Under the pieces are notes generated by a model. It did no database searches. It had not been told where the DNA came from and saw only the letters and a list, made by a program, of their open reading frames with translations. From contig JAFRLM010000022.1 of NCBI GenBank assembly GCA_017431225.1, forward strand, positions 1 to 64,000: a DNA stretch of 64,000 nucleotides, written 5' to 3'. This DNA comes from Erysipelotrichaceae bacterium. GTDB lineage: Bacteria; Bacillota_I; Bacilli_A; Erysipelotrichales; Erysipelotrichaceae. This document shows positions 1 to 64,000 of the stretch, one piece after another. Made by a program: the position numbers and the translations under genes. Positions within the stretch are counted from its first letter, which is position 1. Each line of letters starts with the position of its first letter.

Positions 1-1332
1 ATGCTGAAACGAAAAATAACAGAGCGGCTGAATAATTGGAAGACCGATCCAAATAGAAAACCATTGGTGATCAAAGGTGTGCGTCAGTGTGGTAAGACCT
101 TCACTGTTTTGGAATTTGCGCGTTCTAATTATTCACATGTGATATATATCAATTTTTATGAAAACCCGGAATACGCATCTTTGTTTTCAGGGTCTTTGAA
201 GGTTGACGATCTGATTATGTATATGTCAGCATTGCTTGGAAGAGAAGCAGTTTTTGAAGAAGGACAGACTATTATCATTTTTGACGAAATACAGCATTGC
301 CCGAACGTCAGAACCTCATTGAAATTCTTCAAAACAGATGGCCGCTTTGATGTGATTGCGACAGGATCATTGCTTGGGGTAAGTGGGCATGGAGATGAGG
401 AATTGTCGATCCCCGTCGGCTATGAAGAGATCATAGAAATGTTTCCGCTGGATTTTGAAGAGTTTCTCTGGGCAAACGGGATCAGTGAACAGGTGATCGA
501 TTTGCTGCAGAACAGCCTGGGGCAGTGCTCACCCGTACCTGAACCAATCCATAACCGGATGAGAGAACTTCTTCTGCAATACACGGTTATCGGCGGTATG
601 CCGGAAGTCGTGCAGCGCTTCATTGATACGCATCAGATCTCCCAGACACTTGTTCTGCAGAGAAATATTCTTGATGAATACAGGGATGATATGGTTAAAT
701 ACACTGTCGGAAAAGATAAATCAAAGATACGGGAATGCTTTGATTCCATTCCAAAACAGCTGGCAAAAGAAAACAAGAAGTTCCAGTATTCAGTGATTCG
801 GAAGAAGGGGACTTCTGAGATGTTTCAAGGCAGTATCAAATGGATCGAAGATGCCGGAATTATCAGAAGATGTTATAACCTGGCGTTGCCTGAACTGCCT
901 TTGGATGGTAATGCGATCCCGGAAATATTCAAAGTATATATGGCGGATACAGGGCTGTTTACAGCAATGCTGGAAGACGGAACACAGTACGATATTCTCA
1001 AAGGAAATCTGCATGGTTATAAAGGTGCAGTTTTTGAAAACCTTATGGCGGATATCCTTGGGAAGAGCGGAAGAAAACTGTACTATTTTCATAAAGATTC
1101 GGGACTGGAGATTGACTTTATCATCCGCTTTCAGAATGAAGCAGCACTACTGGAAATCAAAGCTTCAACCGGAAATGCGAAAAGTGTAAAAACAATTCTT
1201 GCACATCCCGAGAAGTATCATGTTCATTGTGCTGTAAAGCTGGGAAATGATTACAATGTGGGATATGCGAACGGGATACTGAGGCTTCCATCCTACATGG
1301 GATTTCTTCTTTGTCGTGATACCACTCATTGA
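1..1332 (+). CDS. AAA-type ATPase with C-terminal DUF4143 domain
   Basis: A 443-residue ATP-binding protein of the family annotated AAA_14/DUF4143. Walker A (GVRQCGKT) lies at residues 26-33 and Walker B (IIIFDEIQ) at 91-98. The C-terminal third carries a PD-(D/E)XK-like run (FENLMADIL, then LEIDFII, then LLEIKAS), typical of DUF4143. The role of this widespread family is unknown; nuclease or toxin-like functions have been suggested but nothing here proves one. The start at base 1 gives a normal family N-terminus, so the gene is probably whole, though its promoter lies outside the window. It looks more AT-rich than the genes further right and is followed by an AT-rich repeat-bearing gap, which fits accessory DNA. 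Family call is firm, function is not. Confidence 0.9.
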   Translation: MLKRKITERLNNWKTDPNRKPLVIKGVRQCGKTFTVLEFARSNYSHVIYINFYENPEYASLFSGSLKVDDLIMYMSALLGREAVFEEGQTIIIFDEIQHCPNVRTSLKFFKTDGRFDVIATGSLLGVSGHGDEELSIPVGYEEIIEMFPLDFEEFLWANGISEQVIDLLQNSLGQCSPVPEPIHNRMRELLLQYTVIGGMPEVVQRFIDTHQISQTLVLQRNILDEYRDDMVKYTVGKDKSKIRECFDSIPKQLAKENKKFQYSVIRKKGTSEMFQGSIKWIEDAGIIRRCYNLALPELPLDGNAIPEIFKVYMADTGLFTAMLEDGTQYDILKGNLHGYKGAVFENLMADILGKSGRKLYYFHKDSGLEIDFIIRFQNEAALLEIKASTGNAKSVKTILAHPEKYHVHCAVKLGNDYNVGYANGILRLPSYMGFLLCRDTTH

Positions 1333-1350
1333 TACCATTTTGATACCATG
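1330..1350. repeat. Tandem 11-bp direct repeat (TGATACCATTT)
   Basis: TGATACCATTT is followed at once by TGATACCATG, a period of 11 bp. The first copy contains the stop codon of the DUF4143 ATPase gene. The same TGATACCATTT recurs at 1780-1789 as part of a terminator stem. Confidence 0.6.
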
Positions 1351-1591
1351 CAGATCGTAAACGTGGTGGATGTGAGTTGAAACCGTAGATAAAAACGCAT
1401 GAAATATACGAGAACGTAAATTAATTACTGTACGTGTAAGATTGTATTATTGAGTGGGAATAAAAGCACATTTAATGGGGTAAAGAATAAAATATATAAA
1501 ATAATACCCCCATAACTTGTGAATTAAAGACACCTTAACCAAGATAGATACAAGGTTAGAATGATTAGAAAAGCAGATAGCAAAAGAAGAT

Positions 1592-1623
1592 AAATAGGGA
1601 GACAATAGTCTCCCTATTTTTCG
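1592..1623 (+). terminator. Rho-independent terminator
   Basis: A perfect 12-bp stem (1592-1603 with 1608-1619), AATA loop and T-rich tail. It ends whatever transcript crosses the gap from the left. Confidence 0.85.
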
Positions 1624-1638
1624 TTTTTCAAGGAAGTT

Positions 1639-1660
1639 TGTGGTACAATTTGTGGTACAA
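1639..1660. repeat. Tandem 12-bp direct repeat (TGTGGTACAA)
   Basis: TGTGGTACAA occurs at 1639-1648 and again at 1651-1660. Tandem sites like this can be protein-binding iterons or ends of mobile DNA, but no recombinase gene accompanies them here. Confidence 0.6.
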
Positions 1661-1774
1661 ACATTCAAAAACACGCTAAATAAGCGGAATAAAATATCGA
1701 GTACGAGTAATTATCTGAACTGCGTTGCACGAAATAACGTATTCTTTATATCCGGAAAGTATATGACCTTCACG

Positions 1775-1815
1775 AGTCTGATACCATTTGATGCGGAAAA
1801 TGGTATCAGACTTTT
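1775..1815 (+). terminator. Rho-independent terminator
   Basis: A 15-bp perfect stem (1775-1789 with 1798-1812) followed by T residues. It insulates the hydrolase operon from upstream transcription. Confidence 0.85.
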
Positions 1816-1889
1816 ATGTTCGTGCTCTGAAACAAAGTTCCTGCATATGTATCATTTTCGCTGAAACGAATGAATAATTGATGGGCTTA

Positions 1890-1905
1890 TGATACATTTG
1901 TCTCA
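1890..1905. promoter_or_regulatory. TetR-type operator upstream of the hydrolase operon
   Basis: TGATACATTTGTCTCA is an imperfect inverted repeat with arms TGATACA and TGTCTCA. It matches the two sites at 4636-4651 and 4665-4680 beside the tetR gene, so it is the likely operator by which that repressor controls the two hydrolases. Confidence 0.65.
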
Positions 1906-1927
1906 TTGAGATGCCTGGGAGGTTAGA

Positions 1928-3046
1928 ATGAGAAAGACGATGAAAACGGCGGGAATAATCGTAATAACGGCAGTGGTGGTCGCTGCTGTTGTAATAGGAG
2001 TGATCCTTGGCAAAACTGTATTTGTCAGGCATCCGGAACTGAAAGGCGAACCGGAAACCGGAAAATGGTATCGGATCACTCCGGATGAGACAAAATCGTC
2101 TGATGGAAGCGAATGGCACGGACTCATCAGAGTCGGAACCGAGAACAAAGCTGTCATATATTTCTTCGGAGGCGGCGTAAGCATCAACGGTTATACTTCC
2201 GAACACGGCAAAGAGTTTTTTGCGACAACTGCTCAGATACAGGATTTCGTTGCTTCCGGTGGGATCGGAAGCACTTCGGAAGAAAATCCTTTCCGCAATT
2301 GGACCTTCCTGGTTCTGCCATATGCCTCCGGTGATTTTCACAGCGGTACAGGCGAGTATCATTACACATCCGATGGCAAAGAGAAGACAATTTATCATAA
2401 CGGCTATAACAACTATTCTGCTTTTCTGGATGCAGCCATGCCTTATATCGGCGATCCCGATACTTTGCTGATCACCGGTTTCTCGGCAGGCGGTTTTGCG
2501 GCATCACTTCTGGCAGATGATGTGATCGACAGATTCCCTTCTGCGCAGAATATCACAGTATGTGTAGATAGTTCCCTGCTGCTCTATGAAGGGTGGCATG
2601 AGACCGCTGAAGAACTGTGGCATACGCCTTCAGTGATCGCTGACAGACTGACCGGCGATAATCTGGTACTGGACAGCCTTACGGCGCTGCACAATAAGCG
2701 CGGCGATGGTGTGAAGATCCTGTTTGACTGTTCCTATCGCGATGATACGTTACAGGAGTATCAGGCATTCATACGTACCGGAACAATGGCCAAAAGCAGA
2801 GAAAACGGAGACTTGTTCCAGAAGGATCTCGCTGAGATGGTCAAAGGACTGCAGGAGAGCATTCCCGATGTCGGTATTTATATCTGGAAATACAAAGAGG
2901 ATCCGAAAACACGCAACACACAACACACCATCATATCAAGCAATGTCTTTGATAAACTGGAGGATGATATCAGTGTTGCCGAATGGATTGACGATGCCGT
3001 AAACGGGGATGTAAAGAGCCATGGACTCTCATTGCTGGAACAATAG
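1928..3046 (+). CDS. Membrane-anchored pectin acetylesterase-like (Notum family) hydrolase
   Basis: A 372-residue alpha/beta hydrolase resembling the pectinacetylesterase/Notum family. A hydrophobic N-terminal helix at about residues 8-28 anchors it outside the membrane. The oxyanion strand reads VIYFFGGGVSINGY (about 77-89), the nucleophile elbow is GFSAGG with Ser186, an Asp in DCSYRDD (about 267-272) and His333 (NTQHTII) complete a plausible triad. Family members remove acetyl or acyl groups from polysaccharides or proteins; the substrate here is unknown. It is the first gene of a two-gene operon, 11 bases ahead of the next hydrolase, and has a TetR operator just upstream, so it is probably inducible. 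Family assignment is by motif reading and is moderately sure. Confidence 0.8.
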   Translation: MRKTMKTAGIIVITAVVVAAVVIGVILGKTVFVRHPELKGEPETGKWYRITPDETKSSDGSEWHGLIRVGTENKAVIYFFGGGVSINGYTSEHGKEFFATTAQIQDFVASGGIGSTSEENPFRNWTFLVLPYASGDFHSGTGEYHYTSDGKEKTIYHNGYNNYSAFLDAAMPYIGDPDTLLITGFSAGGFAASLLADDVIDRFPSAQNITVCVDSSLLLYEGWHETAEELWHTPSVIADRLTGDNLVLDSLTALHNKRGDGVKILFDCSYRDDTLQEYQAFIRTGTMAKSRENGDLFQKDLAEMVKGLQESIPDVGIYIWKYKEDPKTRNTQHTIISSNVFDKLEDDISVAEWIDDAVNGDVKSHGLSLLEQ

Positions 3047-3057
3047 GAAGGTGACGT

Positions 3058-4020
3058 ATGAAGAAAATGACAAAAATTCTGCTGGCGATCATCCTTGTTC
3101 TGGCGGCAGCCGGAACAGGTGCGTATTTCTATATCAAAGCGCAGTTCCCGTCCGGAAAAGATACGGATATTACGGAAGGGTATTATCAGAAGTTCCGTTC
3201 CGATGCGAAACTGGAGATGAAGTATTCCCAGCTGGGTGAATATGAGGTCGCCTATACAGAACTGCCGTCCGAAAACGGATCCATCGGCAAGATCCGTTTC
3301 TGGTATCCGGCTGAGCTCGAAAAGAACAGCGACAAATACCCTATGATCCTGGTCGTGAATGCCAGCGGAACGCCTGCAGCATCCTATGAGCCTTTCTTTG
3401 ACAGACTGGCTTCCTGGGGATTTATCGTCGTGGGAAACGAAGATCCGCAGACCGGAACCGGTGAAACGGCGTCCATCACCCTGGATCGTGTGATGGATCT
3501 CTCAAAGGATCATATCCTTTATGAACGGATCGATCGGGAAAACATGGGTATCATCGGTTATTCCCAGGGCGGAGCAGGGGCTCTGGCAGCTGTTTCGGAA
3601 TACGAAAACGGAAAGCTGTACAAGACGATCTTCACCGGCAGTGCCGCCTATCAGTTCATGGCAGGCAATTTCGGCTGGAAATATGATGCCGCAAAGATCC
3701 ATATCCCATATTTCATGACCGCAGGAACCGGGAAGTCCGATGACAAAGGCGTTGAAGATCCGACAAAAGAATACGGTGGGGTATCTCCGTTATCTGCACT
3801 CATCGAAAACTATGAGCAGGTCCCGGAAGATGTGATGAAGATCAGAGCCAGGGCTGCTGGAGCGGAACATGAAGAGATGCTGATGAGGACCGACGGCTAT
3901 ATGACTGCCTGGATGCGGTATCAGCTGCAGGGAGATGAAGAAGCGGGAAAGGCTTTCCTTGGGGAAGATGCGGAGATCCTGCATAATGCCAACTGGCAGG
4001 ATATCGAAAAGAACAGATGA
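3058..4020 (+). CDS. Membrane-anchored alpha/beta hydrolase (chlorophyllase/dienelactone hydrolase-like)
   Basis: A 320-residue protein with an N-terminal membrane helix (about 5-25) and an extracytoplasmic alpha/beta hydrolase domain. The nucleophile elbow GYSQGG puts Ser169 in place; the strand MILVVNASGT (about 96-104) and the segment GFIVVGNEDP (121-130) are typical of platelet-activating-factor acetylhydrolase or chlorophyllase-like enzymes. A His late in the chain (GAEHEEML) is a candidate third triad residue. GGAAGG-type Shine-Dalgarno sequence precedes the start. It is co-transcribed with the preceding esterase and both are followed by a bidirectional terminator. Together the pair suggests a surface-exposed ester-hydrolysing function; the substrate cannot be read from sequence. 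Confidence 0.8.
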   Translation: MKKMTKILLAIILVLAAAGTGAYFYIKAQFPSGKDTDITEGYYQKFRSDAKLEMKYSQLGEYEVAYTELPSENGSIGKIRFWYPAELEKNSDKYPMILVVNASGTPAASYEPFFDRLASWGFIVVGNEDPQTGTGETASITLDRVMDLSKDHILYERIDRENMGIIGYSQGGAGALAAVSEYENGKLYKTIFTGSAAYQFMAGNFGWKYDAAKIHIPYFMTAGTGKSDDKGVEDPTKEYGGVSPLSALIENYEQVPEDVMKIRARAAGAEHEEMLMRTDGYMTAWMRYQLQGDEEAGKAFLGEDAEILHNANWQDIEKNR

Positions 4021-4024
4021 TAAC

Positions 4025-4057
4025 AAAAAGCGAAACCGTTCACTGGTTTTGCTTTTT
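4025..4057. terminator. Bidirectional terminator between convergent genes
   Basis: Stem of AAAAAGC and AAACC (4025-4037) with GGTTT and GCTTTTT (4045-4057). A-rich on the left and T-rich on the right, so it can end both the hydrolase operon and the minus-strand tetR gene. Confidence 0.8.
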
Positions 4058-4060
4058 CTT

Positions 4061-4600
4061 TCAGAGTTCTTCGAGGGCTTTGGCTCCCCGGATCATGGCG
4101 TTGATGTTGTTTACAATGATACGGTTGAGTTCTTCCGGTGTTTCCTTCATGCCGTTGCTGAACCAAATGTCGATCCACCCGAATATTCCGTAAGCGATAT
4201 AGGCATTGCTGTATAAAACAGCCGGATCTGTACCGGGGCTGACATTCAGCTTTTTGCGGATGGCATTCAGGATCGTCGGCGACATGTTCTGTTTATAGAG
4301 AGTTTTATAAAAACTGCTGTAATTCTGGAAGTGTTCAAACAGGCTGGCAAAGAAATTGTAGATATTCGCGCCGGGATCCATATCCATTTCGTCGGCCCAT
4401 GTCAGAATGAGCGATTCCGTATACTTTTCTACGACCTCTTCTTTTGAATCGTAATTGCGGTAAAACGAAGCCCGTCCCACCTGCGCTTTTTCGCATATCT
4501 CACTGATGGAAATATCGGTGATCTTTTTCTTTTTCATAAGGCTGACCAGCGCCTTTGTGATCTGCTGTTTAACATAAGTATTCTTTTCCTGAGGATTCAT
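4061..4600 (-). CDS. TetR/AcrR family transcriptional regulator
   Basis: A 179-residue TetR-type repressor. The N-terminal helix-turn-helix is clear (TDISISEICEKAQVGRASFYRNY, about residues 24-46, split here only for reading). The C-terminal domain resembles the TetR_C_8-like ligand domain common in Bacillota. Its gene lies convergent to the hydrolase operon and divergent from the GH94 remnant. Two 16-bp inverted repeats sit directly upstream of its start and a third lies in front of the hydrolase operon, so it very probably represses itself and the hydrolases. The ligand is unknown. Confidence 0.85.
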   Translation of the reverse strand: MNPQEKNTYVKQQITKALVSLMKKKKITDISISEICEKAQVGRASFYRNYDSKEEVVEKYTESLILTWADEMDMDPGANIYNFFASLFEHFQNYSSFYKTLYKQNMSPTILNAIRKKLNVSPGTDPAVLYSNAYIAYGIFGWIDIWFSNGMKETPEELNRIIVNNINAMIRGAKALEEL

Positions 4601-4635
4601 CTGAAATAAACTCCTTTCCGGTGTCTCATTTTCTG

Positions 4636-4651
4636 TGAAACAATTGTCTCA
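4636..4651. promoter_or_regulatory. TetR-type operator (site 1 in tetR upstream region)
   Basis: TGAAACAATTGTCTCA, arms TGAAACA and TGTCTCA around a 2-bp centre. It matches the other two sites in arm sequence and in total length (16 bp). Confidence 0.65.
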
Positions 4652-4664
4652 CATCATGCTGATA

Positions 4665-4680
4665 TGATACAAATGTATCA
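4665..4680. promoter_or_regulatory. TetR-type operator (site 2 in tetR upstream region)
   Basis: TGATACAAATGTATCA is a perfect inverted repeat with 7-bp arms and a 2-bp centre. Its left edge lies 14 bp from site 1, so both sites could bind dimers and close the divergent promoter region. Confidence 0.7.
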
Positions 4681-4707
4681 GATAAAAGTCAAGCGGAGGA
4701 ATGCCTG

Positions 4708-5223
4708 ATGGAGAAAGAACTGAAAAAGACATACAAGCGCAAAAAACTGATGGACGGCGTTTATGGAAGCCCGCATCTGGCTCAACACACAGAGCTGGAT
4801 GGTTATTTCGGGAGCCTGCAAGGACAGACAAATCCGGGCAATGGACAGTGCAGCAAAAGAACTGGATACCGGTATGAGGCTGCTGCTCAATACGCCGGGT
4901 TATCCGGGCTGGCCAAGCAAAGAAGCTGCCATGGTGAACGGCTTACCGGCCGGATATTCCGAAAATGGCGGTGTCTTCTGCCAGACCAATTGCTGGGCCA
5001 TCATGGCGGAAGCTCTGCTTGGAAGAGGAGATATCGCCTGGAGATATTACAGCCAGCTGATCCCGGATATAGTGATCCGGAATTCGGCAGAACCTGCGTT
5101 TCTCAGGTGACGGGAACAGCTGCGTGGATGGATGTGGTTTCGACCCAGTATATCCTGGGGATCCGGTCGACTCAGAGAGGTATGCTGATCGATCCTTCCA
5201 TTCCTCCGAAATGGGATTCTTGA
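4708..5223 (+). pseudogene. Frameshifted 3' remnant of a GH94 glycoside phosphorylase
   Basis: The C-terminal part of a glycoside hydrolase family 94 phosphorylase is split over two frames. The frame starting at 4763 reads LNTQSWMVISGA, NTPGYPGW and GYSENGGVFCQTNCW, standard GH94 landmarks, until a stop near 5109. The frame open from 4708 to 5223 then carries VTGTAAWMDVV and LIDPSIPPKW, the family's final landmarks. The usual 20-25 residues between these blocks are missing, so there is an internal deletion plus a frameshift, and the catalytic Asp region is absent altogether. A good GGAGG site and ATG at 4708 head the remnant, just after the two TetR operators. It is not a shadow of the intact GH94 genes at 41.9-47.2 kb and looks like a different subfamily (LNTQSW type). 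Confidence 0.85.
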
Positions 5224-5255
5224 AATCAGGCCACTATTGTGTTATATTTAGCCGC

Positions 5256-5347
5256 GGTATCAGGGAGTAGCTGGTGCAAGCGCATAACACGTTCCGTCAG
5301 TACGGGATCTATCCCCGGAATTTGTTCGAAGCAGCAAGACTTTTACC
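5256..5347 (+). ncRNA. yybP-ykoY family (Mn2+) riboswitch aptamer
   Basis: The two conserved internal loops are present: GGGAGTAGC at 5263-5271 and AGCAAGAC at 5333-5340, with CGTCA at about 5295-5299 and closing pairs GGTA (5256-5259) with TACC (5344-5347). This is the established yybP-ykoY signature, which senses Mn2+. The 3' strand of the closing helix is shared with the 5' strand of the terminator that follows, so ligand binding should prevent termination and switch the downstream permease on. The class is normally found before Mn2+ exporters such as MntP, TerC/YkoY and certain P-type ATPases. Confidence 0.88.
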
Positions 5348-5377
5348 ACAACATCTGTTGTGATAAAAGTCTTTTTT
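5338..5377 (+). terminator. Riboswitch-controlled terminator
   Basis: Stem GACTTTTA (5338-5345) with TAAAAGTC (5364-5371), extended inside by ACAAC with GTTGT across an ATCT loop, followed by six T. It overlaps the last ten bases of the aptamer, giving a mutually exclusive ON/OFF switch. Confidence 0.88.
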
Positions 5378-5461
5378 GTTTATCTGGCACAAGGACTGCC
5401 GGTGCACGCCGCGCCGCGGGACCCTGCCTGAGACCACCGGAAAGATATGGGGGAGAAAGAA

Positions 5462-6730
5462 ATGAAGGTATTAGCTTTAGCTCTGTTTGCTTTGATGTAT
5501 GCCCTTATGATCGCCCTGCCGAAATACAGACCGTTTTACGCTCTGACAGTGGCGGCGATCTTCCTGATCACGGGCATACTGCCGATAAATAATCTGGCCG
5601 CGACGATCAACTGGAATGTTCTGTTGATGATCTCGGGAACGATGATCATCGTGTATTACTTTATCGATTCCCGCATGCCGAATCTTTTAGCGGATATCCT
5701 GCTCAGCAAATCGAAGAACGTCATGTGGGTAACCATAATCATGTCTCTTTTTGCCGGTGTGATCTCGGCATTCATCGATAATGTCGCTACCGTACTGATG
5801 GTCGCTCCTGTAGGAATGGCGATCTGTAAGAAACTGAATATGAACCCGGTGGGTATGATCCTTTCGATCGCGGTATCTTCGAATCTTCAGGGCGCCGCAA
5901 CGCTCGTCGGAGACACGACATCGATCATGCTGGGTGACTATGCGAACATGAACTTCATGGATTTCTTCTGGATGAACGGACGTCCCGGGATCTTCTTTGC
6001 TGTAGAGCTCGGCGCGCTGGCGACTATCCCGGTCATGATGTACCTGTTCCGTAAGGATACAGCTCCGGTCTCTTCGACCGAAAGAACGGCTGTCAGCAAC
6101 TATGTGCCGACAGTTATGCTGCTTCTGATGGTCGCGGCTCTGATCGTTGCCTCCTTTATCCCGAACACACCGTCGACGATCAACGGTATCATCTGCTGTG
6201 TTCTGGCGGTCATCACCATCGTGATCGATCTTATCCAGACGAAAAATTCCGAGAAAGCCGTCGACGCCATTAAGAATCTGGACCTTGAGACACTGGGACT
6301 CCTTACGGGATTGTTCGTCGTGATCGGAGGGCTGACAAACGTCGGCATCATCGATGACTTTGCCGCTCTGATCGTCAAATTCGGCGGCAACAATCTGTTC
6401 CTGCTGTACACGATCGTTGTCTGGGGATCTGTGCTGATCTCTGCCTTTGTCGATAATATCCCGTACGTAGCGACGATGCTGCCGGTCCTTACAGCCGTGA
6501 CCGCTACGCTGGGGATCGAGCCGTATCTTATGTACTTCGGACTGCTGTCCGGCGCGACCTTAGGCGGCAATATCACTCCGATCGGCGCATCGGCTAATAT
6601 CGCTGCTGTCGGATTGCTCAGAAAAGAAGGGCATCAGGTGTCCTTTAAAGAGTTCATGCGGATCGGTGTCCCTTACACATTGATCGCGGTAACGGTCGGT
6701 TATCTGTACTTCTGGTTCATCTGGAGATAA
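5462..6730 (+). CDS. ArsB/NhaD-like (SLC13/ion transporter superfamily) permease, candidate Mn2+ exporter
   Basis: A 422-residue integral membrane protein with about ten to twelve hydrophobic segments arranged as two similar halves. Each half has the conserved Asn/Asp-bearing re-entrant stretch: FIDNVATVLMVAP in the first and FVDNIPYVATMLP in the second, followed by GATLGGNITPIGASAN. This is the ArsB/NhaD/SLC13 architecture, used for arsenite, Na+/H+ or dicarboxylate transport. The Mn2+ riboswitch directly upstream argues that the true role is manganese (or other divalent) export; this is inference. GGGGGAG ends eight bases before the ATG at 5462, so that start is preferred over the in-frame ATG at 5447 that overlaps the ribosome site. 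Confidence 0.85.
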   Translation: MKVLALALFALMYALMIALPKYRPFYALTVAAIFLITGILPINNLAATINWNVLLMISGTMIIVYYFIDSRMPNLLADILLSKSKNVMWVTIIMSLFAGVISAFIDNVATVLMVAPVGMAICKKLNMNPVGMILSIAVSSNLQGAATLVGDTTSIMLGDYANMNFMDFFWMNGRPGIFFAVELGALATIPVMMYLFRKDTAPVSSTERTAVSNYVPTVMLLLMVAALIVASFIPNTPSTINGIICCVLAVITIVIDLIQTKNSEKAVDAIKNLDLETLGLLTGLFVVIGGLTNVGIIDDFAALIVKFGGNNLFLLYTIVVWGSVLISAFVDNIPYVATMLPVLTAVTATLGIEPYLMYFGLLSGATLGGNITPIGASANIAAVGLLRKEGHQVSFKEFMRIGVPYTLIAVTVGYLYFWFIWR

Positions 6731-6765
6731 CAGACCGCGCACATCAACTGTTTAACGATGTATAG

Positions 6766-6791
6766 AGGAAGCAGTTTCACTGCTTCCTTTT
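6766..6791 (+). terminator. Rho-independent terminator
   Basis: Stem AGGAAGCAG (6766-6774) with CTGCTTCCT (6780-6788) and a T tract; ends the permease transcript. Confidence 0.88.
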
Positions 6792-6865
6792 TGTATGCCT
6801 GAATAAGGGACAAATCGAAAACTCTGAATATTTCCATAACAAGTTAGGAATAACATCTAATAGAT

Positions 6866-6881
6866 TTAGACGGTCGTCCAA
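6866..6881. promoter_or_regulatory. TetR-like palindrome ahead of a decayed ORF
   Basis: TTAGACGGTCGTCCAA has arms TTAGAC and GTCCAA around GGTC, one mismatch from perfect. AGACxGTCGTCT-like sites are often bound by TetR-family repressors. No cognate regulator is adjacent. Confidence 0.4.
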
Positions 6882-6928
6882 TTTTCCAAAAGAAGCGGAG
6901 GACCGGCGAAGAAACGAAGGATGTATAT

Positions 6929-6988
6929 ATGAAAGACAGGATCAGGGATTCCTATAAGCTATCCAGGAATATTTACAGAGTTCTATGA
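6929..6988 (+). pseudogene. Short ORF, possibly the N-terminal stub of a lost methyltransferase gene
   Basis: ATG at 6929, preceded by a GAAGGA-like ribosome site, opens 19 codons (MKDRIRDSYKLSRNIYRVL) before TGA. The peptide resembles the first residues of a class I SAM-dependent methyltransferase type often found behind TetR sites in Bacillota (xxRIxxSYxxSxNIYxxVL). That likeness is from memory and short. The rest of the 6731-7055 gap (325 bases) has only the terminator, the palindrome and the promoter area of the asparaginase gene. Confidence 0.35.
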
Positions 6989-7055
6989 GTCTGTTTCCGG
7001 ATAGAATTTCCGGAAATAAGGTATGATTAAAGCGGAAATATGAAGAGGTGATTGT

Positions 7056-8060
7056 ATGTCGAAGATCCTTATCATTCATACGGGCGGCACGATCGGTATG
7101 ACCAGAACTCCGGACGGCTATAAACCGGATGGAGAATACTTCCGAAACGCGATCTATCATTTGGATTCCCTGAAGGCGGAATCGATGCCGGAATGGGATT
7201 TCGTAGAGATGGATCCTTTACTGGATTCCTCCCGGATGACTGTCAGGGAATGGAACAACATCGGCAAAGTCATCGCTGACAACAGTGATAATTATGACGG
7301 TTTCGTGATCCTGCACGGAACCGATACGATGGCATATACTGCCTCTGCTTTATCCTTCATGCTGAAGGGTTTGAAAAAGCCAGTCATCCTGACCGGTTCA
7401 CAGATCCCTTTGTGCGAGATCCGCAGCGATGGCAGAGATAATCTCATCACTTCGATGCTGATCGCCGGTGAAGCCAGGGTAAAAGAGGTCTGTATCTATT
7501 TCGGCGGACAGCTGCTCAGAGGAAACCGTTCGAAAAAGTATTCGGCAATGGGCATGCGGGCATTCAGAAGTCCCAACTATCCGACGCTGGCGTTTGCCAA
7601 TATTTCCATCGAGTATAACGAAGCGGCTTTTTTGAAAGAAGAGACCGAAGGATTCACATTCCGTCCGTTCAAGGAACTTCCGATCGGCGTGATCAAAGTC
7701 TATCCCGGTTTTCCGTTTGATCTCTTTGAATCGCTGCTGACGGAAAAGATGAAGGGCGTTGTCATTGAGACTTTCGGTTCCGGTAATATTCCGGATGATA
7801 ACGCGGCCTTATTCCCGATGCTTGAAAAAGCAAAGAAAAACAACGTGGTGTTCGTTGTCTGCTCACAGTGCCCGCAGGCGACTGTGGATATGGATACGTA
7901 TGAAGCCGGCAGTGCCCTGAAAAAAGCCGGAGCATTATCCGGAGGGGATATGACTCTGGAGGCTGCGGTCACCAAGCTCTATTACCTTTTCAGTATCTGC
8001 GATGATCTGCCGACAGTCAGAAAACTGATGGAGACAGATCTCTGCGGTGAGCTGAACTGA
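7056..8060 (+). CDS. ansA: Type I (cytosolic) L-asparaginase
   Basis: A 334-residue enzyme that hydrolyses L-asparagine to aspartate and ammonia. The first threonine motif HTGGTIGM is at residues 8-15 and the second catalytic motif, LHGTDTMAYTASAL, at about 87-100; LTGSQIPL and the GDMTLEAA segment near the end are also typical of the bacterial AnsA group. There is no signal peptide, as expected for the cytosolic type I enzyme. GAGGTG precedes the start, and TATGAT at 7022-7027 is a candidate -10 element. It is a single-gene unit, convergent with the LysR remnant 5 bases downstream. Aspartate made here could feed the PyrB reaction encoded further right, but no link in regulation is visible. 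Confidence 0.93.
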   Translation: MSKILIIHTGGTIGMTRTPDGYKPDGEYFRNAIYHLDSLKAESMPEWDFVEMDPLLDSSRMTVREWNNIGKVIADNSDNYDGFVILHGTDTMAYTASALSFMLKGLKKPVILTGSQIPLCEIRSDGRDNLITSMLIAGEARVKEVCIYFGGQLLRGNRSKKYSAMGMRAFRSPNYPTLAFANISIEYNEAAFLKEETEGFTFRPFKELPIGVIKVYPGFPFDLFESLLTEKMKGVVIETFGSGNIPDDNAALFPMLEKAKKNNVVFVVCSQCPQATVDMDTYEAGSALKKAGALSGGDMTLEAAVTKLYYLFSICDDLPTVRKLMETDLCGELN

Positions 8061-8064
8061 GAGC

Positions 8065-8463
8065 TCATGCAAACTGTTCTTTAAGGATATCTGCGAATTT
8101 CTGTATATAGGGGTTCGCGTTTTCTTTTGACCAGAAGGCACAGTAGTTTCTTAAAAAGGGTTCTCCTCTTTTGTAGAGAGGGATACGGCGTATGGAAGAA
8201 TCGTAATAGACATCGTTCCGGATCCCCTCGACCGGCAGAAAGCCTTTTCCCGAAACGACCAGGATACGGGCATCGGGCAGAGTGTCGGCGTAGATGTGAT
8301 CGGATGTGAAGCCGACGATGTTCCGGTAATACTCAGATTCTGTTTGTCTCTGCTCGTAGCCTGTGACGAGGATACAGGTCGTGTTCTTCAGGTCGGCAAC
8401 TTCGATTGAAGATAGTTTCGCAAAAGGATGACTCGCGGCGATCTCAATATAACAGTGGAACAC
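8065..8463 (-). pseudogene. LysR-type regulator fragment lacking its DNA-binding domain
   Basis: The 132 residues match the C-terminal substrate-binding half of a LysR regulator (HCYIEIAASHPFAKL, then LVTGYEQRQ, then GKGFLPVEGIR, then KENANPYIQKFADIL). A normal LysR protein is about 290-310 residues with an N-terminal helix-turn-helix; here the reading frame begins inside the effector domain and no upstream ribosome site is visible. At position 8463 the similarity stops abruptly and the plus strand continues as the tail of another gene. It is therefore best read as the surviving part of a regulator cut by a deletion. Confidence 0.8.
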
Positions 8464-8608
8464 CGGTTTCTATTACAACAGCGTTTTGACCGACAGCGAA
8501 CACGGCAAAGCCTCCGCCTGTATCAAATGCGGTATGTGTGAGCGGGTATGCCCGCAGCATCTGCCGATCCGGGAACTGCTGCAGAAAGTCGCGCAGACTT
8601 TTGAATAA
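8462..8608 (+). pseudogene. 3' remnant of a 4Fe-4S aldo/keto reductase gene
   Basis: An open frame without a start reads about 48 residues to TAA at 8606-8608. It contains HGKASACIKCGMCERVCPQHLPI, the Fe-S cluster tail (CxxCxxCxxxCP) of aldo/keto reductases such as the intact one at 62.3 kb. The upstream TIM-barrel part is missing and replaced by the minus-strand LysR fragment. A terminator follows immediately, as expected for the true 3' end of a gene. Confidence 0.75.
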
Positions 8609-8610
8609 GA

Positions 8611-8640
8611 AAGATTCTCTCCTTCCGGAGAGAATCTTTT
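8611..8640. terminator. Bidirectional terminator
   Basis: A perfect 12-bp stem (8611-8622 with 8627-8638), TTCC loop, A-rich on the left and T-rich on the right. It serves the aldo/keto reductase remnant and the minus-strand PfkB gene. Confidence 0.88.
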
Positions 8641-8642
8641 GT

Positions 8643-9584
8643 TCAGGAATGCTTTTCAAGAAAATCCAGGACCTGTTCCCTGTTTTTAAGAGCTGTTGAA
8701 GCGCCGGCGGCTGTCGTGCAGATCGCTCCGCAGGCATTCGCGAAACGCAGTGCTTCTTCGATGTCCCGCTGATCAGACAGTTCTGCCACCAGCCCGGCAA
8801 GGAAATTATCCCCGGCACCGGTCGCGTCGACCGCTTCGATCGGATAGGCATCAAGAAGGATGGTCTTTTCTTTGTTTTTGAAATAGCAGCCTTTTCCGCC
8901 GAGCTTGATGATGACATTTCTGACCCCGTAAGACAGGAAGACATCCGCCATTTCTTCCGGCGTATCTTTATGCGTATAATAGCGGGCTTCGTCTTCGTTT
9001 GGCGTGATGAAGTCGATCAGAGGCAGAGAGTCTTTGATATCTTCAAGAGTCAGCTTCCGGAAATTCGGAAGTTTCGTATCGGCAAAAACAGGAATGCTGT
9101 TTTCCTTTGCGTAACGCAGAACGCTCCGGATGATCTCCGGATCATCAAAAGGAGCGCGGAAGAGCGATCCCAGGATCATGGCTTTCGGTACGGAAAATCC
9201 GGAAAGATATTTCTCGGGATGAAAATTGTAAAAGTGGGCGCCATTGGTGATCGACTGTCTGCCGCCATCCTCTTTCACGAACATCGTCGTCACCGGTGTC
9301 GGGTGTTCGCTGCGGAGGATCAGTGAAGTATCCACACCTGCCCGCTCAAGTTCGGACACGACAAGATTTCCTGCCTGGTCGTTTCCCAGCGAGCAGAAGA
9401 TCGCGGTGTTCTTACCGAGTTTGGCAAGCGCCATCGATTCATTGACAGCTTCCCCGCCGACATGCAGAGAGCCGGAAGCGGCCCGGTAGCCGGAGGCGGA
9501 GACCGGTGTCGGATCAAAGCCTTTAATGATCGAATCGATCAGGGCGGTTCCGATGCATAAAACATCTGTTTTGTTTTTACTCAT
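8643..9584 (-). CDS. PfkB (ribokinase) family carbohydrate or nucleoside kinase
   Basis: A 313-residue cytosolic kinase of the PfkB/ribokinase superfamily. Near the N-terminus GGEAVNESMALAKLG is the substrate-binding glycine segment, and the C-terminal signature DATGAGDNFLAGL carries the catalytic Asp of the GAGD motif. The family phosphorylates sugars, nucleosides or related alcohols with ATP; the exact substrate cannot be told. The gene start overlaps the end of the MFS transporter gene by 8 bases, so the two are translated from one transcript and the transporter may import the kinase substrate. Confidence 0.88.
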   Translation of the reverse strand: MSKNKTDVLCIGTALIDSIIKGFDPTPVSASGYRAASGSLHVGGEAVNESMALAKLGKNTAIFCSLGNDQAGNLVVSELERAGVDTSLILRSEHPTPVTTMFVKEDGGRQSITNGAHFYNFHPEKYLSGFSVPKAMILGSLFRAPFDDPEIIRSVLRYAKENSIPVFADTKLPNFRKLTLEDIKDSLPLIDFITPNEDEARYYTHKDTPEEMADVFLSYGVRNVIIKLGGKGCYFKNKEKTILLDAYPIEAVDATGAGDNFLAGLVAELSDQRDIEEALRFANACGAICTTAAGASTALKNREQVLDFLEKHS

Positions 9585-10824
9585 TTGTTTTTCCTCCGTT
9601 GAGATAGAGCGCCGGGTATTCCTTTCTGTCTTTCCGGATCAGGACCGCCGTCAGGACAAAAGTGACGATAAACAATCCGAGAAGCATATACCAGGCGTAT
9701 TCCGGTCTTGTGTCATATAAAAATCCGCTTGAAAGCTGTGTGGCTGAAAAAAGCAGAGAACCGAGTATGTTGGCAAAAGAGGAGACTCTGCCCCGGTGAG
9801 AGGCTGGTATCCGGCTCGTCAGGTAGGGACCGTTGACGATCGTGCAGAGGATCTCGCCGAAAGTGAAAAGTACCATCGCCGGATAATAGAGGGGGATCCT
9901 GCCCAGAAACAGCAGGAAGGTCAGATAGCCGCCGGCCGTAAAGATCTCTCCGGCCAGATAGTTCTCCGGATGGCTTCTTCTGGCGGCAAGTTTTGTCAGT
10001 AAAGGGGTGAAAACGACAACGACGATACAATTGATCGAGGAGACAGTACCGTAGATCGCCGCGCCGTCCTCGCCGTGGACCCTGGCCATATCGAGCGGCA
10101 GCAGATAACTGTGCTGGGAATACAGCGCCCAGTAAAGCTGCGACATGACAAGAAAAAGACAGAGGGCCGGCGCCTTTCTGAGGATCTCCAGGGTGCTGAT
10201 CCTTTCGTTTGTCTGCTGATAGACACTGTCTTCTCCTTTTTCCTCGATTCTGGTGATGTCTTTGACAAAGAGAAAGATCAGAAGCGTCGAGAAACCGACG
10301 GATATTCCGCTGATCGCGAAAGCCAGGCGCAGATGATTCTTAAACAGCAGTCCGCTGATCACCGGGGAAAGGATCATGCCGAAATTACCTCCGAGATACA
10401 TCAGGGAGTACGCTCTTTCCCGGTCTCTGGTCAGACTGAGATCGGCGATCAGCGCATCATAGCTCGCGTTTTCAACAGTCTGGAACATGCCTGCCAGACC
10501 CAGAAGGATGACAGAAATGAAACTGATCGGCAGCGAAGCGGAGATCAGAAAACAAAGGACCGAAAGCAGATCGAAAACGATGATGATATTCCGCTTGTTG
10601 GCTGAATCGGCAAGCTTTCCGCCGATCCAGGTCATCGGCATCTGCAGGAAACCGAAAAGAAGGATCACGAATGAGATCGTGCTTGCGTTCCAGCCCATTT
10701 TCTGGTTCAGGATCAGGGTCAGCATCGGATAGACCATCGACCCCATCGAGGTGACGATCCTGCCGATAAAAAGGATATAAAGCTCTTTGCGCAAGCCGGT
10801 ATACTGTTTGATCAGGGAATGCAT
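9577..10824 (-). CDS. Major facilitator superfamily transporter
   Basis: A 415-residue protein with about twelve membrane helices. The loop between helices 2 and 3 has the MFS-type GGKLADSANKRNII signature (about 68-81), and a charged central loop (RIEEKGEDS) separates the two six-helix halves. It is first in a two-gene minus-strand operon with the PfkB kinase. Drug efflux and sugar or nucleoside uptake are both possible; the kinase partner favours uptake followed by phosphorylation. No regulator gene is adjacent. Confidence 0.85.
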   Translation of the reverse strand: MHSLIKQYTGLRKELYILFIGRIVTSMGSMVYPMLTLILNQKMGWNASTISFVILLFGFLQMPMTWIGGKLADSANKRNIIIVFDLLSVLCFLISASLPISFISVILLGLAGMFQTVENASYDALIADLSLTRDRERAYSLMYLGGNFGMILSPVISGLLFKNHLRLAFAISGISVGFSTLLIFLFVKDITRIEEKGEDSVYQQTNERISTLEILRKAPALCLFLVMSQLYWALYSQHSYLLPLDMARVHGEDGAAIYGTVSSINCIVVVVFTPLLTKLAARRSHPENYLAGEIFTAGGYLTFLLFLGRIPLYYPAMVLFTFGEILCTIVNGPYLTSRIPASHRGRVSSFANILGSLLFSATQLSSGFLYDTRPEYAWYMLLGLFIVTFVLTAVLIRKDRKEYPALYLNGGKTNE

Positions 10825-10935
10825 ATATACTTATTCTAACACTCCGTTAAAAGCATTATAATTGTCTTGGAAGAAGTTTCCCGAGCGCGTTTGCCGCGTT
10901 AAGGGAAGACGATCCTTCTTTTACGCCACCGATAT

Positions 10936-10964
10936 TTGACAGACAGTAGTTGGCATGTTAAATT
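10936..10964 (+). promoter_or_regulatory. Sigma-A type promoter of the pyr leader
   Basis: TTGACA (10936-10941), a 17-bp spacer and TAAATT (10959-10964). Transcription would start near 10971. Confidence 0.65.
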
Positions 10965-10991
10965 AGGTCAGGCAACAAATCTTTAAACGAT

Positions 10992-11012
10992 ACAGAGAGA
11001 TCGGCAAGAGTG
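10992..11012 (+). promoter_or_regulatory. Possible PyrR-binding RNA loop
   Basis: ACAGAGAGATCGGCAAGAG resembles the PyrR target (CCAGAGAGGxxxGCAAGAG) found in Bacillota pyr leaders. It lies between the promoter and the first terminator, the expected place. The match is partial and no pyrR gene is in the window. Confidence 0.5.
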
Positions 11013-11038
11013 TTGGAAGTTGAATAACGGAAAAACAG

Positions 11039-11064
11039 GTCTTGTCGAGTGGCAGGACTTTTTT
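11039..11064 (+). terminator. First pyr attenuator (terminator)
   Basis: An 8-bp stem (11039-11046 with 11051-11058, two G-T pairs), GAGT loop and six T. It lies about 70 bases after the predicted start of transcription. Confidence 0.6.
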
Positions 11065-11078
11065 ATCGGGAGGCGCAT

Positions 11079-11171
11079 ATGGATTCCAGAGGGACGAAGT
11101 TCAGAAATGATGATCACAGCGGTCATGGAAATGGCTTTGTCTTCTCTTTTTTCCGGTTGTTCAGGTCGTAG
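11079..11171 (+). CDS. Putative pyr leader peptide
   Basis: GGGAGG ends four bases before the ATG at 11079, which opens 30 codons ending in TAG at 11169-11171. The second half is Phe-rich (GFVFSFFRLFRS) because it reads a pyrimidine/U-rich stretch, and the stop codon lies in the loop of the second terminator. This is the layout of the enterobacterial pyrBI leader peptide (PyrL), where UTP shortage lets the ribosome keep up with RNA polymerase and block the hairpin. The peptide has no other recognisable function. It could also be a chance ORF; the ribosome site, U-tract and stop position argue against that. Confidence 0.5.
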   Translation: MDSRGTKFRNDDHSGHGNGFVFSFFRLFRS

Positions 11172-11191
11172 ACCTGGCAGCCGGTTTTTTT
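11153..11191 (+). terminator. Second pyr attenuator (terminator)
   Basis: Outer stem CCGGTTG (11153-11159) with CAGCCGG (11178-11184), inner stem CAGGTC (11162-11167) with GACCTG (11171-11176), loop GTA-side 3 bases, then seven T. It stands 51 bases before carB. Confidence 0.82.
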
Positions 11192-11241
11192 ATATCACGG
11201 TTGTCTAAAAAACTTTGAAAACATAGTTTCAGGAGGGAAAT

Positions 11242-14200
11242 ATGGCAAAAAGAACAGATATCAAGAAAGTACTGATCATCGGCTCCGGGCCGATCGTGAT
11301 CGGTCAGGCGGCAGAATTTGACTATGCCGGCACCCAGGCGATCCTGGCTCTCAAAGAGGAGGGCTATGAGGTCATTCTCTGCAACTGCAATCCGGCCACC
11401 ATCATGACCGATACCGCGCTGGCGGACAAGGTCTATATGGAACCCCTGACACTTGAATATGTCGCGAAGATCCTGCGTTACGAACGTCCGGACGCGATCA
11501 TCCCCGGTATCGGCGGACAGACCGGACTGAATCTGGCGATCCAGCTGGACAAGAAGGGCGTTCTGCAGGAGTGCGGTGTAAAGCTCATGGGCACCTCAAG
11601 AGAGAGTATCGAAAGAGCGGAAGACAGACAGCTGTTCAAGGAGATGTGCGAAACGATCGGCGAACCCACGATCCCTTCGGAGATCACCTACAGCATCGAA
11701 GAAGCTGTGGAAGCGGCGAAGCATATCGGTTATCCGGTCGTCCTGCGTCCGGCCTTCACCCTCGGCGGGACCGGCGGCGGTTTTGCCTACAGTGAGACCG
11801 AACTGAAGGAACTGGCGGTCAATGCTTTTGAGCTGTCCCCGGTCCATCAGGTCCTGATCGAGAAAAGTGTAAAAGGCTATAAAGAGATCGAATTCGAGGT
11901 CATGCGCGACGCGTCTGACCGCGCGATCACGATCTGCGGCATGGAGAATGTCGATCCGGTCGGCGTTCATACCGGCGACTCCGTGGTCGTCGCGCCGATC
12001 CTTTCTTTAAATGAGCACGATCTGAAGATGCTCAACGAGAGCGCGATCAAGATCATCCGCGAATTAAAGATCGAAGGCGGCTGCAATGTTCAGTTCGCTT
12101 TAAATCCCAACAGCAGCGAGTACTACCTGATCGAGGTCAATCCCCGTGTATCCCGTTCCAGTGCCCTGGCTTCCAAAGCCAGCGGTTATCCGATCGCCCG
12201 CGTCACCGCCAAGGTCGCTATGGGCATGACTTTGGATGAGATCGAGGTAGCCGGCGGGACCGCGGCGATCGAGCCCTCCCTCGACTACATCGTCGGCAAG
12301 TTCCCGCGTTTCCCGTTTGATAAATTCACAACGGTTCCGAACGTCTTAGGCACACAGATGAAAGCGACCGGTGAAGTCATGGGCATCGGTGCCAATCTTG
12401 AGGAATGCATGCTGAAGTCGGTCCGTTCGCTTGAGATCGGCTGCAATCATCTCCTGCTTCCCAAATTCAGCGCGATGAGCAGCGAAGAGATCTATGAATA
12501 CCTTAAGGAATTCAAATCCGATACGATCTTCGCGGTCACTGAACTGATCAGAAGGGGAGAGGATCTCGATAAGCTTCATGAAGTCACGATGATCACCGGA
12601 CTTTTCCTCGAAAGTCTTAAGAAGATCACCGACAAGGAAAAGGAACTTGCGGCGCATCCCTTTGATCTTGAAGTGCTGACTTCCGCCAAGAAGATGGGTT
12701 TCTCAGACCCTTTCATCGCATCTTTATGGAACTGCAAGGAAACTGAAGTCTTCGACTTCCGTGCGAAAAATGATCTCTTCCCGGTATACAAAATGGTCGA
12801 CACACTGCATACCGGCAAATATATCGCTTATCTCTACTCCTCCTATACCGGTGAGAACGAATCCCGGATCTCTGACAGAAAGAAGATCATCGTTCTCGGC
12901 GCCGGGCCGATCCGTATCGGCCAGGGCGTGGAATTCGACTATTCGACTGTCCATGCGGTCCAGACGATCCAGAAAGCCGGCTACGAGGCCATCATCATCA
13001 ACAATAACCCGGAGACTGTCTCCACAGACTACACCTGTTCCGATAAGCTCTATTTCGAGCCGCTGACACCGGAAGATATCCTTAACATCCAGCGGCTGGA
13101 GAATGCCGACGGCGTGATCGCCACCCTGGGCGGCCAGACCGCGATCAACCTCGCGGATGCGCTGGACAAAAGAGGTGTTAAGATCATCGGCACCGATGTC
13201 GAAGCGATCGACAGAGCCGAGAACCGCGACAGTTTTGAGAGAGTGCTGGAAGAGCTTGATATCCTGCATCCTCCGGGAAAAGCCGTCACGACGATCGAAG
13301 ACGGCATTGCCGCCGCCGAGGAAGTCGGTTATCCGGTACTTGTCCGTCCGAGCTTCGTCTTAGGCGGGAGAGCGATGCAGATCGTCAGCAACAACGAGCA
13401 GCTGCGCCAATACCTGCGGACAGCTGTTGAGATCGATGAGGACAAGCCGGTCCTCGTCGACAAATATATCGTAGGCAAGGAAGTTGAGATCGACGCGATC
13501 TGCGACGGCGTCGACGTCTTTGTCCCGGGCATCATGGAATTGGTCGAAAGAACAGGTATCCACTCCGGTGACTCGATCAGTGTCTATCCGACTTACTCGA
13601 TCTCCGATAAAGTCAAAGGTGTGATCCTGCAGTATGCGAAGAAGCTCGGTCTCGGGATCGGGATCATCGGCATCTTCAATATCCAGTTCATCGTCGATAA
13701 AGACGATAATGTCTATGTCATCGAAGTCAATCCGCGTTCCTCGAGAACGGTTCCTTTCCTCTCCAAAGCCACCGGTTATTCGCTGGCGGATATCGCTACC
13801 GAAGTCATCCTGGGCAAGAGCCTGAAAGAGCAGGGGATCTTCAGTATCTATCCGGAGGAAAAGAAACGCTATTACGTCAAAGTCCCGGTCTTCTCCTTCA
13901 ACAAGATCAAGGGCATCGACGCATACCTCTCTCCGGAAATGAAATCGACCGGCGAAGCGATCGGCTATGATGACCACCTCAACCGCGCGCTTTACAAGGC
14001 GCTGCAGGCTTCCGGCATGAAACTGAAGAATTACGGCACCGTCTTCGCGACGATCGCAAACGCGGATAAGGAAGAGGCACTTCCGCTGATCCGCCGTTTC
14101 TATGACCTCGGCTTCAACATCGAAGCTACCCCGGGAACCGCCAGATTCCTCAAGGAGCACGGTATCCGCACACACGTCCGTCAGAAGATCTCCAAGGATC

Positions 14201-14415
14201 CCGAAGACATCAAGACGGCGATCCGTCAGGGTCATATCGCTTATGTCATCAACACCAGAAATATGGGCTCGATGACGGCATTCAATGACGGCGCGGAGAT
14301 CCGCAAGTGCGCTACCGAGAACAACACGACGATCTTCACTTCGCTCGATACCGTAGCGGCGCTGCTGGATGTTCTTGAGGAGATCACCCTGCGCGTTTCC
14401 ACGATCGACGCCTGA
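11242..14415 (+). CDS. carB: Carbamoyl-phosphate synthase large subunit
   Basis: A 1057-residue protein with the usual length of CarB. It makes carbamoyl phosphate from bicarbonate, ammonia and two ATP. Two homologous ATP-grasp halves are visible: the first begins with IIGSGPIVIGQAAEFDYAG (residues about 13-31) and the second with VLGAGPIRIGQGVEFDYS near residue 551; the C-terminal allosteric domain includes ATPGTARFLKEHGI. GGAGGG precedes the ATG. It is the first gene after the pyr leader. The small glutaminase subunit gene carA is not adjacent or anywhere in the window, which is unusual because the two normally form one operon. A strong terminator follows. Confidence 0.97.
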   Translation: MAKRTDIKKVLIIGSGPIVIGQAAEFDYAGTQAILALKEEGYEVILCNCNPATIMTDTALADKVYMEPLTLEYVAKILRYERPDAIIPGIGGQTGLNLAIQLDKKGVLQECGVKLMGTSRESIERAEDRQLFKEMCETIGEPTIPSEITYSIEEAVEAAKHIGYPVVLRPAFTLGGTGGGFAYSETELKELAVNAFELSPVHQVLIEKSVKGYKEIEFEVMRDASDRAITICGMENVDPVGVHTGDSVVVAPILSLNEHDLKMLNESAIKIIRELKIEGGCNVQFALNPNSSEYYLIEVNPRVSRSSALASKASGYPIARVTAKVAMGMTLDEIEVAGGTAAIEPSLDYIVGKFPRFPFDKFTTVPNVLGTQMKATGEVMGIGANLEECMLKSVRSLEIGCNHLLLPKFSAMSSEEIYEYLKEFKSDTIFAVTELIRRGEDLDKLHEVTMITGLFLESLKKITDKEKELAAHPFDLEVLTSAKKMGFSDPFIASLWNCKETEVFDFRAKNDLFPVYKMVDTLHTGKYIAYLYSSYTGENESRISDRKKIIVLGAGPIRIGQGVEFDYSTVHAVQTIQKAGYEAIIINNNPETVSTDYTCSDKLYFEPLTPEDILNIQRLENADGVIATLGGQTAINLADALDKRGVKIIGTDVEAIDRAENRDSFERVLEELDILHPPGKAVTTIEDGIAAAEEVGYPVLVRPSFVLGGRAMQIVSNNEQLRQYLRTAVEIDEDKPVLVDKYIVGKEVEIDAICDGVDVFVPGIMELVERTGIHSGDSISVYPTYSISDKVKGVILQYAKKLGLGIGIIGIFNIQFIVDKDDNVYVIEVNPRSSRTVPFLSKATGYSLADIATEVILGKSLKEQGIFSIYPEEKKRYYVKVPVFSFNKIKGIDAYLSPEMKSTGEAIGYDDHLNRALYKALQASGMKLKNYGTVFATIANADKEEALPLIRRFYDLGFNIEATPGTARFLKEHGIRTHVRQKISKDPEDIKTAIRQGHIAYVINTRNMGSMTAFNDGAEIRKCATENNTTIFTSLDTVAALLDVLEEITLRVSTIDA

Positions 14416-14439
14416 TCAGAAGTTTTATCCTGAAACGAA

Positions 14440-14467
14440 CAGACCTTCACTGAAGGTCTGTTTTTTT
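14440..14467 (+). terminator. Rho-independent terminator after carB
   Basis: CAGACCTTC (14440-14448) pairs with GAAGGTCTG (14452-14460), followed by seven T. Confidence 0.9.
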
Positions 14468-14528
14468 GACCGGCATGCCGGGCACCGTCTGTGGCTGTAT
14501 CCCTTTGGATGTAGTAAAATGGTAAGGT

Positions 14529-15380
14529 ATGAAAAAGAAATGCGATCTCCACTGTCATTCCCTGTTTTCCGACGGGACACTGACGCCTGCCGAACTTGTG
14601 AAACTCGCCGAAGAGAAAGGGATCTCGGCGCTTGCGCTGACAGACCACAATACTTCCAGCGGCCTGAAGGATTTTATGGATGCCGGAAAGAACAGCAAGG
14701 TGATCACGGTGCCCGGCTGCGAGTTCACAACGGAATGGCACGGAAAGGAAGTTCATATCGTCGGTCTTTTCTTCCGTGAGGAATACTGGAACGAGATCGA
14801 GGACTTTATGGAACTGGCAAAGATCGCCAAGCTCAACAGCAACAACCGTCTGATCGAGAATCTGAACAAAGCTGGGTATGAGATCAGCGTTGAAGAAGTC
14901 GCCGCGCTGACGGACGGCAACTACAACCGCGCCCATGTCGCCCGGGTCCTGATGGTTAAGGGCTATGTGAAAAGCGTTTCCGAAGCCTTTGAGACTCTGC
15001 TCAAGGAAGGCAACGGTTTCTATTTCCCGGCCAAGCGTATCCAGTCGGCGATGGCGGTCCGTTTCATCAAGACCTATAAAGCCACCGCGATCGTGGCGCA
15101 TCCTCTGCTCAACCTGACGCCGGAGGAGCTTGAGGTCTTCCTGCCGGAGATGAAGGAAGCCGGTCTGGACGCGATGGAGACCCATTACACCGAATTCACC
15201 GAAGAGATGACCGGGATCGCTGTCAGTCTGGCGGAGAAGTTCGGGATCAAGCAGAGCGGTGGCTCGGACTATCACGGCAAGACCAAACCCTGGATCGAAC
15301 TGGGTGAGGGCAGGGGTGATCTTTTCGTTCCCTATTCCTTCTATGAAGACATGCTGGAGTGCTCCGATTATCCCCGTTAA
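14529..15380 (+). CDS. PHP-domain phosphatase (TrpH/YciV-like, nucleoside 3',5'-bisphosphate or RNA 5' exonuclease type)
   Basis: A 283-residue metal-dependent phosphoesterase of the PHP superfamily. The metal motifs are all there: HCHSLFSDG (residues about 6-14), ALTDHNT (36-42), GCEF plus HIVG (about 62-80), VAHPLL near residue 193 and SDYHG near 257. The E. coli relative YciV/RNase AM hydrolyses 3',5'-nucleoside bisphosphates and trims RNA 5' ends; the same is plausible here. It sits between carB and pyrB but has terminators or promoters on both sides, so it is probably its own unit. TAAAAT at 14515-14520 is only eight bases from the start codon, hinting at a leaderless or nearly leaderless message. 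Confidence 0.85.
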   Translation: MKKKCDLHCHSLFSDGTLTPAELVKLAEEKGISALALTDHNTSSGLKDFMDAGKNSKVITVPGCEFTTEWHGKEVHIVGLFFREEYWNEIEDFMELAKIAKLNSNNRLIENLNKAGYEISVEEVAALTDGNYNRAHVARVLMVKGYVKSVSEAFETLLKEGNGFYFPAKRIQSAMAVRFIKTYKATAIVAHPLLNLTPEELEVFLPEMKEAGLDAMETHYTEFTEEMTGIAVSLAEKFGIKQSGGSDYHGKTKPWIELGEGRGDLFVPYSFYEDMLECSDYPR

Positions 15381-15445
15381 ACAGTCATTTCCGATCGTCT
15401 TCCGACCACGGAAGAAAGAATTCTTCCTGTGTGAAAGAAAATCCA

Positions 15446-15474
15446 TTTTCAAGGCTATGGGTTTTCTGTATAAT
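15446..15474 (+). promoter_or_regulatory. Promoter of pyrB-pyrC
   Basis: TTTTCA (15446-15451), 17-bp spacer, consensus TATAAT (15469-15474). Transcription would start near 15481, giving a 36-base leader with GGAGGA before the pyrB ATG. Confidence 0.7.
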
Positions 15475-15516
15475 CTATTCAGATAAGAGCTGAGACCTTA
15501 TCTTGGAGGAGATTAT

Positions 15517-16413
15517 ATGAACAAAAATTCCCTTTTGTCCATGCGCGATCTGAGCGCAGAAGAGATCATGACGATCCTCAATGATGCTTTATTATTCGAT
15601 GAAAAATATCAGGATTGGCAATTACCTTGCCGGAAGGCATTGGTAGCCAATCTTTTTTATGAGTCATCGACCCGCACCCATTATTCCTTTGAAAGCGCTG
15701 AGCTCCAGCTTGGCTGCAAGGTCGCTGACATCGCTGTATCCCAGAGCTCTGTCACCAAGGGTGAAACGCTCTATGACACAGTCAAGACCCTCGAGGCGGT
15801 CGGTTACGACGCAGTCGTGATCCGTCATCCTCAGGACGCATACTATAAAGAACTCGAAAATGTGAAAATCCCGATCCTCAACGGCGGCGACGGCGCCGGC
15901 GATCATCCGACCCAGTGCCTGCTCGATCTTCTGACGATGTACAAGGAATTCGGTACCCTGAAGGGACTGAATGTCGTCATCTGCGGCGACATCCTGCACA
16001 GCCGTGTCGCTTCCAGCAATAAGGAAGCTCTGGAAAAGCTCGGCTCCACCGTCCGTTTTGCCGGACCGAAGGAATGGCAGAGAGAAGGTTTCCCGGTCGT
16101 TGATCTCGATGAGGTGATCTCCGAAGTCGACGTTGTCATGATGCTGCGCATCCAGCGCGAAAGAGGCGCTGCTCTGACCGATATGAAGGACGATGAATCC
16201 TATCTTGAGAAATACGGTCTTTCCAAAGCCCGCTACGCAAAACTGAAAGATACCGCGATCGTCATGCATCCGGCACCGGTCAACCGCGGTGTCGAGATCG
16301 ACACCGATCTCGTCGAAGCGGAAAAGAGCCGTATCTTCCCGCAGATGTCCAATGGCGTTCTCGTCAGAAAGGCTGTCATCAAAAGAGCCTTCGGCTTCGA
16401 GAGCTTTGAATGA
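15517..16413 (+). CDS. pyrB: Aspartate carbamoyltransferase catalytic subunit
   Basis: A 298-residue transferase that joins carbamoyl phosphate and L-aspartate to carbamoyl-aspartate, the first committed step of pyrimidine synthesis. The carbamoyl-phosphate loop YESSTRTHYSFE is at residues about 48-59, GDHPTQCLLDLL at about 128-139, MLRIQRER and MHPAPVNRGVEI in the aspartate domain. Length fits the PyrB family. It has a TATAAT promoter of its own and a GGAGGA ribosome site. Its last codon and stop overlap the pyrC start (ATGA), so the two are translationally coupled. No regulatory chain gene (pyrI) follows, as usual in Bacillota. Confidence 0.97.
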   Translation: MNKNSLLSMRDLSAEEIMTILNDALLFDEKYQDWQLPCRKALVANLFYESSTRTHYSFESAELQLGCKVADIAVSQSSVTKGETLYDTVKTLEAVGYDAVVIRHPQDAYYKELENVKIPILNGGDGAGDHPTQCLLDLLTMYKEFGTLKGLNVVICGDILHSRVASSNKEALEKLGSTVRFAGPKEWQREGFPVVDLDEVISEVDVVMMLRIQRERGAALTDMKDDESYLEKYGLSKARYAKLKDTAIVMHPAPVNRGVEIDTDLVEAEKSRIFPQMSNGVLVRKAVIKRAFGFESFE

Positions 16414-17678
16414 AAAAAGTGATCCGCAATGCGGAAGTCCTTTACGAAGGACGTCTGCAGAAAAAAGAGGTCCTCTTCGATGAGACGATGATCCTTGAAG
16501 TCGCCGACCATGTGGAAGCGGAAGCGGAAGAGATCGACGGCAGCGGCCTGACCCTGCTGCCGGGACTGATCGATGTCCACGCCCATCTGCGTGAACCGGG
16601 TCACGAGGAAAAAGAAACGATCGCCAGCGGCTCCAGAGCAGCCGCGGCAGGCGGTTTTACGACGATCATGGCGATGCCGAATATCGACCCCTTTCCGGAC
16701 AATATCGAAACGGCCTCAGCTTATCTGAAAAAGATCGAAAGCGACGCTGTCGTGAATGTGCTTCCCTATGGTACGATTACCTGCAAAGAAGCCGGCAGGA
16801 TCCCGGCGGACTACGAAGGTCTGAAAGCTCTCGGCATCCGCTGGTTCTCGGATGACGGGGTAGGGGTAGCCGATGAAGCTGTCATGCGTGAAGCAATGAC
16901 AAAGGCAAAAGCGGCGGATGTCCTTTTTGCCTGTCATACTGAAGATATGAATTACCGCAAACCCGGCGCTTCTGTCCATGAAGCTGCCTTTGCGGAAAAG
17001 ATGGGATGGCTCGGAATTCCTTCCGCCTGTGAAAGCGCGCAGCTAATCCGCGATCTGAAGATCGCGAAAGAGATCGGTCTGCGTTATCATGGCTGTCACA
17101 TCTCCGCGATCGAAAGCGTTGAAGCTTTACGGAAAGTAAAAAGAGAAGGAGCGGATGTTTCCGCGGAGGTCACCGCGCATCATCTGCTTCTCGAGAATAC
17201 CGATGTGCGCGGCACGAACTGGAAAATGAACCCGCCGTTACGCACTCACGAAGACAGAATGTCGCTGATCGAAGCGCTGGAAGACGGGACCCTTGATTTC
17301 ATTGCCAGCGACCACGCGCCGCACACAGAAGCGGATAAGGATAAGCCGATGGCTGCGGCAGCATTCGGGATCGTCTCTCTGGAGACAAGCTTCGCTCTGC
17401 TGTATACCGAATTTGTTGTCCGCGAGAAGCGCTGGACGCTTGCGCAGCTGATCGACTGGATGTCCTATCTGCCCGCGAAACGCTTTGGTCTCGGCAAAAG
17501 AGGAAAGATCGAAGCCGGCTGGGATGCGGACCTGATCCTGGCGGACCTCAGCAGTGAGAGAAGGATCAAAGCGAAGGATTTCTTCTCCAAAGGACGGAAC
17601 ACACCGTTTGACGGCTGGAGCGTCAACGCGACGGTCAAGGAAACATTCGTCGGCGGCAGATCCGTCTACAAAAAATAA
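16410..17678 (+). CDS. pyrC: Dihydroorotase (type I)
   Basis: A 422-residue zinc amidohydrolase that cyclises carbamoyl-aspartate to dihydroorotate. The metal motif DVHAHLREPG (about residues 52-61), the EVTAHHLLLE segment and the late SDHAPHT motif are all present, and the length fits the class I dihydroorotases found with ATCase in Bacillota. The start overlaps the pyrB stop by four bases. Later pathway genes (pyrD, pyrE, pyrF) are not in the window, so the route is only partly clustered. Confidence 0.96.
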   Translation: MKKVIRNAEVLYEGRLQKKEVLFDETMILEVADHVEAEAEEIDGSGLTLLPGLIDVHAHLREPGHEEKETIASGSRAAAAGGFTTIMAMPNIDPFPDNIETASAYLKKIESDAVVNVLPYGTITCKEAGRIPADYEGLKALGIRWFSDDGVGVADEAVMREAMTKAKAADVLFACHTEDMNYRKPGASVHEAAFAEKMGWLGIPSACESAQLIRDLKIAKEIGLRYHGCHISAIESVEALRKVKREGADVSAEVTAHHLLLENTDVRGTNWKMNPPLRTHEDRMSLIEALEDGTLDFIASDHAPHTEADKDKPMAAAAFGIVSLETSFALLYTEFVVREKRWTLAQLIDWMSYLPAKRFGLGKRGKIEAGWDADLILADLSSERRIKAKDFFSKGRNTPFDGWSVNATVKETFVGGRSVYKK

Positions 17679-17698
17679 ACGACCGAAACAAGAAAGGG

Positions 17699-17730
17699 AA
17701 ACAGGCAGCTCAGCTGCTTGTTTCTTCTTT
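17699..17730 (+). terminator. Rho-independent terminator after pyrC
   Basis: An 11-bp stem with one G-T pair (17699-17709 with 17713-17723), TCA loop and a pyrimidine-rich tail. Confidence 0.75.
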
Positions 17731-17745
17731 TCGGGCAAAATGCGT

Positions 17746-17751
17746 TAGTAT
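17746..17751 (+). promoter_or_regulatory. Candidate -10 element for a leaderless message
   Basis: TAGTAT lies exactly six bases before the ATG of the deformylase-like gene, and no Shine-Dalgarno sequence is present. The same 6-base spacing occurs before hypB and the DUF1294 gene. Confidence 0.4.
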
Positions 17752-17757
17752 AGAAAT

Positions 17758-18168
17758 ATGATAAGACCGATCGTCCGTGACCGTTTTCTGTTATCCAAAA
17801 AAGCTTCGTCGGCAACAAAAGCCGATCTTACGATCGCGCAGGATCTGCGGGATACGCTTTCCGCGCACCGGAACAACTGCGTCGGCATGGCGGCGAATAT
17901 GATCGGCTTTCCAAAGCGGATCATCATCGTCTCGCTCGGTTTCTTTGATCTGGTGATGCTGAATCCGGTGATCACGGAAAAGAAAGAGACTTACAAGGCA
18001 GAAGAGGGGTGTCTTTCCCTTGCGGGAGTGCGGACAGCGACACGCTATCAGCGGATCAGTGTCCGCTACCAGGACGAGGAGCTGAAATGGCATACGCAGG
18101 AGTTCAGCGGACAGACCGCCCAGATCGTCCAGCATGAGTGTGACCATCTGGAAGGGATCCTGATCTGA
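17758..18168 (+). CDS. Peptide deformylase-like protein
   Basis: A short (136-residue) member of the polypeptide deformylase family, which removes the formyl group from new proteins. Motif II (EGCLS, about residues 82-86) and the zinc motif III (QHECDHLEG, near the end) are intact. Motif I, normally GxGLAAxQ, reads VGMAANMIG, so the glutamine that stabilises the transition state is replaced by Met. This suggests a divergent subfamily whose deformylase activity is uncertain; a second, canonical def gene would be expected elsewhere in the genome. No ribosome site precedes the ATG. The following carboxymuconolactone decarboxylase-like gene starts 39 bases later. Confidence 0.82.
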   Translation: MIRPIVRDRFLLSKKASSATKADLTIAQDLRDTLSAHRNNCVGMAANMIGFPKRIIIVSLGFFDLVMLNPVITEKKETYKAEEGCLSLAGVRTATRYQRISVRYQDEELKWHTQEFSGQTAQIVQHECDHLEGILI

Positions 18169-18206
18169 ATAATAAAGGAACGATAGATGACAGAAAGGAC
18201 AGAAAA

Positions 18207-18548
18207 ATGAACGAAAAAGAAAAGAAAGAGAAGATCGTACAGACAGCCGGACGTGAGCAGCTTGGTGAATTCGCGCCGATGTTCGCCCATCTCAACGATG
18301 ATGTGCTTTTTGGGGAAGTATGGAACGAAGACGCGATCGATGTCAAAACGAAATGCATCGTTACGGTCGTTTCCCTGATGGCTTCAGGGATCACTGATTC
18401 CTCTCTGAATTACCATCTGCAGAACGCGAAAGCGCATGGTGTTACCAAAGAAGAGATCGCCGCGATCATTACCCATGCGACGATGTACACCGGCTGGCCG
18501 AAGGGCTGGCCTGTCTTCCGCCTGGCCAAGGAAATCTGGAAAGACTAA
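18207..18548 (+). CDS. Carboxymuconolactone decarboxylase family protein
   Basis: A 113-residue single-domain protein of the CMD family (AhpD-like fold). The conserved core is visible: DDVLFGEVWNED, then LMASGITDSSLNYHLQNAKAHGVTKEEI (in pieces) and THATMYTGWPKGW. There is no CxxC pair, so it belongs with the gamma-carboxymuconolactone decarboxylase-type proteins rather than the disulfide reductase AhpD. These proteins are common in anaerobes and mostly unassigned. Probably read from the same transcript as the deformylase-like gene; a bidirectional terminator follows. Confidence 0.88.
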   Translation: MNEKEKKEKIVQTAGREQLGEFAPMFAHLNDDVLFGEVWNEDAIDVKTKCIVTVVSLMASGITDSSLNYHLQNAKAHGVTKEEIAAIITHATMYTGWPKGWPVFRLAKEIWKD

Positions 18549-18588
18549 AAAATCCGCGTTTTGCGCGGAACAATGATCTATGAACGAA

Positions 18589-18614
18589 CAAAGCCGGAAA
18601 TCATCCGGCTTTGT
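18589..18614. terminator. Bidirectional terminator
   Basis: A 10-bp perfect stem, CAAAGCCGGA (18589-18598) with TCCGGCTTTG (18604-18613), between convergent genes. Confidence 0.8.
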
Positions 18615-18618
18615 TCTG

Positions 18619-19356
18619 TTAAAGGAAGAGCAAGGAGATACCTTTGAAAAAGATAAAGAATATATGGATCATCACAATGCAGAAGCATACGAGACCGATC
18701 GTATAGGCGAAGCCGCCTTTCGTCTTGTTCCAGATCACTTCCAGCAGCGGGTTGCCGTAGGTATCGCGTAAAAACATGAAATTCTTATTGAATACCACAT
18801 CGATCACGTAGATCACCGCCGCCAGCAGGATGACGTTGAAGATGGATCTCCAGACGCCCGCGTAGGTGAGCGGGATCTCCCCGTAAACGAAGCGGGTCAG
18901 GATATAGGCGATGATCAGTCCGTGATAGACGAACTGATGGATCGTATAGAAGTTGCATGCCGGCAGGGTGGATGTCGTCGGAAACAGTATCGCCATGATC
19001 GCTGCCGGAAGGAACAACGTCAGCAGCATATCCGGGAAGACCGTATTGCCGGTCCAGAAGGAATCGCAGACGATGAAATAGGCGGCGAAGCTGCAGATCT
19101 CCAGAGGGAGATAATCCGTAAGCTTGACCTCGGAAAAGCCGATCAGCACCATCTTTATAACTTCGATCACCATCAGGGTGATGCCGATCGAGCGCAGAAG
19201 AAAAGTCTTTTCTGCCGGAGCGCATCTGCCGTAGAGAAAGGCAGTGCCGATCACCATTGCGGCTGTGATCGCCAACCATATGAAATGTCCTGGTCGGAAC
19301 TGGCCATATCCCACGCCCTCGGGCATGGTTTCTTTATGTGTCCAGAAGTGTTTCAT
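18619..19356 (-). CDS. YwaF/TIGR02206 family integral membrane protein
   Basis: A 245-residue protein with about seven membrane helices. The first cytoplasmic segment GYGQFRPGHFIWLAI, the motif LPLEICSFAAYF in the middle and the late NPLLEVIWNKTKGGFAY stretch match the YwaF (TMEM164-like) family of unknown function. It is a single-gene unit on the minus strand, convergent with the preceding pair and divergent from the methyltransferase gene. Confidence 0.85.
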   Translation of the reverse strand: MKHFWTHKETMPEGVGYGQFRPGHFIWLAITAAMVIGTAFLYGRCAPAEKTFLLRSIGITLMVIEVIKMVLIGFSEVKLTDYLPLEICSFAAYFIVCDSFWTGNTVFPDMLLTLFLPAAIMAILFPTTSTLPACNFYTIHQFVYHGLIIAYILTRFVYGEIPLTYAGVWRSIFNVILLAAVIYVIDVVFNKNFMFLRDTYGNPLLEVIWNKTKGGFAYTIGLVCFCIVMIHIFFIFFKGISLLFL

Positions 19357-19436
19357 CTATTTAGATTATAAGGTATCTGCCGTTATCGGGGAATATGCAA
19401 AGTGAACCGTTTATATAAAGAAAGCGAAAAAAGTGC

Positions 19437-19461
19437 TATAATTAGTTAGTTATACCTAACA
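19437..19461 (+). promoter_or_regulatory. -10 element and palindrome before the methyltransferase gene
   Basis: TATAAT at 19437-19442 is followed at once by GTTAG-TTATAC-CTAAC, an inverted repeat with 5-bp arms. Its position just after the -10 element fits an operator. It shares the GTTAG/CTAAC arms with the palindrome upstream of larC. Confidence 0.4.
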
Positions 19462-19479
19462 TATTGACCATACAGGAGG

Positions 19480-20088
19480 ATGCCTATGTTCTGGGACCGC
19501 GTAGCTTTTGTATACGATGTCTTTGTCGAAGTCATCAACCGTAAAACACATAATGCCCTAAAGAAGATCGTCGCGGATCTGATCGGACCGGGGGACGAGG
19601 TGCTGGAGTGCGCCTGCGGGACGGGAATGCTGACGGAAGTGATCGCGCCAAAATGCGCGCATATCACCGCGACGGATCTTTCCGGTAAGATGCTGAAGAG
19701 GGCGGAGAAGAAATGCCGTCAGTATACGAATGTTTCCTTTGCCAAGGCGGATATCGATCAGCTCGCTTTTGTGGACGGGTCTTTCGACAAAGTGATAGCC
19801 GCGAATGTGATCCATCTTTTGGATGATCCGCTGCATGCGCTCAAAGAGCTGGAACGCGTCTGCAGACCGGGAGGGATGCTGATCATCCCGACCTATATGA
19901 ATAAAGAAAAAGGGCAGAGACCGGATGCGTTCTCGGAAACGGTCGGGAAAGCCGGTGCCGATTTCAAACATGATTTCACTTTTGCGGAATATGAAGATTT
20001 CTTTCGCGAGGCGGGATACAGCGATGTAAAGATCCGGCTTGCAGAAGGAAGGATCCCCTGCGCAGTTGCCGTCATCCGCAAACAATAA
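19480..20088 (+). CDS. Class I SAM-dependent methyltransferase
   Basis: A 202-residue methyltransferase. SAM-binding motif I reads VLECACGTGMLTEVI (about residues 40-54), the acidic residue ending strand 2 is in ITATDLS, and motif III-like ANVIHLLDDP follows at about 108-117. The overall size and the start (MFWDRVAFVYDVFVE) resemble UbiE/arsenite-methyltransferase-like small enzymes; the substrate is unknown. AGGAGG precedes the ATG. It is a single gene with its own promoter, and the hypB pair begins 34 bases downstream behind a separate -10 element. Confidence 0.88.
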   Translation: MPMFWDRVAFVYDVFVEVINRKTHNALKKIVADLIGPGDEVLECACGTGMLTEVIAPKCAHITATDLSGKMLKRAEKKCRQYTNVSFAKADIDQLAFVDGSFDKVIAANVIHLLDDPLHALKELERVCRPGGMLIIPTYMNKEKGQRPDAFSETVGKAGADFKHDFTFAEYEDFFREAGYSDVKIRLAEGRIPCAVAVIRKQ

Positions 20089-20110
20089 GAATGTACTCCC
20101 GGTGAAATGG

Positions 20111-20116
20111 TATAAT
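20111..20116 (+). promoter_or_regulatory. -10 element for a probably leaderless hypB message
   Basis: A consensus TATAAT ends six bases before the hypB ATG and there is no Shine-Dalgarno sequence. Transcription should start at or next to the start codon. Confidence 0.5.
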
Positions 20117-20122
20117 TAAACC

Positions 20123-20791
20123 ATGTTAGAGATCTACGAAACAAAGGAAAGAGTCACCGCCGACAATGAGAAAGCCGCGGCGGAGACCAGAGAAAAACTG
20201 AAAGAAAATAAAACTTTTTTTGTGAACCTGATGGCTTCTCCGGGAGCCGGTAAAACGACTTTGCTGAAACAGACGATCGCTGCCCTGAAGGATAAGTACC
20301 GTATCGGCGTCATGGAAGCGGATGTGGATTCCGCAGTCGATGCTGCCGAAATCGAAAAGACCGGTGTCCGGGTGATCCAGCTGCATTCCGGAGGTCTTTG
20401 CCACATGGATGCGGACATGACCCAGCGCGGACTGGAGAAACTTGACCTGAGCGGGCTGGATCTGGTATTCCTCGAGAATATCGGAAATCTCGTCTGCCCG
20501 GCAGAATTCGATGTCGGCGCCCAGATGAAAGCGATGATCCTGTCAGTACCGGAAGGGGATGACAAACCGCTGAAGTATCCGCTGATGTTTCAGGTAAGCA
20601 ATGTTGTGCTCGTCAATAAGATCGACGCGCTGCCGGTCTTTGATTTTGATAAAGAACGGTTTGAAAGAAATGTGAAGACCCGTAATGAAAAAGCACCGGT
20701 CATCTATCTGAGCGCTCTGACTGGCGAGAATGTCGGCGCCTGGACTGCGTATCTTGAAGAAGCGGTCGAAAACTGGAGGAAGAACGCATGA
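20123..20791 (+). CDS. hypB: HypB-type nickel-insertion GTPase, first copy
   Basis: A 222-residue GTPase of the HypB family, which delivers nickel with HypA. The P-loop is SPGAGKTT (about residues 38-45). Metal-site residues of the G domain are kept: Cys-His in GGLCHMDADM (about 92-101) and Cys in ENIGNLVCPAEF (about 114-125). The N-terminal Cys or His-rich nickel store seen in some HypB proteins is absent. The start lacks a ribosome site. The stop overlaps the start of a second hypB (ATGA), and hypA follows. No hydrogenase or urease structural genes are in the window, so the nickel client is not local. Confidence 0.93.
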   Translation: MLEIYETKERVTADNEKAAAETREKLKENKTFFVNLMASPGAGKTTLLKQTIAALKDKYRIGVMEADVDSAVDAAEIEKTGVRVIQLHSGGLCHMDADMTQRGLEKLDLSGLDLVFLENIGNLVCPAEFDVGAQMKAMILSVPEGDDKPLKYPLMFQVSNVVLVNKIDALPVFDFDKERFERNVKTRNEKAPVIYLSALTGENVGAWTAYLEEAVENWRKNA

Positions 20792-21447
20792 AAGTGATCG
20801 AACTGCATCGTTCCGTTACGGAATCCAATGACCGTGACGCGGAGATCCTGCGCAATGAATTAAAGGAAAAAGGCGTCTTCTTCGTAAATCTGATGTCGGC
20901 TGCCGGAAGCGGCAAGACAACGCTCCTCAGCCGCACGATCACCGATCTGAAGGATGAATATCAGATCGCGGTGCTGGAAGCGGATATCGAAGCCAAAGTC
21001 GACGCGGAAAAGATCGAGGCGCTTGGTGCCAGATCGATCCAGGTCCATACCGACGGCATGTGCCATATGGACGCCGGCATGACCCGCCAGGGTCTTGAGG
21101 AAATGGGTCTGGAAGGGATCGATCTCGCTTTTCTGGAGAATATCGGGAACCTTATCTGCCCGGCAGAATTCGCGACCGGCGCCAGCAGGAATGTCATGAT
21201 CCTTTCCGTGCCGGAAGGGGACGACAAGCCGCTGAAATACCCGCTGATGTTCCAGACAAGCGACGTTCTGCTGATCACGAAGATGGACACGATCAGCTTC
21301 TTCAATTTTGATGTCGATAAATGCATTGAGCGTGCCCGCTATCTAAATCCGAAGATCGAGATCTATCCTGTATCTGCGAAGACCGGAGAGGGGATGGAAA
21401 AATGGGAAGACTGGCTCCGGAAAGAGATCAAAGCCTGGAAGGAATAG
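20788..21447 (+). CDS. hypB: HypB-type nickel-insertion GTPase, second copy
   Basis: A 219-residue paralogue of the gene before it, alike over its whole length but clearly diverged. It keeps the P-loop (AAGSGKTT), the Cys-His site (DGMCHMDAGM) and the second Cys (ENIGNLICPAEF). Because HypB works as a GTP-dependent dimer with nickel at the interface, two co-translated copies could form a heterodimer or serve different clients. Both are inferences. It overlaps the first copy by four bases and hypA begins three bases after its stop, so the three genes form one tight operon. Confidence 0.93.
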   Translation: MKVIELHRSVTESNDRDAEILRNELKEKGVFFVNLMSAAGSGKTTLLSRTITDLKDEYQIAVLEADIEAKVDAEKIEALGARSIQVHTDGMCHMDAGMTRQGLEEMGLEGIDLAFLENIGNLICPAEFATGASRNVMILSVPEGDDKPLKYPLMFQTSDVLLITKMDTISFFNFDVDKCIERARYLNPKIEIYPVSAKTGEGMEKWEDWLRKEIKAWKE

Positions 21448-21450
21448 ATC

Positions 21451-21801
21451 ATGCATGAACTGAGTATCGTGACTCACGTCGCCAAAACGCTGGACGAGAT
21501 CGCGGAGGAAAACAAGCTGACGAAGATCGGCTCGGTGACTCTGGAGATCGGAGAAGTATCCGGCATCATCACCGATTACTTCGTCGACTGCTGGAATTAC
21601 TTCAAAGTAAAACATCCGCTTCTCAAGGAAGCGGAGCTGAAACTTGAAACGATCGACGCCATCACGTTCTGTGAAGACTGCAAGCAGGAGTATAAGACGA
21701 TCGAGTACGGCAGAATCTGCCCGTACTGCCACAGCGAACATACCTATCTGCTGCAGGGCAATGAATGCAACATCAAAGAGATCGAAGCAGAAAACGAATA
21801 A
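21451..21801 (+). CDS. hypA: HypA-type nickel chaperone
   Basis: A 116-residue metallochaperone. The invariant N-terminal MHELSIV supplies the nickel ligand His2, and the zinc site is made by two CxxC pairs, CEDC (about 72-75) and CPYC (about 90-93). Length is normal for HypA/HybF. It ends the hypB-hypB-hypA operon and is followed by a bidirectional terminator. In organisms without hydrogenase the HypAB pair can serve urease or other nickel enzymes; larC further right raises the possibility of nickel-pincer enzymes as clients, though LarC itself does not need HypAB in known systems. Confidence 0.95.
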   Translation: MHELSIVTHVAKTLDEIAEENKLTKIGSVTLEIGEVSGIITDYFVDCWNYFKVKHPLLKEAELKLETIDAITFCEDCKQEYKTIEYGRICPYCHSEHTYLLQGNECNIKEIEAENE

Positions 21802-21832
21802 AAAGGAGGAACCATCCGGTTCCTCCTTTCTT
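21802..21832. terminator. Bidirectional terminator
   Basis: A 12-bp perfect stem (21802-21813 with 21818-21829), ATCC loop, A and T tracts on both sides, between the convergent hypA and flavoprotein genes. Confidence 0.88.
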
Positions 21833-24625
21833 TTATTTCTTGTGATTGTTGAGCAGGATGCGTACACCGCGGGCCGCGATGTTCGGCAGGATCGCTTTGA
21901 GCTTGCCGTCTTCCGCCGTATACATGCGGGAAGCTTTCGGCATGTCTCTTGTCAGATGGATCGCGTCGAATTCACAGCGGGTCGTGCACAGACCGCAGCC
22001 GATACAACGGTTGACATCGACGTAGGAAGCACCGCACTTCAGACAGCGGTTCGCTTCTGCCCGTACTTGTTCTTCTGTCAGGGCAAGACGCAGATCTTCG
22101 TATGTATGAGCGGCATCACCCGGCTTGTAGCCCGGTACCTGACGCTGCGCGTTATCGTAGGATTCCAGAGCGATATCATCTCTGTCGAGTTCCTTGAACT
22201 GACGCAGATCACGTCCGATCGTTAAGCTCTGACCGTAATGGACGAAACGGTTGATGGAGACGAATCCCTCTCTGCCTTCGGCGATTGCGTCGATCGCGAA
22301 TCTGGCACCTTTGAAGACATCACCACCGACAAAGATATCGGCTTCGCCTGTCTGGCAGGTGACCGGATCGGCAACAGCCGTACCGTTCGGACGAACTTCG
22401 ACTTTCGTTCCCTTGAGCAGATCGCCCCAGACCGCAGCCTGGCCGATGGACATGAGAACATGGTCGCATTCGACGGTCTTGAGTTCGTTTTCGTCGTAGA
22501 CCGGGTTGAATTTCTTGTTGGCGTCATAGACCTGGACACACTGTTTCATAACGATGCCCTTGATCTTGCCGTCTTCGACCAGGATCTCTTTCGGACCCCA
22601 GCAGTTCTTGATGGTAACGCCTTCGGCAGTCGCTTCGGCGATCTCGTCTTTGGCAGCCGGCATTTCATCCGGTCCTTCAAGACAGTACATCTCAACGTTC
22701 GTTGCGCCGGCGCGGAGAGCGGTTCTGGCGACATCGATCGCGACGTTGCCGCCGCCGATGACGACTGTCTTACCGTGCAGGATCGAATCGCTGCAGGTCT
22801 TGTTTGCTTCTCTTAAGAAGTCGACACCGCTGACTGCGTATTCCTCATTCGGGATACCGGCTTTTCTGCCTGTCTGCATACCGATGGCGACATAGAATGC
22901 TTTGTAGCCTTCCTTGCGGAGGTCTTCGATCGTGATGTCCTTACCGACTTCCACACCGCAGCGGATATCAGCACCCATCATGCGGATGACTTCGATCTCA
23001 GCGTCAATGACATCTTTTTCAAGACGGAAGTTCGGGATACCGTAGCGCAGCATGCCGCCCGGTCTTTCTTCTTTTTCGAAGACAGTGACCGGATAGCCCT
23101 GTTTGCGCAGATAGTAAGCGGCGGAGAGACCTGCCGGACCGGCACCGATAACAGCGATCTTGTAGTCGTCCCACTGTTCGCCGACATCGTTGTAGCATTC
23201 CGGAACATAGCGTGTATCCGCGTTCAGCTCCTGCAGAGCGATGAACTTCTTGATCTCATCGATCGCGACCGGACGGTCGATCGTGCCTCTGGTGCAGCGC
23301 TCTTCACAGCGCTTGTTGCAGACCATACCGCAGACAGCCGGGAACGGGTTGTCCTGCTTGATGAGCTTCAGGGCATCGAGATATCTTCCTTCCGCCGCCA
23401 TGCGGATGTAACCCTGGACTGCCAGGTGGGCAGGGCAGGCGGTCTTACACGGAGCGGTACCGGTATCGTAGACATTGAGCTTCGCGTCTTCACGAAAGTT
23501 CTTGTTCCATTTATCCGGTCCCCATTTCTGGGCATCCGGCAGTTCAGTCTTCGGATAAACGACGCTGCTGCCGTCTTTCAGGCAGAGCTTCTGGCCGAGC
23601 TTGGCAGCACCGACCGGACAGACTTCGACACACTTGCCGCAGGCGACACATTTTTCCTTATCGACATGGGCACGGTACGCGGAAGCGGACATGTTCGGGG
23701 TGTTGAAGAGCTGGGATGTACGGATCGCGTTGCAGGTGCCCGGTGAGCAGTTGCAGATACCGACGATCTTGTCTTCGCCGTCGAGGTTGGTGATCTGGTG
23801 AACGAAACCTTTCTTTTCGGAACGTTCCAGGATCTCCATGACTTCGTCGTAAGTGATGTAGTAAGCGTCCTTGTGGGTCTCAACAATGTATTCCGCCATG
23901 TCGCCGACCGCAAGACACATATAGCCTTCGATGTCACCGACACCTTCGCCGCGCATTGCCTGCTGTCTGCGGCAGGAACATACGTCGACACAGAATTTGT
24001 CGTACTTCTTCAGCCAGTGGGAGAGGTGTTCCACGCTGACCGACTTGCTTTCATGCTCGATCGCTTTTTCGACCGGGATGACATGCATGCCCAGTCCGCC
24101 TCCTCCCGGAGGAACGAAGCGGGCGACTTTGCCGACCGGCACACTGGACTGATAGTTGAAGAACGTAGCGACTTCCGGATGATCCTTCAGCAGCTTGGAA
24201 TTCATCATCATGTACTCGCCGGAACCGACGACCCATTTCGGGATGAAATACTGACGGCGGTGTTCCGGATTCTCACGGTCAAATTCCATCAGACCGATCT
24301 CGCAGATCTCGAATGCCATCTTTTCGGCTTCTTCCGGGGTCATGTGGTTTCTTTCCGCCATCTGTTCCGGAAGCAGTTTTACGACTCTCTTCTTCTTGAA
24401 TGACAGCATGAAACGGACCTGTTCCTTGGTGAGCAGGCGGTCCAGCAGCCAGAAGTCCGGAGAGTGCACATCAACATCCTTGGCGCTGTGGACCTGGATG
24501 TCGTCTGTGATCATGTTAGCTAGTTCCTTGACTAACTGTTCTTTTTCAGGATCTGTGCAGACATAGTCTTCATTGAAAAAATCCTGTTCATTGAACATGT
24601 AGTTCTTTAGATTCTCTGGGATCAT
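21833..24625 (-). CDS. Large Fe-S flavoprotein: GltD/NfnB-like NAD(P)H oxidoreductase with extra N-terminal domain
   Basis: About 930 residues. The N-terminal third is a Cys-bearing domain (CVDVCSCRRQQ, then CNCSPGTCNA) of a type seen in [Fe-S] proteins of anaerobes. A two-cluster ferredoxin-like stretch follows (CVACGKCVEVCPVGAAKL). The middle is a glutamate-synthase small-subunit-like flavoprotein with a Fe-S entry region (CKTACPAHLAVQGYI, CNKRCEERCTRG), an FAD site (VIGAGPAGLSAAYYL) and an NAD(P) site (VIGGGNVAIDVARTA). The tail has another ferredoxin motif (CIGCGLCTTRCEFDAIHL). It should transfer electrons between NAD(P)H and ferredoxin-like partners; the substrate is unknown. GGAGG before the second ATG (24625) favours that start over the ATG at 24637. 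It is transcribed divergently from feoAB, which may supply its iron. Confidence 0.85.
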   Translation of the reverse strand: MIPENLKNYMFNEQDFFNEDYVCTDPEKEQLVKELANMITDDIQVHSAKDVDVHSPDFWLLDRLLTKEQVRFMLSFKKKRVVKLLPEQMAERNHMTPEEAEKMAFEICEIGLMEFDRENPEHRRQYFIPKWVVGSGEYMMMNSKLLKDHPEVATFFNYQSSVPVGKVARFVPPGGGGLGMHVIPVEKAIEHESKSVSVEHLSHWLKKYDKFCVDVCSCRRQQAMRGEGVGDIEGYMCLAVGDMAEYIVETHKDAYYITYDEVMEILERSEKKGFVHQITNLDGEDKIVGICNCSPGTCNAIRTSQLFNTPNMSASAYRAHVDKEKCVACGKCVEVCPVGAAKLGQKLCLKDGSSVVYPKTELPDAQKWGPDKWNKNFREDAKLNVYDTGTAPCKTACPAHLAVQGYIRMAAEGRYLDALKLIKQDNPFPAVCGMVCNKRCEERCTRGTIDRPVAIDEIKKFIALQELNADTRYVPECYNDVGEQWDDYKIAVIGAGPAGLSAAYYLRKQGYPVTVFEKEERPGGMLRYGIPNFRLEKDVIDAEIEVIRMMGADIRCGVEVGKDITIEDLRKEGYKAFYVAIGMQTGRKAGIPNEEYAVSGVDFLREANKTCSDSILHGKTVVIGGGNVAIDVARTALRAGATNVEMYCLEGPDEMPAAKDEIAEATAEGVTIKNCWGPKEILVEDGKIKGIVMKQCVQVYDANKKFNPVYDENELKTVECDHVLMSIGQAAVWGDLLKGTKVEVRPNGTAVADPVTCQTGEADIFVGGDVFKGARFAIDAIAEGREGFVSINRFVHYGQSLTIGRDLRQFKELDRDDIALESYDNAQRQVPGYKPGDAAHTYEDLRLALTEEQVRAEANRCLKCGASYVDVNRCIGCGLCTTRCEFDAIHLTRDMPKASRMYTAEDGKLKAILPNIAARGVRILLNNHKK

Positions 24626-24843
24626 AGTATCCTCCATATTTCTCCATTATCATTCTAATACAATACTTGAGATATTTTTAACAAAAAAGCTGATATCCGA
24701 GTAAATCAAGTATAATTATGCTTCCCGTATATCTTCCTGTTTCAACTGTGAATATCGGGAGTTTTAGATTAGAATATAGATACTGAGTTTTACAGTACGG
24801 TCCCCCTCTGTATAAGGGAGAGGGGACGAGGAGATACAGATAC

Positions 24844-27192
24844 ATGACGATTAAAGATATGGAGATCCTGCAGACAGCGCGCATCACCAAAGTCGGCGGT
24901 GACGGCGCTCTGCGGCAGCATTTCCTGGATATGGGTGTGATCCCCGGGGCAGAGGTCACAGTGATCAAATATGCCCCGCTGGGCGATCCGATCGAGCTGA
25001 TGATCCACGGCTACGAACTGACGCTGCGTCTGGAGGATGCGGCCCGGATCGAAGTGGAGCCTTTGAGCGTGAGCACGCAGACAAAGGACCACCCGCAGAA
25101 AAAGACAAAGATCAGCCATCCCGGTCTCGGGGAAGGCGGTAAATACCACAGTAAAAGCGATGTCGAAGTCTATGCAAAAGACGCGCAGCTGCTTTTCGGT
25201 CTGGTCGGAAACCAGAATTCCGGCAAAACGACGCTTTTTAACCGGCTCACCGGTTCCAATCAACATGTAGGCAACTTCCCGGGCGTGACCGTCGACAGAA
25301 AAGACGGAAAGATCCAGGGACATCCGAATGTCATCGTGACCGATCTGCCCGGTATCTATTCGATGTCTCCCTACAGCAGTGAGGAGATCGTCTCCCGTAA
25401 TTTCGTACTGGAGGAAAAACCGCAGGCGATCATCAATATCGTCGACGCCACCAATATCGAACGGAACCTGTATCTGACGATCCAGCTTCTGGAGATGGAT
25501 ATCCCGGTCGTCGTCGCTCTGAATATGATGGATGAGATGACAGCCAACGGCGGCAGCATAGATGTCAACCATATGGAGGCGCTGCTCGGGACGCCGGTCG
25601 TCGCGATCTCGGCTGCCAAGAACGAGGGCATCGAGGAACTGATCGACCACGCGATCCATATAGCGCGCTATCAGGAAAAACCGGTCCGTCAGGATTTCTG
25701 CAGCGAGGATGAGCACGGCGGTGCCGTTCACCGTTGTCTGCACGCGATCGCGCATCTGATCCAGGACCATGCGCAGCGTGTCGGTCTGCCTCTGCGCTTC
25801 GCGGCTACAAAGATCATCGAGGGCGATCCTCTGGTCGCCGAACAGCTGCAGCTGGATGAAAACGAAAAGAAAACGATCCGTCATATCATCCTGCAGATGG
25901 AGAACGAAAGGGGACTCGACAGCAGCGCGGCGATCGCCGATATGCGTTTCGCCTTCATTCAGAAAGTCTGCGAGCAGACGGTCATCAAGCCGGTGGAAAG
26001 CAGGGAACGCCTGCGCAGCGAAAAGATCGACCGCTTCCTGACCGGAAAATACACCGCGATCCCGGCTTTCATCGGGATCATGGGTCTTGTCTTTTTCTTG
26101 ACATTCAATGTGATCGGCGCCTGGCTGCAGGGACTTCTTGAATCGCTGATCGCGTATCTGAGCGTGCTTGCGGATGCCGCACTGACGGCAGCCGGAGTCA
26201 ATGAGGTGATCCACGGTCTGATCATCAACGGCATCTTTGCCGGTGTCGGCAGCGTCCTCAGTTTCCTGCCGATCATCGTTACCTTATTCTTCTTTTTATC
26301 GATCCTTGAAGACAGCGGCTATATCGCCCGTGTTGCCTTCTTTATGGATAAGCTTCTGCGCAAGATCGGTCTTTCCGGACGCAGTATCGTTCCGATGCTG
26401 GTGGGATTCGGCTGCACCGTCCCGGCAGTCATGGCGACCCGCACGCTTCCGAGTGAAAGAGACCGCCGTATGACGATTCTTCTGACACCATTCATGAGCT
26501 GCAGCGCCAAAGTGCCGATCTATACCTTCTTCATCGCCGCCTTCTTCCCGAAGAACGGCTGGCTGATCCTCGTCGGTCTTTATCTTTTGGGTATCATCAC
26601 CGCGATCCTGATCGCGTATGTGTTCAAGGGAACGCTTTTCAAAGGAGAAGCCGCACCCTTTGTCATGGAGCTTCCGAACTACCGTATGCCTTCCGCGCAG
26701 AACGTCGTCCGTCTGCTCTGGGAAAAGGCGAAAGACTTCCTGCAGCGCGCTTTCTCGGTGATCATGATCGCGACGATCGTCATCTGGTTCCTGCAGAGTT
26801 TTGACCTGCGCTTCAACCTGATCAGCGATTCCCGCACCAGTATCCTTTCCGTCCTTTCGGGCTTCCTTGTACCGCTCATGCGTCCGATCGGCCTGGGTGA
26901 TTGGCGTATCTGCACATCTCTGGTCAGCGGCTTCATGGCGAAGGAAAGCGTTGTCGCGACCATGCAGGTCCTCTTCGGTCAGAACATCACGAGCGTTCTG
27001 AGCACTTTATCCGCGGCGTCGCTGCTTGTCTTCACGCTGCTTTACACGCCGTGCGTGGCAGCTGTTGCTGCGGTACGCCGGGAAATGGGCAGAAAATGGG
27101 CCTGGGGCGTCGTGCTCTGGCAGTGCGTCGTTGCCTGGATCGTTACCTTCCTCGTCCGGCTGGTGCTGATCCTTCTGGGGGTGGGCGCATGA
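24844..27192 (+). CDS. feoB: FeoA-FeoB fusion ferrous iron transporter
   Basis: A 782-residue Fe2+ importer. Residues about 1-77 are a FeoA-like SH3 domain (GALRQHFLDMGVIPGAEVTV), joined by a charged linker to FeoB. The G domain shows GNQNSGKTTLFN (about 121-132), GNFPGVTVDRK, the DLPGIYS switch and NMMDE. The membrane part contains the two Gate-type cores, including SGRSIVPMLVGFGCTVPAVMATRT and the mirrored FMAKESVVATM. In most bacteria FeoA and FeoB are separate. A GAGGAGA ribosome site precedes the ATG. A Cys-rich small protein overlaps the stop by four bases and a rhodanese lipoprotein follows, giving a three-gene iron operon. Confidence 0.95.
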   Translation: MTIKDMEILQTARITKVGGDGALRQHFLDMGVIPGAEVTVIKYAPLGDPIELMIHGYELTLRLEDAARIEVEPLSVSTQTKDHPQKKTKISHPGLGEGGKYHSKSDVEVYAKDAQLLFGLVGNQNSGKTTLFNRLTGSNQHVGNFPGVTVDRKDGKIQGHPNVIVTDLPGIYSMSPYSSEEIVSRNFVLEEKPQAIINIVDATNIERNLYLTIQLLEMDIPVVVALNMMDEMTANGGSIDVNHMEALLGTPVVAISAAKNEGIEELIDHAIHIARYQEKPVRQDFCSEDEHGGAVHRCLHAIAHLIQDHAQRVGLPLRFAATKIIEGDPLVAEQLQLDENEKKTIRHIILQMENERGLDSSAAIADMRFAFIQKVCEQTVIKPVESRERLRSEKIDRFLTGKYTAIPAFIGIMGLVFFLTFNVIGAWLQGLLESLIAYLSVLADAALTAAGVNEVIHGLIINGIFAGVGSVLSFLPIIVTLFFFLSILEDSGYIARVAFFMDKLLRKIGLSGRSIVPMLVGFGCTVPAVMATRTLPSERDRRMTILLTPFMSCSAKVPIYTFFIAAFFPKNGWLILVGLYLLGIITAILIAYVFKGTLFKGEAAPFVMELPNYRMPSAQNVVRLLWEKAKDFLQRAFSVIMIATIVIWFLQSFDLRFNLISDSRTSILSVLSGFLVPLMRPIGLGDWRICTSLVSGFMAKESVVATMQVLFGQNITSVLSTLSAASLLVFTLLYTPCVAAVAAVRREMGRKWAWGVVLWQCVVAWIVTFLVRLVLILLGVGA

Positions 27193-27359
27193 ATATCTAC
27201 GATATCCTGCTGACCCTGCTAATCTGCGCAGCAGTTGCCCTGGCAGCAAGACATATCCTTAACGAAAAGAAAGCCGGCAGGACTACCTGCGGCGGAAGCT
27301 GCAGCGGCTGTCCGCTTTCCTGTTCGGAAAGACGCGCTCCGGCTGCGGCAAAACGATGA
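27189..27359 (+). CDS. FeoB-associated Cys-rich membrane protein
   Basis: A 56-residue protein with one N-terminal membrane helix (about residues 4-21) and a Cys-rich tail, CGGSCSGCPLSC, typical of the FeoB-associated small proteins (FeoC-like in position but not in sequence). The Cys cluster could bind iron at the inner mouth of FeoB. It starts inside the feoB stop (ATGA) and its own stop overlaps the start of the rhodanese lipoprotein (ATGA), so translation is coupled on both sides. Confidence 0.85.
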   Translation: MNIYDILLTLLICAAVALAARHILNEKKAGRTTCGGSCSGCPLSCSERRAPAAAKR

Positions 27360-28132
27360 AAAGACCACTGTTCCTGCTTATGGTTCTGCTGCTGTTGTTC
27401 TCGGCAGGCTGTTCCGCGAAGACAGAGCCTTCCTTTCAGACCATCACCGCCGGGGAAGCGGCGGAGATGATGGAGAAAGAAGAGGGCTATATCATTGTCG
27501 ACGTCCGCACGTATGAGGAATACAACGAAGGTCATATCCCGGGAGCGGTCTGCATCCCCAACGAAACGATCGGGCAGGAGCTGCCGGAGGAACTTCCGGA
27601 CAGGGAACAGGTCATCCTCGTCTACTGCCGCAGCGGCCGGCGCAGCCGACTGGCAGCGGAAAAACTGACAGCACTCGGCTATACACACATTTATGATTTC
27701 GGCGGCATACAGAACTGGGAAGGAGAGATAACGATGGAACCTTTTGAATATCCGCAGCAGCGTCCGCAGCTGATCATCGAAGCCAACGACATACAGATGA
27801 ACGCGTCTCTTTACGGGAATTCCTCTGCTGAGGCGCTGATCGAAAAACTCGATAAAGAGGGACCGGTAACGCTTGAACTCCATGATTTCGGGAATTTTGA
27901 AAAAGTCGGCGACCTGCCCTGGGAACTGCCGCGGAATGATGAGGAGATCACCACCAAGCCCGCGGATCTGATCCTTTTTGAGGGAAATAAGATCTCGATC
28001 TATTATGATACGAATACCTGGAACTTCACCCCGCTGGGGAAGATCGTCGGTTATACCCGCCAGGAGCTCCTGGATATCCTGGGAGAAGGGGATGTGACCG
28101 TCACCCTCATGCTGGACTGGCTGGATTACTGA
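27356..28132 (+). CDS. Lipoprotein with rhodanese domain and C-terminal cyclophilin-like domain
   Basis: A 258-residue exported protein. The signal peptide ends in a lipobox (FSAGC, Cys19). Residues about 28-122 are a rhodanese domain with active-site loop CRSGRR (Cys91). The rest (about 125-258) resembles the cyclophilin_like (DUF4430/PF18050-type) fold: MNASLYGNSSAEALIEKL, then TLELHDFGNFEKVGDLP, then GEGDVTVTLML. Rhodanese-cyclophilin combinations appear in exported proteins of gut anaerobes but their role is not settled. Co-translation with feoB and the Cys-rich protein suggests a function in sulfur or metal handling outside the membrane during Fe2+ uptake. The domain calls are good; the function is inference. 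Confidence 0.82.
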   Translation: MKRPLFLLMVLLLLFSAGCSAKTEPSFQTITAGEAAEMMEKEEGYIIVDVRTYEEYNEGHIPGAVCIPNETIGQELPEELPDREQVILVYCRSGRRSRLAAEKLTALGYTHIYDFGGIQNWEGEITMEPFEYPQQRPQLIIEANDIQMNASLYGNSSAEALIEKLDKEGPVTLELHDFGNFEKVGDLPWELPRNDEEITTKPADLILFEGNKISIYYDTNTWNFTPLGKIVGYTRQELLDILGEGDVTVTLMLDWLDY

Positions 28133-28147
28133 TCATTAAACACATAA

Positions 28148-28172
28148 AAGTCTGTTTCCGACAGGCTTTTTT
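28148..28172 (+). terminator. Rho-independent terminator of the feo operon
   Basis: AAGTCTGT (28148-28155) pairs with ACAGGCTT (28161-28168) and a T tract follows. Confidence 0.8.
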
Positions 28173-28228
28173 GCTGCCAGTTGGGACAGAGTTTTCCGCT
28201 CGTATTCTGATGCACAATACGATAGAAT

Positions 28229-28238
28229 GTTAGCTAAC
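28229..28238. promoter_or_regulatory. Palindrome GTTAGCTAAC upstream of larC
   Basis: A 10-bp perfect palindrome 14 bases before the larC start, just after a -10-like element (GATAGAAT). It resembles the centre of DtxR/IdeR-type metal-repressor sites. One site is weak evidence. Confidence 0.35.
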
Positions 28239-28249
28239 GAGGTAAGTTT

Positions 28250-29476
28250 ATGAAAACACTGTATATATCCTGCGATATGGGCGTAGCCGGCGACATGCTG
28301 AGTGCCGCTCTGTTTGAGCTGTTTGACGACAGGGAAGCGCTTCTGCGCGAGCTGAACGACCTGCAGATCCCACATGTCCGTTATGAGGCGGAGACCGTTT
28401 CGAAATGCGGTGTCAGCGGGACCCAGATGCATGTCTATGCCGATGATGAGGAAGAATCCGAAGAGATGCATGAACACCACCATCACCATCACGAGGAAGA
28501 ACATCACCACCATCATGACGGTCACCATCACAGCCACAACGGAATGCATGGGATCGCGCATATCGTTAAGGATCATATCAGCGCAAGTGAAAAAGTCAAA
28601 AACGACGTCATGAACGTCTATCAGATCATTGCGGAAGCGGAAAGCCACGTTCATGGTGTGGAGGTCAGCGATATCCATTTCCACGAAGTCGGAACCGCCG
28701 ACGCCATCGCGGATATCACCGCTGTCTGTTATATGCTGGAGAAACTGCAGGTCGAAGAGATCATCGCTTCCCCGATCCATGTCGGCCAGGGAACAGTCAA
28801 ATGCGCTCACGGGATCCTGCCGGTGCCGGCTCCGGCGACCGCTCAGATCCTGAAAGGGGTACCGATCTATTCCAAGGAGAATATCGTCGGCGAATTATGC
28901 ACACCGACCGGCGCGGCGCTCCTCAAATACTTCGTGAAGTCCTTTAAAGCGATGCCGCCGATGACGGTCGAGAAGATCGGTCAGGGCATGGGCAAGAAGG
29001 ATTTTACCCAGATCAACTGCCTGCGTGTTTTCTTTGGCACTTCTCCGGATCTCGAAGACCAGGTCGTCGAGCTTTCCTGCAATGTCGACGATATGACTGG
29101 GGAGGAGATCGGTTACGCTCTCGGCAAACTGATGGAAAATGGCGCGCTCGATGCCTTTACCGTGCCGATCGGTATGAAAAAAGGACGTCCGGGGATCATG
29201 ATCCACGCGGTCTGCCGTGAAAACAAAAAGCTGCAGATCCTGCAGACGTTATTCAGAAATACATCCACGATCGGTGTCCGCGAAACAGTCAAAAACCGCT
29301 ATGTGCTGGACCGGGTCCTTGAGAAAAAGGATACGGAGTTCGGCGAAGTCCGCTATAAAAGAAGCTTTGGTTACGGTGCGGAAAGAATAAAATATGAATA
29401 CGATGATCTTTCCGCGATCGCGGAAAAGACAGGTCTTTCACTCCGCGAGATCCTCTCCAGGATCGAAAAAGAATAA
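28250..29476 (+). CDS. larC: LarC nickel-insertion protein (nickel-pincer nucleotide cofactor synthesis)
   Basis: A 408-residue protein of the LarC (DUF111) family, which puts nickel into the pincer nucleotide cofactor (NPN) of lactate racemase-type enzymes, using CTP. Family landmarks are the N-terminal CDMGVAGDMLSAALFELF, HFHEVGTADAIADI, CTPTGAALLKYF, and the C-terminal NVDDMTGEEIGYAL and IGMKKGRPGIM. A His-rich segment at about residues 76-100 (three His clusters among acidic residues) is the nickel-storage region common in LarC. In Lactobacillus plantarum larC is split and needs a programmed frameshift; here it is one continuous frame. LarA, LarB and LarE are not in the window. A terminator follows and a palindrome precedes. 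Confidence 0.95.
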   Translation: MKTLYISCDMGVAGDMLSAALFELFDDREALLRELNDLQIPHVRYEAETVSKCGVSGTQMHVYADDEEESEEMHEHHHHHHEEEHHHHHDGHHHSHNGMHGIAHIVKDHISASEKVKNDVMNVYQIIAEAESHVHGVEVSDIHFHEVGTADAIADITAVCYMLEKLQVEEIIASPIHVGQGTVKCAHGILPVPAPATAQILKGVPIYSKENIVGELCTPTGAALLKYFVKSFKAMPPMTVEKIGQGMGKKDFTQINCLRVFFGTSPDLEDQVVELSCNVDDMTGEEIGYALGKLMENGALDAFTVPIGMKKGRPGIMIHAVCRENKKLQILQTLFRNTSTIGVRETVKNRYVLDRVLEKKDTEFGEVRYKRSFGYGAERIKYEYDDLSAIAEKTGLSLREILSRIEKE

Positions 29477-29497
29477 GAAGATCTGAACGAACGCAAG

Positions 29498-29526
29498 ACC
29501 GCTGCCTCTCCCGGCAGCGGTTTTTA
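29498..29526 (+). terminator. Rho-independent terminator after larC
   Basis: ACCGCTGCC (29498-29506) with GGCAGCGGT (29513-29521) and a T run. Confidence 0.9.
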
Positions 29527-29557
29527 TCATGTTTTTTGAAAGAAGATCTGTCTGCCA

Positions 29558-30985
29558 TCAGCGTTCAAAGAGCTTGAGCAGTTTCAGTTTGTACTCGTTT
29601 TTCTTTCCGGAGTAGGGATGTTCCCTTAACGGCAGATTGAAGAATGTTGAACCCTGCAGGACGGTAGAGGGATGCGTGAATTCACGGAATCCCCATTCCC
29701 CGTGATAAGCGCCCATGCCGGAGTGGCCGGTGCCGTTGAAAGGCACGCCCTTGACCAATAGATGCATACAGACTTCATTGATGCAGCCGCCGCCGTACTG
29801 CTGCGTCTGCATCGTTCTGTTTGCCCAGGCCAGATCTTTCGTGAAGAGATAAAGCGCCAGCCCGTGTTCGCGTCTGGCGATCGTATCCAGAAGCTTATCG
29901 ATCTCGCTGTCTTTGTAGGGAACGACCGGCAGCAGGGGAGAGAAGAGCTCGTGTTTGACGATCGGCTCATCGATCCCGACCGGGTAGATGACCGTTGTAT
30001 CGTATTTGAGGGTCTCCGGATCACCTTCGCCGCCAAACAGGATGCGTTCACGGTATAGTTCTGCTTCCGCAGCGCAGCTTTCGTATGCTTTTTTCGCGAT
30101 CAGACGCGGATATTCCGGATTGAGATGGGGATGTTCGCCGATCTGGCGGATGATCTCCGCCTTGAGCGCCGCGAGGAATTCCTCAGCGATCTCTTCGGCA
30201 ACAGCGACCTGATTGATATTGATACAGATCTGTCCGGAATTGCAGATCTTGAAGAAAGCGATCTTGCGGGCCGTGTCTTTTATATCTGCGTCTTTGCGGA
30301 CGATCGCCCAGTTGCCCGTCTCGCCTCCCAGCTCCAGCGCGACCGGAGTGAGATTCTTCGCCGCCATTTCCATGACGTGGACGGCGACATTCGGGGAGCC
30401 GGTATAGAAGATCTTATCGAAACGCTCTTCGAGACAGTGATCGGCAACATCATGTCCGCCGTCAATGACTGTTACATATTCCGGAGGGAAGGTATTCGCG
30501 ATCATATCCTGCAGGACTTTTGTGCAGGCGGCGGACTTGGAGCTCATCTTCAGAACAGCGGTATTGCCGCCGGAAATGCTGGCGGCAAGCACGCCCATCG
30601 ACAACAGTACCGGGAAATTGAAGGGGCTGATGATCAGGGTGACGCCGTAAGGCATCTTATAGACTTTGGTGATCGTGCTCGGGAAGCAGGTCAGTCCCGA
30701 GAAATGGATCTCCGGTCTTGCCCATCTTTTCAGACCGGCGATACACTCATTGACTTCCATGATGACGTCACCGATATCCAGGATATACGCTTCGGTCTCG
30801 CTTCTTCCGAGATCTTCAAAAAGCGCCTGCTGCAGCTGCGGGCTCCACTCGATCAATGCTTTTTTCAGCTTCTTCAGCTGCTCGATGCGCCAGGGCACAT
30901 CGAGGGTCAGGTTGGTACGGAAAAACTCTCTCTGTTTTTCGACGGCAGAATGGACATCTTCTTTTGTCCAGCTCATAAATGCCAC
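29558..30985 (-). CDS. Aldehyde dehydrogenase (class 3/YwdH-like)
   Basis: A 475-residue NAD(P)-dependent enzyme that oxidises aldehydes to acids. The catalytic Cys lies in NSGQICININQ, the general-base Glu in ALELGGE, and VTLIISPFNFPVLLSMG is the cofactor-side segment. The length and the absence of an N-terminal extension match the class 3-like, monomer or dimer forms (YwdH, coniferyl or fatty aldehyde type). A hydrophobic C-terminal anchor is not evident. It is a single-gene unit on the minus strand with AGGAGGT before the start. Physiological aldehyde unknown. Confidence 0.92.
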   Translation of the reverse strand: MAFMSWTKEDVHSAVEKQREFFRTNLTLDVPWRIEQLKKLKKALIEWSPQLQQALFEDLGRSETEAYILDIGDVIMEVNECIAGLKRWARPEIHFSGLTCFPSTITKVYKMPYGVTLIISPFNFPVLLSMGVLAASISGGNTAVLKMSSKSAACTKVLQDMIANTFPPEYVTVIDGGHDVADHCLEERFDKIFYTGSPNVAVHVMEMAAKNLTPVALELGGETGNWAIVRKDADIKDTARKIAFFKICNSGQICININQVAVAEEIAEEFLAALKAEIIRQIGEHPHLNPEYPRLIAKKAYESCAAEAELYRERILFGGEGDPETLKYDTTVIYPVGIDEPIVKHELFSPLLPVVPYKDSEIDKLLDTIARREHGLALYLFTKDLAWANRTMQTQQYGGGCINEVCMHLLVKGVPFNGTGHSGMGAYHGEWGFREFTHPSTVLQGSTFFNLPLREHPYSGKKNEYKLKLLKLFER

Positions 30986-31070
30986 CTCCTTAAGATGTAT
31001 TTATCTGAATGATGTAGTCGTTTCTTACGTTTTCATATTAGCACAATTTTCTTATACCGTTTGCGCGCAG

Positions 31071-31100
31071 AAAAAGAAGGCCCGCATAGTAATGCGAGCC
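31071..31100 (-). terminator. Rho-independent terminator (minus strand)
   Basis: On the minus strand GGCTCGCAT pairs with ATGCGGGCC (31079-31087 with 31092-31100) and is followed by TTCTTTTT; ends the membrane-protein transcript. Confidence 0.8.
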
Positions 31101-31114
31101 TGAATGTCGAAAGA

Positions 31115-32638
31115 TCAGCTGTTTTCCGGGCGGGAGAGCTTACTGCCGGGATCAGCTTTTTCCGGCGTTCCGAAGAGCCGGCTCAGCTCATCACGCCGTT
31201 TCCCCAGTTTCGCGTCGCGGTCTTTCAATCCGTCGGCGACCCCGGTCGAAAAGATCTTCGCGAGCTCGCCGAGTTCTACGCCATAACGTTCCGACAGTTC
31301 ACTGAAAATGTCGATCGGGATCGTGATGCTGGTGTCTTCGTCATGCAGACCTGTGTAATGACCTAAGTCATATACCTCGGCAACGATCTCCGGGGCAGTG
31401 ATATCCTCGCTCCAGCGCCGGCGCATGATCCGGCTGCGGGCGACCGCCAGACGGTTGTATACAGAGCGCAGGACCTGGGAGATCCCGAAACCAAGCAGAA
31501 ACATCATCGGTGCCGTCAGCTCCGGCGGCATATAAGTCGCCAGCATGTAGATATCACGCCAGCCGCCGTGTTCCTCTCCCAGAAAGACGACATTGAGCAG
31601 ATAGACCGCCGCGTACATGAAGAAAGGCATCATGCTGAAGAAGGATTCGTCCAGCGTGATCCGGACGTCGGTCTCCACGCTGAATAAAAGAAACAGGTTC
31701 ATGATCGGACAGACGAGATGCAGCCAGAAATTCATTTCGCCGAACGCGAAATACAGGCCTCTGGTCGGCAGGATCAGAAAGACCGCAAAAACGAAGGTCA
31801 GAGTCGTGCAGATCGCGCCGCTGTATTGCAGAAGCTGGACCCAGTTGGGATAGGTAAAGCGCTTATTGCGCACGCCCTCCACCGCAAAAGGCATCGTGAG
31901 GGCAGCGGCCACGGCCGCCAAAAGATTGGAATTCACGGTAAAAAGATGAAATAACTGGCTTCCGCGTTCCGGTGTCAGGGCGCTCGGCTCCTCGACCAGA
32001 CCTCCCGCGACAGCGTACATACAAAGGAAAAAGGTCAGCACACAGGCGGAAAGGGCGATCGTGCTGCGGGAACGGTAGAGTGAGATCAGATCGGCGTTTC
32101 CGGTGTGCCGGATACTGTCTTCCTCCTCTTCCTGTTTTGCCGGATTGTAGCGGCGCAGTGTCTTTCCCAGATACTGCGCGTCGAAAAAACCGAGAACGCA
32201 GTAAAAGACCGGTTCCATGACGATCAGTCCGAAAGCCATGGCGCTTCCGAAACCGAAAGAGAGGCTGAGCTTGATCTTCATGGGGATCATTAGAAGATAG
32301 ATGACGGCATAACAGAAGACCAGCAGCTTTGCCTGGCTGATGAAAAGGAAGGTCGGCCTTGAGGACAGTTTTAAAAGCAGGGCGCAGATGTACAGGATCC
32401 CCGCGAGAATGCCGTAGCCTCCGTGCCAGCTCACGTCATAGAGCGCGTGATCGCCCAGTACGGGGACAAGGCAGTGCCAGGGTGTCTTACCGGCTTTTTT
32501 GAGGATCTTCCATTTTCCGGTTAGAGAAAAAACGCTGAAAGCAGCGCAGATCAAAAGCATCACCCAGTAATACAAGGTGTTCGGATCGTAGGTATGCAGG
32601 ATGCGGTATAACAGCAGTCCGATCAGCATTTCTTTCAT
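31115..32638 (-). CDS. Multi-spanning membrane protein (DUF5684-like N-terminus, Pr6Pr-like C-terminus)
   Basis: A 507-residue integral membrane protein. The N-terminal part has WKILKKAGKTPWHCLVPVLGDHALYDV, resembling DUF5684 signal-peptidase-associated proteins, with about five helices. From about residue 190 a second block of about seven helices resembles the Pr6Pr-like membrane family (LFTVNSNLLAAVAAALTMPF, NFWLHLVCPIMNLFLL). The last 70 residues are soluble and charged, with an ELSERYGVELGELAKIFSTGVADGLKDRD stretch (in pieces). The function is unknown; the fusion of two membrane modules to a cytosolic tail is unusual. It is a single-gene unit. Confidence 0.7.
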   Translation of the reverse strand: MKEMLIGLLLYRILHTYDPNTLYYWVMLLICAAFSVFSLTGKWKILKKAGKTPWHCLVPVLGDHALYDVSWHGGYGILAGILYICALLLKLSSRPTFLFISQAKLLVFCYAVIYLLMIPMKIKLSLSFGFGSAMAFGLIVMEPVFYCVLGFFDAQYLGKTLRRYNPAKQEEEEDSIRHTGNADLISLYRSRSTIALSACVLTFFLCMYAVAGGLVEEPSALTPERGSQLFHLFTVNSNLLAAVAAALTMPFAVEGVRNKRFTYPNWVQLLQYSGAICTTLTFVFAVFLILPTRGLYFAFGEMNFWLHLVCPIMNLFLLFSVETDVRITLDESFFSMMPFFMYAAVYLLNVVFLGEEHGGWRDIYMLATYMPPELTAPMMFLLGFGISQVLRSVYNRLAVARSRIMRRRWSEDITAPEIVAEVYDLGHYTGLHDEDTSITIPIDIFSELSERYGVELGELAKIFSTGVADGLKDRDAKLGKRRDELSRLFGTPEKADPGSKLSRPENS

Positions 32639-32710
32639 TCTATAGTATTCAGGGAATACCGAACAGAATCACAGAGTTACAGAATGGCTGTCTTTGTCAT
32701 TTTTTTCATG

Positions 32711-32734
32711 AAAAGATCCGCCCGCAGGCGGATC
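32711..32734 (-). terminator. Rho-independent terminator (minus strand)
   Basis: A perfect stem GATCCGCC (32715-32722) with GGCGGATC (32727-32734); on the minus strand it is followed by TTTT. Ends the second tetR gene. Confidence 0.85.
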
Positions 32735-32743
32735 ATTACGACT

Positions 32744-33301
32744 TCAGATCTCGTGGGTACCGTCAGCTTCACTGTGATTGTACAGACGGTAGATCATCGA
32801 GGCGACATTGTGGGCGCTTTCTTTCTTGCCTTCCTCCTCCCATTTCAGGAACGAGTTCAGCAGGCCGCCGGCATAAGCGTAAAGCTCATACATATGAAGC
32901 TTTTTCTGCGGCAGGATATTCTTGACCATGTATTCGTTGACGGCGTCGATCATGACCTCATAAAGACCGTGTTTGTTGAGCGTCAGGAAATAGCGGGAGT
33001 AGCGGTCAAAATAATTCAGCGAGAATTCGATGTGTTCGAGCTTCATGTAGATGCCCGGATCGTTGATCTCACCGCCTTCGATCATATAGCCGTTGACGAT
33101 GATGTTCAGATAATCACAGAGCGCGTCGTAAAGATTCTCATAATAACGGTAAAAGGACATTCTAGATACTTTGGCGTTGCGGACGACATCCGCCACCTTG
33201 ATCTTTGAGAATTCCTTATGTTCAAGTTCGTCCAGAATGGCATCGCCGATCGCGATGCGGGTAGCCCTGGTGCGGCTGTTGGGATTTGTCTTGATCTTCA
33301 T
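32744..33301 (-). CDS. TetR/AcrR family transcriptional regulator
   Basis: A 185-residue TetR-type regulator. The helix-turn-helix is FSKIKVADVVRNAKVSRMSFYRYYENLYD at about residues 33-61 (in pieces). The C-terminal domain is of the kind common in Bacillota (TetR_C_8-like). It is divergent from degV and the 113-bp gap holds two direct TGTTACA sites, one of which touches its own ribosome site area, so it may control both itself and degV. DegV proteins bind fatty acids, so a lipid ligand is conceivable; this is speculation. Confidence 0.83.
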   Translation of the reverse strand: MKIKTNPNSRTRATRIAIGDAILDELEHKEFSKIKVADVVRNAKVSRMSFYRYYENLYDALCDYLNIIVNGYMIEGGEINDPGIYMKLEHIEFSLNYFDRYSRYFLTLNKHGLYEVMIDAVNEYMVKNILPQKKLHMYELYAYAGGLLNSFLKWEEEGKKESAHNVASMIYRLYNHSEADGTHEI

Positions 33302-33304
33302 AAA

Positions 33305-33340
33305 TGTTACATATACACCTTTATTGTAAAAACTGTTACA
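33305..33340. promoter_or_regulatory. Paired TGTTACA sites between tetR and degV
   Basis: TGTTACA occurs at 33305-33311 and 33334-33340, a direct repeat spaced by 29 bp (about three helical turns) in the divergent promoter region; the second copy lies in CTGTTACAG, a near palindrome. Likely bound by the adjacent regulator. Confidence 0.4.
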
Positions 33341-33415
33341 GTATTCGCTTCTTTGTACATTTTATCATGGTTCATTCCCGCATACAATTCACGTTAGTAT
33401 CACGGAGGATTTTTT

Positions 33416-34243
33416 ATGCGTATCGTTGCCGATTCGTCCTGCGATCTCTATGATCTTCAAGGTGTGGATTTCCGCACAGTTCCGCTTACGGTCTATACAG
33501 ATGAACGCAGTTTCCTGGATGATCCGTCCTTAAATGTAACGGAAATGCTGGATTATCTTGCGAATTACAAAGGCAGATCCTATACCTCCTGCCCCTCGAT
33601 CGATGCCTGGCAGACGGCTTTTGAAGGGGAGAAGGAGATCTTTGTGATGACCGTGACCAGTGCTCTGTCCGGTTCCTACAACAGTGCGCTGAGCGCCGCG
33701 GACATGTACCGTGAAAAAGTTCCGGAAGCGAAGATCTCGATCATCGATTCGCTGTCCACGGGCGGCGAGGAAGTCCTGCTTCTGCTGAAGCTCTCCGAGC
33801 TCATCCGTTCCGGAAAGGATTTCGAAACGATCGATCAGGAGATCCGTGCCTATCAGAAACACACAAGGCTCTTCTTTGCCTTTATCTCCCTGCATAATCT
33901 GACCCAGAACGGCCGTGTCAACAAGACGGTCGCCGCTGCTCTGAGCGTGCTCAGGATCAGCGTGACCGGAACAGCCAGTGAAGAAGGAAAGATCAGTGTC
34001 ACCGGAAAAGCCAGAGGTGAGAAAAAGGTCAACGCAGTCCTGCTGAACGATATGAAAAAAGCCGGCTATGCCGGCGGCAGGGTGATCATCACCCATGTGG
34101 AACATGAGGAAGGCGCTGCACATTTAAAGGAAGCGGTCCTGCAGGAATACCCGCAGGCGGAGGTCCTGATCTATCCGACCCGCGGCTTATGCAGCTACTA
34201 CATGGAGCGCAAGGGACTCGTGATCAGCTGCGAAACAGATTGA
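33416..34243 (+). CDS. degV: DegV family fatty-acid-binding protein
   Basis: A 275-residue DegV/FakB-like protein. FakB proteins bind a fatty acid for phosphorylation by FakA; plain DegV roles are less sure. Family motifs: ADSSCDL at residues 4-10, TSCPSIDAW at about 57-65 and VTSALSGSYNSALSA at about 80-94, where the Thr/Ser residues cap the carboxylate. GGAGG precedes the start. The reading frame ends in Asp-TGA, but both the last codon base and the stop belong to an inserted IS605 element; removing the element restores Glu-TAA and joins the gene to its own terminator at 36061-36096. The protein is thus changed only in its final residue. Confidence 0.93.
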   Translation: MRIVADSSCDLYDLQGVDFRTVPLTVYTDERSFLDDPSLNVTEMLDYLANYKGRSYTSCPSIDAWQTAFEGEKEIFVMTVTSALSGSYNSALSAADMYREKVPEAKISIIDSLSTGGEEVLLLLKLSELIRSGKDFETIDQEIRAYQKHTRLFFAFISLHNLTQNGRVNKTVAAALSVLRISVTGTASEEGKISVTGKARGEKKVNAVLLNDMKKAGYAGGRVIITHVEHEEGAAHLKEAVLQEYPQAEVLIYPTRGLCSYYMERKGLVISCETD

Positions 34244-34368
34244 CACTCCCACCACTAAAGTAGTGGGATTCTTGCTTCTACGACCACTGCGTCTCCGGCG
34301 AACCGGATCCGTCTTACACGATCTCCGCAAGCGTTGAGTTCCCGTGTGCCCCACGGTACTGTATTGTT
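34244..34368 (-). ncRNA. Predicted omega RNA scaffold at the right end of the IS
   Basis: The 125 bases between the tnpB stop and the element end have no ORF. In IS605-type elements the RNA that guides TnpB (omegaRNA/reRNA) is made from the 3' end of tnpB through this right end, and the guide is the flanking sequence beyond it. The guide predicted here would begin TCTGTTTCGCAGC, that is, the 3' end of degV. Placement follows the known family; no expression evidence exists. Confidence 0.5.
34248..34267. repeat. Subterminal hairpin, right end of the IS
   Basis: Near-palindrome CCCACCACTAAAGTAGTGGG with 8 paired bases and an AAAG-containing loop, identical to the copy at the other end. Confidence 0.85.
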
Positions 34369-35604
34369 TTACATCATCGACAATGCCTGGTTCAGGATAT
34401 TGACTGCCGCGTTATGATCCCGGTCGTGATTTGTCCCGCATTCCGGACATATCCATTTCCTGACAGTCAGATCCCTGACATCCGGGTTTTTATATCCGCA
34501 GCAGGAACAGATCTGACTGGATGCATAAAAGCGGGGAACTTTTACGATCGTTGTTCCGTATTCCGCTGACTTATACTCCAACATACATACAAAACTGCTC
34601 CACGACATATCCGCGATCGGTCCTGACAAAAAACGGTTATGAAGCATTCCTTTCACATTCAGATCCTCAATGCCAATGACTTGGTTCTCGCTCACCAGCT
34701 TTGTGGATTCCTTGTGCAGAAAATCATTCCGGATATCCGCGATCTTCTCATGTATGCGCGCAAGCTTCTGCCGCTGTTTCTGTATGTTCCTGCATTCAGA
34801 GAGGGGGCGCTTATACACCGGCCTGCGGTTTTTGGTATATCTGCAGATATCGGCGTTGATCATCCGGGACAGCTTCCTTTGCTCGCGGATAAGTTTTTTC
34901 TCATACGCGCATAACGGCGCAGGACTCTTGATCGTATTCCCGTTGCTGTCGGTATAGAAAGAGCGGATCCCGACATCGATCCCGACTTCAGCACCGCTGC
35001 CAGGCATAGGACTTGCTTCCGTCTGGGCGCACAGGGAGACAAAATACTTCCCGGACGCCGAACGGGAAACGGTCGCGTTCAATATCTTTCCACAGACCTC
35101 TCTCGACTTTTTGATCCTGACAAGACCAAGCTTCGGGAGGTGGAGACGGTTCCCTTCGAAACGGATGGAGTTGTTCTGATTTCTGGTGCGGTAGGATTGA
35201 ACAGAACTGTGCTTTTTATGGTACTTCGGGTAGCCGGAGCGCTTCCCGAAGAAGTTTTCATATGCCCTGTCGAGATCTTTGACGGATTCCTGAAGAGCCA
35301 TACTGTCGCAGTCTTTCAGCCAGGGAGTTTCCGGGTCGCTGCGCATCAGGGTGATTTTACGCATGCACTCATACCTGGACACGTTCCTCTTTTCTGAGAC
35401 ATACAGATCTTTCCGGTATGTCAGACAGATGTTGTAGACATACCGGCAGCACCCGAAAAAGGAAGAAATCAGCTCTTCCTGCTTCTTGTTCGGATATATG
35501 CGGAAGCGATAACCTTTCTGAGTCAACAACTTACGACCTCGTTTTCTGGGTCTGAACATACCATCGGATCGTTTCGGAACTGACATTTCCGGCAGTCGAG
35601 ACAA
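34369..35604 (-). CDS. tnpB: TnpB RNA-guided endonuclease (IS605 OrfB family)
   Basis: Up to 411 residues; an internal ATG at 35559 (MFRPRKRG) is a likelier start because the tnpA frame covers the first 15 codons. The RuvC-like active site is complete: Asp in GIDVGIRSFY, Glu in IGIEDLNVKGM and Asp in NHDRDHNAAVNI. The zinc ribbon has CSCCG and CPECG pairs. Family members cut DNA next to the element's target motif (here probably TTAC) guided by omegaRNA, and help keep the element at its donor site. The gene overlaps the end of tnpA. Nothing suggests decay. Confidence 0.93.
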   Translation of the reverse strand: MSRLPEMSVPKRSDGMFRPRKRGRKLLTQKGYRFRIYPNKKQEELISSFFGCCRYVYNICLTYRKDLYVSEKRNVSRYECMRKITLMRSDPETPWLKDCDSMALQESVKDLDRAYENFFGKRSGYPKYHKKHSSVQSYRTRNQNNSIRFEGNRLHLPKLGLVRIKKSREVCGKILNATVSRSASGKYFVSLCAQTEASPMPGSGAEVGIDVGIRSFYTDSNGNTIKSPAPLCAYEKKLIREQRKLSRMINADICRYTKNRRPVYKRPLSECRNIQKQRQKLARIHEKIADIRNDFLHKESTKLVSENQVIGIEDLNVKGMLHNRFLSGPIADMSWSSFVCMLEYKSAEYGTTIVKVPRFYASSQICSCCGYKNPDVRDLTVRKWICPECGTNHDRDHNAAVNILNQALSMM

Positions 35605-35932
35605 AGAAACTTCTCGTCCAGAGACTCGGCATCTTTGACAGCTGAGGGAATTCGCGGCGCAGGGTATGGGATGTTCCGCCCTTGATGTATTTCATAATAT
35701 CAGACGGACTGTCAGATGGCAGACAGCTTAAAAACAGATGAACGTGGTCATGGTGACATTCCATTGCCAGAATCTCCAATAAATGCGTCCGGCAGATTCC
35801 TCTGACCAGTTCCTTAAAGCGGTCTTCGATCCCCGAAATATCAAAGATCTTTCGGCGATACCGCGGGCAAAACACAAAATGATAGTTAATGAGAGATACT
35901 GTTGTTGCCGTGCGGCGATACTGATCGTTCAT
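35531..35932 (-). CDS. tnpA: TnpA, Y1 HUH transposase (IS200 type)
   Basis: A 133-residue single-strand DNA transposase. The HUH motif is HVH in HHDHVHLF and the catalytic Tyr is in TIRWYVQTQ, both intact. I chose the ATG at 35932 (MNDQYRR) because the upstream frame to 36010 is hydrophobic, AT-rich and lies in the left end of the element. Overlap with the tnpB frame is typical of IS605 elements with both genes in one direction. Confidence 0.92.
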   Translation of the reverse strand: MNDQYRRTATTVSLINYHFVFCPRYRRKIFDISGIEDRFKELVRGICRTHLLEILAMECHHDHVHLFLSCLPSDSPSDIMKYIKGGTSHTLRREFPQLSKMPSLWTRSFFVSTAGNVSSETIRWYVQTQKTRS

Positions 35933-36010
35933 GTGTATATTATACAACATTACATATTCATTTCGAAGAAGGAGAAGCAGAAAAAGAATAAAAGAATAAA
36001 TGCCTTTCAT

Positions 36011-36030
36011 CCCACCACTAAAGTAGTGGG
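36011..36030. repeat. Subterminal hairpin, left end of the IS
   Basis: Identical 20-base copy of the right-end hairpin, 21 bases inside the left boundary and about 80 bases upstream of the tnpA start. Confidence 0.85.
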
Positions 36031-36060
36031 CTTTTCCGGCACTACGGGGTGGTAAACAAA

Positions 36061-36096
36061 AATCCTTTCCGAGGAGAAGGGCGGAAAGGATTTTTT
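36061..36096 (+). terminator. Original degV terminator, now beyond the IS
   Basis: AATCCTTTCC (36061-36070) pairs with GGAAAGGATT (36083-36092), followed by six T in all. It lies ten bases after the IS boundary and would have followed the original degV stop directly. Confidence 0.88.
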
Positions 36097-36114
36097 CATT
36101 TATAGGACGGAGGA

Positions 36115-37305
36115 TCAGTATTCGAGATTGTGCTGATCTTCCAGAGAGAAGACGTGGGCATTGCTGCCGTCGAAACTGAGATGGATCTCTTCGCCCATGT
36201 GGTTTTCCTGGCTGTCGCTGCGGGGGACGATAACGATCGCGTCTTTGCCTTTGATCGTCATATGCAGGTGGCTGGAGGAACCCATCAGTTCGGTGACATC
36301 GATCTTGCCGGGAATACCGGTCTCAGCGATCTCCATATGTTCCGGACGGACACCGAGAGTTACCGGCTGTTCCTTGACGCCTTTCTCTTTTAGGCGTTTC
36401 TGCTTGCTGTCGGAGAGCTTCACGCTGACGTCTTCGGTCTCCACATAGTAGTCACCGTTATGGATCGCCAGTTTCGCGTCGAAGAAGTTCATCTGCGGAG
36501 TGCCGATGAAGCCGGCGACGAAGAGGTTAGCCGGATGATCGAAGACTTCCTGCGGAGTGCCGATCTGCATGATGAAACCGTCTTTCATAACGACGATACG
36601 GTCGCCCAGAGTCATCGCTTCGGTCTGGTCATGGGTGACGTAGATGAAGGTCGTATTGATACGCTGACGGAGCTTGATGATCTCAGCGCGCATCTGGTTA
36701 CGCAGCTTCGCATCGAGGTTACTGAGCGGTTCGTCCATCAGCAGGACTTTCGGGTTACGGACGATCGCACGTCCGATCGCGACACGCTGTCTCTGACCGC
36801 CGGAAAGAGCTTTCGGCTTACGGTTGAGATACTGGGTGATATCGAGGATCTCGGCAGCTTCGCGGACCTTTTTATCGATCTCAGCTTTCGGGACGTTCTT
36901 GATCTTCAGGGAATAGGCCATGTTGTCGTAGACAGTCATGTGCGGATAAAGGGCGTAGGACTGGAAGACCATGGCGATATCGCGGTCTTTCGGCTCAACG
37001 GAGTTCATCAGGACACCGTCGATATAGAGCTCGCCGCCGGAGATCTCTTCAAGTCCCGCGACCATACGCAGCGTAGTGGATTTACCACAGCCGGAAGGTC
37101 CGACCAGAACGATGAATTCCTTATCCTTGATATTCAAGGAGAATTCCTGAACAGCTACGACGCCCTCATCTGTGATCTGCAGATGATGTGTGTGATGCGG
37201 TTTCTCCTCATCGTCTTTTTTCTTTTTGCCGAACAGACCTTTCTTTTCTTTCGGTTCACTGTTCGGATATACCTTCTTGATATTCTTTAAAATTACTTCT
37301 GCCAT
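36115..37305 (-). CDS. msmK: Sugar ABC transporter ATPase (MsmK/UgpC family) with unusual N-terminal insert
   Basis: A 396-residue ATPase that powers carbohydrate ABC importers. Walker [10 protein letters not shown], signature [15 protein letters not shown] and Walker [17 protein letters not shown] are complete, and the C-terminal TOBE regulatory domain follows. Between the first beta strand (KKVYPNSE) and the second (VVAVQEFSL) there is a highly charged insert of about 30 residues (residues about 13-42: [17 protein letters not shown] then HHTHH) that normal MsmK proteins lack. It is last in the minus-strand operon after the two permeases, so it is probably dedicated to the cello-oligosaccharide importer, though MsmK proteins often serve several. 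Confidence 0.93.
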
Positions 37306-37310
37306 GATAT

Positions 37311-38174
37311 TTATCCTTTCACACTACCTGAAGTGACGCCTTTAATGATGGATTTCGAGAGAATGATATAGATGACCATGACCGGCAGGATCGCCATCAG
37401 CATCAGCATGTAGACCTTGCCCATGTCGAACTTGGAGTAGTCCGCGCTTCGCAGAGTCGCGATCATGATCGGTACGGTCTTCTTGTCCGCCTTGTTTAAC
37501 AGCAGGGAAGGCATGAAGTAGTTGTTCCAGGAACCGACGAAAGAGAAGATCATCTGGACCGCGATCGCCGGCTTCATGATCGGCAGAACGATCTGGTTGA
37601 AGATCTTGAATTCGTTGGAACCGTCGATCCGGGCAGCTTCGACCATTTCCAGCGGGAGCGTCGCTTCCAGATACTGCCGCATGTAGAAGTAGACGGCCGG
37701 AGCGGCGATCGAAGGAATGATCAGCATCCACAGCTTATTGGTCAGATTGTATTTGAAGGCCAGCTGGATGAAACCGACAGCGGATACCTGGGAAGGGATC
37801 ATCATGATCGCCAGGATGAACAGATGGACGAACTTCTTGTATTTGAAGTCATAGACATAGGTCCCGTACGCGGTCATGGCGGAGAAATAGGTCGTCAGAA
37901 TAGCGGAGCACATCGCGATGATGAAACTGTTCTTCATGCCGACCGGGATATTGATATCGCCGTCATGCCATGCGTTGTAGAGGTTCTTCAGGAAGTTCCC
38001 GCCCGGGATGATCGTAAAACCGGTCTTCAGTTGGGCATTGGAACGCGAGGAGTTGATGATCATCAGATAGAAGAAGAAGAGGCAGAGGAAGGAAAGGAAG
38101 ATCAGGATGGCGTAAACGACGAGCCTGGAGATGAACAGCTTGATCTTTGCGCTCTGGTTAGCATCTTTTTTCAT
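37311..38174 (-). CDS. Carbohydrate ABC transporter permease (MalG/GanQ-like)
   Basis: A 287-residue permease with six predicted helices. The EAA loop that contacts the ATPase reads [25 protein letters not shown] (in part) at about residues 185-205, the form typical of the second sugar permease. It follows the first permease by 11 bases and precedes the ATPase by 5. The importer most likely takes up cellobiose or cellodextrins, given the phosphorylases divergently encoded. Confidence 0.93.
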
Positions 38175-38185
38175 GGTTCTTCCTC

Positions 38186-39118
38186 CTACTTCTTATTAAT
38201 GGTCTTAAAGACGAAGGTCGATAAGACAGCGGTGATCACAAACAGCAGCATGGATACGGCGCCGGCCATACCATAGTTCTTGGAAATGCCTAAGAAATTG
38301 TTCAGGTACATGATCAGTGTCGTTGAGGTGTTATCCGGGATGCCGTGGCCGTTCGTTAAGACTTGCGGAACATCGAACATCTGGATACCGCCGATCATGG
38401 AAGTGATGAAGACATAGATGAAGATCGGCATCAGCAGCGGCATCGTGATATTGAAGAAGACCTGCGTCGAAGTCGAACCGTCCAGACGGGCGGATTCGAA
38501 CAGGCTCTCGTCAATGCCCTGGATACCTGCCATCAGCAGGATCGTGGTATTACCGAACCACATCAGGAAGTTCATCAGACCGATCAGAGACTGGACGTAG
38601 ATACGCATGCCCAGGAAGTTGATCGGCTGCTGGGTGATCCCCGAGGAGACCAGCAGCTGGTTGACCGGGCCGACCTGGGAGAACAGAGCGAAGAACAGCA
38701 TCGCGAAGGCCGAGGCCATGATCAGGTTCGGCATATAGATGACTGTCTTGAAGAACTGCTGTCCTTTGATGTTGAGGCGCGTGCTCGTGAAGAAGAGCGC
38801 CAGCAGCATCGCGATCGTGAACTGGGGCAGGGCACCGATGACCCACAGCCAGATGGTGTTGCCGAGGAATTTGAAGATCGGCACATAACCGGCGGAGTTT
38901 GCGGTGAAGAGAGCTTTGTAGTTCGCCAGTCCGACAAAATTCGGTCCTACGACCGTCAGGCCGTCACGATAGTATTCAAAGAAACTGTTGTAGACGGTCA
39001 AAAGCTGCGGATACAGGGTAAAGATCGCATAGACGATGAAAAACGGGAGAATGAAGATATAGCCCCATTTTGCATAGGATATGGATCTTGTCTTCGGCGA
39101 AGAGGTACCTTTTTCCAT
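38186..39118 (-). CDS. Carbohydrate ABC transporter permease (MalF/GanP-like)
   Basis: A 310-residue permease with six predicted helices; the EAA loop is ESARLDGSTSTQVFFNITMPLL at about residues 213-234 (shortened here). Usual size and position for the first permease of a CUT1 sugar importer. It begins 105 bases after the binding-protein gene, and a strong hairpin in that gap should lower its expression relative to the binding protein. Confidence 0.93.
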   Translation of the reverse strand: MEKGTSSPKTRSISYAKWGYIFILPFFIVYAIFTLYPQLLTVYNSFFEYYRDGLTVVGPNFVGLANYKALFTANSAGYVPIFKFLGNTIWLWVIGALPQFTIAMLLALFFTSTRLNIKGQQFFKTVIYMPNLIMASAFAMLFFALFSQVGPVNQLLVSSGITQQPINFLGMRIYVQSLIGLMNFLMWFGNTTILLMAGIQGIDESLFESARLDGSTSTQVFFNITMPLLMPIFIYVFITSMIGGIQMFDVPQVLTNGHGIPDNTSTTLIMYLNNFLGISKNYGMAGAVSMLLFVITAVLSTFVFKTINKK

Positions 39119-39177
39119 AGTGCATTTTCCCTTTCTTTTTTTAAATAAGTTCCAAAAGCGTGTTTTGAAATTTATTT

Positions 39178-39210
39178 AAAAAACTGTGGCAGGGGAGTCC
39201 TGCCACAGTT
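39178..39210 (-). terminator. Intra-operon terminator between binding protein and permeases
   Basis: On the minus strand a 12-bp perfect stem (39199-39210 with 39182-39193) is followed by TTTTTTAAA. Partial termination or 3' protection here is the usual way to make more binding protein than permease. Confidence 0.85.
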
Positions 39211-39223
39211 GTCTGATCAGAAA

Positions 39224-40576
39224 CTACTCGACAGTTATGCTCGGGTAAGTTGTACGGATATAGTCTTTGAAGTTGTTGATCGCGTCTTCTCTTGTAGCGA
39301 CCTGGCCATCGAGGTATTCAGTGAAGTAAGTCTGGAGACCTTCGTTGCAGAGCTGGTCGTAAGAAGTAACGTTCTGGAACTTGATGTTCTTTGCGAGTTC
39401 AGCAAAGACTTCGTTCGGGTTCTGTCCGCCTAAGAATTCGGAACCGAAGTTCGGATCTGTAGCGTACTTGTTGTTGACCTTCTGGTTGTTGGAGAACTGA
39501 GCTTCGTTAACGACAAGAGCATCACATACTTTTTCATCGTTGATGAATGTGTTCATGATCTCAGCGACCATTGTCGGGTTATCGGTACCTGTAGCTGCGA
39601 GCATCCAAGTTCCGCCCCAGAACCAAGCCTGCGGGCCCTGGCAGATCGCCCAGTCACCGGAGCAACCCTTTTCAGGATCCTGTGCGTTTGTCATAGAGAA
39701 GTTGAAGTACCAAGCCGGTCCGAAGAAGCAGAGGGACTTGCCGCTTGCGAACATTTCGGATGTAGCTTCATCACCCCAGATGTTGGAAGTGTAAGCTGTG
39801 TAGCCGTTCTTGACGTATTCTTCAGACTGATCCATCCATTTTTCGATGTTGGCATCGATGTTCAGTTTGCCGTCAACGACCCACGGGCTGGTAGCGTTGT
39901 TGGAGTATACACGGTAAGTAGCGTTTGTTGTCGGGATCATGTAGTAGCCTTTTGCCTTTGCAGCGGCAGCGACTTCGTTGAATTTATCCCAGTCAGACAT
40001 AGCAGCCTGAACTTCTGCCGGATCATCTGTGCCCAGAACGTCCTTAGCGATGGAACGTCTGTAGATAACAGCAGCCGGGCAGCACTGGAAGGAAACGCCC
40101 TTGACAACACCGTTAGCGTCGGAAGCAGCTTCAACAGTGTACGGATATGTGTTGGAGAAATCGGTTACGCCGATCGTCTTGACATCCATTGTTGCGTCGG
40201 AGTTTGTGTACTTGAGGATGTAGTCAGCTTCTGCGAGGAAGAGGTCGACTTTTTCATCATCCGCAGCATTTGCCTGGTTCAGCAGTGCAGCGTCCAGAGC
40301 ATCCTGGTAAGCGCCGCCGTCGGACGGATAAGTCGTACGCTTGATGGTGACATCACCCTTCTTCAGTGTGTACTCATCAACGACTTCGTCAGCATAGTAC
40401 TTTCCTAAGAAATCCCAGAATTCGGTGTTCCAAGTCCAGACGTTCAGGACTTTACCTTCTGCGACTTCTGCGGACGGTTCTTCGGTCGGGGTTGTCGGCT
40501 CGGCCGGTTTGGATGTGCAGGCTGCCAGGGAGATAACCATGAGCAGTGCGATCATCGCTGTAAATAGCTTTTTCAT
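39224..40576 (-). CDS. Sugar ABC transporter substrate-binding lipoprotein
   Basis: A 450-residue extracellular solute-binding protein (family 1). The signal peptide ends at a lipobox (SLAAC, Cys20), followed by a Pro/Thr/Glu-rich linker. Aromatic residues that could stack on sugars are frequent (GPAWYFNF, QAWFWGGTW). It is the first structural gene of the importer, 68 bases after lacI, with AGGAGG ahead of the ATG. From context the ligand is cellobiose or longer cello-oligosaccharides; that is inference. Confidence 0.92.
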   Translation of the reverse strand: MKKLFTAMIALLMVISLAACTSKPAEPTTPTEEPSAEVAEGKVLNVWTWNTEFWDFLGKYYADEVVDEYTLKKGDVTIKRTTYPSDGGAYQDALDAALLNQANAADDEKVDLFLAEADYILKYTNSDATMDVKTIGVTDFSNTYPYTVEAASDANGVVKGVSFQCCPAAVIYRRSIAKDVLGTDDPAEVQAAMSDWDKFNEVAAAAKAKGYYMIPTTNATYRVYSNNATSPWVVDGKLNIDANIEKWMDQSEEYVKNGYTAYTSNIWGDEATSEMFASGKSLCFFGPAWYFNFSMTNAQDPEKGCSGDWAICQGPQAWFWGGTWMLAATGTDNPTMVAEIMNTFINDEKVCDALVVNEAQFSNNQKVNNKYATDPNFGSEFLGGQNPNEVFAELAKNIKFQNVTSYDQLCNEGLQTYFTEYLDGQVATREDAINNFKDYIRTTYPSITVE

Positions 40577-40615
40577 TTTGTTTCCTCCTGTATTGCTATT
40601 TTATTTGTTTGCCTT

Positions 40616-40628
40616 GCAAACGTTTAAC
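40616..40628. promoter_or_regulatory. LacI-type operator before the binding-protein gene
   Basis: GCAAACGTTTAAC shares the core AAACGTTTAA with the two operators in the divergent region, so the importer genes can be repressed separately from lacI. Confidence 0.55.
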
Positions 40629-40644
40629 CGTTTCCGGTTAAAAC

Positions 40645-41643
40645 CTAGATCTGTGCGACGGTATTGCCGGGGAAGAGTGATCCGCTGACGATCGAGCAGT
40701 CATTGCTGAGGCTGTTGCCTTCGATCGCATCGAGCAGCTTCCGGCAGGCGATCTTTCCGAGGGACTCCGTATCCTGTGCGTAGGTGGTCAGTCCGTAGAT
40801 CTTAGCCGTCTGGATTCCATCGTAGCCGATGACGGAAATGTCATTGGGGATGGAGAGGCCTGCTTCGAAGATCGCCTTGCGGCCTCCGAAGTAGGAGTAG
40901 TCATCCGGGAAGATGATGCAGGTCGGCGGTTCGCTGAGCTGCAACAGTTTTTTGGTGGCCGCTTCCGCGATATCGATATCGTGGTACTGACCGGCCAGGA
41001 CATATTCCTCCCGGATCGGGATATTGGCGGAATGAAGGGAATCGTAATAACCCATCAGACGCTTCTTTGTGACTTCGGTGTCATCACCGTAGATATAGGC
41101 GATGCGGCGGTGACCGCGGGAGATCGCGTAATTCGTCAGCTCCTGAAGTCCCTTTGTGTTATCGGAGATGACCGACGGACACTCGGGGTAGGTGTAGTCG
41201 ACGGTAACGATCGGGATGCCGGATCCGGCTAGCTCCCGGATCTGGGGATCCGCGAAGTCTGCGCAGATGACTGCGACGCCATCGAAGTTGCGGTAGATGC
41301 AGTGCTTCAGATAAGAGGAATCCTTGCCGCCGACTGTCCGGTTGATGAAGGTAATGTCATATCCGTTGTCTTCGGCACTGGATTTGAAGCTTTCGAGGAT
41401 CTTGGAGAAGTATTCGTGCGCCAGTCCTGCTTCTTTCTGATCGATGAAGAGGACGCCGATATTATAGGTTCGTTTTGTTTTGAGAGCCCGGGCGGAAGCA
41501 TTCGACAAATAGCCCATTTCTTCCGCGATCCTGCGGATCTTTTCTCTCGTGCTTTTGCCGATGTCGTCTTTGCCGTTCAGAGCTTTGGATACAGTAGCTA
41601 CCGAAACGTCGCATCGTTCTGCAATGTCTTTCAGCGATACCAT
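40645..41643 (-). CDS. LacI family transcriptional repressor of the cellodextrin module
   Basis: A 332-residue LacI/GalR-type regulator. The helix-turn-helix and hinge are at the start (VSLKDIAERCDVSVATVSKALNG), and the rest is a periplasmic-binding-protein-like sensor (NIGVLFIDQ, VIGYDGIQTAKIYGLTT). It lies at the divergence point of the importer and the phosphorylase genes. Three sites of the form CGAAAACGTTTAAG surround its promoter and the phosphorylase promoter, and a related one precedes the binding-protein gene. It most likely represses all of them until a cello-oligosaccharide is present. The sites also resemble CcpA cre elements, so catabolite control may overlap. Confidence 0.9.
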   Translation of the reverse strand: MVSLKDIAERCDVSVATVSKALNGKDDIGKSTREKIRRIAEEMGYLSNASARALKTKRTYNIGVLFIDQKEAGLAHEYFSKILESFKSSAEDNGYDITFINRTVGGKDSSYLKHCIYRNFDGVAVICADFADPQIRELAGSGIPIVTVDYTYPECPSVISDNTKGLQELTNYAISRGHRRIAYIYGDDTEVTKKRLMGYYDSLHSANIPIREEYVLAGQYHDIDIAEAATKKLLQLSEPPTCIIFPDDYSYFGGRKAIFEAGLSIPNDISVIGYDGIQTAKIYGLTTYAQDTESLGKIACRKLLDAIEGNSLSNDCSIVSGSLFPGNTVAQI

Positions 41644-41666
41644 ATTTTTTCCTTTGTACTTACTTA

Positions 41667-41680
41667 CTTAAACGTTTTCG
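41667..41680. promoter_or_regulatory. LacI-type operator at the lacI promoter
   Basis: CTTAAACGTTTTCG, the exact reverse complement of the site at 41830-41843. Confidence 0.75.
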
Positions 41681-41726
41681 CAACTTCAGTATAACACATT
41701 TTTTCGAAATGCAAATACTTTTTTTA

Positions 41727-41738
41727 GAAAACGCTTAC
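41727..41738. promoter_or_regulatory. Weaker LacI-type or cre-like site in the divergent region
   Basis: GAAAACGCTTAC matches the other operators except in the 3' half; it also fits the general cre pattern. The gap 41644-41869 is otherwise AT-rich promoter DNA. Confidence 0.45.
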
Positions 41739-41829
41739 AATTCAAATAATTTTTATCAATTCATCAAGTTTGTCTTGTTTTCGGCAGAGAAATCACGTAT
41801 TCTTATCTTGAATTAAGGATAAAAATGTC

Positions 41830-41843
41830 CGAAAACGTTTAAG
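41830..41843. promoter_or_regulatory. LacI-type operator before the cellobiose phosphorylase gene
   Basis: CGAAAACGTTTAAG, identical on the opposite strand to the lacI operator, 26 bases upstream of the phosphorylase start. Confidence 0.75.
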
Positions 41844-41869
41844 ATTAATTAAAAAAACAGGAGATTGGT

Positions 41870-44314
41870 ATGAAATACGGTTATTTCAATGATCAGGACA
41901 GGGAATATATCATTACGGATTACCGGACACCGCTTCCGTGGATCAACTATCTGGGAAGTGACAGCTTTTTCACGCTTTTGTCCAATACGGCCGGCGGCTA
42001 CTGCTTTTATAAGGATGCCAGACTGCGCCGTATCACCCGTTACCGCTACAACAATCTGCCGCTCGATCAGGATGGCTTCCATCTTTATATAAAGGATGGG
42101 GAGACAGTCTGGAACCCGGGCTGGCAGCCGACCCGTACGGAACTCGACAGCTACCGCTGCCGTCACGGTCTCGGCTATACCGTCATTGAGTCTTCCAAAA
42201 ACGGTCTGCAGGCCAGACAGGAGCTCTTCGTTCCGAAGAAGGACAATATCCTGCTGCAGCGTCTGACACTGACGAACGCTTCCGCAGAGGCAAAGACCGT
42301 CGATCTCTTCAGTTTCGTTGAATTCTGTCTCTGGGACGCGATGGATGATTCCACGAACTTCCAGCGCAACTATTCGACCGGGGAAGTTGAGGTCGAGGAT
42401 GGCGCGATCTATCACAAGACCGAATACCGTGAGCGCCGTGATCATTACGCGGTGTTCTATACCAATAAGAAGATCAGCGGGTTCGATACCCAGAGAGAAG
42501 CCTTTATGGGCACATACGGCTCGCCGGCGGAACCGCAGGCGGTGCTGAAGGGAAAATGTTCGGACTCGATCGCCCACGGCTGGCAGCCGGTCGGCGCCCA
42601 TCATTTCCATATCGAACTGCAGCCGCAGGAAAACTACGATGTGATCTTCGGACTGGCCTATGTGGAAGTGCCGGTCGCGGAGAAATTCACCTCCTTGAAC
42701 GTCATCAACAAATCCTATGCAAAAGAGCTGATCGCAAAATATTCCCGAAACGATCAGTTCGATCAGGCATTGAATGAGCTCCGTGCGTTCTGGAACACAC
42801 TCCTTTCCGGGTTCCAGATCCGCACGGGGAGCGAAAAACTCGACCGTATGGTCAATATCTGGAATGCCTACCAGTGTATGGTCACCTTCAATATGTCGCG
42901 TTCCGCATCCTACTATGAATCCGGTATCGGCCGCGGCATGGGCTTCCGCGATTCCTGTCAGGATCTTCTGGGCTTTGTCCATATGATCCCGGAAAAGGCC
43001 AGAGAGAGGATCCTGGATATCGCCGCGACCCAGAAGGAAGACGGCGGTGCCTATCACCAGTACCAGCCTCTGACCAAGAAGGGCAACTCCGATATCGGCG
43101 GCGGTTTCAATGACGACCCGCTCTGGCTGATCGCCTGTACGGACGCCTATATCCGGGAGACCGGCGACTGGTCGATCTTAGAGGAAGAAGTCCAGTTCGA
43201 TAACCGCGAGGGAAGCGAAAAGCCGCTGCTCGAACATCTGCGCCGCAGTTTCCGCTATACCCTGAACAATCTTGGTCCGCACGCATTGCCACTGATCGGA
43301 AGAGCGGACTGGAATGACTGTCTGAATCTGAACTGTTTCTCCGAACACCCGGGTGAATCCTTCCAGATCACCGGACCTTCCGAAGGCCCGGTCGCAGAAT
43401 CGGTCTTCATCGCCGGCATGTTCGTCAAATACGGTGCTGAATACGCTTCGATCCTGGAAAAGCTCGGTCTGAACGAAGAAGCCGCGCAGGCGCGTGAAGC
43501 GATCGAGGATATGAAAAAAGCCGTGCTGAAAGACGGCTGGGACGGAGAATGGTTCCTGCGTGCCTATGACGCCAACGGCGAGAAAGTCGGCTCGCACGAA
43601 AACGAGGAAGGACAGATCTACATCGAACCGCAGGGCATGTGTGTCATGGCCGGCATCGGTGTCGAAAGCGGTGAAGCAGAAAAAGCACTGGCTTCAGTCG
43701 CGCAGCGTCTGGAGACGAAATACGGCATCGTCCTTCTGAACCCCGCATATCAGACCTATCATCTGAACCTCGGCGAGATCTCCTCCTATCCTCCGGGATA
43801 CAAGGAGAATGCCGGTATCTTCTGTCACAATAACCCCTGGATCATCTTCGCCGAAACAGTCGTCGGCCATGGCAGCCGTGCGTACGAGCTCTATAAAAAG
43901 ACCTGTCCGGCGTTCTTAGAAGAGATCTCGGAGATCCACCGCACCGAACCCTATGTCTACTGTCAGATGGTCGCCGGCAAAGACGCGCCGACCTTCGGCG
44001 AAGGCAAGAACTCCTGGCTGACCGGAACGGCTGCCTGGACCTTCACCGTCGTGACGGAGGGAATGCTCGGTCTGCATCCGGACTATGACGGACTCACCAT
44101 TGACCCCTGTATCCCGAAAGATTCGGAAGGCTTCCACGCCGACCGTCGCTTCCGCGGAACGATGCTGCATATCGACGTACGCAATCCGGAGCACATCGAA
44201 AAAGGTGTCCGTGAGCTCCGTGTTAACGGAAACGCGATCGCCGGAAACAAAGTCAGAGTCAACGGCGAGAGCGAACTGAATGTCGAAGTCATACTGGGGA
44301 AAAAGACGAGCTGA
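41870..44314 (+). CDS. cbpA: Cellobiose phosphorylase (GH94)
   Basis: An 814-residue cytosolic enzyme that splits cellobiose with phosphate into glucose 1-phosphate and glucose. Length and sequence follow clostridial cellobiose phosphorylase closely: [11 protein letters not shown] and [13 protein letters not shown] near the N-terminus, [23 protein letters not shown] in the barrel (in pieces), the catalytic Asp480 in [14 protein letters not shown], and [13 protein letters not shown] and WLTGTAAW near the C-terminus. GGAG precedes the ATG. It heads the plus-strand arm of the module, behind a LacI-type operator, with cellodextrin phosphorylase 32 bases downstream. Phosphorolysis saves one ATP per bond compared with hydrolysis. 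Confidence 0.95.
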
Positions 44315-44346
44315 TCGTCTTTTTCCGCTTTTAAGGAGTAATACTT

Positions 44347-47232
44347 ATGTTTTTTCAACACGAAACCGCCAGAAACACTGACCGTAAGCCTCTTTCCGAA
44401 GCGCAGGCTCGGTTCGCGGGAAAAATGAGCGGAGGCAGCGATGCTGTTTATCTTGACGGCTTACGCCAGCGGCTCTTCGCCGTCAGCGGACTGCCGTATG
44501 ACGCGCCGGCTGCGGAATATCTTTCAGGGCTCAATGAACTACAGGAGCTTTTGAAGGGAGAAGATTCCCTGCTTCTGAAAAAAGAAGGGGAACATTTCCG
44601 TCTTTACAATGCTTCCGCTGAACTTTCGCTGACGGAAGAGCAGCAGGAAATGATGGAAGCAGCGCTGAAGAGAGTCCTGAAAGCGCCGGGTGAGCTGAAC
44701 GAGAAAGGGGAGTGGATGATCGATCTGCAGACCATGCCGGTGGGCACCCATTATCCGGTCAATCTTCTGCTGGGCAACCGCGAAGAATTTGACGATCCGC
44801 TGCAGACGACCCCGAAAAGCGTTCTGGACGCGCTGGGACACGGTTCTTTCCGGGCGGCACAGGAAAAGCAGGTCCTGGCGACCCGCTATGTGCTCTCGCC
44901 GGAAGAGAACGGCGAGCCTTATAACCGCCAGTTCTATCTGACTGAAAACGGAAAACAGATCTTCTATTCGGGAGACCCCTTTACCAATGTCGCCGAGGCG
45001 AAAACCACGCACGGTGTCAACTATACAAAGATCCTTTACCGCACCGAATGCGGTCTGCAGATCGAACGGCAGATCTTTCTTCTGCCGCAGCAGAAAGGCA
45101 TGCCTTCCGCCGTTGAGGCGCAGCGCATCCTGATCAGCAACCTTACGGACACACCGCGTGATCTCCGGATCGTCCTGACCGGAATGTTCGGCATCTCCGA
45201 TCCGGCAACGATCAGCGGGGACATCGTCTATGCCAATGTCGTCGTTGAAAGCGAGCTGTGCAGCTATGAAGGCAGACCGGTCGCGCTGAGCGCGCATCAT
45301 AAGCCGAAAGACTGCCAGGTCGAAAAGCGTTTCGCGATGCTGCTGACAGACGGTGAGGGGATGGAGGAATATACGAGCAGTCTCTCTTCCTTTTTGGGAA
45401 AGGGGACGATCGAACATCCTGAAGGCGTTGCCCGTCTCAATAACGCGTTCTCCCGCCGCGGCGCCGCCTTTTTCGCGATGGCAAGATCTCTTTCCCTGAA
45501 ACCGGAAGAGACGAAGATCGTCGACAGTTTTGCCGGCATGAGCGCCGGTGATCACGATATCAATGTGGAGTTCGACCTTGAGCTCTGGGCTCTCTATCGT
45601 TATTACCGCGACAGCGCGAATCTTACGAAGACTTTCGCGAAGATCAGGGAAGACGCCGTATCCTACCGCTCCTACCTGCAGCTGCAGACAGGGGAGAAGG
45701 ATCTCGATGCCTATGTTTCCAATAACCTGCCTTTCCAGGTCTTATACCAGACCTATGTATCCCGTTCCTTTGCCTGGACCCAGAAATCCTACCGTGAGAC
45801 CGGCTTCCGTGAGATCCAGGATATCTACGCATCGATGTATTATCTCCATGCCCAGGGCAAGGACGCGCTGATCAAACGGCTGATGCAGAGCTGGATCGAG
45901 AACGTCTTCGGAATGGGGTATGCCTATCATAATTTCACGACCCGCGGCAAGGAGCCGGGCATGTGCTCGGATGACGCGCTGTGGCTCGTGCAGGCAGTCT
46001 ACCGCTATGTGAAGCTGAGCGGAGACCGCAGCATCCTGCATCAGCGTTTCGCGGTCGCCGGTTCGCAGCAAAGCCGTCCATTGATCGAGACTCTGAAAGC
46101 GATCGTCTCCTATTCCGGCTGCATCTCTGTCGGGAAACACGGTCTGCCGCTGCTCGACAGGGCAGACTGGAACGATACCCTGCGTCTTGATAAGGATGTG
46201 CTTGATGGCCCGGAAAAAGAAGAGCTGTATATGCATCAGCTGCAGAAGACCGGACACGGTTTCGGTGCCGCATTCGAGAATACCCAGAGCGAGAGCGTAA
46301 TGAACGCCTTCCTGCTGGTGATCGCCGCCGATGAACTTAAAGAGCTCGCTTCCCTGAGCGGAGAGCCGGAGATCGAGGAATTCGCAGGAAAGGCCGCTTT
46401 AAAAATGCGGGAAAACACCCGTCAAAATGCCTTTATAGAGGGGTATTACGCCCGCTGTCTGCTGAATGATGAACGAAAATACAAGTATCTCGGTTCCGGC
46501 AAGGACGGCCTTTCCGCCGATCCGGAGATCGACGGCAGCTACTATCTCAACTCCTTCAGCTGGAGCCTGTTATCCGATACAGCGACTCCCGAACAAATAA
46601 GATCGATGCTCGATATCGTAAACAGATATCTCAAGACCGATGCCGGACTGAAGCTTTGCACACTGGTCAATTATGACCTTCTGGGCGTCACGACCGGCAC
46701 TTCCTTCTACTTCCCCGGCGACCGTGAGAACGGCGGAGTTTTCAAGCACGCGGCGATGATGGCAAGCGTTGCCTGTCTGCAGAAAGCGAAAACGCTCGAG
46801 GATAAGAAACTTGCACAGGAGCTGAAGGATCTTGCCTTCTTCATGATCCGCAAGACTCTTCCTTACAAGACATTGGAAGACCCTTTCCGGCTGAAGGGCA
46901 ATCCCCGTTTCTGCACGCAGTACAACAATTCCGAGACCGGTGAGAACATCGGACCGATCCTTTCCGGGACGGCTTCCTGGCTCACCCTGGCGCTTTATGA
47001 AGTCTGCGGTATCCGCTACAGCGAAAAGGCGATCGAATTCGATCCGGTCTGTGACCGTCCGTATTTTGCCTATACACTGGATCCGGGAGACGCAGAGATC
47101 TTCGTGGAGATCGATGCTTCCGAAAACTTCCGTATGGGTCCCGACAGTCTTGTTCTGCTGGATGGTGAGAAAGTTGAAAGGGCGCGCGTCGTTCCTGACG
47201 GAAAGAAACATCATATAAAGATCAAATTATAA
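44347..47232 (+). CDS. Cellodextrin phosphorylase (GH94)
   Basis: A 961-residue GH94 enzyme, longer than cellobiose phosphorylase by an N-terminal extension, as in clostridial cellodextrin phosphorylases (about 980 residues). Shared landmarks are TTPKSVLDALGHGSFRAAQEKQVLATR, FQVLYQTYVSRSFAWTQK, GFREIQDIYASMYY (each given in part), the catalytic Asp607 in LLDRADWNDTL and DRENGGVFKHA. It shortens cellodextrins by one glucose at a time, releasing glucose 1-phosphate; the last product, cellobiose, goes to the preceding enzyme. Related beta-1,3 specificities exist in the family, so substrate is probable rather than certain. AAGGAG precedes the ATG. Confidence 0.9.
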   Translation: MFFQHETARNTDRKPLSEAQARFAGKMSGGSDAVYLDGLRQRLFAVSGLPYDAPAAEYLSGLNELQELLKGEDSLLLKKEGEHFRLYNASAELSLTEEQQEMMEAALKRVLKAPGELNEKGEWMIDLQTMPVGTHYPVNLLLGNREEFDDPLQTTPKSVLDALGHGSFRAAQEKQVLATRYVLSPEENGEPYNRQFYLTENGKQIFYSGDPFTNVAEAKTTHGVNYTKILYRTECGLQIERQIFLLPQQKGMPSAVEAQRILISNLTDTPRDLRIVLTGMFGISDPATISGDIVYANVVVESELCSYEGRPVALSAHHKPKDCQVEKRFAMLLTDGEGMEEYTSSLSSFLGKGTIEHPEGVARLNNAFSRRGAAFFAMARSLSLKPEETKIVDSFAGMSAGDHDINVEFDLELWALYRYYRDSANLTKTFAKIREDAVSYRSYLQLQTGEKDLDAYVSNNLPFQVLYQTYVSRSFAWTQKSYRETGFREIQDIYASMYYLHAQGKDALIKRLMQSWIENVFGMGYAYHNFTTRGKEPGMCSDDALWLVQAVYRYVKLSGDRSILHQRFAVAGSQQSRPLIETLKAIVSYSGCISVGKHGLPLLDRADWNDTLRLDKDVLDGPEKEELYMHQLQKTGHGFGAAFENTQSESVMNAFLLVIAADELKELASLSGEPEIEEFAGKAALKMRENTRQNAFIEGYYARCLLNDERKYKYLGSGKDGLSADPEIDGSYYLNSFSWSLLSDTATPEQIRSMLDIVNRYLKTDAGLKLCTLVNYDLLGVTTGTSFYFPGDRENGGVFKHAAMMASVACLQKAKTLEDKKLAQELKDLAFFMIRKTLPYKTLEDPFRLKGNPRFCTQYNNSETGENIGPILSGTASWLTLALYEVCGIRYSEKAIEFDPVCDRPYFAYTLDPGDAEIFVEIDASENFRMGPDSLVLLDGEKVERARVVPDGKKHHIKIKL

Positions 47233-47253
47233 AATGGCCGCAAAGGCCATTTT
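47231..47253. terminator. Bidirectional terminator
   Basis: AAAATGGCC (47231-47239) pairs with GGCCATTTT (47245-47253) between the convergent cellodextrin phosphorylase and DUF1294 genes. Confidence 0.85.
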
Positions 47254-47532
47254 TCAGATCCCGCCGGTGTAACGGAGATAGAGAAAGACTGCCAGTGCTG
47301 TTTCGACGATGAGAATCAGCGGCAGCAGGATCCGGAACAGGGGCTTGCGGGTCTTGTGGTGAAAGAAGCGGCTGCCCAGGAGCGCGCCGAAGATCCCGGT
47401 CACGGCGCTGAGCAGAAGGACCTTCTCACTGATCCGCCAGCGGTCGTTGCGGGCGCTGTATTTGTCAAAACCGTACAGCAGGAAGCTGAACAGGTTCAAT
47501 AGAAAGAGAAGCGGTGGGAGCGTTTTTAACAT
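47254..47532 (-). CDS. DUF1294 family small membrane protein
   Basis: About 92 residues with three to four hydrophobic segments. The family signature is clear: NLFSFLLYGFDKYSA near the start and the R-rich segment with GALLGSRFFHHKTRKPLF. Function unknown; relatives occur as single membrane units across bacteria. The frame is open to 47559, but a consensus TATAAT (47539-47544, minus strand) falls inside that extension, six bases before the ATG at 47532, so the shorter start is preferred and the message is probably leaderless. Confidence 0.8.
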   Translation of the reverse strand: MLKTLPPLLFLLNLFSFLLYGFDKYSARNDRWRISEKVLLLSAVTGIFGALLGSRFFHHKTRKPLFRILLPLILIVETALAVFLYLRYTGGI

Positions 47533-47538
47533 GTTTTT

Positions 47539-47544
47539 ATTATA
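47539..47544 (-). promoter_or_regulatory. -10 element of the DUF1294 gene
   Basis: TATAAT on the minus strand, six bases before ATG 47532, without room for a Shine-Dalgarno site. A plus-strand TATACT at 47574-47579 faces away and probably serves the next operon. Confidence 0.5.
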
Positions 47545-47655
47545 CCCGGCGCGACCCATGGAAGGATATGGGTTATACTATTGATGATTACCGCTGTCAA
47601 GTTTCTGTCTTTATGGCAGAGACCGGGGGCGGTCAAAGGGGGAAGAAGGACAGGA

Positions 47656-47922
47656 ATGATCAAGAAGATATTGCTTTTTCTGACAATTCTGTGTCTGGGT
47701 CTGAGCGCCTATCTGTTTACGAGAACAGCGGCGGTCGTAAAGGAAACAGACGCGCTCCGGGAAGAAGCGAACGCGCTTCAGGTACGCTATCAGGAGAACG
47801 GAAAACAGCTGCAGGATCTGCAGCAGCAGTTGACAGATATTGAAACGGCGAATGCCGGAGCCCTCAGGGAGTACAGGATATGGGAACACGAAATCGAGAA
47901 GATCGAACCGTATTTGCGCTGA
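47656..47922 (+). CDS. Small bitopic membrane protein with coiled coil
   Basis: About 88 residues: a membrane helix at about residues 2-22 and a heptad-rich extracytoplasmic segment (KETDALREEANALQVRYQEN and onward). The shape recalls FtsL/DivIC-like or TapB-like division proteins, but no motif proves it. The ATG at 47656 with AAGAAGGACAGGA upstream is favoured; an ATG at 47584 would add 24 unlikely residues. The last 43 bases overlap the deacetylase gene in another frame, so the two are co-translated and the coiled coils of both proteins may pair. Confidence 0.65.
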   Translation: MIKKILLFLTILCLGLSAYLFTRTAAVVKETDALREEANALQVRYQENGKQLQDLQQQLTDIETANAGALREYRIWEHEIEKIEPYLR

Positions 47923-48785
47923 CCTGCGTCGCTGCGCTGCTGGGGATCGCCGCACTCTTATTCATCTACCGCTCCTATGACCGCGCATTGAAGGAACAGG
48001 AACAGCTGCGCAGCTGGATCAGTGATACGAATGAAACACTGAGCGTTCAGGAAACAGAGATCGCTTCTTTAGAGGAGGAGATCGCTTCCTATTCCGATAT
48101 CGCCGAAAAGAACCGCAAGGAGAGGGAGCTCTTCTTCGCGAAAGCCAAGGAGCTCGAAACGAAGGTCATGAACGGCGAGAGCGATGTCAAGATCTGCTAT
48201 TTTACCTTTGATGACGGACCGTACTGGGACACCACCCACATCTTCCTCGATATCCTTGATGAATACGACATCAAGGCGACCTTCTTCTATCTTCTGAAAG
48301 AGGATCACGATGATATCTATCAGAGGGTCATCGACAGCGGCCATACGCTGGCGAACCACTCGGCAAGCCATAATCTGCGCGGCAACGCGATCTACGCCTC
48401 GGTCGATACCTTTATCGGCGAAGTGGAGGAGAACCGGCAGTACATTCAGGACAAGTTCGGTTACACGACCAACATCCTGCGTTTCCCGGGCGGTTCCCCG
48501 CAGGCAGGGAGCCTGAAATATCCGATCATCGACCGTCTGCGCGAGATCGGCTACGGCTATGTGGACTGGGATACGACGACCGGCGACGGCAAGAACTCGG
48601 GGACCGTTGAGGAATACATCCACGGTGTGCTCGACAACAGCGCCGGCTATGACGTGATGGTTGTGCTGATGCATGACTATTCGGTCAATACCTACAAGGC
48701 TCTGCCGACGATCATCGACGGTCTGAAAGAGCAGGGCTTCATCTTCCTGCCGCTGTTTTACGACAGCGCCAAGATCCTGAAATAA
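47880..48785 (+). CDS. Membrane-anchored polysaccharide deacetylase (NodB domain, CE4)
   Basis: A 301-residue protein with an N-terminal membrane helix (about residues 12-31), a coiled-coil stalk (about 35-95) and an extracellular NodB domain. CE4 motifs are present: TFDDGPYWDTTH, HTLANHSASH and RFPGGSPQ, with a late VLMHDY. Such enzymes remove acetyl groups from peptidoglycan N-acetylglucosamine (PgdA type) or from surface glycans, often giving lysozyme resistance. The start overlaps the preceding small coiled-coil gene by 43 bases. A terminator follows. Confidence 0.9.
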   Translation: MGTRNREDRTVFALTCVAALLGIAALLFIYRSYDRALKEQEQLRSWISDTNETLSVQETEIASLEEEIASYSDIAEKNRKERELFFAKAKELETKVMNGESDVKICYFTFDDGPYWDTTHIFLDILDEYDIKATFFYLLKEDHDDIYQRVIDSGHTLANHSASHNLRGNAIYASVDTFIGEVEENRQYIQDKFGYTTNILRFPGGSPQAGSLKYPIIDRLREIGYGYVDWDTTTGDGKNSGTVEEYIHGVLDNSAGYDVMVVLMHDYSVNTYKALPTIIDGLKEQGFIFLPLFYDSAKILK

Positions 48786-48788
48786 GAC

Positions 48789-48810
48789 AAAACGGGCAGC
48801 GCCCGTTTTT
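48789..48810 (+). terminator. Rho-independent terminator
   Basis: AAAACGGGC (48789-48797) with GCCCGTTTT (48801-48809) and T tail. Confidence 0.88.
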
Positions 48811-48917
48811 GTTTTGAAAAAGCGGCTCTGTCATGATAAGATTTGTATGCTTGCTGAAAGCACCTTTTTATAAATGCGTGCGTTTCGGCTGTGTGAAAGA
48901 CAGTAAGAGGTATTCCT

Positions 48918-50582
48918 ATGAAGAAAATCGATGAGATCCTGGTAGAAAAGATCGCTGAGACCGTTCAGCAGAAATATGACATCACGCCCGAAGCGGGACA
49001 GATCATGGTCGAGATCCCTAAAGACAACAGCAACGGGGATTATTCCACCAATATCGCCATGCGTCTGACCAAGATCCTGCGCAGACGTCCGCAGGAGATC
49101 GCCGCGGAGATCGTGGAAACACTGAAGGAGAAGCTTCCGGAAGCCGAATCCATCGAGATCGCCGGTCCCGGCTTCATCAACTTCTGGATGAAGAAGGACG
49201 CGCTTGCCAATGTCATCAACACCGTTATTGATCTGGGTGACGACTACGGCAAATGCGACGCCGGCCACGGCATCAAACTGCTTGAAGAATACGTCAGCGC
49301 CAACCCGACCGGACCGCTGCACTGCGGCCATGCCCGCGGTGCTGTCTGGGGTGACAGCTGTGTCCGTCTTATGAAAGCAGCCGGTTACCAGCCGACCAGA
49401 GAATACTACATCAACGATGCCGGCGCGCAGATCCACAACCTTGGTCTTTCGATCTACGCCCGTTATAAGGAACTCTTCGGACTGCCGTTCACGCTCCCGG
49501 AGGACGGCTATCACGGTGCCGATATCATCGAGACTGCCAAAGCGATCAAGGCAAGCGACGGTGATAAATGGCTGCACCTTCCGGAAGAGGAAGCTGTTGA
49601 AGGCCTGGCAAAGCTCGGCCGCGACAACAAGCTTGAAATCATCAAGCAGGACCTGGAGTACTACGGCTGTGCTTTTGACTCCTGGATCTCGGAAAAATGG
49701 ATCACCGAACAGGGCATGGTCGAGCAGGTCGTCGAAGAGATGCGCAGCAAGGGTCTGCTCTATGAGAAGGACGGCGCGATCTGGTTCGCCGCTTCCAAAT
49801 ACGGCGATGAGAAGGACAGAGTCTTAAAGAAGTCCGACGGTCATTACACCTATATGACACCGGATATCGCCAACCACAAATACAAGTACGACCGCGGCTA
49901 TGACGTCTTAGTCAATATCTGGGGTGCTGACCACCACGGTTATGTGCCGCGTATGAAAGCTGCGATGAAGGCGCTGGGCTATAACGCCGACAATCTTTAT
50001 GTCGATCTCTGCCAGATGGTCCGTATGATCGAAAACGGCGAAGAGGTCAAGATGTCCAAGCGTACCGGCAACGCCATCACATTGCGTGAGCTGATCGATG
50101 ATATCGGTCTCGACGCGGCTAGATACTTCTTCCTTTCCAAAGCGCTGGACAGCCATCTCGATCTCGATCTGAACCTGGCCAGAAGCCAGACCAACGAGAA
50201 CCCGGTCTACTATGTCCAGTATGCCTATGCCCGTATCTGCAGCGTTCTGCGCCAGGTCGGCAAAGCACCGGAAAAGCTTCCTTCCTACCAGCATCTGACA
50301 ACGGTCAAGGAGACTGATCTCTTAAAGCACATCAACTCCTTACCGGATGTGATCGCGGATGCCGCGGAGACCAGAAGCCCGAACAAGATCTGCAACTACG
50401 TCCAGAAGCTGGCAGCTTACTTCCATTCCTTCTACGGCGCCTGCAAGATCAACGATCCCCAGAACCCGGAAGTTTCCGCCGAGAGACTGGCTCTGGTCGA
50501 GGCGACCAGGATCACTCTGAAGAACGCACTCTGGCTGCTGGGTGTCAACGCTCCGGAAAGAATGCAGAAAGAAGAAGACTGA
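48918..50582 (+). CDS. argS: Arginyl-tRNA synthetase
   Basis: A 554-residue class I synthetase that charges tRNA-Arg. The HIGH-type motif is in SANPTGPLHCGHARGA (about residues 117-132), KMSKS-like KMSKRTGN at about 378-385, the N-terminal Add-1 domain with tRNA contacts and a C-terminal anticodon-binding DALR domain. Length is standard. AGAGG precedes the start. Single-gene unit with terminators on both sides. Confidence 0.97.
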   Translation: MKKIDEILVEKIAETVQQKYDITPEAGQIMVEIPKDNSNGDYSTNIAMRLTKILRRRPQEIAAEIVETLKEKLPEAESIEIAGPGFINFWMKKDALANVINTVIDLGDDYGKCDAGHGIKLLEEYVSANPTGPLHCGHARGAVWGDSCVRLMKAAGYQPTREYYINDAGAQIHNLGLSIYARYKELFGLPFTLPEDGYHGADIIETAKAIKASDGDKWLHLPEEEAVEGLAKLGRDNKLEIIKQDLEYYGCAFDSWISEKWITEQGMVEQVVEEMRSKGLLYEKDGAIWFAASKYGDEKDRVLKKSDGHYTYMTPDIANHKYKYDRGYDVLVNIWGADHHGYVPRMKAAMKALGYNADNLYVDLCQMVRMIENGEEVKMSKRTGNAITLRELIDDIGLDAARYFFLSKALDSHLDLDLNLARSQTNENPVYYVQYAYARICSVLRQVGKAPEKLPSYQHLTTVKETDLLKHINSLPDVIADAAETRSPNKICNYVQKLAAYFHSFYGACKINDPQNPEVSAERLALVEATRITLKNALWLLGVNAPERMQKEED

Positions 50583-50599
50583 GTTTCCTGAAATATCAC

Positions 50600-50625
50600 A
50601 AAGAGACCTGCGGGTCTCTTTTTCT
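50600..50625 (+). terminator. Rho-independent terminator after argS
   Basis: AAAGAGACC (50600-50608) with GGTCTCTTT (50613-50621), T tail. Confidence 0.9.
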
Positions 50626-50704
50626 TTGCTGCAGACCGCGTTCGCAGAAGAAAAGAAGAAGAGCTTTCGTTATAATAGAAAGGGAAAACCGGGAGGTAAA
50701 GTAT

Positions 50705-50974
50705 ATGAAAGCAGTGATCACGACCGTAGGCAAGGACCGTATCGGCATCCTGGCGATGATGGCCAATGCCTGCGCGGATAATCAGGTCAATGTGCTGGAC
50801 GTCTCACAGACGATTTTGGACGGAATATTTACGATGACGATGGTCGTCGATACCGAGGCCCTGTCCGTGCCGCTCTCTGATTTCGCGGCCTATCTGCAGG
50901 AGCTGGGCGATAAGAACGGTCTTGTCATCCGGCTGATGAATAAAGAGATCTTTGACTCGATGCACAGGGTGTAG
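50705..50974 (+). CDS. ACT-domain protein, UPF0237 family
   Basis: An 89-residue protein consisting of one ACT domain ([37 protein letters not shown], in part), the fold that binds amino acids or other small ligands to control enzymes. GGGAGG precedes the start and TATAAT lies at 50671-50676. The next gene begins two bases after its stop. This pair is conserved in many anaerobes and Bacillota, and the ACT protein probably senses a ligand for the larger partner. Confidence 0.92.
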
Positions 50975-50976
50975 CC

Positions 50977-52341
50977 ATGAACGAAGTTCGTACAAGTGAG
51001 ATCCTGGAAACGATCGAGATGATCGATAAGGAATGCCTGGACATCCGCACGATCACGATGGGCATTTCGCTTTTGGACTGCGCAGACAGTGACATTCACC
51101 GTTCCTGCGAGAAGATCGAAAAAAAGATCCTGCGTCTGGCGAAGGATCTGGTAAAAACGGGAGAGGAGATCTCCCTGACGTACGGTATCCCGGTCGTCAA
51201 CAAGCGGATCTCCGTTACTCCGATCGCTTTATTATGCGCGGTCTCCGGGGGCGACCCCGTGGAATACGCGCTGACGCTTGAAAAATGCGCACGTGAGCTC
51301 AATATCGATTTTATCGGCGGTTATTCAGCGCTGGTGCAGAAGGGTTTCTCGGCCGGTGACAGAGAACTGATCGAATCGATCCCGCGGGCTCTGGCCGCGA
51401 CTGAACACATCTGCGCCTCCGTCAATGTCGGCTCGACCAAAGCCGGTATCAATATGGACGCGGTGAAAATGATGGGCAGGATCGTCCGTGAATGCGCGGA
51501 GCTGACCGCAGAGCGCGACTCCTTAGGCGCTGCCAAGCTGGTCGTTCTCTGCAACGCTCCGGAAGACAATCCTTTCATGGCCGGTGCCTTCCATGGCGTC
51601 GGTGAACCGGACGCGGAGATCCATGTCGGTGTTTCCGGGCCCGGTGTCGTAAGAGCAGTCCTGGCCAAAGCGGACAAGACGCTTCCTCTGAATGAGATCG
51701 CGGAGCTCGTCAAGCGCACGGCTTTCAAGATCACCCGCATGGGACAGCTGGTCGGCTCGGTCGCCTCGCAGAAACTCGGTGTCCCGGCCGGCATCGTTGA
51801 CCTTTCTTTAGCGCCGACGCCGGCGGAAGGCGACTCGGTCGCGGAGATCCTGGAGGAAATGGGACTTGAATCCTGCGGCGCCTACGGAACAACGGCCTGT
51901 CTCGCGCTGTTGAATGACGCGGTGAAAAAAGGCGGTGTCATGGCAGCCCAGGCTGTCGGCGGACTTTCCGGATCCTTTATCCCGGTCTCGGAAGATGCCG
52001 GTATGATCCGCGCTGTAAAACGGGGAACGCTCAATCTGGAAAAACTGGAAGCGATGACCGCTGTCTGTTCCGTCGGTCTTGATATGGTGATCGTGCCCGG
52101 GGATACCCCGGCTGAGATCCTGTCCGGCGTGATCGCCGATGAGGCAGCGATCGGCATGGTGAATCTCAAGACGACCGCTGTCCGTATCATTCCCACGATC
52201 GGCAAAACGGAAGGCGAACACGTGAATTTCGGCGGACTTCTGGGAGAAGGGGATGTCATGCATATCAACCGCACCGGCAACGCGGTGCTGATTGGCCGCG
52301 GCGGCCGCATCCCATCACCGATGCAGGCGCTGAAGAACTAA
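50977..52341 (+). CDS. UPF0210 (DUF711, PFL-like) family protein
   Basis: A 454-residue cytosolic protein of the UPF0210/DUF711 family. Recognisable blocks are [14 protein letters not shown] near the N-terminus, [34 protein letters not shown] (in pieces) and the C-terminal [26 protein letters not shown]. The structure is known to resemble glycyl-radical/PFL-like folds but there is no radical glycine motif, and no reaction has been proven to my knowledge. It is coupled to the ACT protein with a 2-base gap. Function remains open. Confidence 0.92.
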
Positions 52342-52402
52342 ACGGTATATAAAAACGTTCCTGTGCATGTATAATGAAGCTAAGAGATAAGGAGTAACAA
52401 AA

Positions 52403-52870
52403 ATGGAAAAATTATTCGCGGTCCTGGCCGCACTGCTTCTCGTGCTGACAGCCGCCGGCTGCAGCCAGAAAGAAAAAACCAAGACCTTTACTTTCGAAAA
52501 TCTGTCCATCACCGTTCCGGAAAGCTACAAGATGGAAGAGACATCCTATGACGGATTCGATTACTGTCTGGAAGGCGAAAAGCTCGTGATCTTCGTCAAC
52601 CGCACAGCGATCGCCGATATCCAGTCCTACGGTATTACCGAGGATCAGGTCTCTGAGATCGCGTATCAGGGCATGGAGATCAAGGAAAAAGACGGCATGA
52701 GCTATGGTGTCTATGACTACACCAGCGGCAGCGATAAATTCTATTACACTTACGGATTATTCAAGGACGACACCTATTACTGGGATGTGAACGTTGCCTG
52801 CCAGGATGCCGATAAAGCAACGCTGGCGGACCCGATGGTCACGATCCTCCAGAACGTTGAACTGAAGTAA
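52403..52870 (+). CDS. Small lipoprotein, unknown function
   Basis: A 155-residue exported protein with a signal peptide and lipobox (TAAGC, Cys20). The mature part is a compact beta-rich domain (FTFENLSITVPESYKMEE, then YDYTSGSDKFYYTYGLFKDDTYYWDVNVACQ, in pieces) resembling small lipoproteins of gut Bacillota with a PsbP/MOG1-like layout; I do not recognise a named family. AGGAG before ATG and TATAAT at 52370-52375. The following membrane protein begins three bases after its stop. Confidence 0.75.
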   Translation: MEKLFAVLAALLLVLTAAGCSQKEKTKTFTFENLSITVPESYKMEETSYDGFDYCLEGEKLVIFVNRTAIADIQSYGITEDQVSEIAYQGMEIKEKDGMSYGVYDYTSGSDKFYYTYGLFKDDTYYWDVNVACQDADKATLADPMVTILQNVELK

Positions 52871-52873
52871 AAC

Positions 52874-53176
52874 ATGAAAAAAGTCTACGCGGCCGGTATC
52901 CTTTCGCTGCTGTTCTGCGCTGTTGGAACGCTCATCAACTATCTGTATTACCGGGAAAACAATCATCTCCTTCTGTGTTTCCGGACATACGGAGGAGAGA
53001 TCACAATCGAGCACGGTTTCGCGCTGCGGGCAGTCCACATCTATGGAATGACACCCGACGCTGTCACCACCCACAGCCTGCGTTTCTCGCCGATCGGTAT
53101 GCTGGCAACGCTGCTGGTGAGTTTCGGCATACTGCTGCTGATCCTGACGCTCGCAGGGAGACTTTTAAAGAAATAA
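52874..53176 (+). CDS. Small membrane protein, unknown function
   Basis: A 100-residue protein with membrane helices at about residues 5-24 and 73-96 and an outside loop of about 45 residues (HLLLCFRTYGGEITIEHGFALRAVHIYG, in part). No family recognised. The ATG follows the lipoprotein stop by three bases, so it is probably translated from the same message; a terminator with a long loop follows. Confidence 0.6.
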   Translation: MKKVYAAGILSLLFCAVGTLINYLYYRENNHLLLCFRTYGGEITIEHGFALRAVHIYGMTPDAVTTHSLRFSPIGMLATLLVSFGILLLILTLAGRLLKK

Positions 53177-53190
53177 TCGTTATGAAGTTG

Positions 53191-53229
53191 AAACGGTCTC
53201 TTCCTGACAGTGCCGGAGGAGACCGTTTT
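53191..53229 (+). terminator. Terminator with long loop
   Basis: AAACGGTCTC (53191-53200) pairs with GAGACCGTTT (53219-53228); an 18-base loop and short T run. Confidence 0.65.
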
Positions 53230-53259
53230 CTATTATGGCTATAAGCCGGGAGGCGAAAT

Positions 53260-53604
53260 ATGAAAAGAGCATTTCATGGCATGATCCTCTTTCTGCTGGC
53301 AGCGGGCCTGCTTGCGGGCTGCAGCGCACCGGCATCCGGACAGCCGTCCGGACAGTCGGCGGAACCGGCGCCGGTGAAGGAGACCGTGCAGGAAAAGATC
53401 GGTGAGGATAAAGCGAAGGAAAAAGCGCTTGCGGAAGCCGGATTCTCCGCGGCTGAAGTGACGGAGCTCAAGGTGGAAGCGGACCGGGAGAACGGAAAAG
53501 AGGTCTACGAGGTCGGCTTCAAGAACGGCGGCTTCGAATATGATATCGATGTCGATGCCTATACCGGCGAGATCCTTCTGGTCGAAAAGGAAGCGGATGA
53601 CTGA
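53260..53604 (+). CDS. PepSY-domain lipoprotein
   Basis: A 114-residue exported lipoprotein: signal peptide with lipobox (LLAGC, Cys21), a Pro/Ser-rich linker and one PepSY domain (KAKEKALAEAGFSAAEV, then YEVGFKNGGFEYDIDVDAYTGEIL, in part). PepSY domains are thought to inhibit proteases or sense stress at the cell surface. GGGAGG before ATG. It lies directly upstream of a two-component system, which may be a functional link, but a terminator separates them. Confidence 0.88.
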   Translation: MKRAFHGMILFLLAAGLLAGCSAPASGQPSGQSAEPAPVKETVQEKIGEDKAKEKALAEAGFSAAEVTELKVEADRENGKEVYEVGFKNGGFEYDIDVDAYTGEILLVEKEADD

Positions 53605-53626
53605 ACCTGCTGAATGAACGTTCAGC

Positions 53627-53650
53627 AAAAGCGGCAAAGCCGCTTTTTTT
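53627..53650 (+). terminator. Rho-independent terminator
   Basis: AAAAGCGGC (53627-53635) with GCCGCTTTT (53639-53647) and a T run. Confidence 0.9.
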
Positions 53651-53669
53651 CTTTCTCGAAAGCAGGATA

Positions 53670-53684
53670 TTAAGCAAATCTTAA
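53670..53684 (+). promoter_or_regulatory. Putative response-regulator box before the two-component operon
   Basis: TTAAGCAAATCTTAA holds two TTAA half-sites 11 bp apart, and weaker TTCAA and TTTTAA copies follow at about 10-bp steps. A 14/15 match lies at 56474-56488. Direct repeats at helical-turn spacing are typical for OmpR-type regulators. Confidence 0.6.
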
Positions 53685-53749
53685 ACGTTCTTCAACTTTC
53701 TTTTTAATATTGCCGTAAGTAAAATTTGAGATAGAAAGAGAGGTGCAAT

Positions 53750-54448
53750 ATGGTCAATATTCTGATCTGCGACGATGAGACTGATATCGTGAACGCACTG
53801 AAAATATACCTGAACGATCCGGAGTATACGCTCTTCACCGCGGCCAACGGCAAGGAGGCGGTCGAGATCGTTGAAAACAATGAGATCCATCTGATCCTGA
53901 TGGACATCATGATGCCGGTCATGGACGGCATCACCGCTATGGCAAAGATCCGCGAGGAGCACAATCTGCCGATCATCCTGCTGACAGCGAAAAGCGAGGA
54001 TACCGATAAGATCCTCGGTCTGAATGTCGGCGCGGATGACTACATCACCAAACCGTTCAATCCTCTTGAAGTCTCGGCCCGGGTGCGCTCGCAGCTGCGC
54101 CGTTATCTGAAACTGGGAGGCGGTGTCTCCGGTCAGGAAGTCATCACGATCGGCGGCATCGAGCTGAACGATCTTTCCAAGGAAGTCAGTGTCGACGGTG
54201 AGCCGGTCGCGCTGACACCGAAAGAATACGAGATCCTGAAATTCCTGATGTCCAGCCCCGGTCAGGTCTTCTCTCCGAAGGAGATCTACAGTACCGTCTG
54301 GAAAGAAAAACCCTACGGCGCCGACAATACGGTCGCCGTTCATATCCGCCATCTGCGCGAGAAACTTGAGATCGACCCGGCCGACCCGCGCTATATCAAG
54401 GTGATCTTCGGCCAGGGCTACAAGTTTGAGAAAGGTCGTGTATCATGA
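53750..54448 (+). CDS. OmpR/PhoB-family response regulator (VanR-like)
   Basis: A 232-residue regulator. The receiver domain has the acidic pocket (CDDE, Asp8/Asp9), the phosphoacceptor Asp52 in LILMDIMMP, Thr79 and Lys101 (ITKPF). The C-terminal winged helix shows LTPKEYEILKFLMSSPGQVFS and AVHIRHLREKLE. AGAGAGGTG precedes the start. Its stop overlaps the kinase start by four bases. The box at 53670-53684 suggests autoregulation, and its copy at 56474-56488 a target in the next operon. Confidence 0.94.
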   Translation: MVNILICDDETDIVNALKIYLNDPEYTLFTAANGKEAVEIVENNEIHLILMDIMMPVMDGITAMAKIREEHNLPIILLTAKSEDTDKILGLNVGADDYITKPFNPLEVSARVRSQLRRYLKLGGGVSGQEVITIGGIELNDLSKEVSVDGEPVALTPKEYEILKFLMSSPGQVFSPKEIYSTVWKEKPYGADNTVAVHIRHLREKLEIDPADPRYIKVIFGQGYKFEKGRVS

Positions 54449-56409
54449 AGTCGTTTTTCCGGACTGCCGTCGGCAAGACCGTCCTGTTCCTGGTCATCCT
54501 GCTGTCACTGTGCGCTTTTGCCGCTTCTGCCTTCACCGCGACGGCACTGGTCGCGGAGCAGGCGTACGCAAAGAGCGGGGAACAGTTCTACTATGACCTC
54601 TACGCCCGCGATCATCTGATCAATGACGCCTGGAGCGACGTCTGGTCCTACGAACACGGACAGCTGCCCGGCCAGAGCACAGCGGAAGCGGAAAGCGTTC
54701 CCGAAACGATCGTCGTGGAAGATGACGGGAATGTCGTCTTCCGTCTCTCTGACAGCGCGGGCAATGTCCTTGTTTCCTCAAAGAGCGCAACGGACACGGA
54801 CTGGCAGTACCACCTCTATTTCGGAGCTCTCCGCGAAGAGGGAAACACCAGTGAAGTTTTCTATAACGATGTCCCGGTCCCGGAGCAGGAAGGGGTGAAA
54901 GCCTATACCTATGATGTCCGTTTCCTGGAGGGTTTTCCGCAGAATGACGATTACCGTCTTTACCGCGGGATCCTTTCCAAAGTGTATGAACTGCGCTATC
55001 ATGTGCTCTTCTTCATCCCGCTTTTCAGCGCGCTCGCGATCTTTGCCTTTGTGGCTCTGATGGCTTCCGCGGCCCGCTCCCCGCTGGATGAGGAACTGCA
55101 TCCCGGTCCGCTGAACAGTATTCCTTTCGATCTGCTTGCAGCTGCTGTCGCCGGCGGTGTCGGACTGTTTGTCTATGCGTTGATCACTGCCGCTGAAGGC
55201 AGTGACGGACAGGAGATCGTCGCTGCTGTTATATCCATGATCGCGGTATTGACCGGAGCTCTTGGCTTATGCGTCAGTATGGCTGCCCGGATCAAGCAGA
55301 AGAATCTGATCAGAGGATCCTTCTGTTACTGGCTGCTCATGTGGATCTGGAAGATCCTGAAAGCCGTTCTCCGTTTCCTGGTCCGTTTCGGTAAAGGTCT
55401 GCTGGATTTTGTCCGCAGTATCCCGCTGGTCTGGAAGACATGTCTGTTGATCGCTGCTGTTCTTGTCGTGGAACTGGTCGCTGCCGGTGTGGGAGGCTAT
55501 TATGGGTTCGCAGATCTCGCGATCGCCGAACACTTTATCTTCATCCCGGCGATCCTGTATCTCGCGATCGTGCTGCGCCGTCTGCAGAAGGGCGGCGAGG
55601 CGCTCGCCAGCGGAGATATGAGCTACCACACGGATACCAAGGGCATGTTGTTTGACTTTAAGCAGCACGGCGAGAATCTCAATAATATCGCCGGCGGCAT
55701 GAATATCGCGGTCAGCGAGAGATTGAAGAGCGAACGCATGAAGACCGAGCTGATCACCAATGTTTCCCATGACATCAAGACCCCGCTGACTTCGATCATC
55801 AACTACGCGACCCTGATCGGTCAGGAGAGGACCAAGAACGAAAAGATCCACGAATATTCCGAGGTCCTGGTCCGCCAGTCGGATAAGCTGAAACGGCTGA
55901 TCGAGGATCTCGTCGAAGCTTCCAAAGCCTCGACCGGCAATCTTGAGGTCCATCCGGTACCGAGCGATGCCTCGATCTTCTTGGAGCAGGCATCGGGCGA
56001 GTACGAGGAAAAACTGCAGAAGTCTGAGCTGACACTGATCACCAGCCGTCCCGAACATCCGGTACGCATCATGGCCGACGGCAGAAGGATGTGGCGTATC
56101 TTCGACAATCTGATGAACAATATCTGCAAGTACGCGCAGCCCGGAACCCGCGTCTACCTTTCCCTCGAAGAGGATAAGGAGAAGGGCAATGCCGTGATCA
56201 CCTTCAAGAACACCTCAAGGGACGCGCTGAACATCTCGGAAGAAGAACTGATGGAGCGTTTCACCCGCGGTGACAGTTCCCGTAATACCGAAGGCAACGG
56301 CCTCGGTCTCTCGATCGCCCGCAGCATGGCGGAACTGCAGGGCGGCACCCTGAAGCTCGCGATCGACGGTGACCTGTTCAAGGCGATCCTGACCTTCCCT
56401 CTGATCTAA
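54445..56409 (+). CDS. Sensor histidine kinase with multi-helix membrane domain
   Basis: A 654-residue kinase. A first membrane helix (about 8-30) and an extracellular domain (about 35-185) are followed by about six more helices (190-390), then a short linker, the HisKA dimer domain with His442 in NVSHDIKTPLTS and an ATP-binding domain. N box RIFDNLMNNICKYA and G2 box GNGLGLSIA are clear. The usual DxGxG G1 box is replaced by FKNTSRDALNISEEEL, a form shared by a large group of Bacillota kinases. The multi-helix sensor is unusual for VanS-like kinases and may sense a membrane-borne signal. Four-base overlap with the regulator gene; terminator follows. Confidence 0.92.
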   Translation: MKSFFRTAVGKTVLFLVILLSLCAFAASAFTATALVAEQAYAKSGEQFYYDLYARDHLINDAWSDVWSYEHGQLPGQSTAEAESVPETIVVEDDGNVVFRLSDSAGNVLVSSKSATDTDWQYHLYFGALREEGNTSEVFYNDVPVPEQEGVKAYTYDVRFLEGFPQNDDYRLYRGILSKVYELRYHVLFFIPLFSALAIFAFVALMASAARSPLDEELHPGPLNSIPFDLLAAAVAGGVGLFVYALITAAEGSDGQEIVAAVISMIAVLTGALGLCVSMAARIKQKNLIRGSFCYWLLMWIWKILKAVLRFLVRFGKGLLDFVRSIPLVWKTCLLIAAVLVVELVAAGVGGYYGFADLAIAEHFIFIPAILYLAIVLRRLQKGGEALASGDMSYHTDTKGMLFDFKQHGENLNNIAGGMNIAVSERLKSERMKTELITNVSHDIKTPLTSIINYATLIGQERTKNEKIHEYSEVLVRQSDKLKRLIEDLVEASKASTGNLEVHPVPSDASIFLEQASGEYEEKLQKSELTLITSRPEHPVRIMADGRRMWRIFDNLMNNICKYAQPGTRVYLSLEEDKEKGNAVITFKNTSRDALNISEEELMERFTRGDSSRNTEGNGLGLSIARSMAELQGGTLKLAIDGDLFKAILTFPLI

Positions 56410-56414
56410 TGAAT

Positions 56415-56440
56415 AAAGTGTGCTCCGGCACACTTTTTTT
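56415..56440 (+). terminator. Rho-independent terminator after the kinase gene
   Basis: AAAGTGTGC (56415-56423) with GCACACTTT (56428-56436), loop TCCG, T run. Confidence 0.9.
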
Positions 56441-56473
56441 GTGCGTAAAACCGTTTGTTCTTCTTTGTCCTCC

Positions 56474-56488
56474 TTAAGCAAACCTTAA
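56474..56488 (+). promoter_or_regulatory. Putative response-regulator box before the glycosyltransferase operon
   Basis: TTAAGCAAACCTTAA differs by one base from the box in front of the two-component operon. A further CTTAA lies about 34 bp from the first, in phase with it. Confidence 0.6.
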
Positions 56489-56555
56489 TCTTTTTGCCCG
56501 TTTTTTCTTAATCGGGACCTTTTTTAGAATGAAAGTGTAAAAAGGAGAAAAGAAT

Positions 56556-57812
56556 ATGGATGCGATAAAGATGATCAATTATCTGATCGGCCTGCTGTTT
56601 GTTGCCGCGTATGCCTATCAGTTTCTGTATATCCCGCTCTCGCTTTTCGGCAAAGAAAAGAAAAAGGACACGGAGATCCGCGAACACGATTACGCAGTCC
56701 TGATCTGCGCCCGAAATGAGGAGGAAGTCATCGGCGATCTGCTCGACAGTATCGCTGCCCAGGATTATCCCGCGGAGCATATCCACTGTTTCGTCATGGC
56801 GGACAACTGCACCGACGCCACGGCCGAAGCTGCCGTGAAACACGGCGCGGCCGTCTTTGAACGCTTCAACAACCGCGAAGTCGGCAAGGGCTACGCGCTG
56901 AACGAGCTCCTGAAAAAGATCCCGGAGGATGTGGCCTCAAAGATCAAAGGCTACTTCGTCTTTGACGCCGATAACCTGCTGAAGAAGGATTATTTCACGC
57001 AGATGAATAAAAAGGTCTGTGAAGGCAATGAGCTGATCACGAGTTACCGCAACTCCAAGAACTACTCCCATAACTGGATCTCCGCGGCTTACGCCCTGTG
57101 GTTTCTCCGGGAAAGCCGTTATCTGAACTATCCCCGTTATCTCTGCGCCGGCAGCGGCGCGGTCTCCGGTACCGGCTTCTACTTCAGCCGCGCGATCGCC
57201 GAGGAGAACGGCGGCTGGCCGTACCATCTTCTGACAGAAGACATCGAATTCTCCGCCGATCAGATCCTGAAGGGAAGAAAGATCGCCTTCTGTCGCGAGG
57301 CCGAACTCTATGATGAGCAGCCGGTCACCTTCACCCATTCCTATAAACAGCGGCTGCGCTGGGCCAAGGGCTATTTCCAGGTCTTTCAGAAATATGGAAA
57401 AGCGCTGATCGCCGGGGCGCTCCGGGGCAGTTTTGCCTGCTACGATATGCTGAATACGATCATGCCGGCCTTCTTCCTTTCCGCGCTCTCGCTGCTTTTG
57501 AACGGCATCTGTCTCCTCTGCAGCCTGAAAGACCCCAACGCGCTGCTGACGGTCCTGCAGTCTCTCGGGGAGACACTGCGCAGCGTCTATCTGATGTTCT
57601 GCGTCTTAGGCGCCATCACGACTTTCAGCGAATGGAAAAAGATCGACTGTCCGCCGCTTAAAAAGATCCTCTATATCTTCAGCTTCCCGCTGTTCATGAT
57701 GACCTATCTGCCGATCGCTCTGCTGTCGCTTTTCACTTCTGTGTCCTGGGAACCGATCCCCCATACTTTCTCGAGAAAACGCCTTTACCGGGAGGCGAAG
57801 GGGAGATCCTGA
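56556..57812 (+). CDS. Processive family 2 glycosyltransferase (membrane)
   Basis: A 418-residue membrane-bound GT2 enzyme. An N-terminal helix (about 5-27) precedes the GT-A domain with CARNEEEVIGDLLDSI, the FDADN metal-binding DxD, TEDIEFSADQI and QRLRWAKGYFQVF; the last is the QxxRW motif of processive synthases. Three to four helices end the protein. Similar enzymes build beta-linked exopolysaccharides or add sugars to lipid carriers; product unknown. AAAGGAG before the ATG. The operon is headed by a box matching that of the two-component system, so the polymer may be made on its command. Confidence 0.9.
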   Translation: MDAIKMINYLIGLLFVAAYAYQFLYIPLSLFGKEKKKDTEIREHDYAVLICARNEEEVIGDLLDSIAAQDYPAEHIHCFVMADNCTDATAEAAVKHGAAVFERFNNREVGKGYALNELLKKIPEDVASKIKGYFVFDADNLLKKDYFTQMNKKVCEGNELITSYRNSKNYSHNWISAAYALWFLRESRYLNYPRYLCAGSGAVSGTGFYFSRAIAEENGGWPYHLLTEDIEFSADQILKGRKIAFCREAELYDEQPVTFTHSYKQRLRWAKGYFQVFQKYGKALIAGALRGSFACYDMLNTIMPAFFLSALSLLLNGICLLCSLKDPNALLTVLQSLGETLRSVYLMFCVLGAITTFSEWKKIDCPPLKKILYIFSFPLFMMTYLPIALLSLFTSVSWEPIPHTFSRKRLYREAKGRS

Positions 57813-58105
57813 TGAACCGGCTTAAGAAGATCCTGGTCTTTCTCACCCGGCCCCGTTTCCTGCTCTGCTTCGGACTGGCCTGGATGCTGACGAACGGCTG
57901 GGCCTATCTCTTTGTGCTTCTGGGTCCGGCGCTGCATCTGCCGTTCCTGACGACAGTGGGCGGCGGCCATCTGGCGCTGCTCTGGCTTCCCTTTACCCCG
58001 GAGAAGATCCTGACGGTCGCGATCGCCGTGCGGCTGTTAAAGCTCCTGTTCCCGGAAGACAGGGAGACACTGCGCCAGCTGCTCGATCTTTCCGTCAAAG
58101 CCTGA
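57812..58105 (+). CDS. Small membrane protein co-translated with the GT2 enzyme
   Basis: A 97-residue protein with two hydrophobic segments (about 10-45, broken by charged spots, and 58-75). Its ATG overlaps the glycosyltransferase stop by one base (TGATG), so the two are made together. No family recognised. It could be an accessory subunit of the glycosyltransferase, as in other synthase complexes. Confidence 0.65.
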   Translation: MNRLKKILVFLTRPRFLLCFGLAWMLTNGWAYLFVLLGPALHLPFLTTVGGGHLALLWLPFTPEKILTVAIAVRLLKLLFPEDRETLRQLLDLSVKA

Positions 58106-58111
58106 CCGTAA

Positions 58112-58136
58112 AAAAACGCGCTATTGCGCGTTTTTG
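58112..58136. terminator. Bidirectional terminator
   Basis: AAAAACGCGC (58112-58121) with GCGCGTTTTT (58126-58135), between convergent units. Confidence 0.88.
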
Positions 58137-58143
58137 CTTAAGA

Positions 58144-59565
58144 TCAGAGATCCAGGCGTTCCAGCCATTTCTCCCGTTTGAGACGGATGAGAAAGAGGAT
58201 GCCGCGGAAGCTCAGTTCGATCGCCATGGCGATCCAGGCGCCGGGCAGACCGTGCGTTCTGACGAGGAAGAAGGTCAGGGTCAGACGGACGCCCCAGATG
58301 CTGATGAGATTGAAGATCCCGGGCACGATCGTATCCCCGGCTCCCCGTAAGGCTCCGGTCGCCACGATCGAAGCCGCGAAGAGCGGTTCGGCAAAGAGCT
58401 CGTAACGCAGCACCTGCGTTCCCAGAAGCTGTACTTCTTTATCCGGCGTGAGGAAAGCGAAGACATAGGGACAGCCAAAATACATGATAAAAGCGGTGGT
58501 GCTCATGATCGCGATCCCGGTGAAGGTCGTCAGCCAGGCAAAGCTGCGGGCAATATCCTTGCGCTTGGCGCCGACGGCCTGTCCGACAAGCGTCGTGGCG
58601 GCGGATTCGATGCCGTAACCGGGCATGTAACATAAGGATTCCGCGGTGATCGCGAAAGAGTTGGCGGCGATCGCCACTGTTCCCAAAGGAGCGATGATGC
58701 GGGTCGAAAGGATCTGTGCGAGACAGAGAGCCGACTGTTCGAGTGCCATCGGGATACCGATACGCACCGCTTTGAGAAGCGTCTCCTTGCGCAGTTTCCA
58801 GGAAGCCTTGACACGCAGCGTTAAAAGCGGGGAAGCAACAGCCGTTGACCAGCCGATCAGAAGCAGCGCGCAGAGGAAGGAAAGCCCTGTCCCCAATGCT
58901 GCGCCGCGGACACCGAGCCCGGCGCCCCAGACAGTGATCTCTTTTCCCAGGAATGTTACGTTCCGGGAAGGGAAGATCAGAAAGAAGTTGAATACCACGT
59001 CCAGCATGCACATCAGGGAGCTGATGATGCTCGGTGTCTTCATGTTGCCGGTGCACTGCAGCATGGACTGGTTGAGATAGTAGAACATGCGGATGAGCAG
59101 GAAGATGCCGTAGATCCGGAAATAATCGCTGGCGTCCGCGTGGATCGCGCTGTCCGCCTTTAAAAGCACCGGAAGATAGGAACTGATCCAGATGCAGAAA
59201 AGAGAAAGGGTACCGGCGATCAGAAACGAGGCGATCAGGGACTGGCGGTAGGTCGTACGCACTCTCTCCGTATCCCCGGCACCGGTCGCGTGCGCAACCT
59301 GGACTGAGAAGCCGGCTCCTGTCGCGAATAAAAGACCGCCGATCAGCCAGGTGCTCGAGGAGACGAGACCTATCGAAGCGGAGGCTCCCGCCCCGAGCTT
59401 GCCGACCATCGCGGCGTCGATATACTGCATGATGATCTCAGAGATCTGTGCCAGGATGCCCGGCAGACTCAGCTGAAAAACGAGGCGGAACCGCTCTTTC
59501 AGATCGATCGTCTTTCCGCTGCGCAGCAGCGTGGTAAGATCTCTCCCCTTTGACATATCTCCCAT
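58144..59565 (-). CDS. MATE family efflux transporter
   Basis: A 473-residue protein with twelve predicted helices in two similar halves, each starting with the MATE-type stretch (SLPGILAQISEIIMQYIDAAMVGKLG in the first, GIPMALEQSALCLAQIL in the second, in part) and the conserved VGQAVGAKRKD. MATE proteins export cationic drugs or metabolites with Na+ or H+. The first 25 residues are an unusually long hydrophilic start (MSKGRDLTTLLRSGKT). Single-gene unit. Confidence 0.92.
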   Translation of the reverse strand: MGDMSKGRDLTTLLRSGKTIDLKERFRLVFQLSLPGILAQISEIIMQYIDAAMVGKLGAGASASIGLVSSSTWLIGGLLFATGAGFSVQVAHATGAGDTERVRTTYRQSLIASFLIAGTLSLFCIWISSYLPVLLKADSAIHADASDYFRIYGIFLLIRMFYYLNQSMLQCTGNMKTPSIISSLMCMLDVVFNFFLIFPSRNVTFLGKEITVWGAGLGVRGAALGTGLSFLCALLLIGWSTAVASPLLTLRVKASWKLRKETLLKAVRIGIPMALEQSALCLAQILSTRIIAPLGTVAIAANSFAITAESLCYMPGYGIESAATTLVGQAVGAKRKDIARSFAWLTTFTGIAIMSTTAFIMYFGCPYVFAFLTPDKEVQLLGTQVLRYELFAEPLFAASIVATGALRGAGDTIVPGIFNLISIWGVRLTLTFFLVRTHGLPGAWIAMAIELSFRGILFLIRLKREKWLERLDL

Positions 59566-59705
59566 TATATAAAAAGATCGTTTCTTTTCTACGATAAGTT
59601 TGTTCTGATTTGCGGTTTTTTCACTTTCACCGGGAGCGCAAAGCCCAAAACGCCCTGTGAAAATGCTATAGTAAATATATTCGGAATATGTCGGAGGTGT
59701 AGACG

Positions 59706-60710
59706 ATGCAGGTATTTGAAGTCAGCGGCACCGCATATGAAATGGGGCGAGAGATCGGACGCCGTTTTCGCAGAGTGCTGCAGCGCAGATGCGCCAAGGC
59801 AGAAGAAAAATGGATGAGTGAGGAGATGCAGGCGAAGCTCACCGCGATCGCGGAAAAGCTCGAAAAGACCTTCCCCGAAGCACTGCAGGAGATCCGCGGC
59901 AAGGCGGAGGGCGCAGGCGTTCCGTTTTTCCCGCTGCTGCTTCTGAATTCCCCGGAGCTGACCCGCAAGAGTGACGGGTGCACCACCGTGATCTTAAAAG
60001 ACAGCGCCGGCAGAGTGTTCTTCTCCCACAATGAAGACGAAGACAATTTCTTTAAAAACAATACGATGCTGGTGCGTTTCAATTATCCGGACCACTGGGT
60101 CGTCGGGTATACCAATGCCGAGAAGGTGATCGGTTCCTGTTTCGGTTTCAACAGCTATGGACTTCTCTTCTCCAGCAATTTCCTTTTCCCCGACAAGACC
60201 GCTCCAGGCGAGATATCACGCTATATCTATGAACGCTGGCTGACATCCGCTTCCGGGATCGCCGAGGTGCGCTCCCGTCTGCAGGAGATGAAGGTCGCTT
60301 CACCCTTCAGCTTCAACGTGGTCGACACTAAGACCGGGGAAGCCTTCAATTTCGAGAAGGATCTTGACCGGGTGTATGAGACGGAGATCACCGCCGCTTA
60401 CGGGCGCTCCAACCATTTCCTGGCAAAGGAAGGGGAAGCCAAGGCTTCACCCAATTCACTCTTCCGGGCCGCGAAAGCACAGGAAGGGATCAACGTACTC
60501 GATCCGCAGCAGGCCTCCGGCGAAAAGCTGCGCGAGATCCTCTGTTACCAGGGGGAAGACCGTATCCATTCGATCTTCCTGACTGCCTACAATAACCGCA
60601 CGGTCGCCAACCTCTGCTACAACGGCGCCGACGGCAGCATCGTGATCCGCGACTATCTGGATCATAAATGTGACTACAACCTCAGTTTCCCGGCACTGCT
60701 CGGAAAATAA
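59706..60710 (+). CDS. C45-family peptidase / acyltransferase-like Ntn hydrolase
   Basis: A 334-residue protein of the acyl-CoA:6-aminopenicillanate acyltransferase (C45) family. Its nucleophile should be Cys92 in DGCTTVILKD, released by self-cleavage between Gly91 and Cys92; this is the usual family mechanism. NDExD-like HNEDEDNF and the GFNSYGLLFSSNFL stretch also match. There is no signal peptide. C45 members hydrolyse amide bonds in N-acyl amino acids, dipeptides or similar; the substrate here is unknown. GGAGGTG before ATG. Cardiolipin synthase starts 13 bases after the stop, so the two share a message. Confidence 0.87.
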   Translation: MQVFEVSGTAYEMGREIGRRFRRVLQRRCAKAEEKWMSEEMQAKLTAIAEKLEKTFPEALQEIRGKAEGAGVPFFPLLLLNSPELTRKSDGCTTVILKDSAGRVFFSHNEDEDNFFKNNTMLVRFNYPDHWVVGYTNAEKVIGSCFGFNSYGLLFSSNFLFPDKTAPGEISRYIYERWLTSASGIAEVRSRLQEMKVASPFSFNVVDTKTGEAFNFEKDLDRVYETEITAAYGRSNHFLAKEGEAKASPNSLFRAAKAQEGINVLDPQQASGEKLREILCYQGEDRIHSIFLTAYNNRTVANLCYNGADGSIVIRDYLDHKCDYNLSFPALLGK

Positions 60711-60723
60711 ACAATAAGATACG

Positions 60724-62244
60724 ATGAAAAGAATTCTGAAAATAATCACCAGCCGGATGTTCATCATGTTCCTGATCGCCGTGATCGAATTCTTCTGGCT
60801 ATGGTCTCTCTTCGCGCGTTTCCGCGCCCAGGCCGCCTGGATCGACACAGTGATCACTGCTCTGAGCCTGATCGTCATCCTGGTCATCTTAAAACGAAGC
60901 AAACATCTGTCCTCGGATATCATGTGGATCCTTTTGATCTCGGTCCTGCCGATCCCGGGAACGATCTTTTATCTGCTCGCCGGCGCAGACATTTTCAGCA
61001 GCCGCACCTATCACGCGATCAATACCGAGATGCTGTCGGCTTCGCGCTACTACAAACAGAAGCCGAAAGTCCTCGAAAATGCCTGCGCGGAGGATCCTGC
61101 TTTAGCCGGACAGTTCCGCTATATCTCTGAAGGCGCCGGTTTCCCGGTCTATGATCATTCCGAAGTGGAATACTTCCCGCTGGGCGATCTCGGTTTCCCC
61201 CAGATCCTCGAGGAGCTGGCCAAGGCGAAACAGTTCATCTTCTTAGAGTACTTCATCGTCGGCAACGGCTATGTCTGGAATTCGATCGTTTCGATCCTGG
61301 AAGAGAAGGTCAAGCAGGGCGTGGAGGTCCGTGTCCTTTACGACGATATGGGTTCGATGAACACGCTGCCTCTGAATTATGTGCGCGAGCTCGAGGCGAA
61401 GGGGATCAAGGCGATCGCCTTCAACCGCATCAGCCCGATCATCAATGTCATCATGAACCACCGCGATCACCGCAAGATTCTGGTCATCGATGGCCATACC
61501 GCCTTTTCCGGCGGCATCAACCTGGCCGATGAATACATCAACCGCAAGCGCCGTTTCGGTCACTGGAAGGACAATGTCATCAAGATCCGCGGCAACGCCG
61601 TCTGGAGCCTGACCGTCATGTTCCTGACGATCTGGAACGCGGTCCGCCACGAAGACAGTGATTACAGTATTTACCGCAATACTTTATCCACGCCGGGAAG
61701 CGGCTATGTCATTCCCTATTCCGATACGCCTCTTGATAATGAGAACGTCGGCGAACGTATCTATCTGAATATCCTCGGTCAGGCAAGGGACTATGTCTAT
61801 ATCATGACCCCGTACCTGATCATCGATACCGAGATGCTGAGCGCGCTGACTCTGGCAGCCAAGCGCGGGGTCAAGGTGAAGATCGTGCTTCCGGGCATTC
61901 CCGACAAGCGTATTGCCAACGAGATCACCAAATCCTTCTACACCCAGCTGATGGATGAGGGGATCGAGATCTATGAATACACTCCGGGCTTCGTTCATTC
62001 CAAGATCTTCCTCTGTGACGACGTCCTGGCGACGGTCGGCACGATCAATCTTGACTACCGCAGCCTGTATCTGAATTTCGAGAACGGCATCTGTCTCTAC
62101 CGCTGTGACGCTTTAAAGGATATCCGCGCTGATTTCGAAAAGACCTTCGAAGTCTGCAAAAAGATCTCCTATGAGGATGCGCAAGTCGGCTACATCCGCG
62201 AGTTTTTGCGTTCCGCTCTGCGGGTCATCGCTCCGGAAATGTAA
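60724..62244 (+). CDS. cls: Cardiolipin synthase (phospholipase D family)
   Basis: A 506-residue membrane enzyme that joins two phosphatidylglycerol molecules to cardiolipin and glycerol. Two N-terminal membrane helices (about 10-30 and 38-58, with a third hydrophobic stretch to about 85) precede two HKD motifs: NHRDHRKILVIDG (about 245-257) and FVHSKIFLCDD (about 421-431), the latter followed by GTINLDYRSL. Length matches bacterial Cls. It is probably co-transcribed with the C45 gene. No clear terminator separates it from the next gene 53 bases on. Confidence 0.95.
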   Translation: MKRILKIITSRMFIMFLIAVIEFFWLWSLFARFRAQAAWIDTVITALSLIVILVILKRSKHLSSDIMWILLISVLPIPGTIFYLLAGADIFSSRTYHAINTEMLSASRYYKQKPKVLENACAEDPALAGQFRYISEGAGFPVYDHSEVEYFPLGDLGFPQILEELAKAKQFIFLEYFIVGNGYVWNSIVSILEEKVKQGVEVRVLYDDMGSMNTLPLNYVRELEAKGIKAIAFNRISPIINVIMNHRDHRKILVIDGHTAFSGGINLADEYINRKRRFGHWKDNVIKIRGNAVWSLTVMFLTIWNAVRHEDSDYSIYRNTLSTPGSGYVIPYSDTPLDNENVGERIYLNILGQARDYVYIMTPYLIIDTEMLSALTLAAKRGVKVKIVLPGIPDKRIANEITKSFYTQLMDEGIEIYEYTPGFVHSKIFLCDDVLATVGTINLDYRSLYLNFENGICLYRCDALKDIRADFEKTFEVCKKISYEDAQVGYIREFLRSALRVIAPEM

Positions 62245-62297
62245 AAAGCATTGTGCAATCGCTTAATAAACCAATAAAATGAAAATAAGGAAGGTTT

Positions 62298-63425
62298 ATG
62301 AAAATGGAGAAAGAAATCATTGAAACAATGCCAAAACTCGGTTTCGGTCTGATGCGTCTCCCCCGTATCGATGAGAACACCATCGATGTCGAACAGACCA
62401 AGGTGATGGTCGACCGTTTCCTGGCTGCCGGAATGAAGTATTTTGATACTGCATTCGTTTATCCGGGATCGGAAGACGCGATCCGCGAAGCACTGGTCAA
62501 ACGTTATCCGCGTGAAAGCTATTACCTGGCAACAAAACTCAACAGCCGTGTCGCCAGCACTGCCGAAGAGGCAAAAGCGCAGTTTGAGGAAAGTCTGCGC
62601 CGCACGGAGGCCGGTTATTTTGATTTCTACCTGCTGCACGCGATCGGCGAAGCCACACTGCCGAAATACGATGAGTTCAAGATCTGGGATTATGTCAAGG
62701 AACTTAAGGCGGAAGGGAAGATCAAACACTATGGTTTCTCTTTCCACCACACCCCGGAGATCCTCGAACAGCTTCTGAACGAACATCCGGATGTGGAATT
62801 CGTCCAGCTGCAGATCAACTATGCTGACTGGGAAAACCCGAACGTCAATTCCGGCAAGCTCTATGAGATCTGCCGCCGTCACAATAAACCGATCGTTGTC
62901 ATGGAACCGGTCAAGGGCGGAACGCTCGCGAATCCGCCGCTCACTGTCCGCAAGATCCTCAACGAAGCGAATCCGGATGTCTCGCTGGCATCCTGGGCGA
63001 TCCGCTATGTCGCTTCCAAGCCGGGCATCCTCGTTGTCTTAAGCGGTATGTCCAATGTCGAGCAGATGGAAGACAACCTGTCCTTCATGAAAGACTTCAA
63101 ACCGCTGAGTGAGGAAGAAGAAAAGACGATCGAACGCGCTCAGAAGGTCTTCCGGTCGACTGACCAGATCCCCTGTACTGCCTGCCATTACTGCACACCG
63201 GGCTGCCCGATGCAGATCAATATCCCGGAGATCTTTGAGGCGATGAACCAGAACCTCGTCTTCGGCGAACCGGAGACAGCGAAGGAGATGTACGCGGAAG
63301 TCCTGAGTGAAGGCAGCGGCCGCGCCGCTGACTGTATCGGCTGCCTGCAATGCGAAGGCGCCTGCCCGCAGAAGATCGAGATCACTTCCTGGCTCCACCG
63401 GATCTCCGAATTCATGGGCGAATAG
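62298..63425 (+). CDS. Aldo/keto reductase with C-terminal 4Fe-4S clusters
   Basis: A 375-residue protein: an aldo/keto reductase TIM barrel (LGFGLMRLP at residues about 13-21, DTAFVYPGSE, YLATKLN, DFYLLHAIG) fused to a ferredoxin-like tail with CTACHYCTPGCP and CIGCLQCEGACP. Such proteins are common in strict anaerobes and their substrates are mostly unknown; electrons may pass from NAD(P)H or ferredoxin. GGAAGG precedes the ATG. The remnant at 8462-8608 is the tail of a second gene of this type. A terminator follows. Confidence 0.93.
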   Translation: MKMEKEIIETMPKLGFGLMRLPRIDENTIDVEQTKVMVDRFLAAGMKYFDTAFVYPGSEDAIREALVKRYPRESYYLATKLNSRVASTAEEAKAQFEESLRRTEAGYFDFYLLHAIGEATLPKYDEFKIWDYVKELKAEGKIKHYGFSFHHTPEILEQLLNEHPDVEFVQLQINYADWENPNVNSGKLYEICRRHNKPIVVMEPVKGGTLANPPLTVRKILNEANPDVSLASWAIRYVASKPGILVVLSGMSNVEQMEDNLSFMKDFKPLSEEEEKTIERAQKVFRSTDQIPCTACHYCTPGCPMQINIPEIFEAMNQNLVFGEPETAKEMYAEVLSEGSGRAADCIGCLQCEGACPQKIEITSWLHRISEFMGE

Positions 63426-63444
63426 GAAAAGCAATCAGATAATA

Positions 63445-63473
63445 AAAAACGATCCCGCGGGATCGTTTTTTTT
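63445..63473. terminator. Bidirectional terminator
   Basis: AAAAACGATCCC (63445-63456) pairs with GGGATCGTTTTT (63459-63470, tight central turn), between convergent genes. Confidence 0.85.
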
Positions 63474-63476
63474 GTG

Positions 63477-64000
63477 TCAGTGTACCAGCACTGAGCCGCC
63501 GATGAACTCGCGGATCAGTGAGTTGTTGGGAACGGCGCTGTCATCTTCCATCGGTACGAACGCCTTCAGAAGGTTCAGCAGACGCTGGGCCTCGCCATAG
63601 GCCGGCGAATCGTCGCCGATCTGTTTCAGCAGTTTGGCCGCGTATTTCTTGGTGACAGCCGGTTCGTAGATACAGCAGGAATTGAAGTATTCGTCCGCCA
63701 GCTCGGTGTAGGGGAAGATGTTGACCTCTTCTCCGTCGCGTACGGATTTCCAGCGCAGCAGGGTATTCTCGGCGCTGTGGTCACGGAACTGATGGTCACG
63801 GATGATACGGCGCAGACAGCGCAGGTCGGAATTCGGGATACGGTTGTAGATATCGATACGGACCTGGATCAGCGGGCTGACATAGATCTTGAATTTCTCA
63901 TTATCGTCGATGCCTTCGGTCAGTTTCGGGTTCAGTCCGTGGATCCCCTCGATCACGATCGGCTGGCTGGAGTCGATCGTCGTGATCCGCTGTCCGAAGA
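63477..64000 (-). CDS. Uridine kinase-like nucleoside kinase, 3' part (runs off the window)
   Basis: The visible 174 residues are the C-terminal part of a uridine kinase/phosphoribulokinase-like protein: SSQPIVIEGIHGLNP is the strand after the acceptor site, RIIRDHQFRDHSAENTLLRWKSVRDGEEVNIFPY (in pieces) is the conserved base and lid region. In Bacillota this often belongs to a long protein (about 550 residues) with an N-terminal TGS/threonyl-tRNA-synthetase-like domain; that part lies beyond base 64000, so length cannot be checked. The frame continues open to the window edge. Confidence 0.85.
   Translation of the reverse strand, partial: FGQRITTIDSSQPIVIEGIHGLNPKLTEGIDDNEKFKIYVSPLIQVRIDIYNRIPNSDLRCLRRIIRDHQFRDHSAENTLLRWKSVRDGEEVNIFPYTELADEYFNSCCIYEPAVTKKYAAKLLKQIGDDSPAYGEAQRLLNLLKAFVPMEDDSAVPNNSLIREFIGGSVLVH

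Follow-up and report, generated by a model that had tools for sequence, protein, structure and literature searches.

The DNA analysed was positions 1-64,000 (hereafter the window) of contig JAFRLM010000022.1 (GCA_017431225.1), from an Erysipelotrichaceae bacterium of the gut. The features of interest are a leader and the gene that follows it, all on the + strand. A promoter-like site at 5220-5248 (TTGAAA, 17 nt, TATATT, with TG ahead of the second hexamer; 10 of 12 matches) was the one site found by pattern scan in 5200-5480, against 0.2 expected, and RNA made from it would begin at about the start of the aptamer. The aptamer, a short type of the Mn2+ (yybP-ykoY) riboswitch class without the P4 hairpin, spans 5255-5349, as indicated by two covariance models (R1 and SSRC10) and by covariation. 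Within it lie the loop L1 (GGGAGUA; 5263-5269), an adenosine at the invariable metal-sensing position of L3 (5299), and the closing helix P1, whose 5' strand (5256-5263) is complementary to 5340-5347 apart from an internal 2x2 mismatch. The 3' strand of P1 (5340-5347) is the switch, being common to the 5' arm of the terminator according to covariation and the terminator fold. The intrinsic terminator occupies 5336-5377 (hairpin 5336-5373, six-T tract 5372-5377; 16 pairs, -18.0 kcal/mol). A ribosome-binding site (GGGGGAG, 5449-5455) precedes the start of a 422-aa permease of the ion transporter (ArsB/DASS/SLC13) superfamily (5462-6730), assigned from Pfam, NCBIfam, homologues and predicted structure. 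The ATG at 5462 was preferred over 5447 as the start because homologues begin there and GGGGGAG is just upstream. Upstream of the riboswitch, part of a GH94-type glycoside phosphorylase gene, covering 267-367 of the 420 profile positions, lies at 4708-5223; it is split over two frames and is likely a pseudogene remnant.

No Rfam family attained its gathering score within the window, and RF00080, the Rfam Mn2+ riboswitch model, had no match in 5200-5480 even at E ≤ 10. The sole Rfam match at E ≤ 10 in 5200-5480 was RF02617 SSRC10 ('Streptococcus sRNA 10'), which covered the leader at 5259-5378 over its full length (1-113; 29.6 bits, E 6.7e-4; cut-off 56). Among ten control aptamers of relatives, MntP leaders included, RF00080 matched none (0/10) and SSRC10 matched six; the miss by RF00080 therefore cannot refute the riboswitch class, as this model is without power in these relatives. 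The model R1 was made from seven relatives' aptamers, only those before YrbG-type exchangers and P-type ATPases. It matched window positions 5255-5349 (53.0 bits, E 1.1e-8; search over 704 kb), and this match counts for the aptamer because no permease-linked sequence had entered the model. For the Escherichia coli mntP leader, RF00080 gave 41.6 bits, below its cut-off of 45, and the best R1 match fell at the same place and was weak (12.9 bits, E 0.14). From this pattern of R1, RF00080 and SSRC10 matches, the window element is therefore taken to be a short form of the yybP-ykoY class. It shares with RF00080 members (structures from L. lactis and X. oryzae) the L1 sequence, the invariable L3 adenosine, a P1 common to the terminator and, for the aptamer type, metal-export genes downstream, and differs from them in that no P4 hairpin of the four-way junction was seen in the window aptamer and in being missed by RF00080. 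A three-way-junction form of the yybP-ykoY riboswitch has been described for streptococcal mgtA (PMC9495176). The public Mn2+ riboswitch model overlooks the entire short form, which is frequent among these bacteria.

SSRC10 had matches in 20 of 60 relatives. With gene types judged from the sequences, partly by BLAST against such genes, the matched leaders lay directly before MntP (L001, L006, L008, L009, L012, L020), YrbG-type exchangers (L003, L010, L016, L018), P-type ATPases (L005, L015, L019), the ArsB-like permease (the window, which is L004, and L007) and a permease remnant (L002); the matches in L011, L013, L014 and L017 fell on other sequence and are not real leaders. In Streptococcus pyogenes, SSRC10 is described as flanked by SPyM3_0439 and SPyM3_0440, the latter a putative calcium transporter gene (PMC3675131). 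This position and its matches to MntP, YrbG-type and ATPase leaders make it most likely that RF02617 SSRC10 represents a Mn2+ riboswitch leader ending at the terminator. The window element resembles it in the full-length match and in the same layout of aptamer and terminator; in contrast, SSRC10 is catalogued as an sRNA, and the gene behind it is not an ArsB-like permease.

All 28 permease-linked aptamers had the same L1 loop, and the metal-sensing position of L3 was an adenosine in all 27 rows with a letter there (27/27), one of the 28 aligned rows having a gap. Adenosine 5299 would correspond to A48 of X. oryzae, equated with A41 of L. lactis; the base-by-base equation is the authors' own. 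Both sides changed in 18 of 27 pairs across the 28 aligned aptamers, and none of 500 shuffles (0/500) attained any of five covariation measures. In the 28-row alignment, which was fitted to the model and is biased in its favour, 90% of cells were paired, compared with 31-43% when it was slid. Helix P1 had changes on both sides in four of seven pairs, and its two mismatch pairs were unpaired in 20-21 of 28 rows. Folding of 5240-5380 gave a z of -4.1, and the aptamer folded alone was no better than shuffles (z -0.29). The 5' arm of the terminator began inside the 3' strand of the aptamer, 5-18 nt ahead of the aptamer end, in 32 of 32 examined aptamers. The terminator at 5336-5377 was not listed by a simple pattern scan, probably owing to the mismatch in its stem.

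Sensing of Mn2+ and stabilisation of P1 are established for the yybP-ykoY class. As reported for the solved structures, Mn2+ is bound through five phosphoryl oxygens and N7 of the invariable adenosine, and it stabilises the switch helix P1.1, which results in antitermination (PMC6754395). Given the terminator overlap in all 32 aptamers, Mn2+ binding should therefore switch the gene on, and the leader, as far as its sequence tells, is almost certainly a functional ON switch of the Mn2+ class. The initial annotation had placed here a Mn2+ riboswitch with an overlapping terminator. Its class assignment is borne out by R1, by the conserved L1 and L3 adenosine and by covariation, and the overlap by the shared P1 strand; its start at 5256 was one base off the model start (5255). 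The refuting condition named in the initial annotation, a covariance score below threshold, literally applies to RF00080, but a model that misses 10 of 10 relatives' aptamers cannot refute the assignment, and the R1 match speaks for it.

The permease scored 228.7 bits with Pfam CitMHS (PF03600; gathering 31.9) and 33.6 bits with Pfam ArsB. It attained no cut-off in NCBIfam: the ArsB models gave 53.1 of 457, 52.4 of 760 and 45.2 of 415 bits, TIGR00785 (DASS) 67.2 of 198.6, NhaD_1 21.3 of 80 and MamN 71.8 of 500. Nor did it match any known Mn exporter family (MntP, CDF, UPF0016, P-type ATPases, TerC) in the Pfam and NCBIfam searches, in agreement with the unusual target gene of the initial annotation. 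Systems described for Mn efflux are CDF (MntE), MntP, UPF0016 (MneA) and P-type ATPases, with TerC (PMC13274385); the permease resembles them in its apparent regulation by Mn2+ and differs in belonging to none of these families. Its AlphaFold model (mean pLDDT 88.2, pTM 0.84) was closest among solved structures to ArsB of L. ferriphilum, an arsenite/proton antiporter (10tp; Foldseek E 6.5e-15; Z 44.3, 2.6 A over 408 residues, 16% identity), followed by the DASS/SLC13 carriers NaCT, NaS1, Pho90 and VcINDY (Z about 35-38). By phmmer, the permease found nothing at E ≤ 1 among PDB sequences, and the permease profile did find VcINDY and ArsB.

In the profile alignment with ArsB, the hairpin-tip asparagines N107 and N332 corresponded to N111 and N337, and D151 to D148, whereas D106 and D331 took the places of A110 and N336, V108 that of D112, and A376 that of S380. 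The published roles of these ArsB residues are with the metalloid for N111, N337 and S380 and in proton coupling for D112 and D148 (PMC13381914); of the coupling Asp pair, D148 is thus kept in the permease as D151, and D112 is replaced by V108. D106 aligned with the first Ser of the SNT motif of VcINDY. In place of the SNT motifs of DASS symporters, the permease has D-N-V at 106-108 (from the alignment) and D-N-I at 331-333 (from the repeat motif). Position 106 was acidic in 91 of 91 permeases (84 D, 7 E); D151, D331 and N332 were each present in 91 of 91, and N107 in 89 of 91. The acidic residues were also present in the remote aptamer-less paralogues L146 and L147, and therefore point to a site of cation type across the wider group and not to Mn2+ alone.

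In a scan of genome contigs, 67 permease loci were found. R1 matched 25 of these, in 23 directly upstream of the permease and in two (L028, L032) upstream of a Na/Pi cotransporter gene that precedes it. A permease tree of 91 rows was made from the contig-scan loci (fragments L076, L078, L084 and L087 dropped), 26 loci from the family of the window, L007 and the window; the family-genome search had given 30 loci, of which L118, L119 and L126 were dropped as repeats of rows already present (by length, L119 and L034 look like one contig) and L145 because its match divides the gene. For want of upstream DNA, L025 and L040 were left unscored for the aptamer. Of the 89 scorable homologues, 30 had an aptamer upstream (two with the Na/Pi transporter between), and 59 were without one. 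The pairing occurred on at least six separated branches (the window clade; L053/L054; L007; L072/L083; L067/L142; L140/L144), with a minimum of 10 changes, between gain and loss of which the tree gives no discrimination. Beside the permease in 34 aptamer-less loci (20 + 14), no other Rfam riboswitch was found.

In 115 genomes of the family, R1 had 126 matches in 88 genomes, 125 of which were examined for the downstream gene (G061:C9 left out). The first gene after the aptamer was a P-type ATPase in 47 cases, a YrbG-type exchanger in 29 and MntP in 27, together 103; it was a permease in six, a Na/Pi cotransporter in six and an SPFH protein in three, with seven other or none, the permease remnant of L002 among them. 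The Na/Pi and SPFH classes were read from the sequences, with a Pfam test of Na/Pi for L028 only. A seventh aptamer-linked permease, in G104, had its aptamer seen in the permease-locus search only, and in G012 an aptamer adjoins the permease but points away from it. A same-strand aptamer just upstream of a permease was thus found for seven genes in the 115 family genomes, versus approximately 0.002 by chance, a rough figure for which a mean genome of 1.95 Mb was assumed. The link of the permease to manganese made by the initial annotation is upheld by the recurrence of the pairing and by the exporter families that the same aptamer type precedes, and recurrence in separate lineages suggests a new kind of Mn exporter. 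A literature search of titles and abstracts found no publication that pairs a yybP-ykoY or Mn2+ riboswitch with an ArsB-, SLC13-, NhaD- or MamN-type permease.

In the genus of the window, G001 has the aptamer with a 55% identical permease, G002 retains the aptamer and just the initial codons of the permease gene, and both are missing from G003. In L002 (103-1000), of the same genus, riboswitch and terminator are kept, but of the permease only some 30 codons remain, followed by an asparaginase gene, from either a deletion or an assembly join.

The genome of the window had one R1 match, that ahead of the permease. It also encodes MntP (C24, 134 bits), a CDF protein (C25), a YrbG-type exchanger (C12) and, as regulator, a DtxR/MntR-type protein (C9). 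Searches of this assembly, which is 86% complete, for TerC, Nramp, UPF0016/GDT1 and an aptamer-type ATPase found none of them. The permease as the sole Mn2+ exporter of its genome was accordingly rejected, as MntP, YrbG-type and CDF homologues are present. No aptamer was found at its MntP or YrbG-type exchanger genes, and of 14 stretches searched only L160 and L156 were above noise. MntP was encoded in four of the seven aptamer-linked family genomes. In genus g51 (G062, G104, G129), the permease was the only gene found with an aptamer; MntP, TerC, UPF0016/GDT1, Nramp, a DtxR/MntR-type regulator and an aptamer-type ATPase were not found in these three genomes, and a YrbG-type exchanger (without aptamer in G062 and G104, the two checked) and CDF are retained. 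As MntP is present in some permease genomes and not in others, the permease is therefore not a strict replacement for MntP.

With the aptamer, terminator overlap, recurrent pairing, fold and conserved residues obtained by computation, and regulation of the permease by a Mn2+-class leader well supported, the most economical reading, and a moderately probable one, is that a Mn2+ riboswitch turns on a Mn2+ exporter that works by proton antiport. At low cytosolic Mn2+, 5336-5373 would fold as the terminator and transcription would end before the permease gene. At high Mn2+, the metal would dock L1 and L3 and stabilise P1 (5256-5263/5340-5347), which would take the shared strand from the terminator so that the permease is made, a transcriptional ON switch. 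The permease would then be an elevator-type secondary transporter of the ArsB/DASS fold, moving Mn2+ out in exchange for protons, with D/E106, D151, D331 and N107/N332 as the substrate and coupling site. Mn2+ as substrate, efflux as direction and coupling to protons are proposed because the aptamer class mostly drives exporters, ArsB, closest to it in fold, couples efflux to protons, and the site is richer in acidic residues than in anion carriers. Against Mn2+ export stand the MntP, YrbG-type and CDF genes of the same genome, the 59 scorable homologues without an aptamer, the acidic residues shared with remote aptamer-less paralogues, the Na/Pi link, which fits an anion role equally, and the replacement of ArsB D112 by Val. 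The overall interpretation of the initial annotation, export of Mn2+ or a need for the permease at high Mn2+, is therefore upheld in part: class, terminator, target and Mn link are retained, export as such is putative, the genome has its own MntP, CDF and YrbG-type genes, and the Na/Pi link leaves room for an anion role.

The main rival, unlikely but the weightiest of those considered, keeps the same Mn2+ riboswitch and takes the cargo of the permease to be an anion or a metal complexed by a ligand (phosphate, citrate or another carboxylate), which the cell has to adjust at high Mn2+. It draws on the loci in which the aptamer drives a Na/Pi cotransporter with a PhoU-type domain and then the permease (L028, L032; the same pair in L025), on the Na/Pi transporters that follow six of 125 aptamers in the family census, and on a fold common to yeast Pho90 (Z 35.6) and citrate carriers (Z 38.5), as also in the Pfam name CitMHS. 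The carboxylate-binding SNT motifs of DASS are, however, replaced by D-N in both repeats, which adds negative charge, and the TIGR00785 cut-off was missed. A second rival is that the permease exchanges Na+ (or K+) for H+ and so restores pH or ion balance when Mn2+ stresses the cell; Asp-Asn cores of this kind resemble those of NhaD/P-protein type permeases. An antiporter-like gene was read from sequence near seven of eight related aptamer-less permeases, but such neighbours are not shared with the aptamer-linked loci, the NhaD model fell well short of its cut-off, and most aptamers of the same type drive known Mn or related cation export families, all of which makes the antiporter improbable.

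Two further explanations are very improbable. An arsenite/antimonite pump with a Mn2+ riboswitch in front by happenstance would agree with ArsB as the closest solved fold, but not with ArsB model scores of 45-53 bits against cut-offs of 415-760, nor with the change of ArsB Asp112 to Val and of Ala110 and Asn336 to Asp; among two genes on each side at 58 loci, no common ars-type neighbour was read from the sequences. Neighbours shared between loci were tried as a clue to the substrate and rejected, with only group-specific ones found (a permease frame was obtained for 58 of 62 loci). The element could instead be a free small RNA, as SSRC10 was catalogued, with the promoter of the permease downstream, a reading that rests on SSRC10 as sole Rfam match and on its description as a Northern-detected, terminated transcript (PMC3675131). 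In the family, though, 103 of 125 such elements immediately precede a gene for MntP, a YrbG-type exchanger or a P-type ATPase, SSRC10 itself precedes the putative calcium transporter gene, and the pattern scan found no second promoter on the + strand in 5255-5462.

If the permease is a Mn2+-induced exporter, it would be one more Mn2+ exporter family beside CDF, MntP, UPF0016, P-type ATPases and TerC, the last on growing evidence, and the fold of arsenite, sulfate and dicarboxylate transporters would be shown to carry a divalent cation as well. A substrate hypothesis would also be at hand for many proteins named only CitMHS or SLC13-type permease in databases. A broader proposal, given about even chances, is that these permeases form a further bacterial Mn2+ exporter family of ArsB/DASS elevator fold, in which Asp-Asn at the hairpin tips would serve a divalent cation and which came under Mn2+ riboswitches repeatedly, in some genomes joined with a riboswitch-controlled Na/Pi transporter into one detoxification module of Mn2+ efflux and phosphate handling.

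Na/Pi cotransporters with PhoU-type domains were a second unexpected recurrent target of the aptamer (6/125; L173, L174, L093, L100, L110, L156). In L028 (1024-2941) and L032 (3070-4986) they make up an operon with the permease, and G001, of the genus of the window, has one aptamer ahead of a Na/Pi transporter and one ahead of the permease. No publication linking a Mn2+ riboswitch to a phosphate transporter was found in the literature search.

In L049, L051, L055-L058, L060 and L075, a glycosyltransferase-like gene lies ahead of an aptamer-less permease and is itself preceded, at seven of these eight loci, by an antiporter-like gene; these functions are read from sequence alone, and the arrangement is a conserved cluster of another lineage. 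The SPFH genes found directly after an aptamer (L188, L223, L103) are flotillin-like.

Follow-up and report, generated by a model that had tools for sequence, protein, structure and literature searches.

A carB Leader with a Predicted PyrR Attenuator and a Second, Possibly Ribosome-Gated Terminator in a Ruminant-Gut Genus of the Erysipelotrichaceae

Introduction

Translation-coupled attenuation of pyrimidine genes has been described for enterobacteria, and attenuation by PyrR for Bacillota. In an Erysipelotrichaceae genome, the gene for the large subunit of carbamoyl-phosphate synthase (carB) is preceded by a leader that contains a predicted PyrR attenuator (module 1) and, downstream of it, a short open reading frame that overlaps another terminator (module 2). 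The open-access literature searched yielded no account of a single leader in which PyrR attenuation is combined with a translated leader ORF of this kind.

Results

Organization of the carB Leader

All positions refer to the window, which is the whole stretch of 64,000 nt that was analyzed. It represents contig 3 in a genome that has a size of 1.56 Mb, is 85.8% complete, and is denoted here as G000. The carB leader (10936–11241, about 270 nt) is located directly upstream of carB, and its features are listed in Table 1. The full sequence of the predicted PyrR binding loop is UCUUUAAACGAUACAGAGAGAUCGGCAAGA, which includes the loop core CAGAGAGATCGGCAAG at 10993–11008. The preliminary description of this DNA had proposed a TTGACA/TAAATT promoter, a PyrR-like loop (about 10992–11012), a first terminator (11039–11064), and an additional module with GGGAGG, an ATG, 30 codons, and a TAG in the loop of a second terminator (11153–11191). 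Each of these elements was recovered, the loop and the first terminator with the slightly different boundaries given here and in Table 1.

Table 1. Features of the carB Leader in the Window
Feature	Position	Strand	Basis or remark
Promoter TTGACA-17-TAAATT, extended −10 TG	10936–10964	+	Hexamers largely kept in all congeners
Predicted PyrR binding loop (anti-antiterminator), UCUUUAAA CGAU ACAGAGAG AUCG GC AAGA	10980–11009	+	Fold; core recurrence; compensatory changes
Antiterminator 1, GGCAAGA (11003–11009) with UCUUGUC (11040–11046)	11003–11046	+	Read from sequence
Terminator T1 of the PyrR attenuator; stem 11037–11060, then T run	11037–11064	+	Fold and terminator scan
Leader-ORF Shine-Dalgarno sequence, GGGAGG here and CAGGAG in G002 and RUI017	11068–11073	+	
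Leader ORF MDSRGTKFRNDDHSGHGNGFVFSFFRLFRS, 30 codons; ATG at 11079, TAG at 11169–11171	11079–11171	+	
Hairpin P1 within the ORF, 3′ arm running into the U run	11088–11147	+	Predicted fold
U-rich tract GGCUUUGUCUUCUCUUUUUU abutting T2	11133–11152	+	
Terminator T2; stem 11153–11184, then T7; stop codon at hairpin positions 17–19	11153–11191	+	
carB ribosome site and start	11230–11244	+	Read from sequence
carB, carbamoyl-phosphate synthase large subunit	11242–14415	+	

Assignment of Module 1

The 20-base loop core was identified in 72 contig stretches by an exact scan of the GTDB genomes, where about 1 match would be expected by chance for a 20-mer in 257 billion bases. Nearly all of these 72 stretches continue with a terminator complementary to GGCAAG and, directly downstream, a pyrimidine gene. 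These genes, assigned by reading the N-terminal part of the encoded proteins, are mostly for dihydroorotase, and pyrB, pyrF, carB, and uracil permease are also represented. The loop in the carB leader fits the published core of Bacillus subtilis PyrR sites, ARUCCAGAGAGGYU (PMC7430163), with the CAGAGAG loop, the short upper stem, and a lower part of the UCUUUAA type all present. In other genera of the family the upper stem is altered in a compensatory manner from CGAU/AUCG to CGGU/ACCG. The GGCAAGA:UCUUGUC pairing overlaps the 5′ arm of T1, so that the two structures are mutually exclusive, and the pairing is kept in the congener G001 as GGCAAG:CUUGCC. A pyrR gene scoring over the NCBIfam cut-off is found in 4/4 genomes of the genus. 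Taken together, the occurrence of the loop core before pyr genes, the compensatory stem change, the fit to the published core, and the presence of pyrR in the genome argue for module 1 as a PyrR attenuator of the usual type.

The carB leader is unmatched by the Rfam PyrR model (RF00515) at its gathering threshold. The same model at the same threshold matched 0/15 loci scanned (L081–L152, from Clostridia and Chloroflexi MAGs), most of which carry the same loop before pyr genes. RF00515 seems to miss this loop subtype, which would reflect insensitivity of the model and not the failure of a defining feature. For the carB leader no Rfam family of any kind reached its gathering score, and only chance-level matches appear up to an E value of 10.

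Distribution and Sequence States of Module 2

Five carB leaders were compared: that of G000, those of three congeners (G001, G002, and G003; CarB identities, from highest to lowest, of 98, 96, and 89%), and that of RUI017 (L148), which was obtained from the GTDB scan. A complete module 2, from the Shine-Dalgarno sequence to T2, is present in 5/5 of the carB leaders found for this one ruminant-gut genus. Among 316 genomes of the order, module 2 was not found outside the genus by either an order-wide DNA search, which returned elsewhere only fragments of 23–32 bases in three other genomes, or a search with the T2 pattern, which matched the genus only. The PyrR leaders in the other genera of the family proceed from T1 to the gene with no module between. 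As a separate observation, among 86 PyrR-loop loci a few from outside the genus (L082, L100, L119, and L123) gave a pair of hairpin calls, which were either near each other or far downstream; these are clostridial leaders with a second hairpin before the gene, and other tandem arrangements may exist.

The five leaders fall into three sequence states (G000 with G003, G002 with RUI017, and G001). Every state contains the Shine-Dalgarno sequence, the ATG, exactly 30 codons, and a pyrimidine-rich or U-rich run placed against T2, and the stop codon occupies hairpin positions 17–19 in all of them (UAG, UGA, and UAG). There are no insertions or deletions in the ORF of any of the five leaders, whereas the linker that precedes T1 and the spacer that follows T2 do contain indels. 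According to the preliminary description, its reading would be supported by relatives that keep the ribosome site, the U-tract, and the stop in the loop with variable peptide residues, and this is the pattern observed. No leader retains the terminator after loss of the ORF or of its ribosome site, as all five keep both, and neither a second PyrR site nor an accompanying antiterminator was found conserved across the states.

The predicted folding energy of T2 in G000 is −21.1 kcal/mol, compared with a mean of −9.1 for shuffled sequences. The values for the three states are −21.1, −17.5, and −23.6 kcal/mol, and the fold stays strong although the upper stem has been rebuilt. T2 was missed by a consensus terminator scanner and is supported by the fold and the comparative data. 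The hairpin P1 is predicted in G000, G003, and G001 but not in G002, and may be regarded as a possible pause hairpin.

Constraint on the Leader ORF

Module 2 is identical in G000 and its sister species G003, with 0/93 changes in the ORF, and the four-fold sites of carB differ by 20% between these two genomes. The neutral probability of 93 unchanged bases is near 1e-9 (0.797 to the power 93). Relative to G000, there are 34 substitutions per 93 bases of the ORF in G002 and 18 in G001, and the frame is open with the stop codon at the same position in both. When equal numbers of substitutions were placed at random, the frame and the stop were kept in 12% of the trials for G002 and 34% for G001, for a combined simulated chance of about 0.04. 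The frame evidence alone is moderate, and it gains from the stop codon, which went from UAG to UGA by way of three substitutions and kept its place.

The changes at codon positions 1, 2, and 3 in the three comparisons are 11/14/9, 8/7/3, and 10/13/7, respectively, and the third position is not the most variable. The unchanged ORF in G000 and G003, together with residue divergence without an excess at third positions, indicates that the ORF segment is under constraint and that this constraint does not act on the encoded peptide. The U-tract contains 2/21 changes to G001 and 7/21 to G002, and codons 2–18 contain 14/51 and 24/51. Arg codons are kept in all states at positions 4, 9, 26, and 29. 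The number of Phe codons in the three states is 6, 6, and 2; the description of the ORF as Phe-rich holds for G000, with six, but this property is not conserved, since G002 has only two.

Proposed Mechanism

The reading that we favor, with a probability of about 0.55, is that the leader would operate as two transcription attenuators in series, one of the PyrR type and the other a ribosome-gated T2 that depends on a UTP-paced pause of RNA polymerase. By analogy with known PyrR systems, PyrR together with UMP or UTP would bind the loop and block antiterminator 1, and T1 would form. Transcripts that extend past T1 would expose the ribosome site and the 30-codon ORF. At low UTP, RNA polymerase would linger in the U-rich tract immediately before T2, and the ribosome would then catch up with the paused polymerase and cover the T2 stem at codons 25–31, preventing T2 from forming and permitting transcription of carB. 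With a fast polymerase, T2 would fold first and transcription would end. The assignment of UTP as the pause signal is one that we infer only, from the pyrBI leader, in which UTP determines the outcome through components of the same kinds (PMC5021804; PMC3641672).

Ribosome gating of T2 is preferred because what all states still share is a site for ribosome binding, an ORF whose length does not vary, and a stop codon in the hairpin. The context also counts for this mechanism, as T2 follows a PyrR attenuator and precedes a pyrimidine gene. In Escherichia coli, termination at a hairpin drops from roughly 90% to less than 10% when ribosomes are at a stop codon that lies 5 bp ahead of it (PMC4824070). 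Against the mechanism are its occurrence in a single genus with three distinct sequence states, a stop codon inside the terminator, unlike pyrL, and the absence of P1 from G002. The pyrBI system requires tight coupling across pyrL (PMC5021804). Transcription and translation in B. subtilis are functionally uncoupled (PMC7858274), so that kinetic coupling cannot be taken for granted in the Bacillota lineage described here.

Alternative Explanations for T2

The leader ORF could gate T2 by sensing the slowing of ribosomes, whether from stalling at particular codons, from general translation capacity, or from an inhibitor, instead of UTP. Leader ORFs in B. subtilis that control vmlR and bmrCD make use of stalling in this manner (PMC9226507), and the four conserved Arg codons would be compatible with it, as would the final codons CGG TTG TTC AGG TCG TAG in the T2 arm, which include rare ones (CGG is used for 11% of Arg, AGG for 6% of Arg, TTG for 4% of Leu, and TAG for 5% of stops). 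The T2 stem also imposes these rare codons, however, the gene is pyrimidine-specific, and an antiterminator like that of vmlR was not identified in the carB leader. Control of carB by arginine is unlikely because argH is absent in 4/4 genomes, and control by phenylalanine was set aside since the Phe codons are not conserved. The four conserved Arg codons are scattered, and the ORF has no conserved stretch of control codons that correspond to an amino acid synthesized by the operon. Sensing of ribosome slowing is considered unlikely.

The ORF might also be fortuitous, or a small gene with no regulatory role, with T2 acting as a fixed partial terminator or marking an old gene end. This is compatible with frame evidence that is moderate when taken alone, with frame 1 also being open in G000, and with the possibility that the constraint between G000 and G003 acts on RNA. 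It is opposed by the stops that the control frames carry in G001 and G002, by the exchange of one stop codon for another in place, and by the retained ribosome site and ATG. A conserved small protein is excluded by the codon-position pattern and by the divergence of 13–19 of the 30 residues among states, compared with 89–96% identity in CarB. A fortuitous ORF is thus held to be improbable. Even less credence is given to the idea that another protein or RNA element, such as a second PyrR loop or a riboswitch, switches T2. Sequences that resemble the CAGAGAG of the PyrR loop occur in the ORF of G001 (UUCAGAGAGACGGAG) and of G000 (CCAGAGGGACGAAG), but the motif is missing in G002 and RUI017 and the UCUUUAA half is absent, and a second PyrR site in the ORF was rejected. 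The linker of G000 (11019–11035) can pair with the U-tract and the T2 arm, but this pairing is no better than that of shuffled sequences and was likewise rejected. There is no conserved antiterminator for T2: the location of the best partners of its 5′ arm varies from species to species, and these partners do not exceed shuffles (shuffle fractions of 0.17, 0.92, and 0.63 for long-range pairing). The Rfam search described above, without a family at gathering score, also speaks against such an element.

Discussion

Comparison with Known Attenuators

The resemblance of module 2 to the pyrBI leader (pyrL) of E. coli and Salmonella is one of design. Both contain a leader ORF with a good ribosome site that overlaps an intrinsic terminator before a pyrimidine gene, a U-rich tract late in the ORF, and no antiterminator hairpin that could be found. 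The ORF has 30 codons here and 44 in pyrL of MG1655. The pyrL frame spans the whole terminator and stops immediately ahead of pyrB, whereas the stop codon here is in the T2 loop, and the U-run in MG1655 precedes the hairpin by about 25 nt, whereas the U-tract here touches the stem. In addition, the carB-leader ORF is preceded by a PyrR attenuator and is located in Bacillota, where a UTP response is proposed by analogy only. The leader peptide has no resemblance by eye to that of E. coli pyrL, and module 2 is at most a functional analogue of the pyrBI leader and not a homologue. The preliminary description, in likening the leader to pyrBI, is upheld for two attenuators in series, the first of the PyrR type and the second overlapped by a leader ORF; its parallel does not extend to the stop in the loop, the U-tract that abuts the stem, or the Phe codons that are not conserved.

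The pyr operon of B. subtilis shares with module 1 the binding loop, the antiterminator, and the terminator, and pyrR is found in the genome in both cases. There the PyrR attenuator is repeated three times (PMC7430163), and in the carB leader the second attenuator lacks a conserved PyrR site. Two attenuating devices with different inputs are also combined in the leaders of Salmonella mgtCBR and Bacillus clausii metE (PMC3641672); these consist of two ORFs and two riboswitches, respectively, and the carB leader would combine a protein-bound loop with an ORF. Translated leader ORFs that control a terminator in Bacillota are represented by vmlR and bmrCD (PMC9226507) and by the hisS leader peptides of bacilli (PMC2965389). 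These differ in responding to stalled ribosomes or His codons, and vmlR acts via an antiterminator. The carB leader, a PyrR switch followed by a terminator that is probably ribosome-gated, is best described as a variant of known attenuators.

Rho, Coupling, and Significance

Rho is absent from the genus, with matches of 26–44 bits versus a cut-off of 509. The coding-strand purine bias is also absent (0.51), and rho-less Bacilli have been reported with a weak purine bias (PMC13323073). The bias is lacking because rho is missing, and its absence hence says nothing about coupling. As a gauge of coupled versus runaway transcription, the distance from stop codon to terminator was compared with that in E. 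coli. The median here is 24 nt, with 21% of distances under 12 nt. This distribution may resemble that of E. coli, but the E. coli value of 23 nt comes from a sample of only 15 terminators, and the comparison has no B. subtilis control.

It is possible, at somewhat less than even odds, that a pyrL-like terminator, gated by the ribosome and paced by UTP, has arisen in a Bacillota lineage and acts in series with PyrR attenuation, so that the pyrimidine pool is read twice. If true, the logic of pyrBI would have arisen by convergent evolution, and a single leader would sense the pool through PyrR and again through the speed of the polymerase relative to the ribosome. RNA polymerase and the ribosome would then be kinetically coupled, at least locally, in a rho-less lineage of a phylum whose model species is uncoupled. 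Coupling outside B. subtilis would, if this reading is true, be directly testable with one small leader.

Pyrimidine Genes near carB

The carB stop codon is followed, at about 14438–14467, by a hairpin that has a T run and resembles a terminator, and the carB transcript therefore probably contains one gene. Beyond this hairpin, between carB and pyrB, is a gene for a PHP-domain phosphoesterase (14529–15380) that is similar to RNase RNM/nucleoside bisphosphate phosphatase. Upstream of pyrB (15482–15510), a small inverted repeat AGATAAG...CTTATCT is found right before the Shine-Dalgarno sequence GGAGG. No PyrR loop is present upstream of pyrB and a promoter-like TATAAT lies upstream of the repeat; the control of pyrB may differ from that of carB.

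The small subunit of carbamoyl-phosphate synthase (carA) is below the cut-off in 4/4 genomes (G000–G003), one of which is reported as 100% complete, and the control was positive in 14/14. The carB gene is intact despite the missing carA, and CarB may use free ammonia or an unrecognized partner. The neighbors of carB differ in G001 (L005/L077), where, by ORF reading, an ACT-domain-like protein and then a DUF711-like protein are encoded on the same strand. The carB gene of G001 is without PHP-pyrB-pyrC behind it, yet the full two-module leader is kept.
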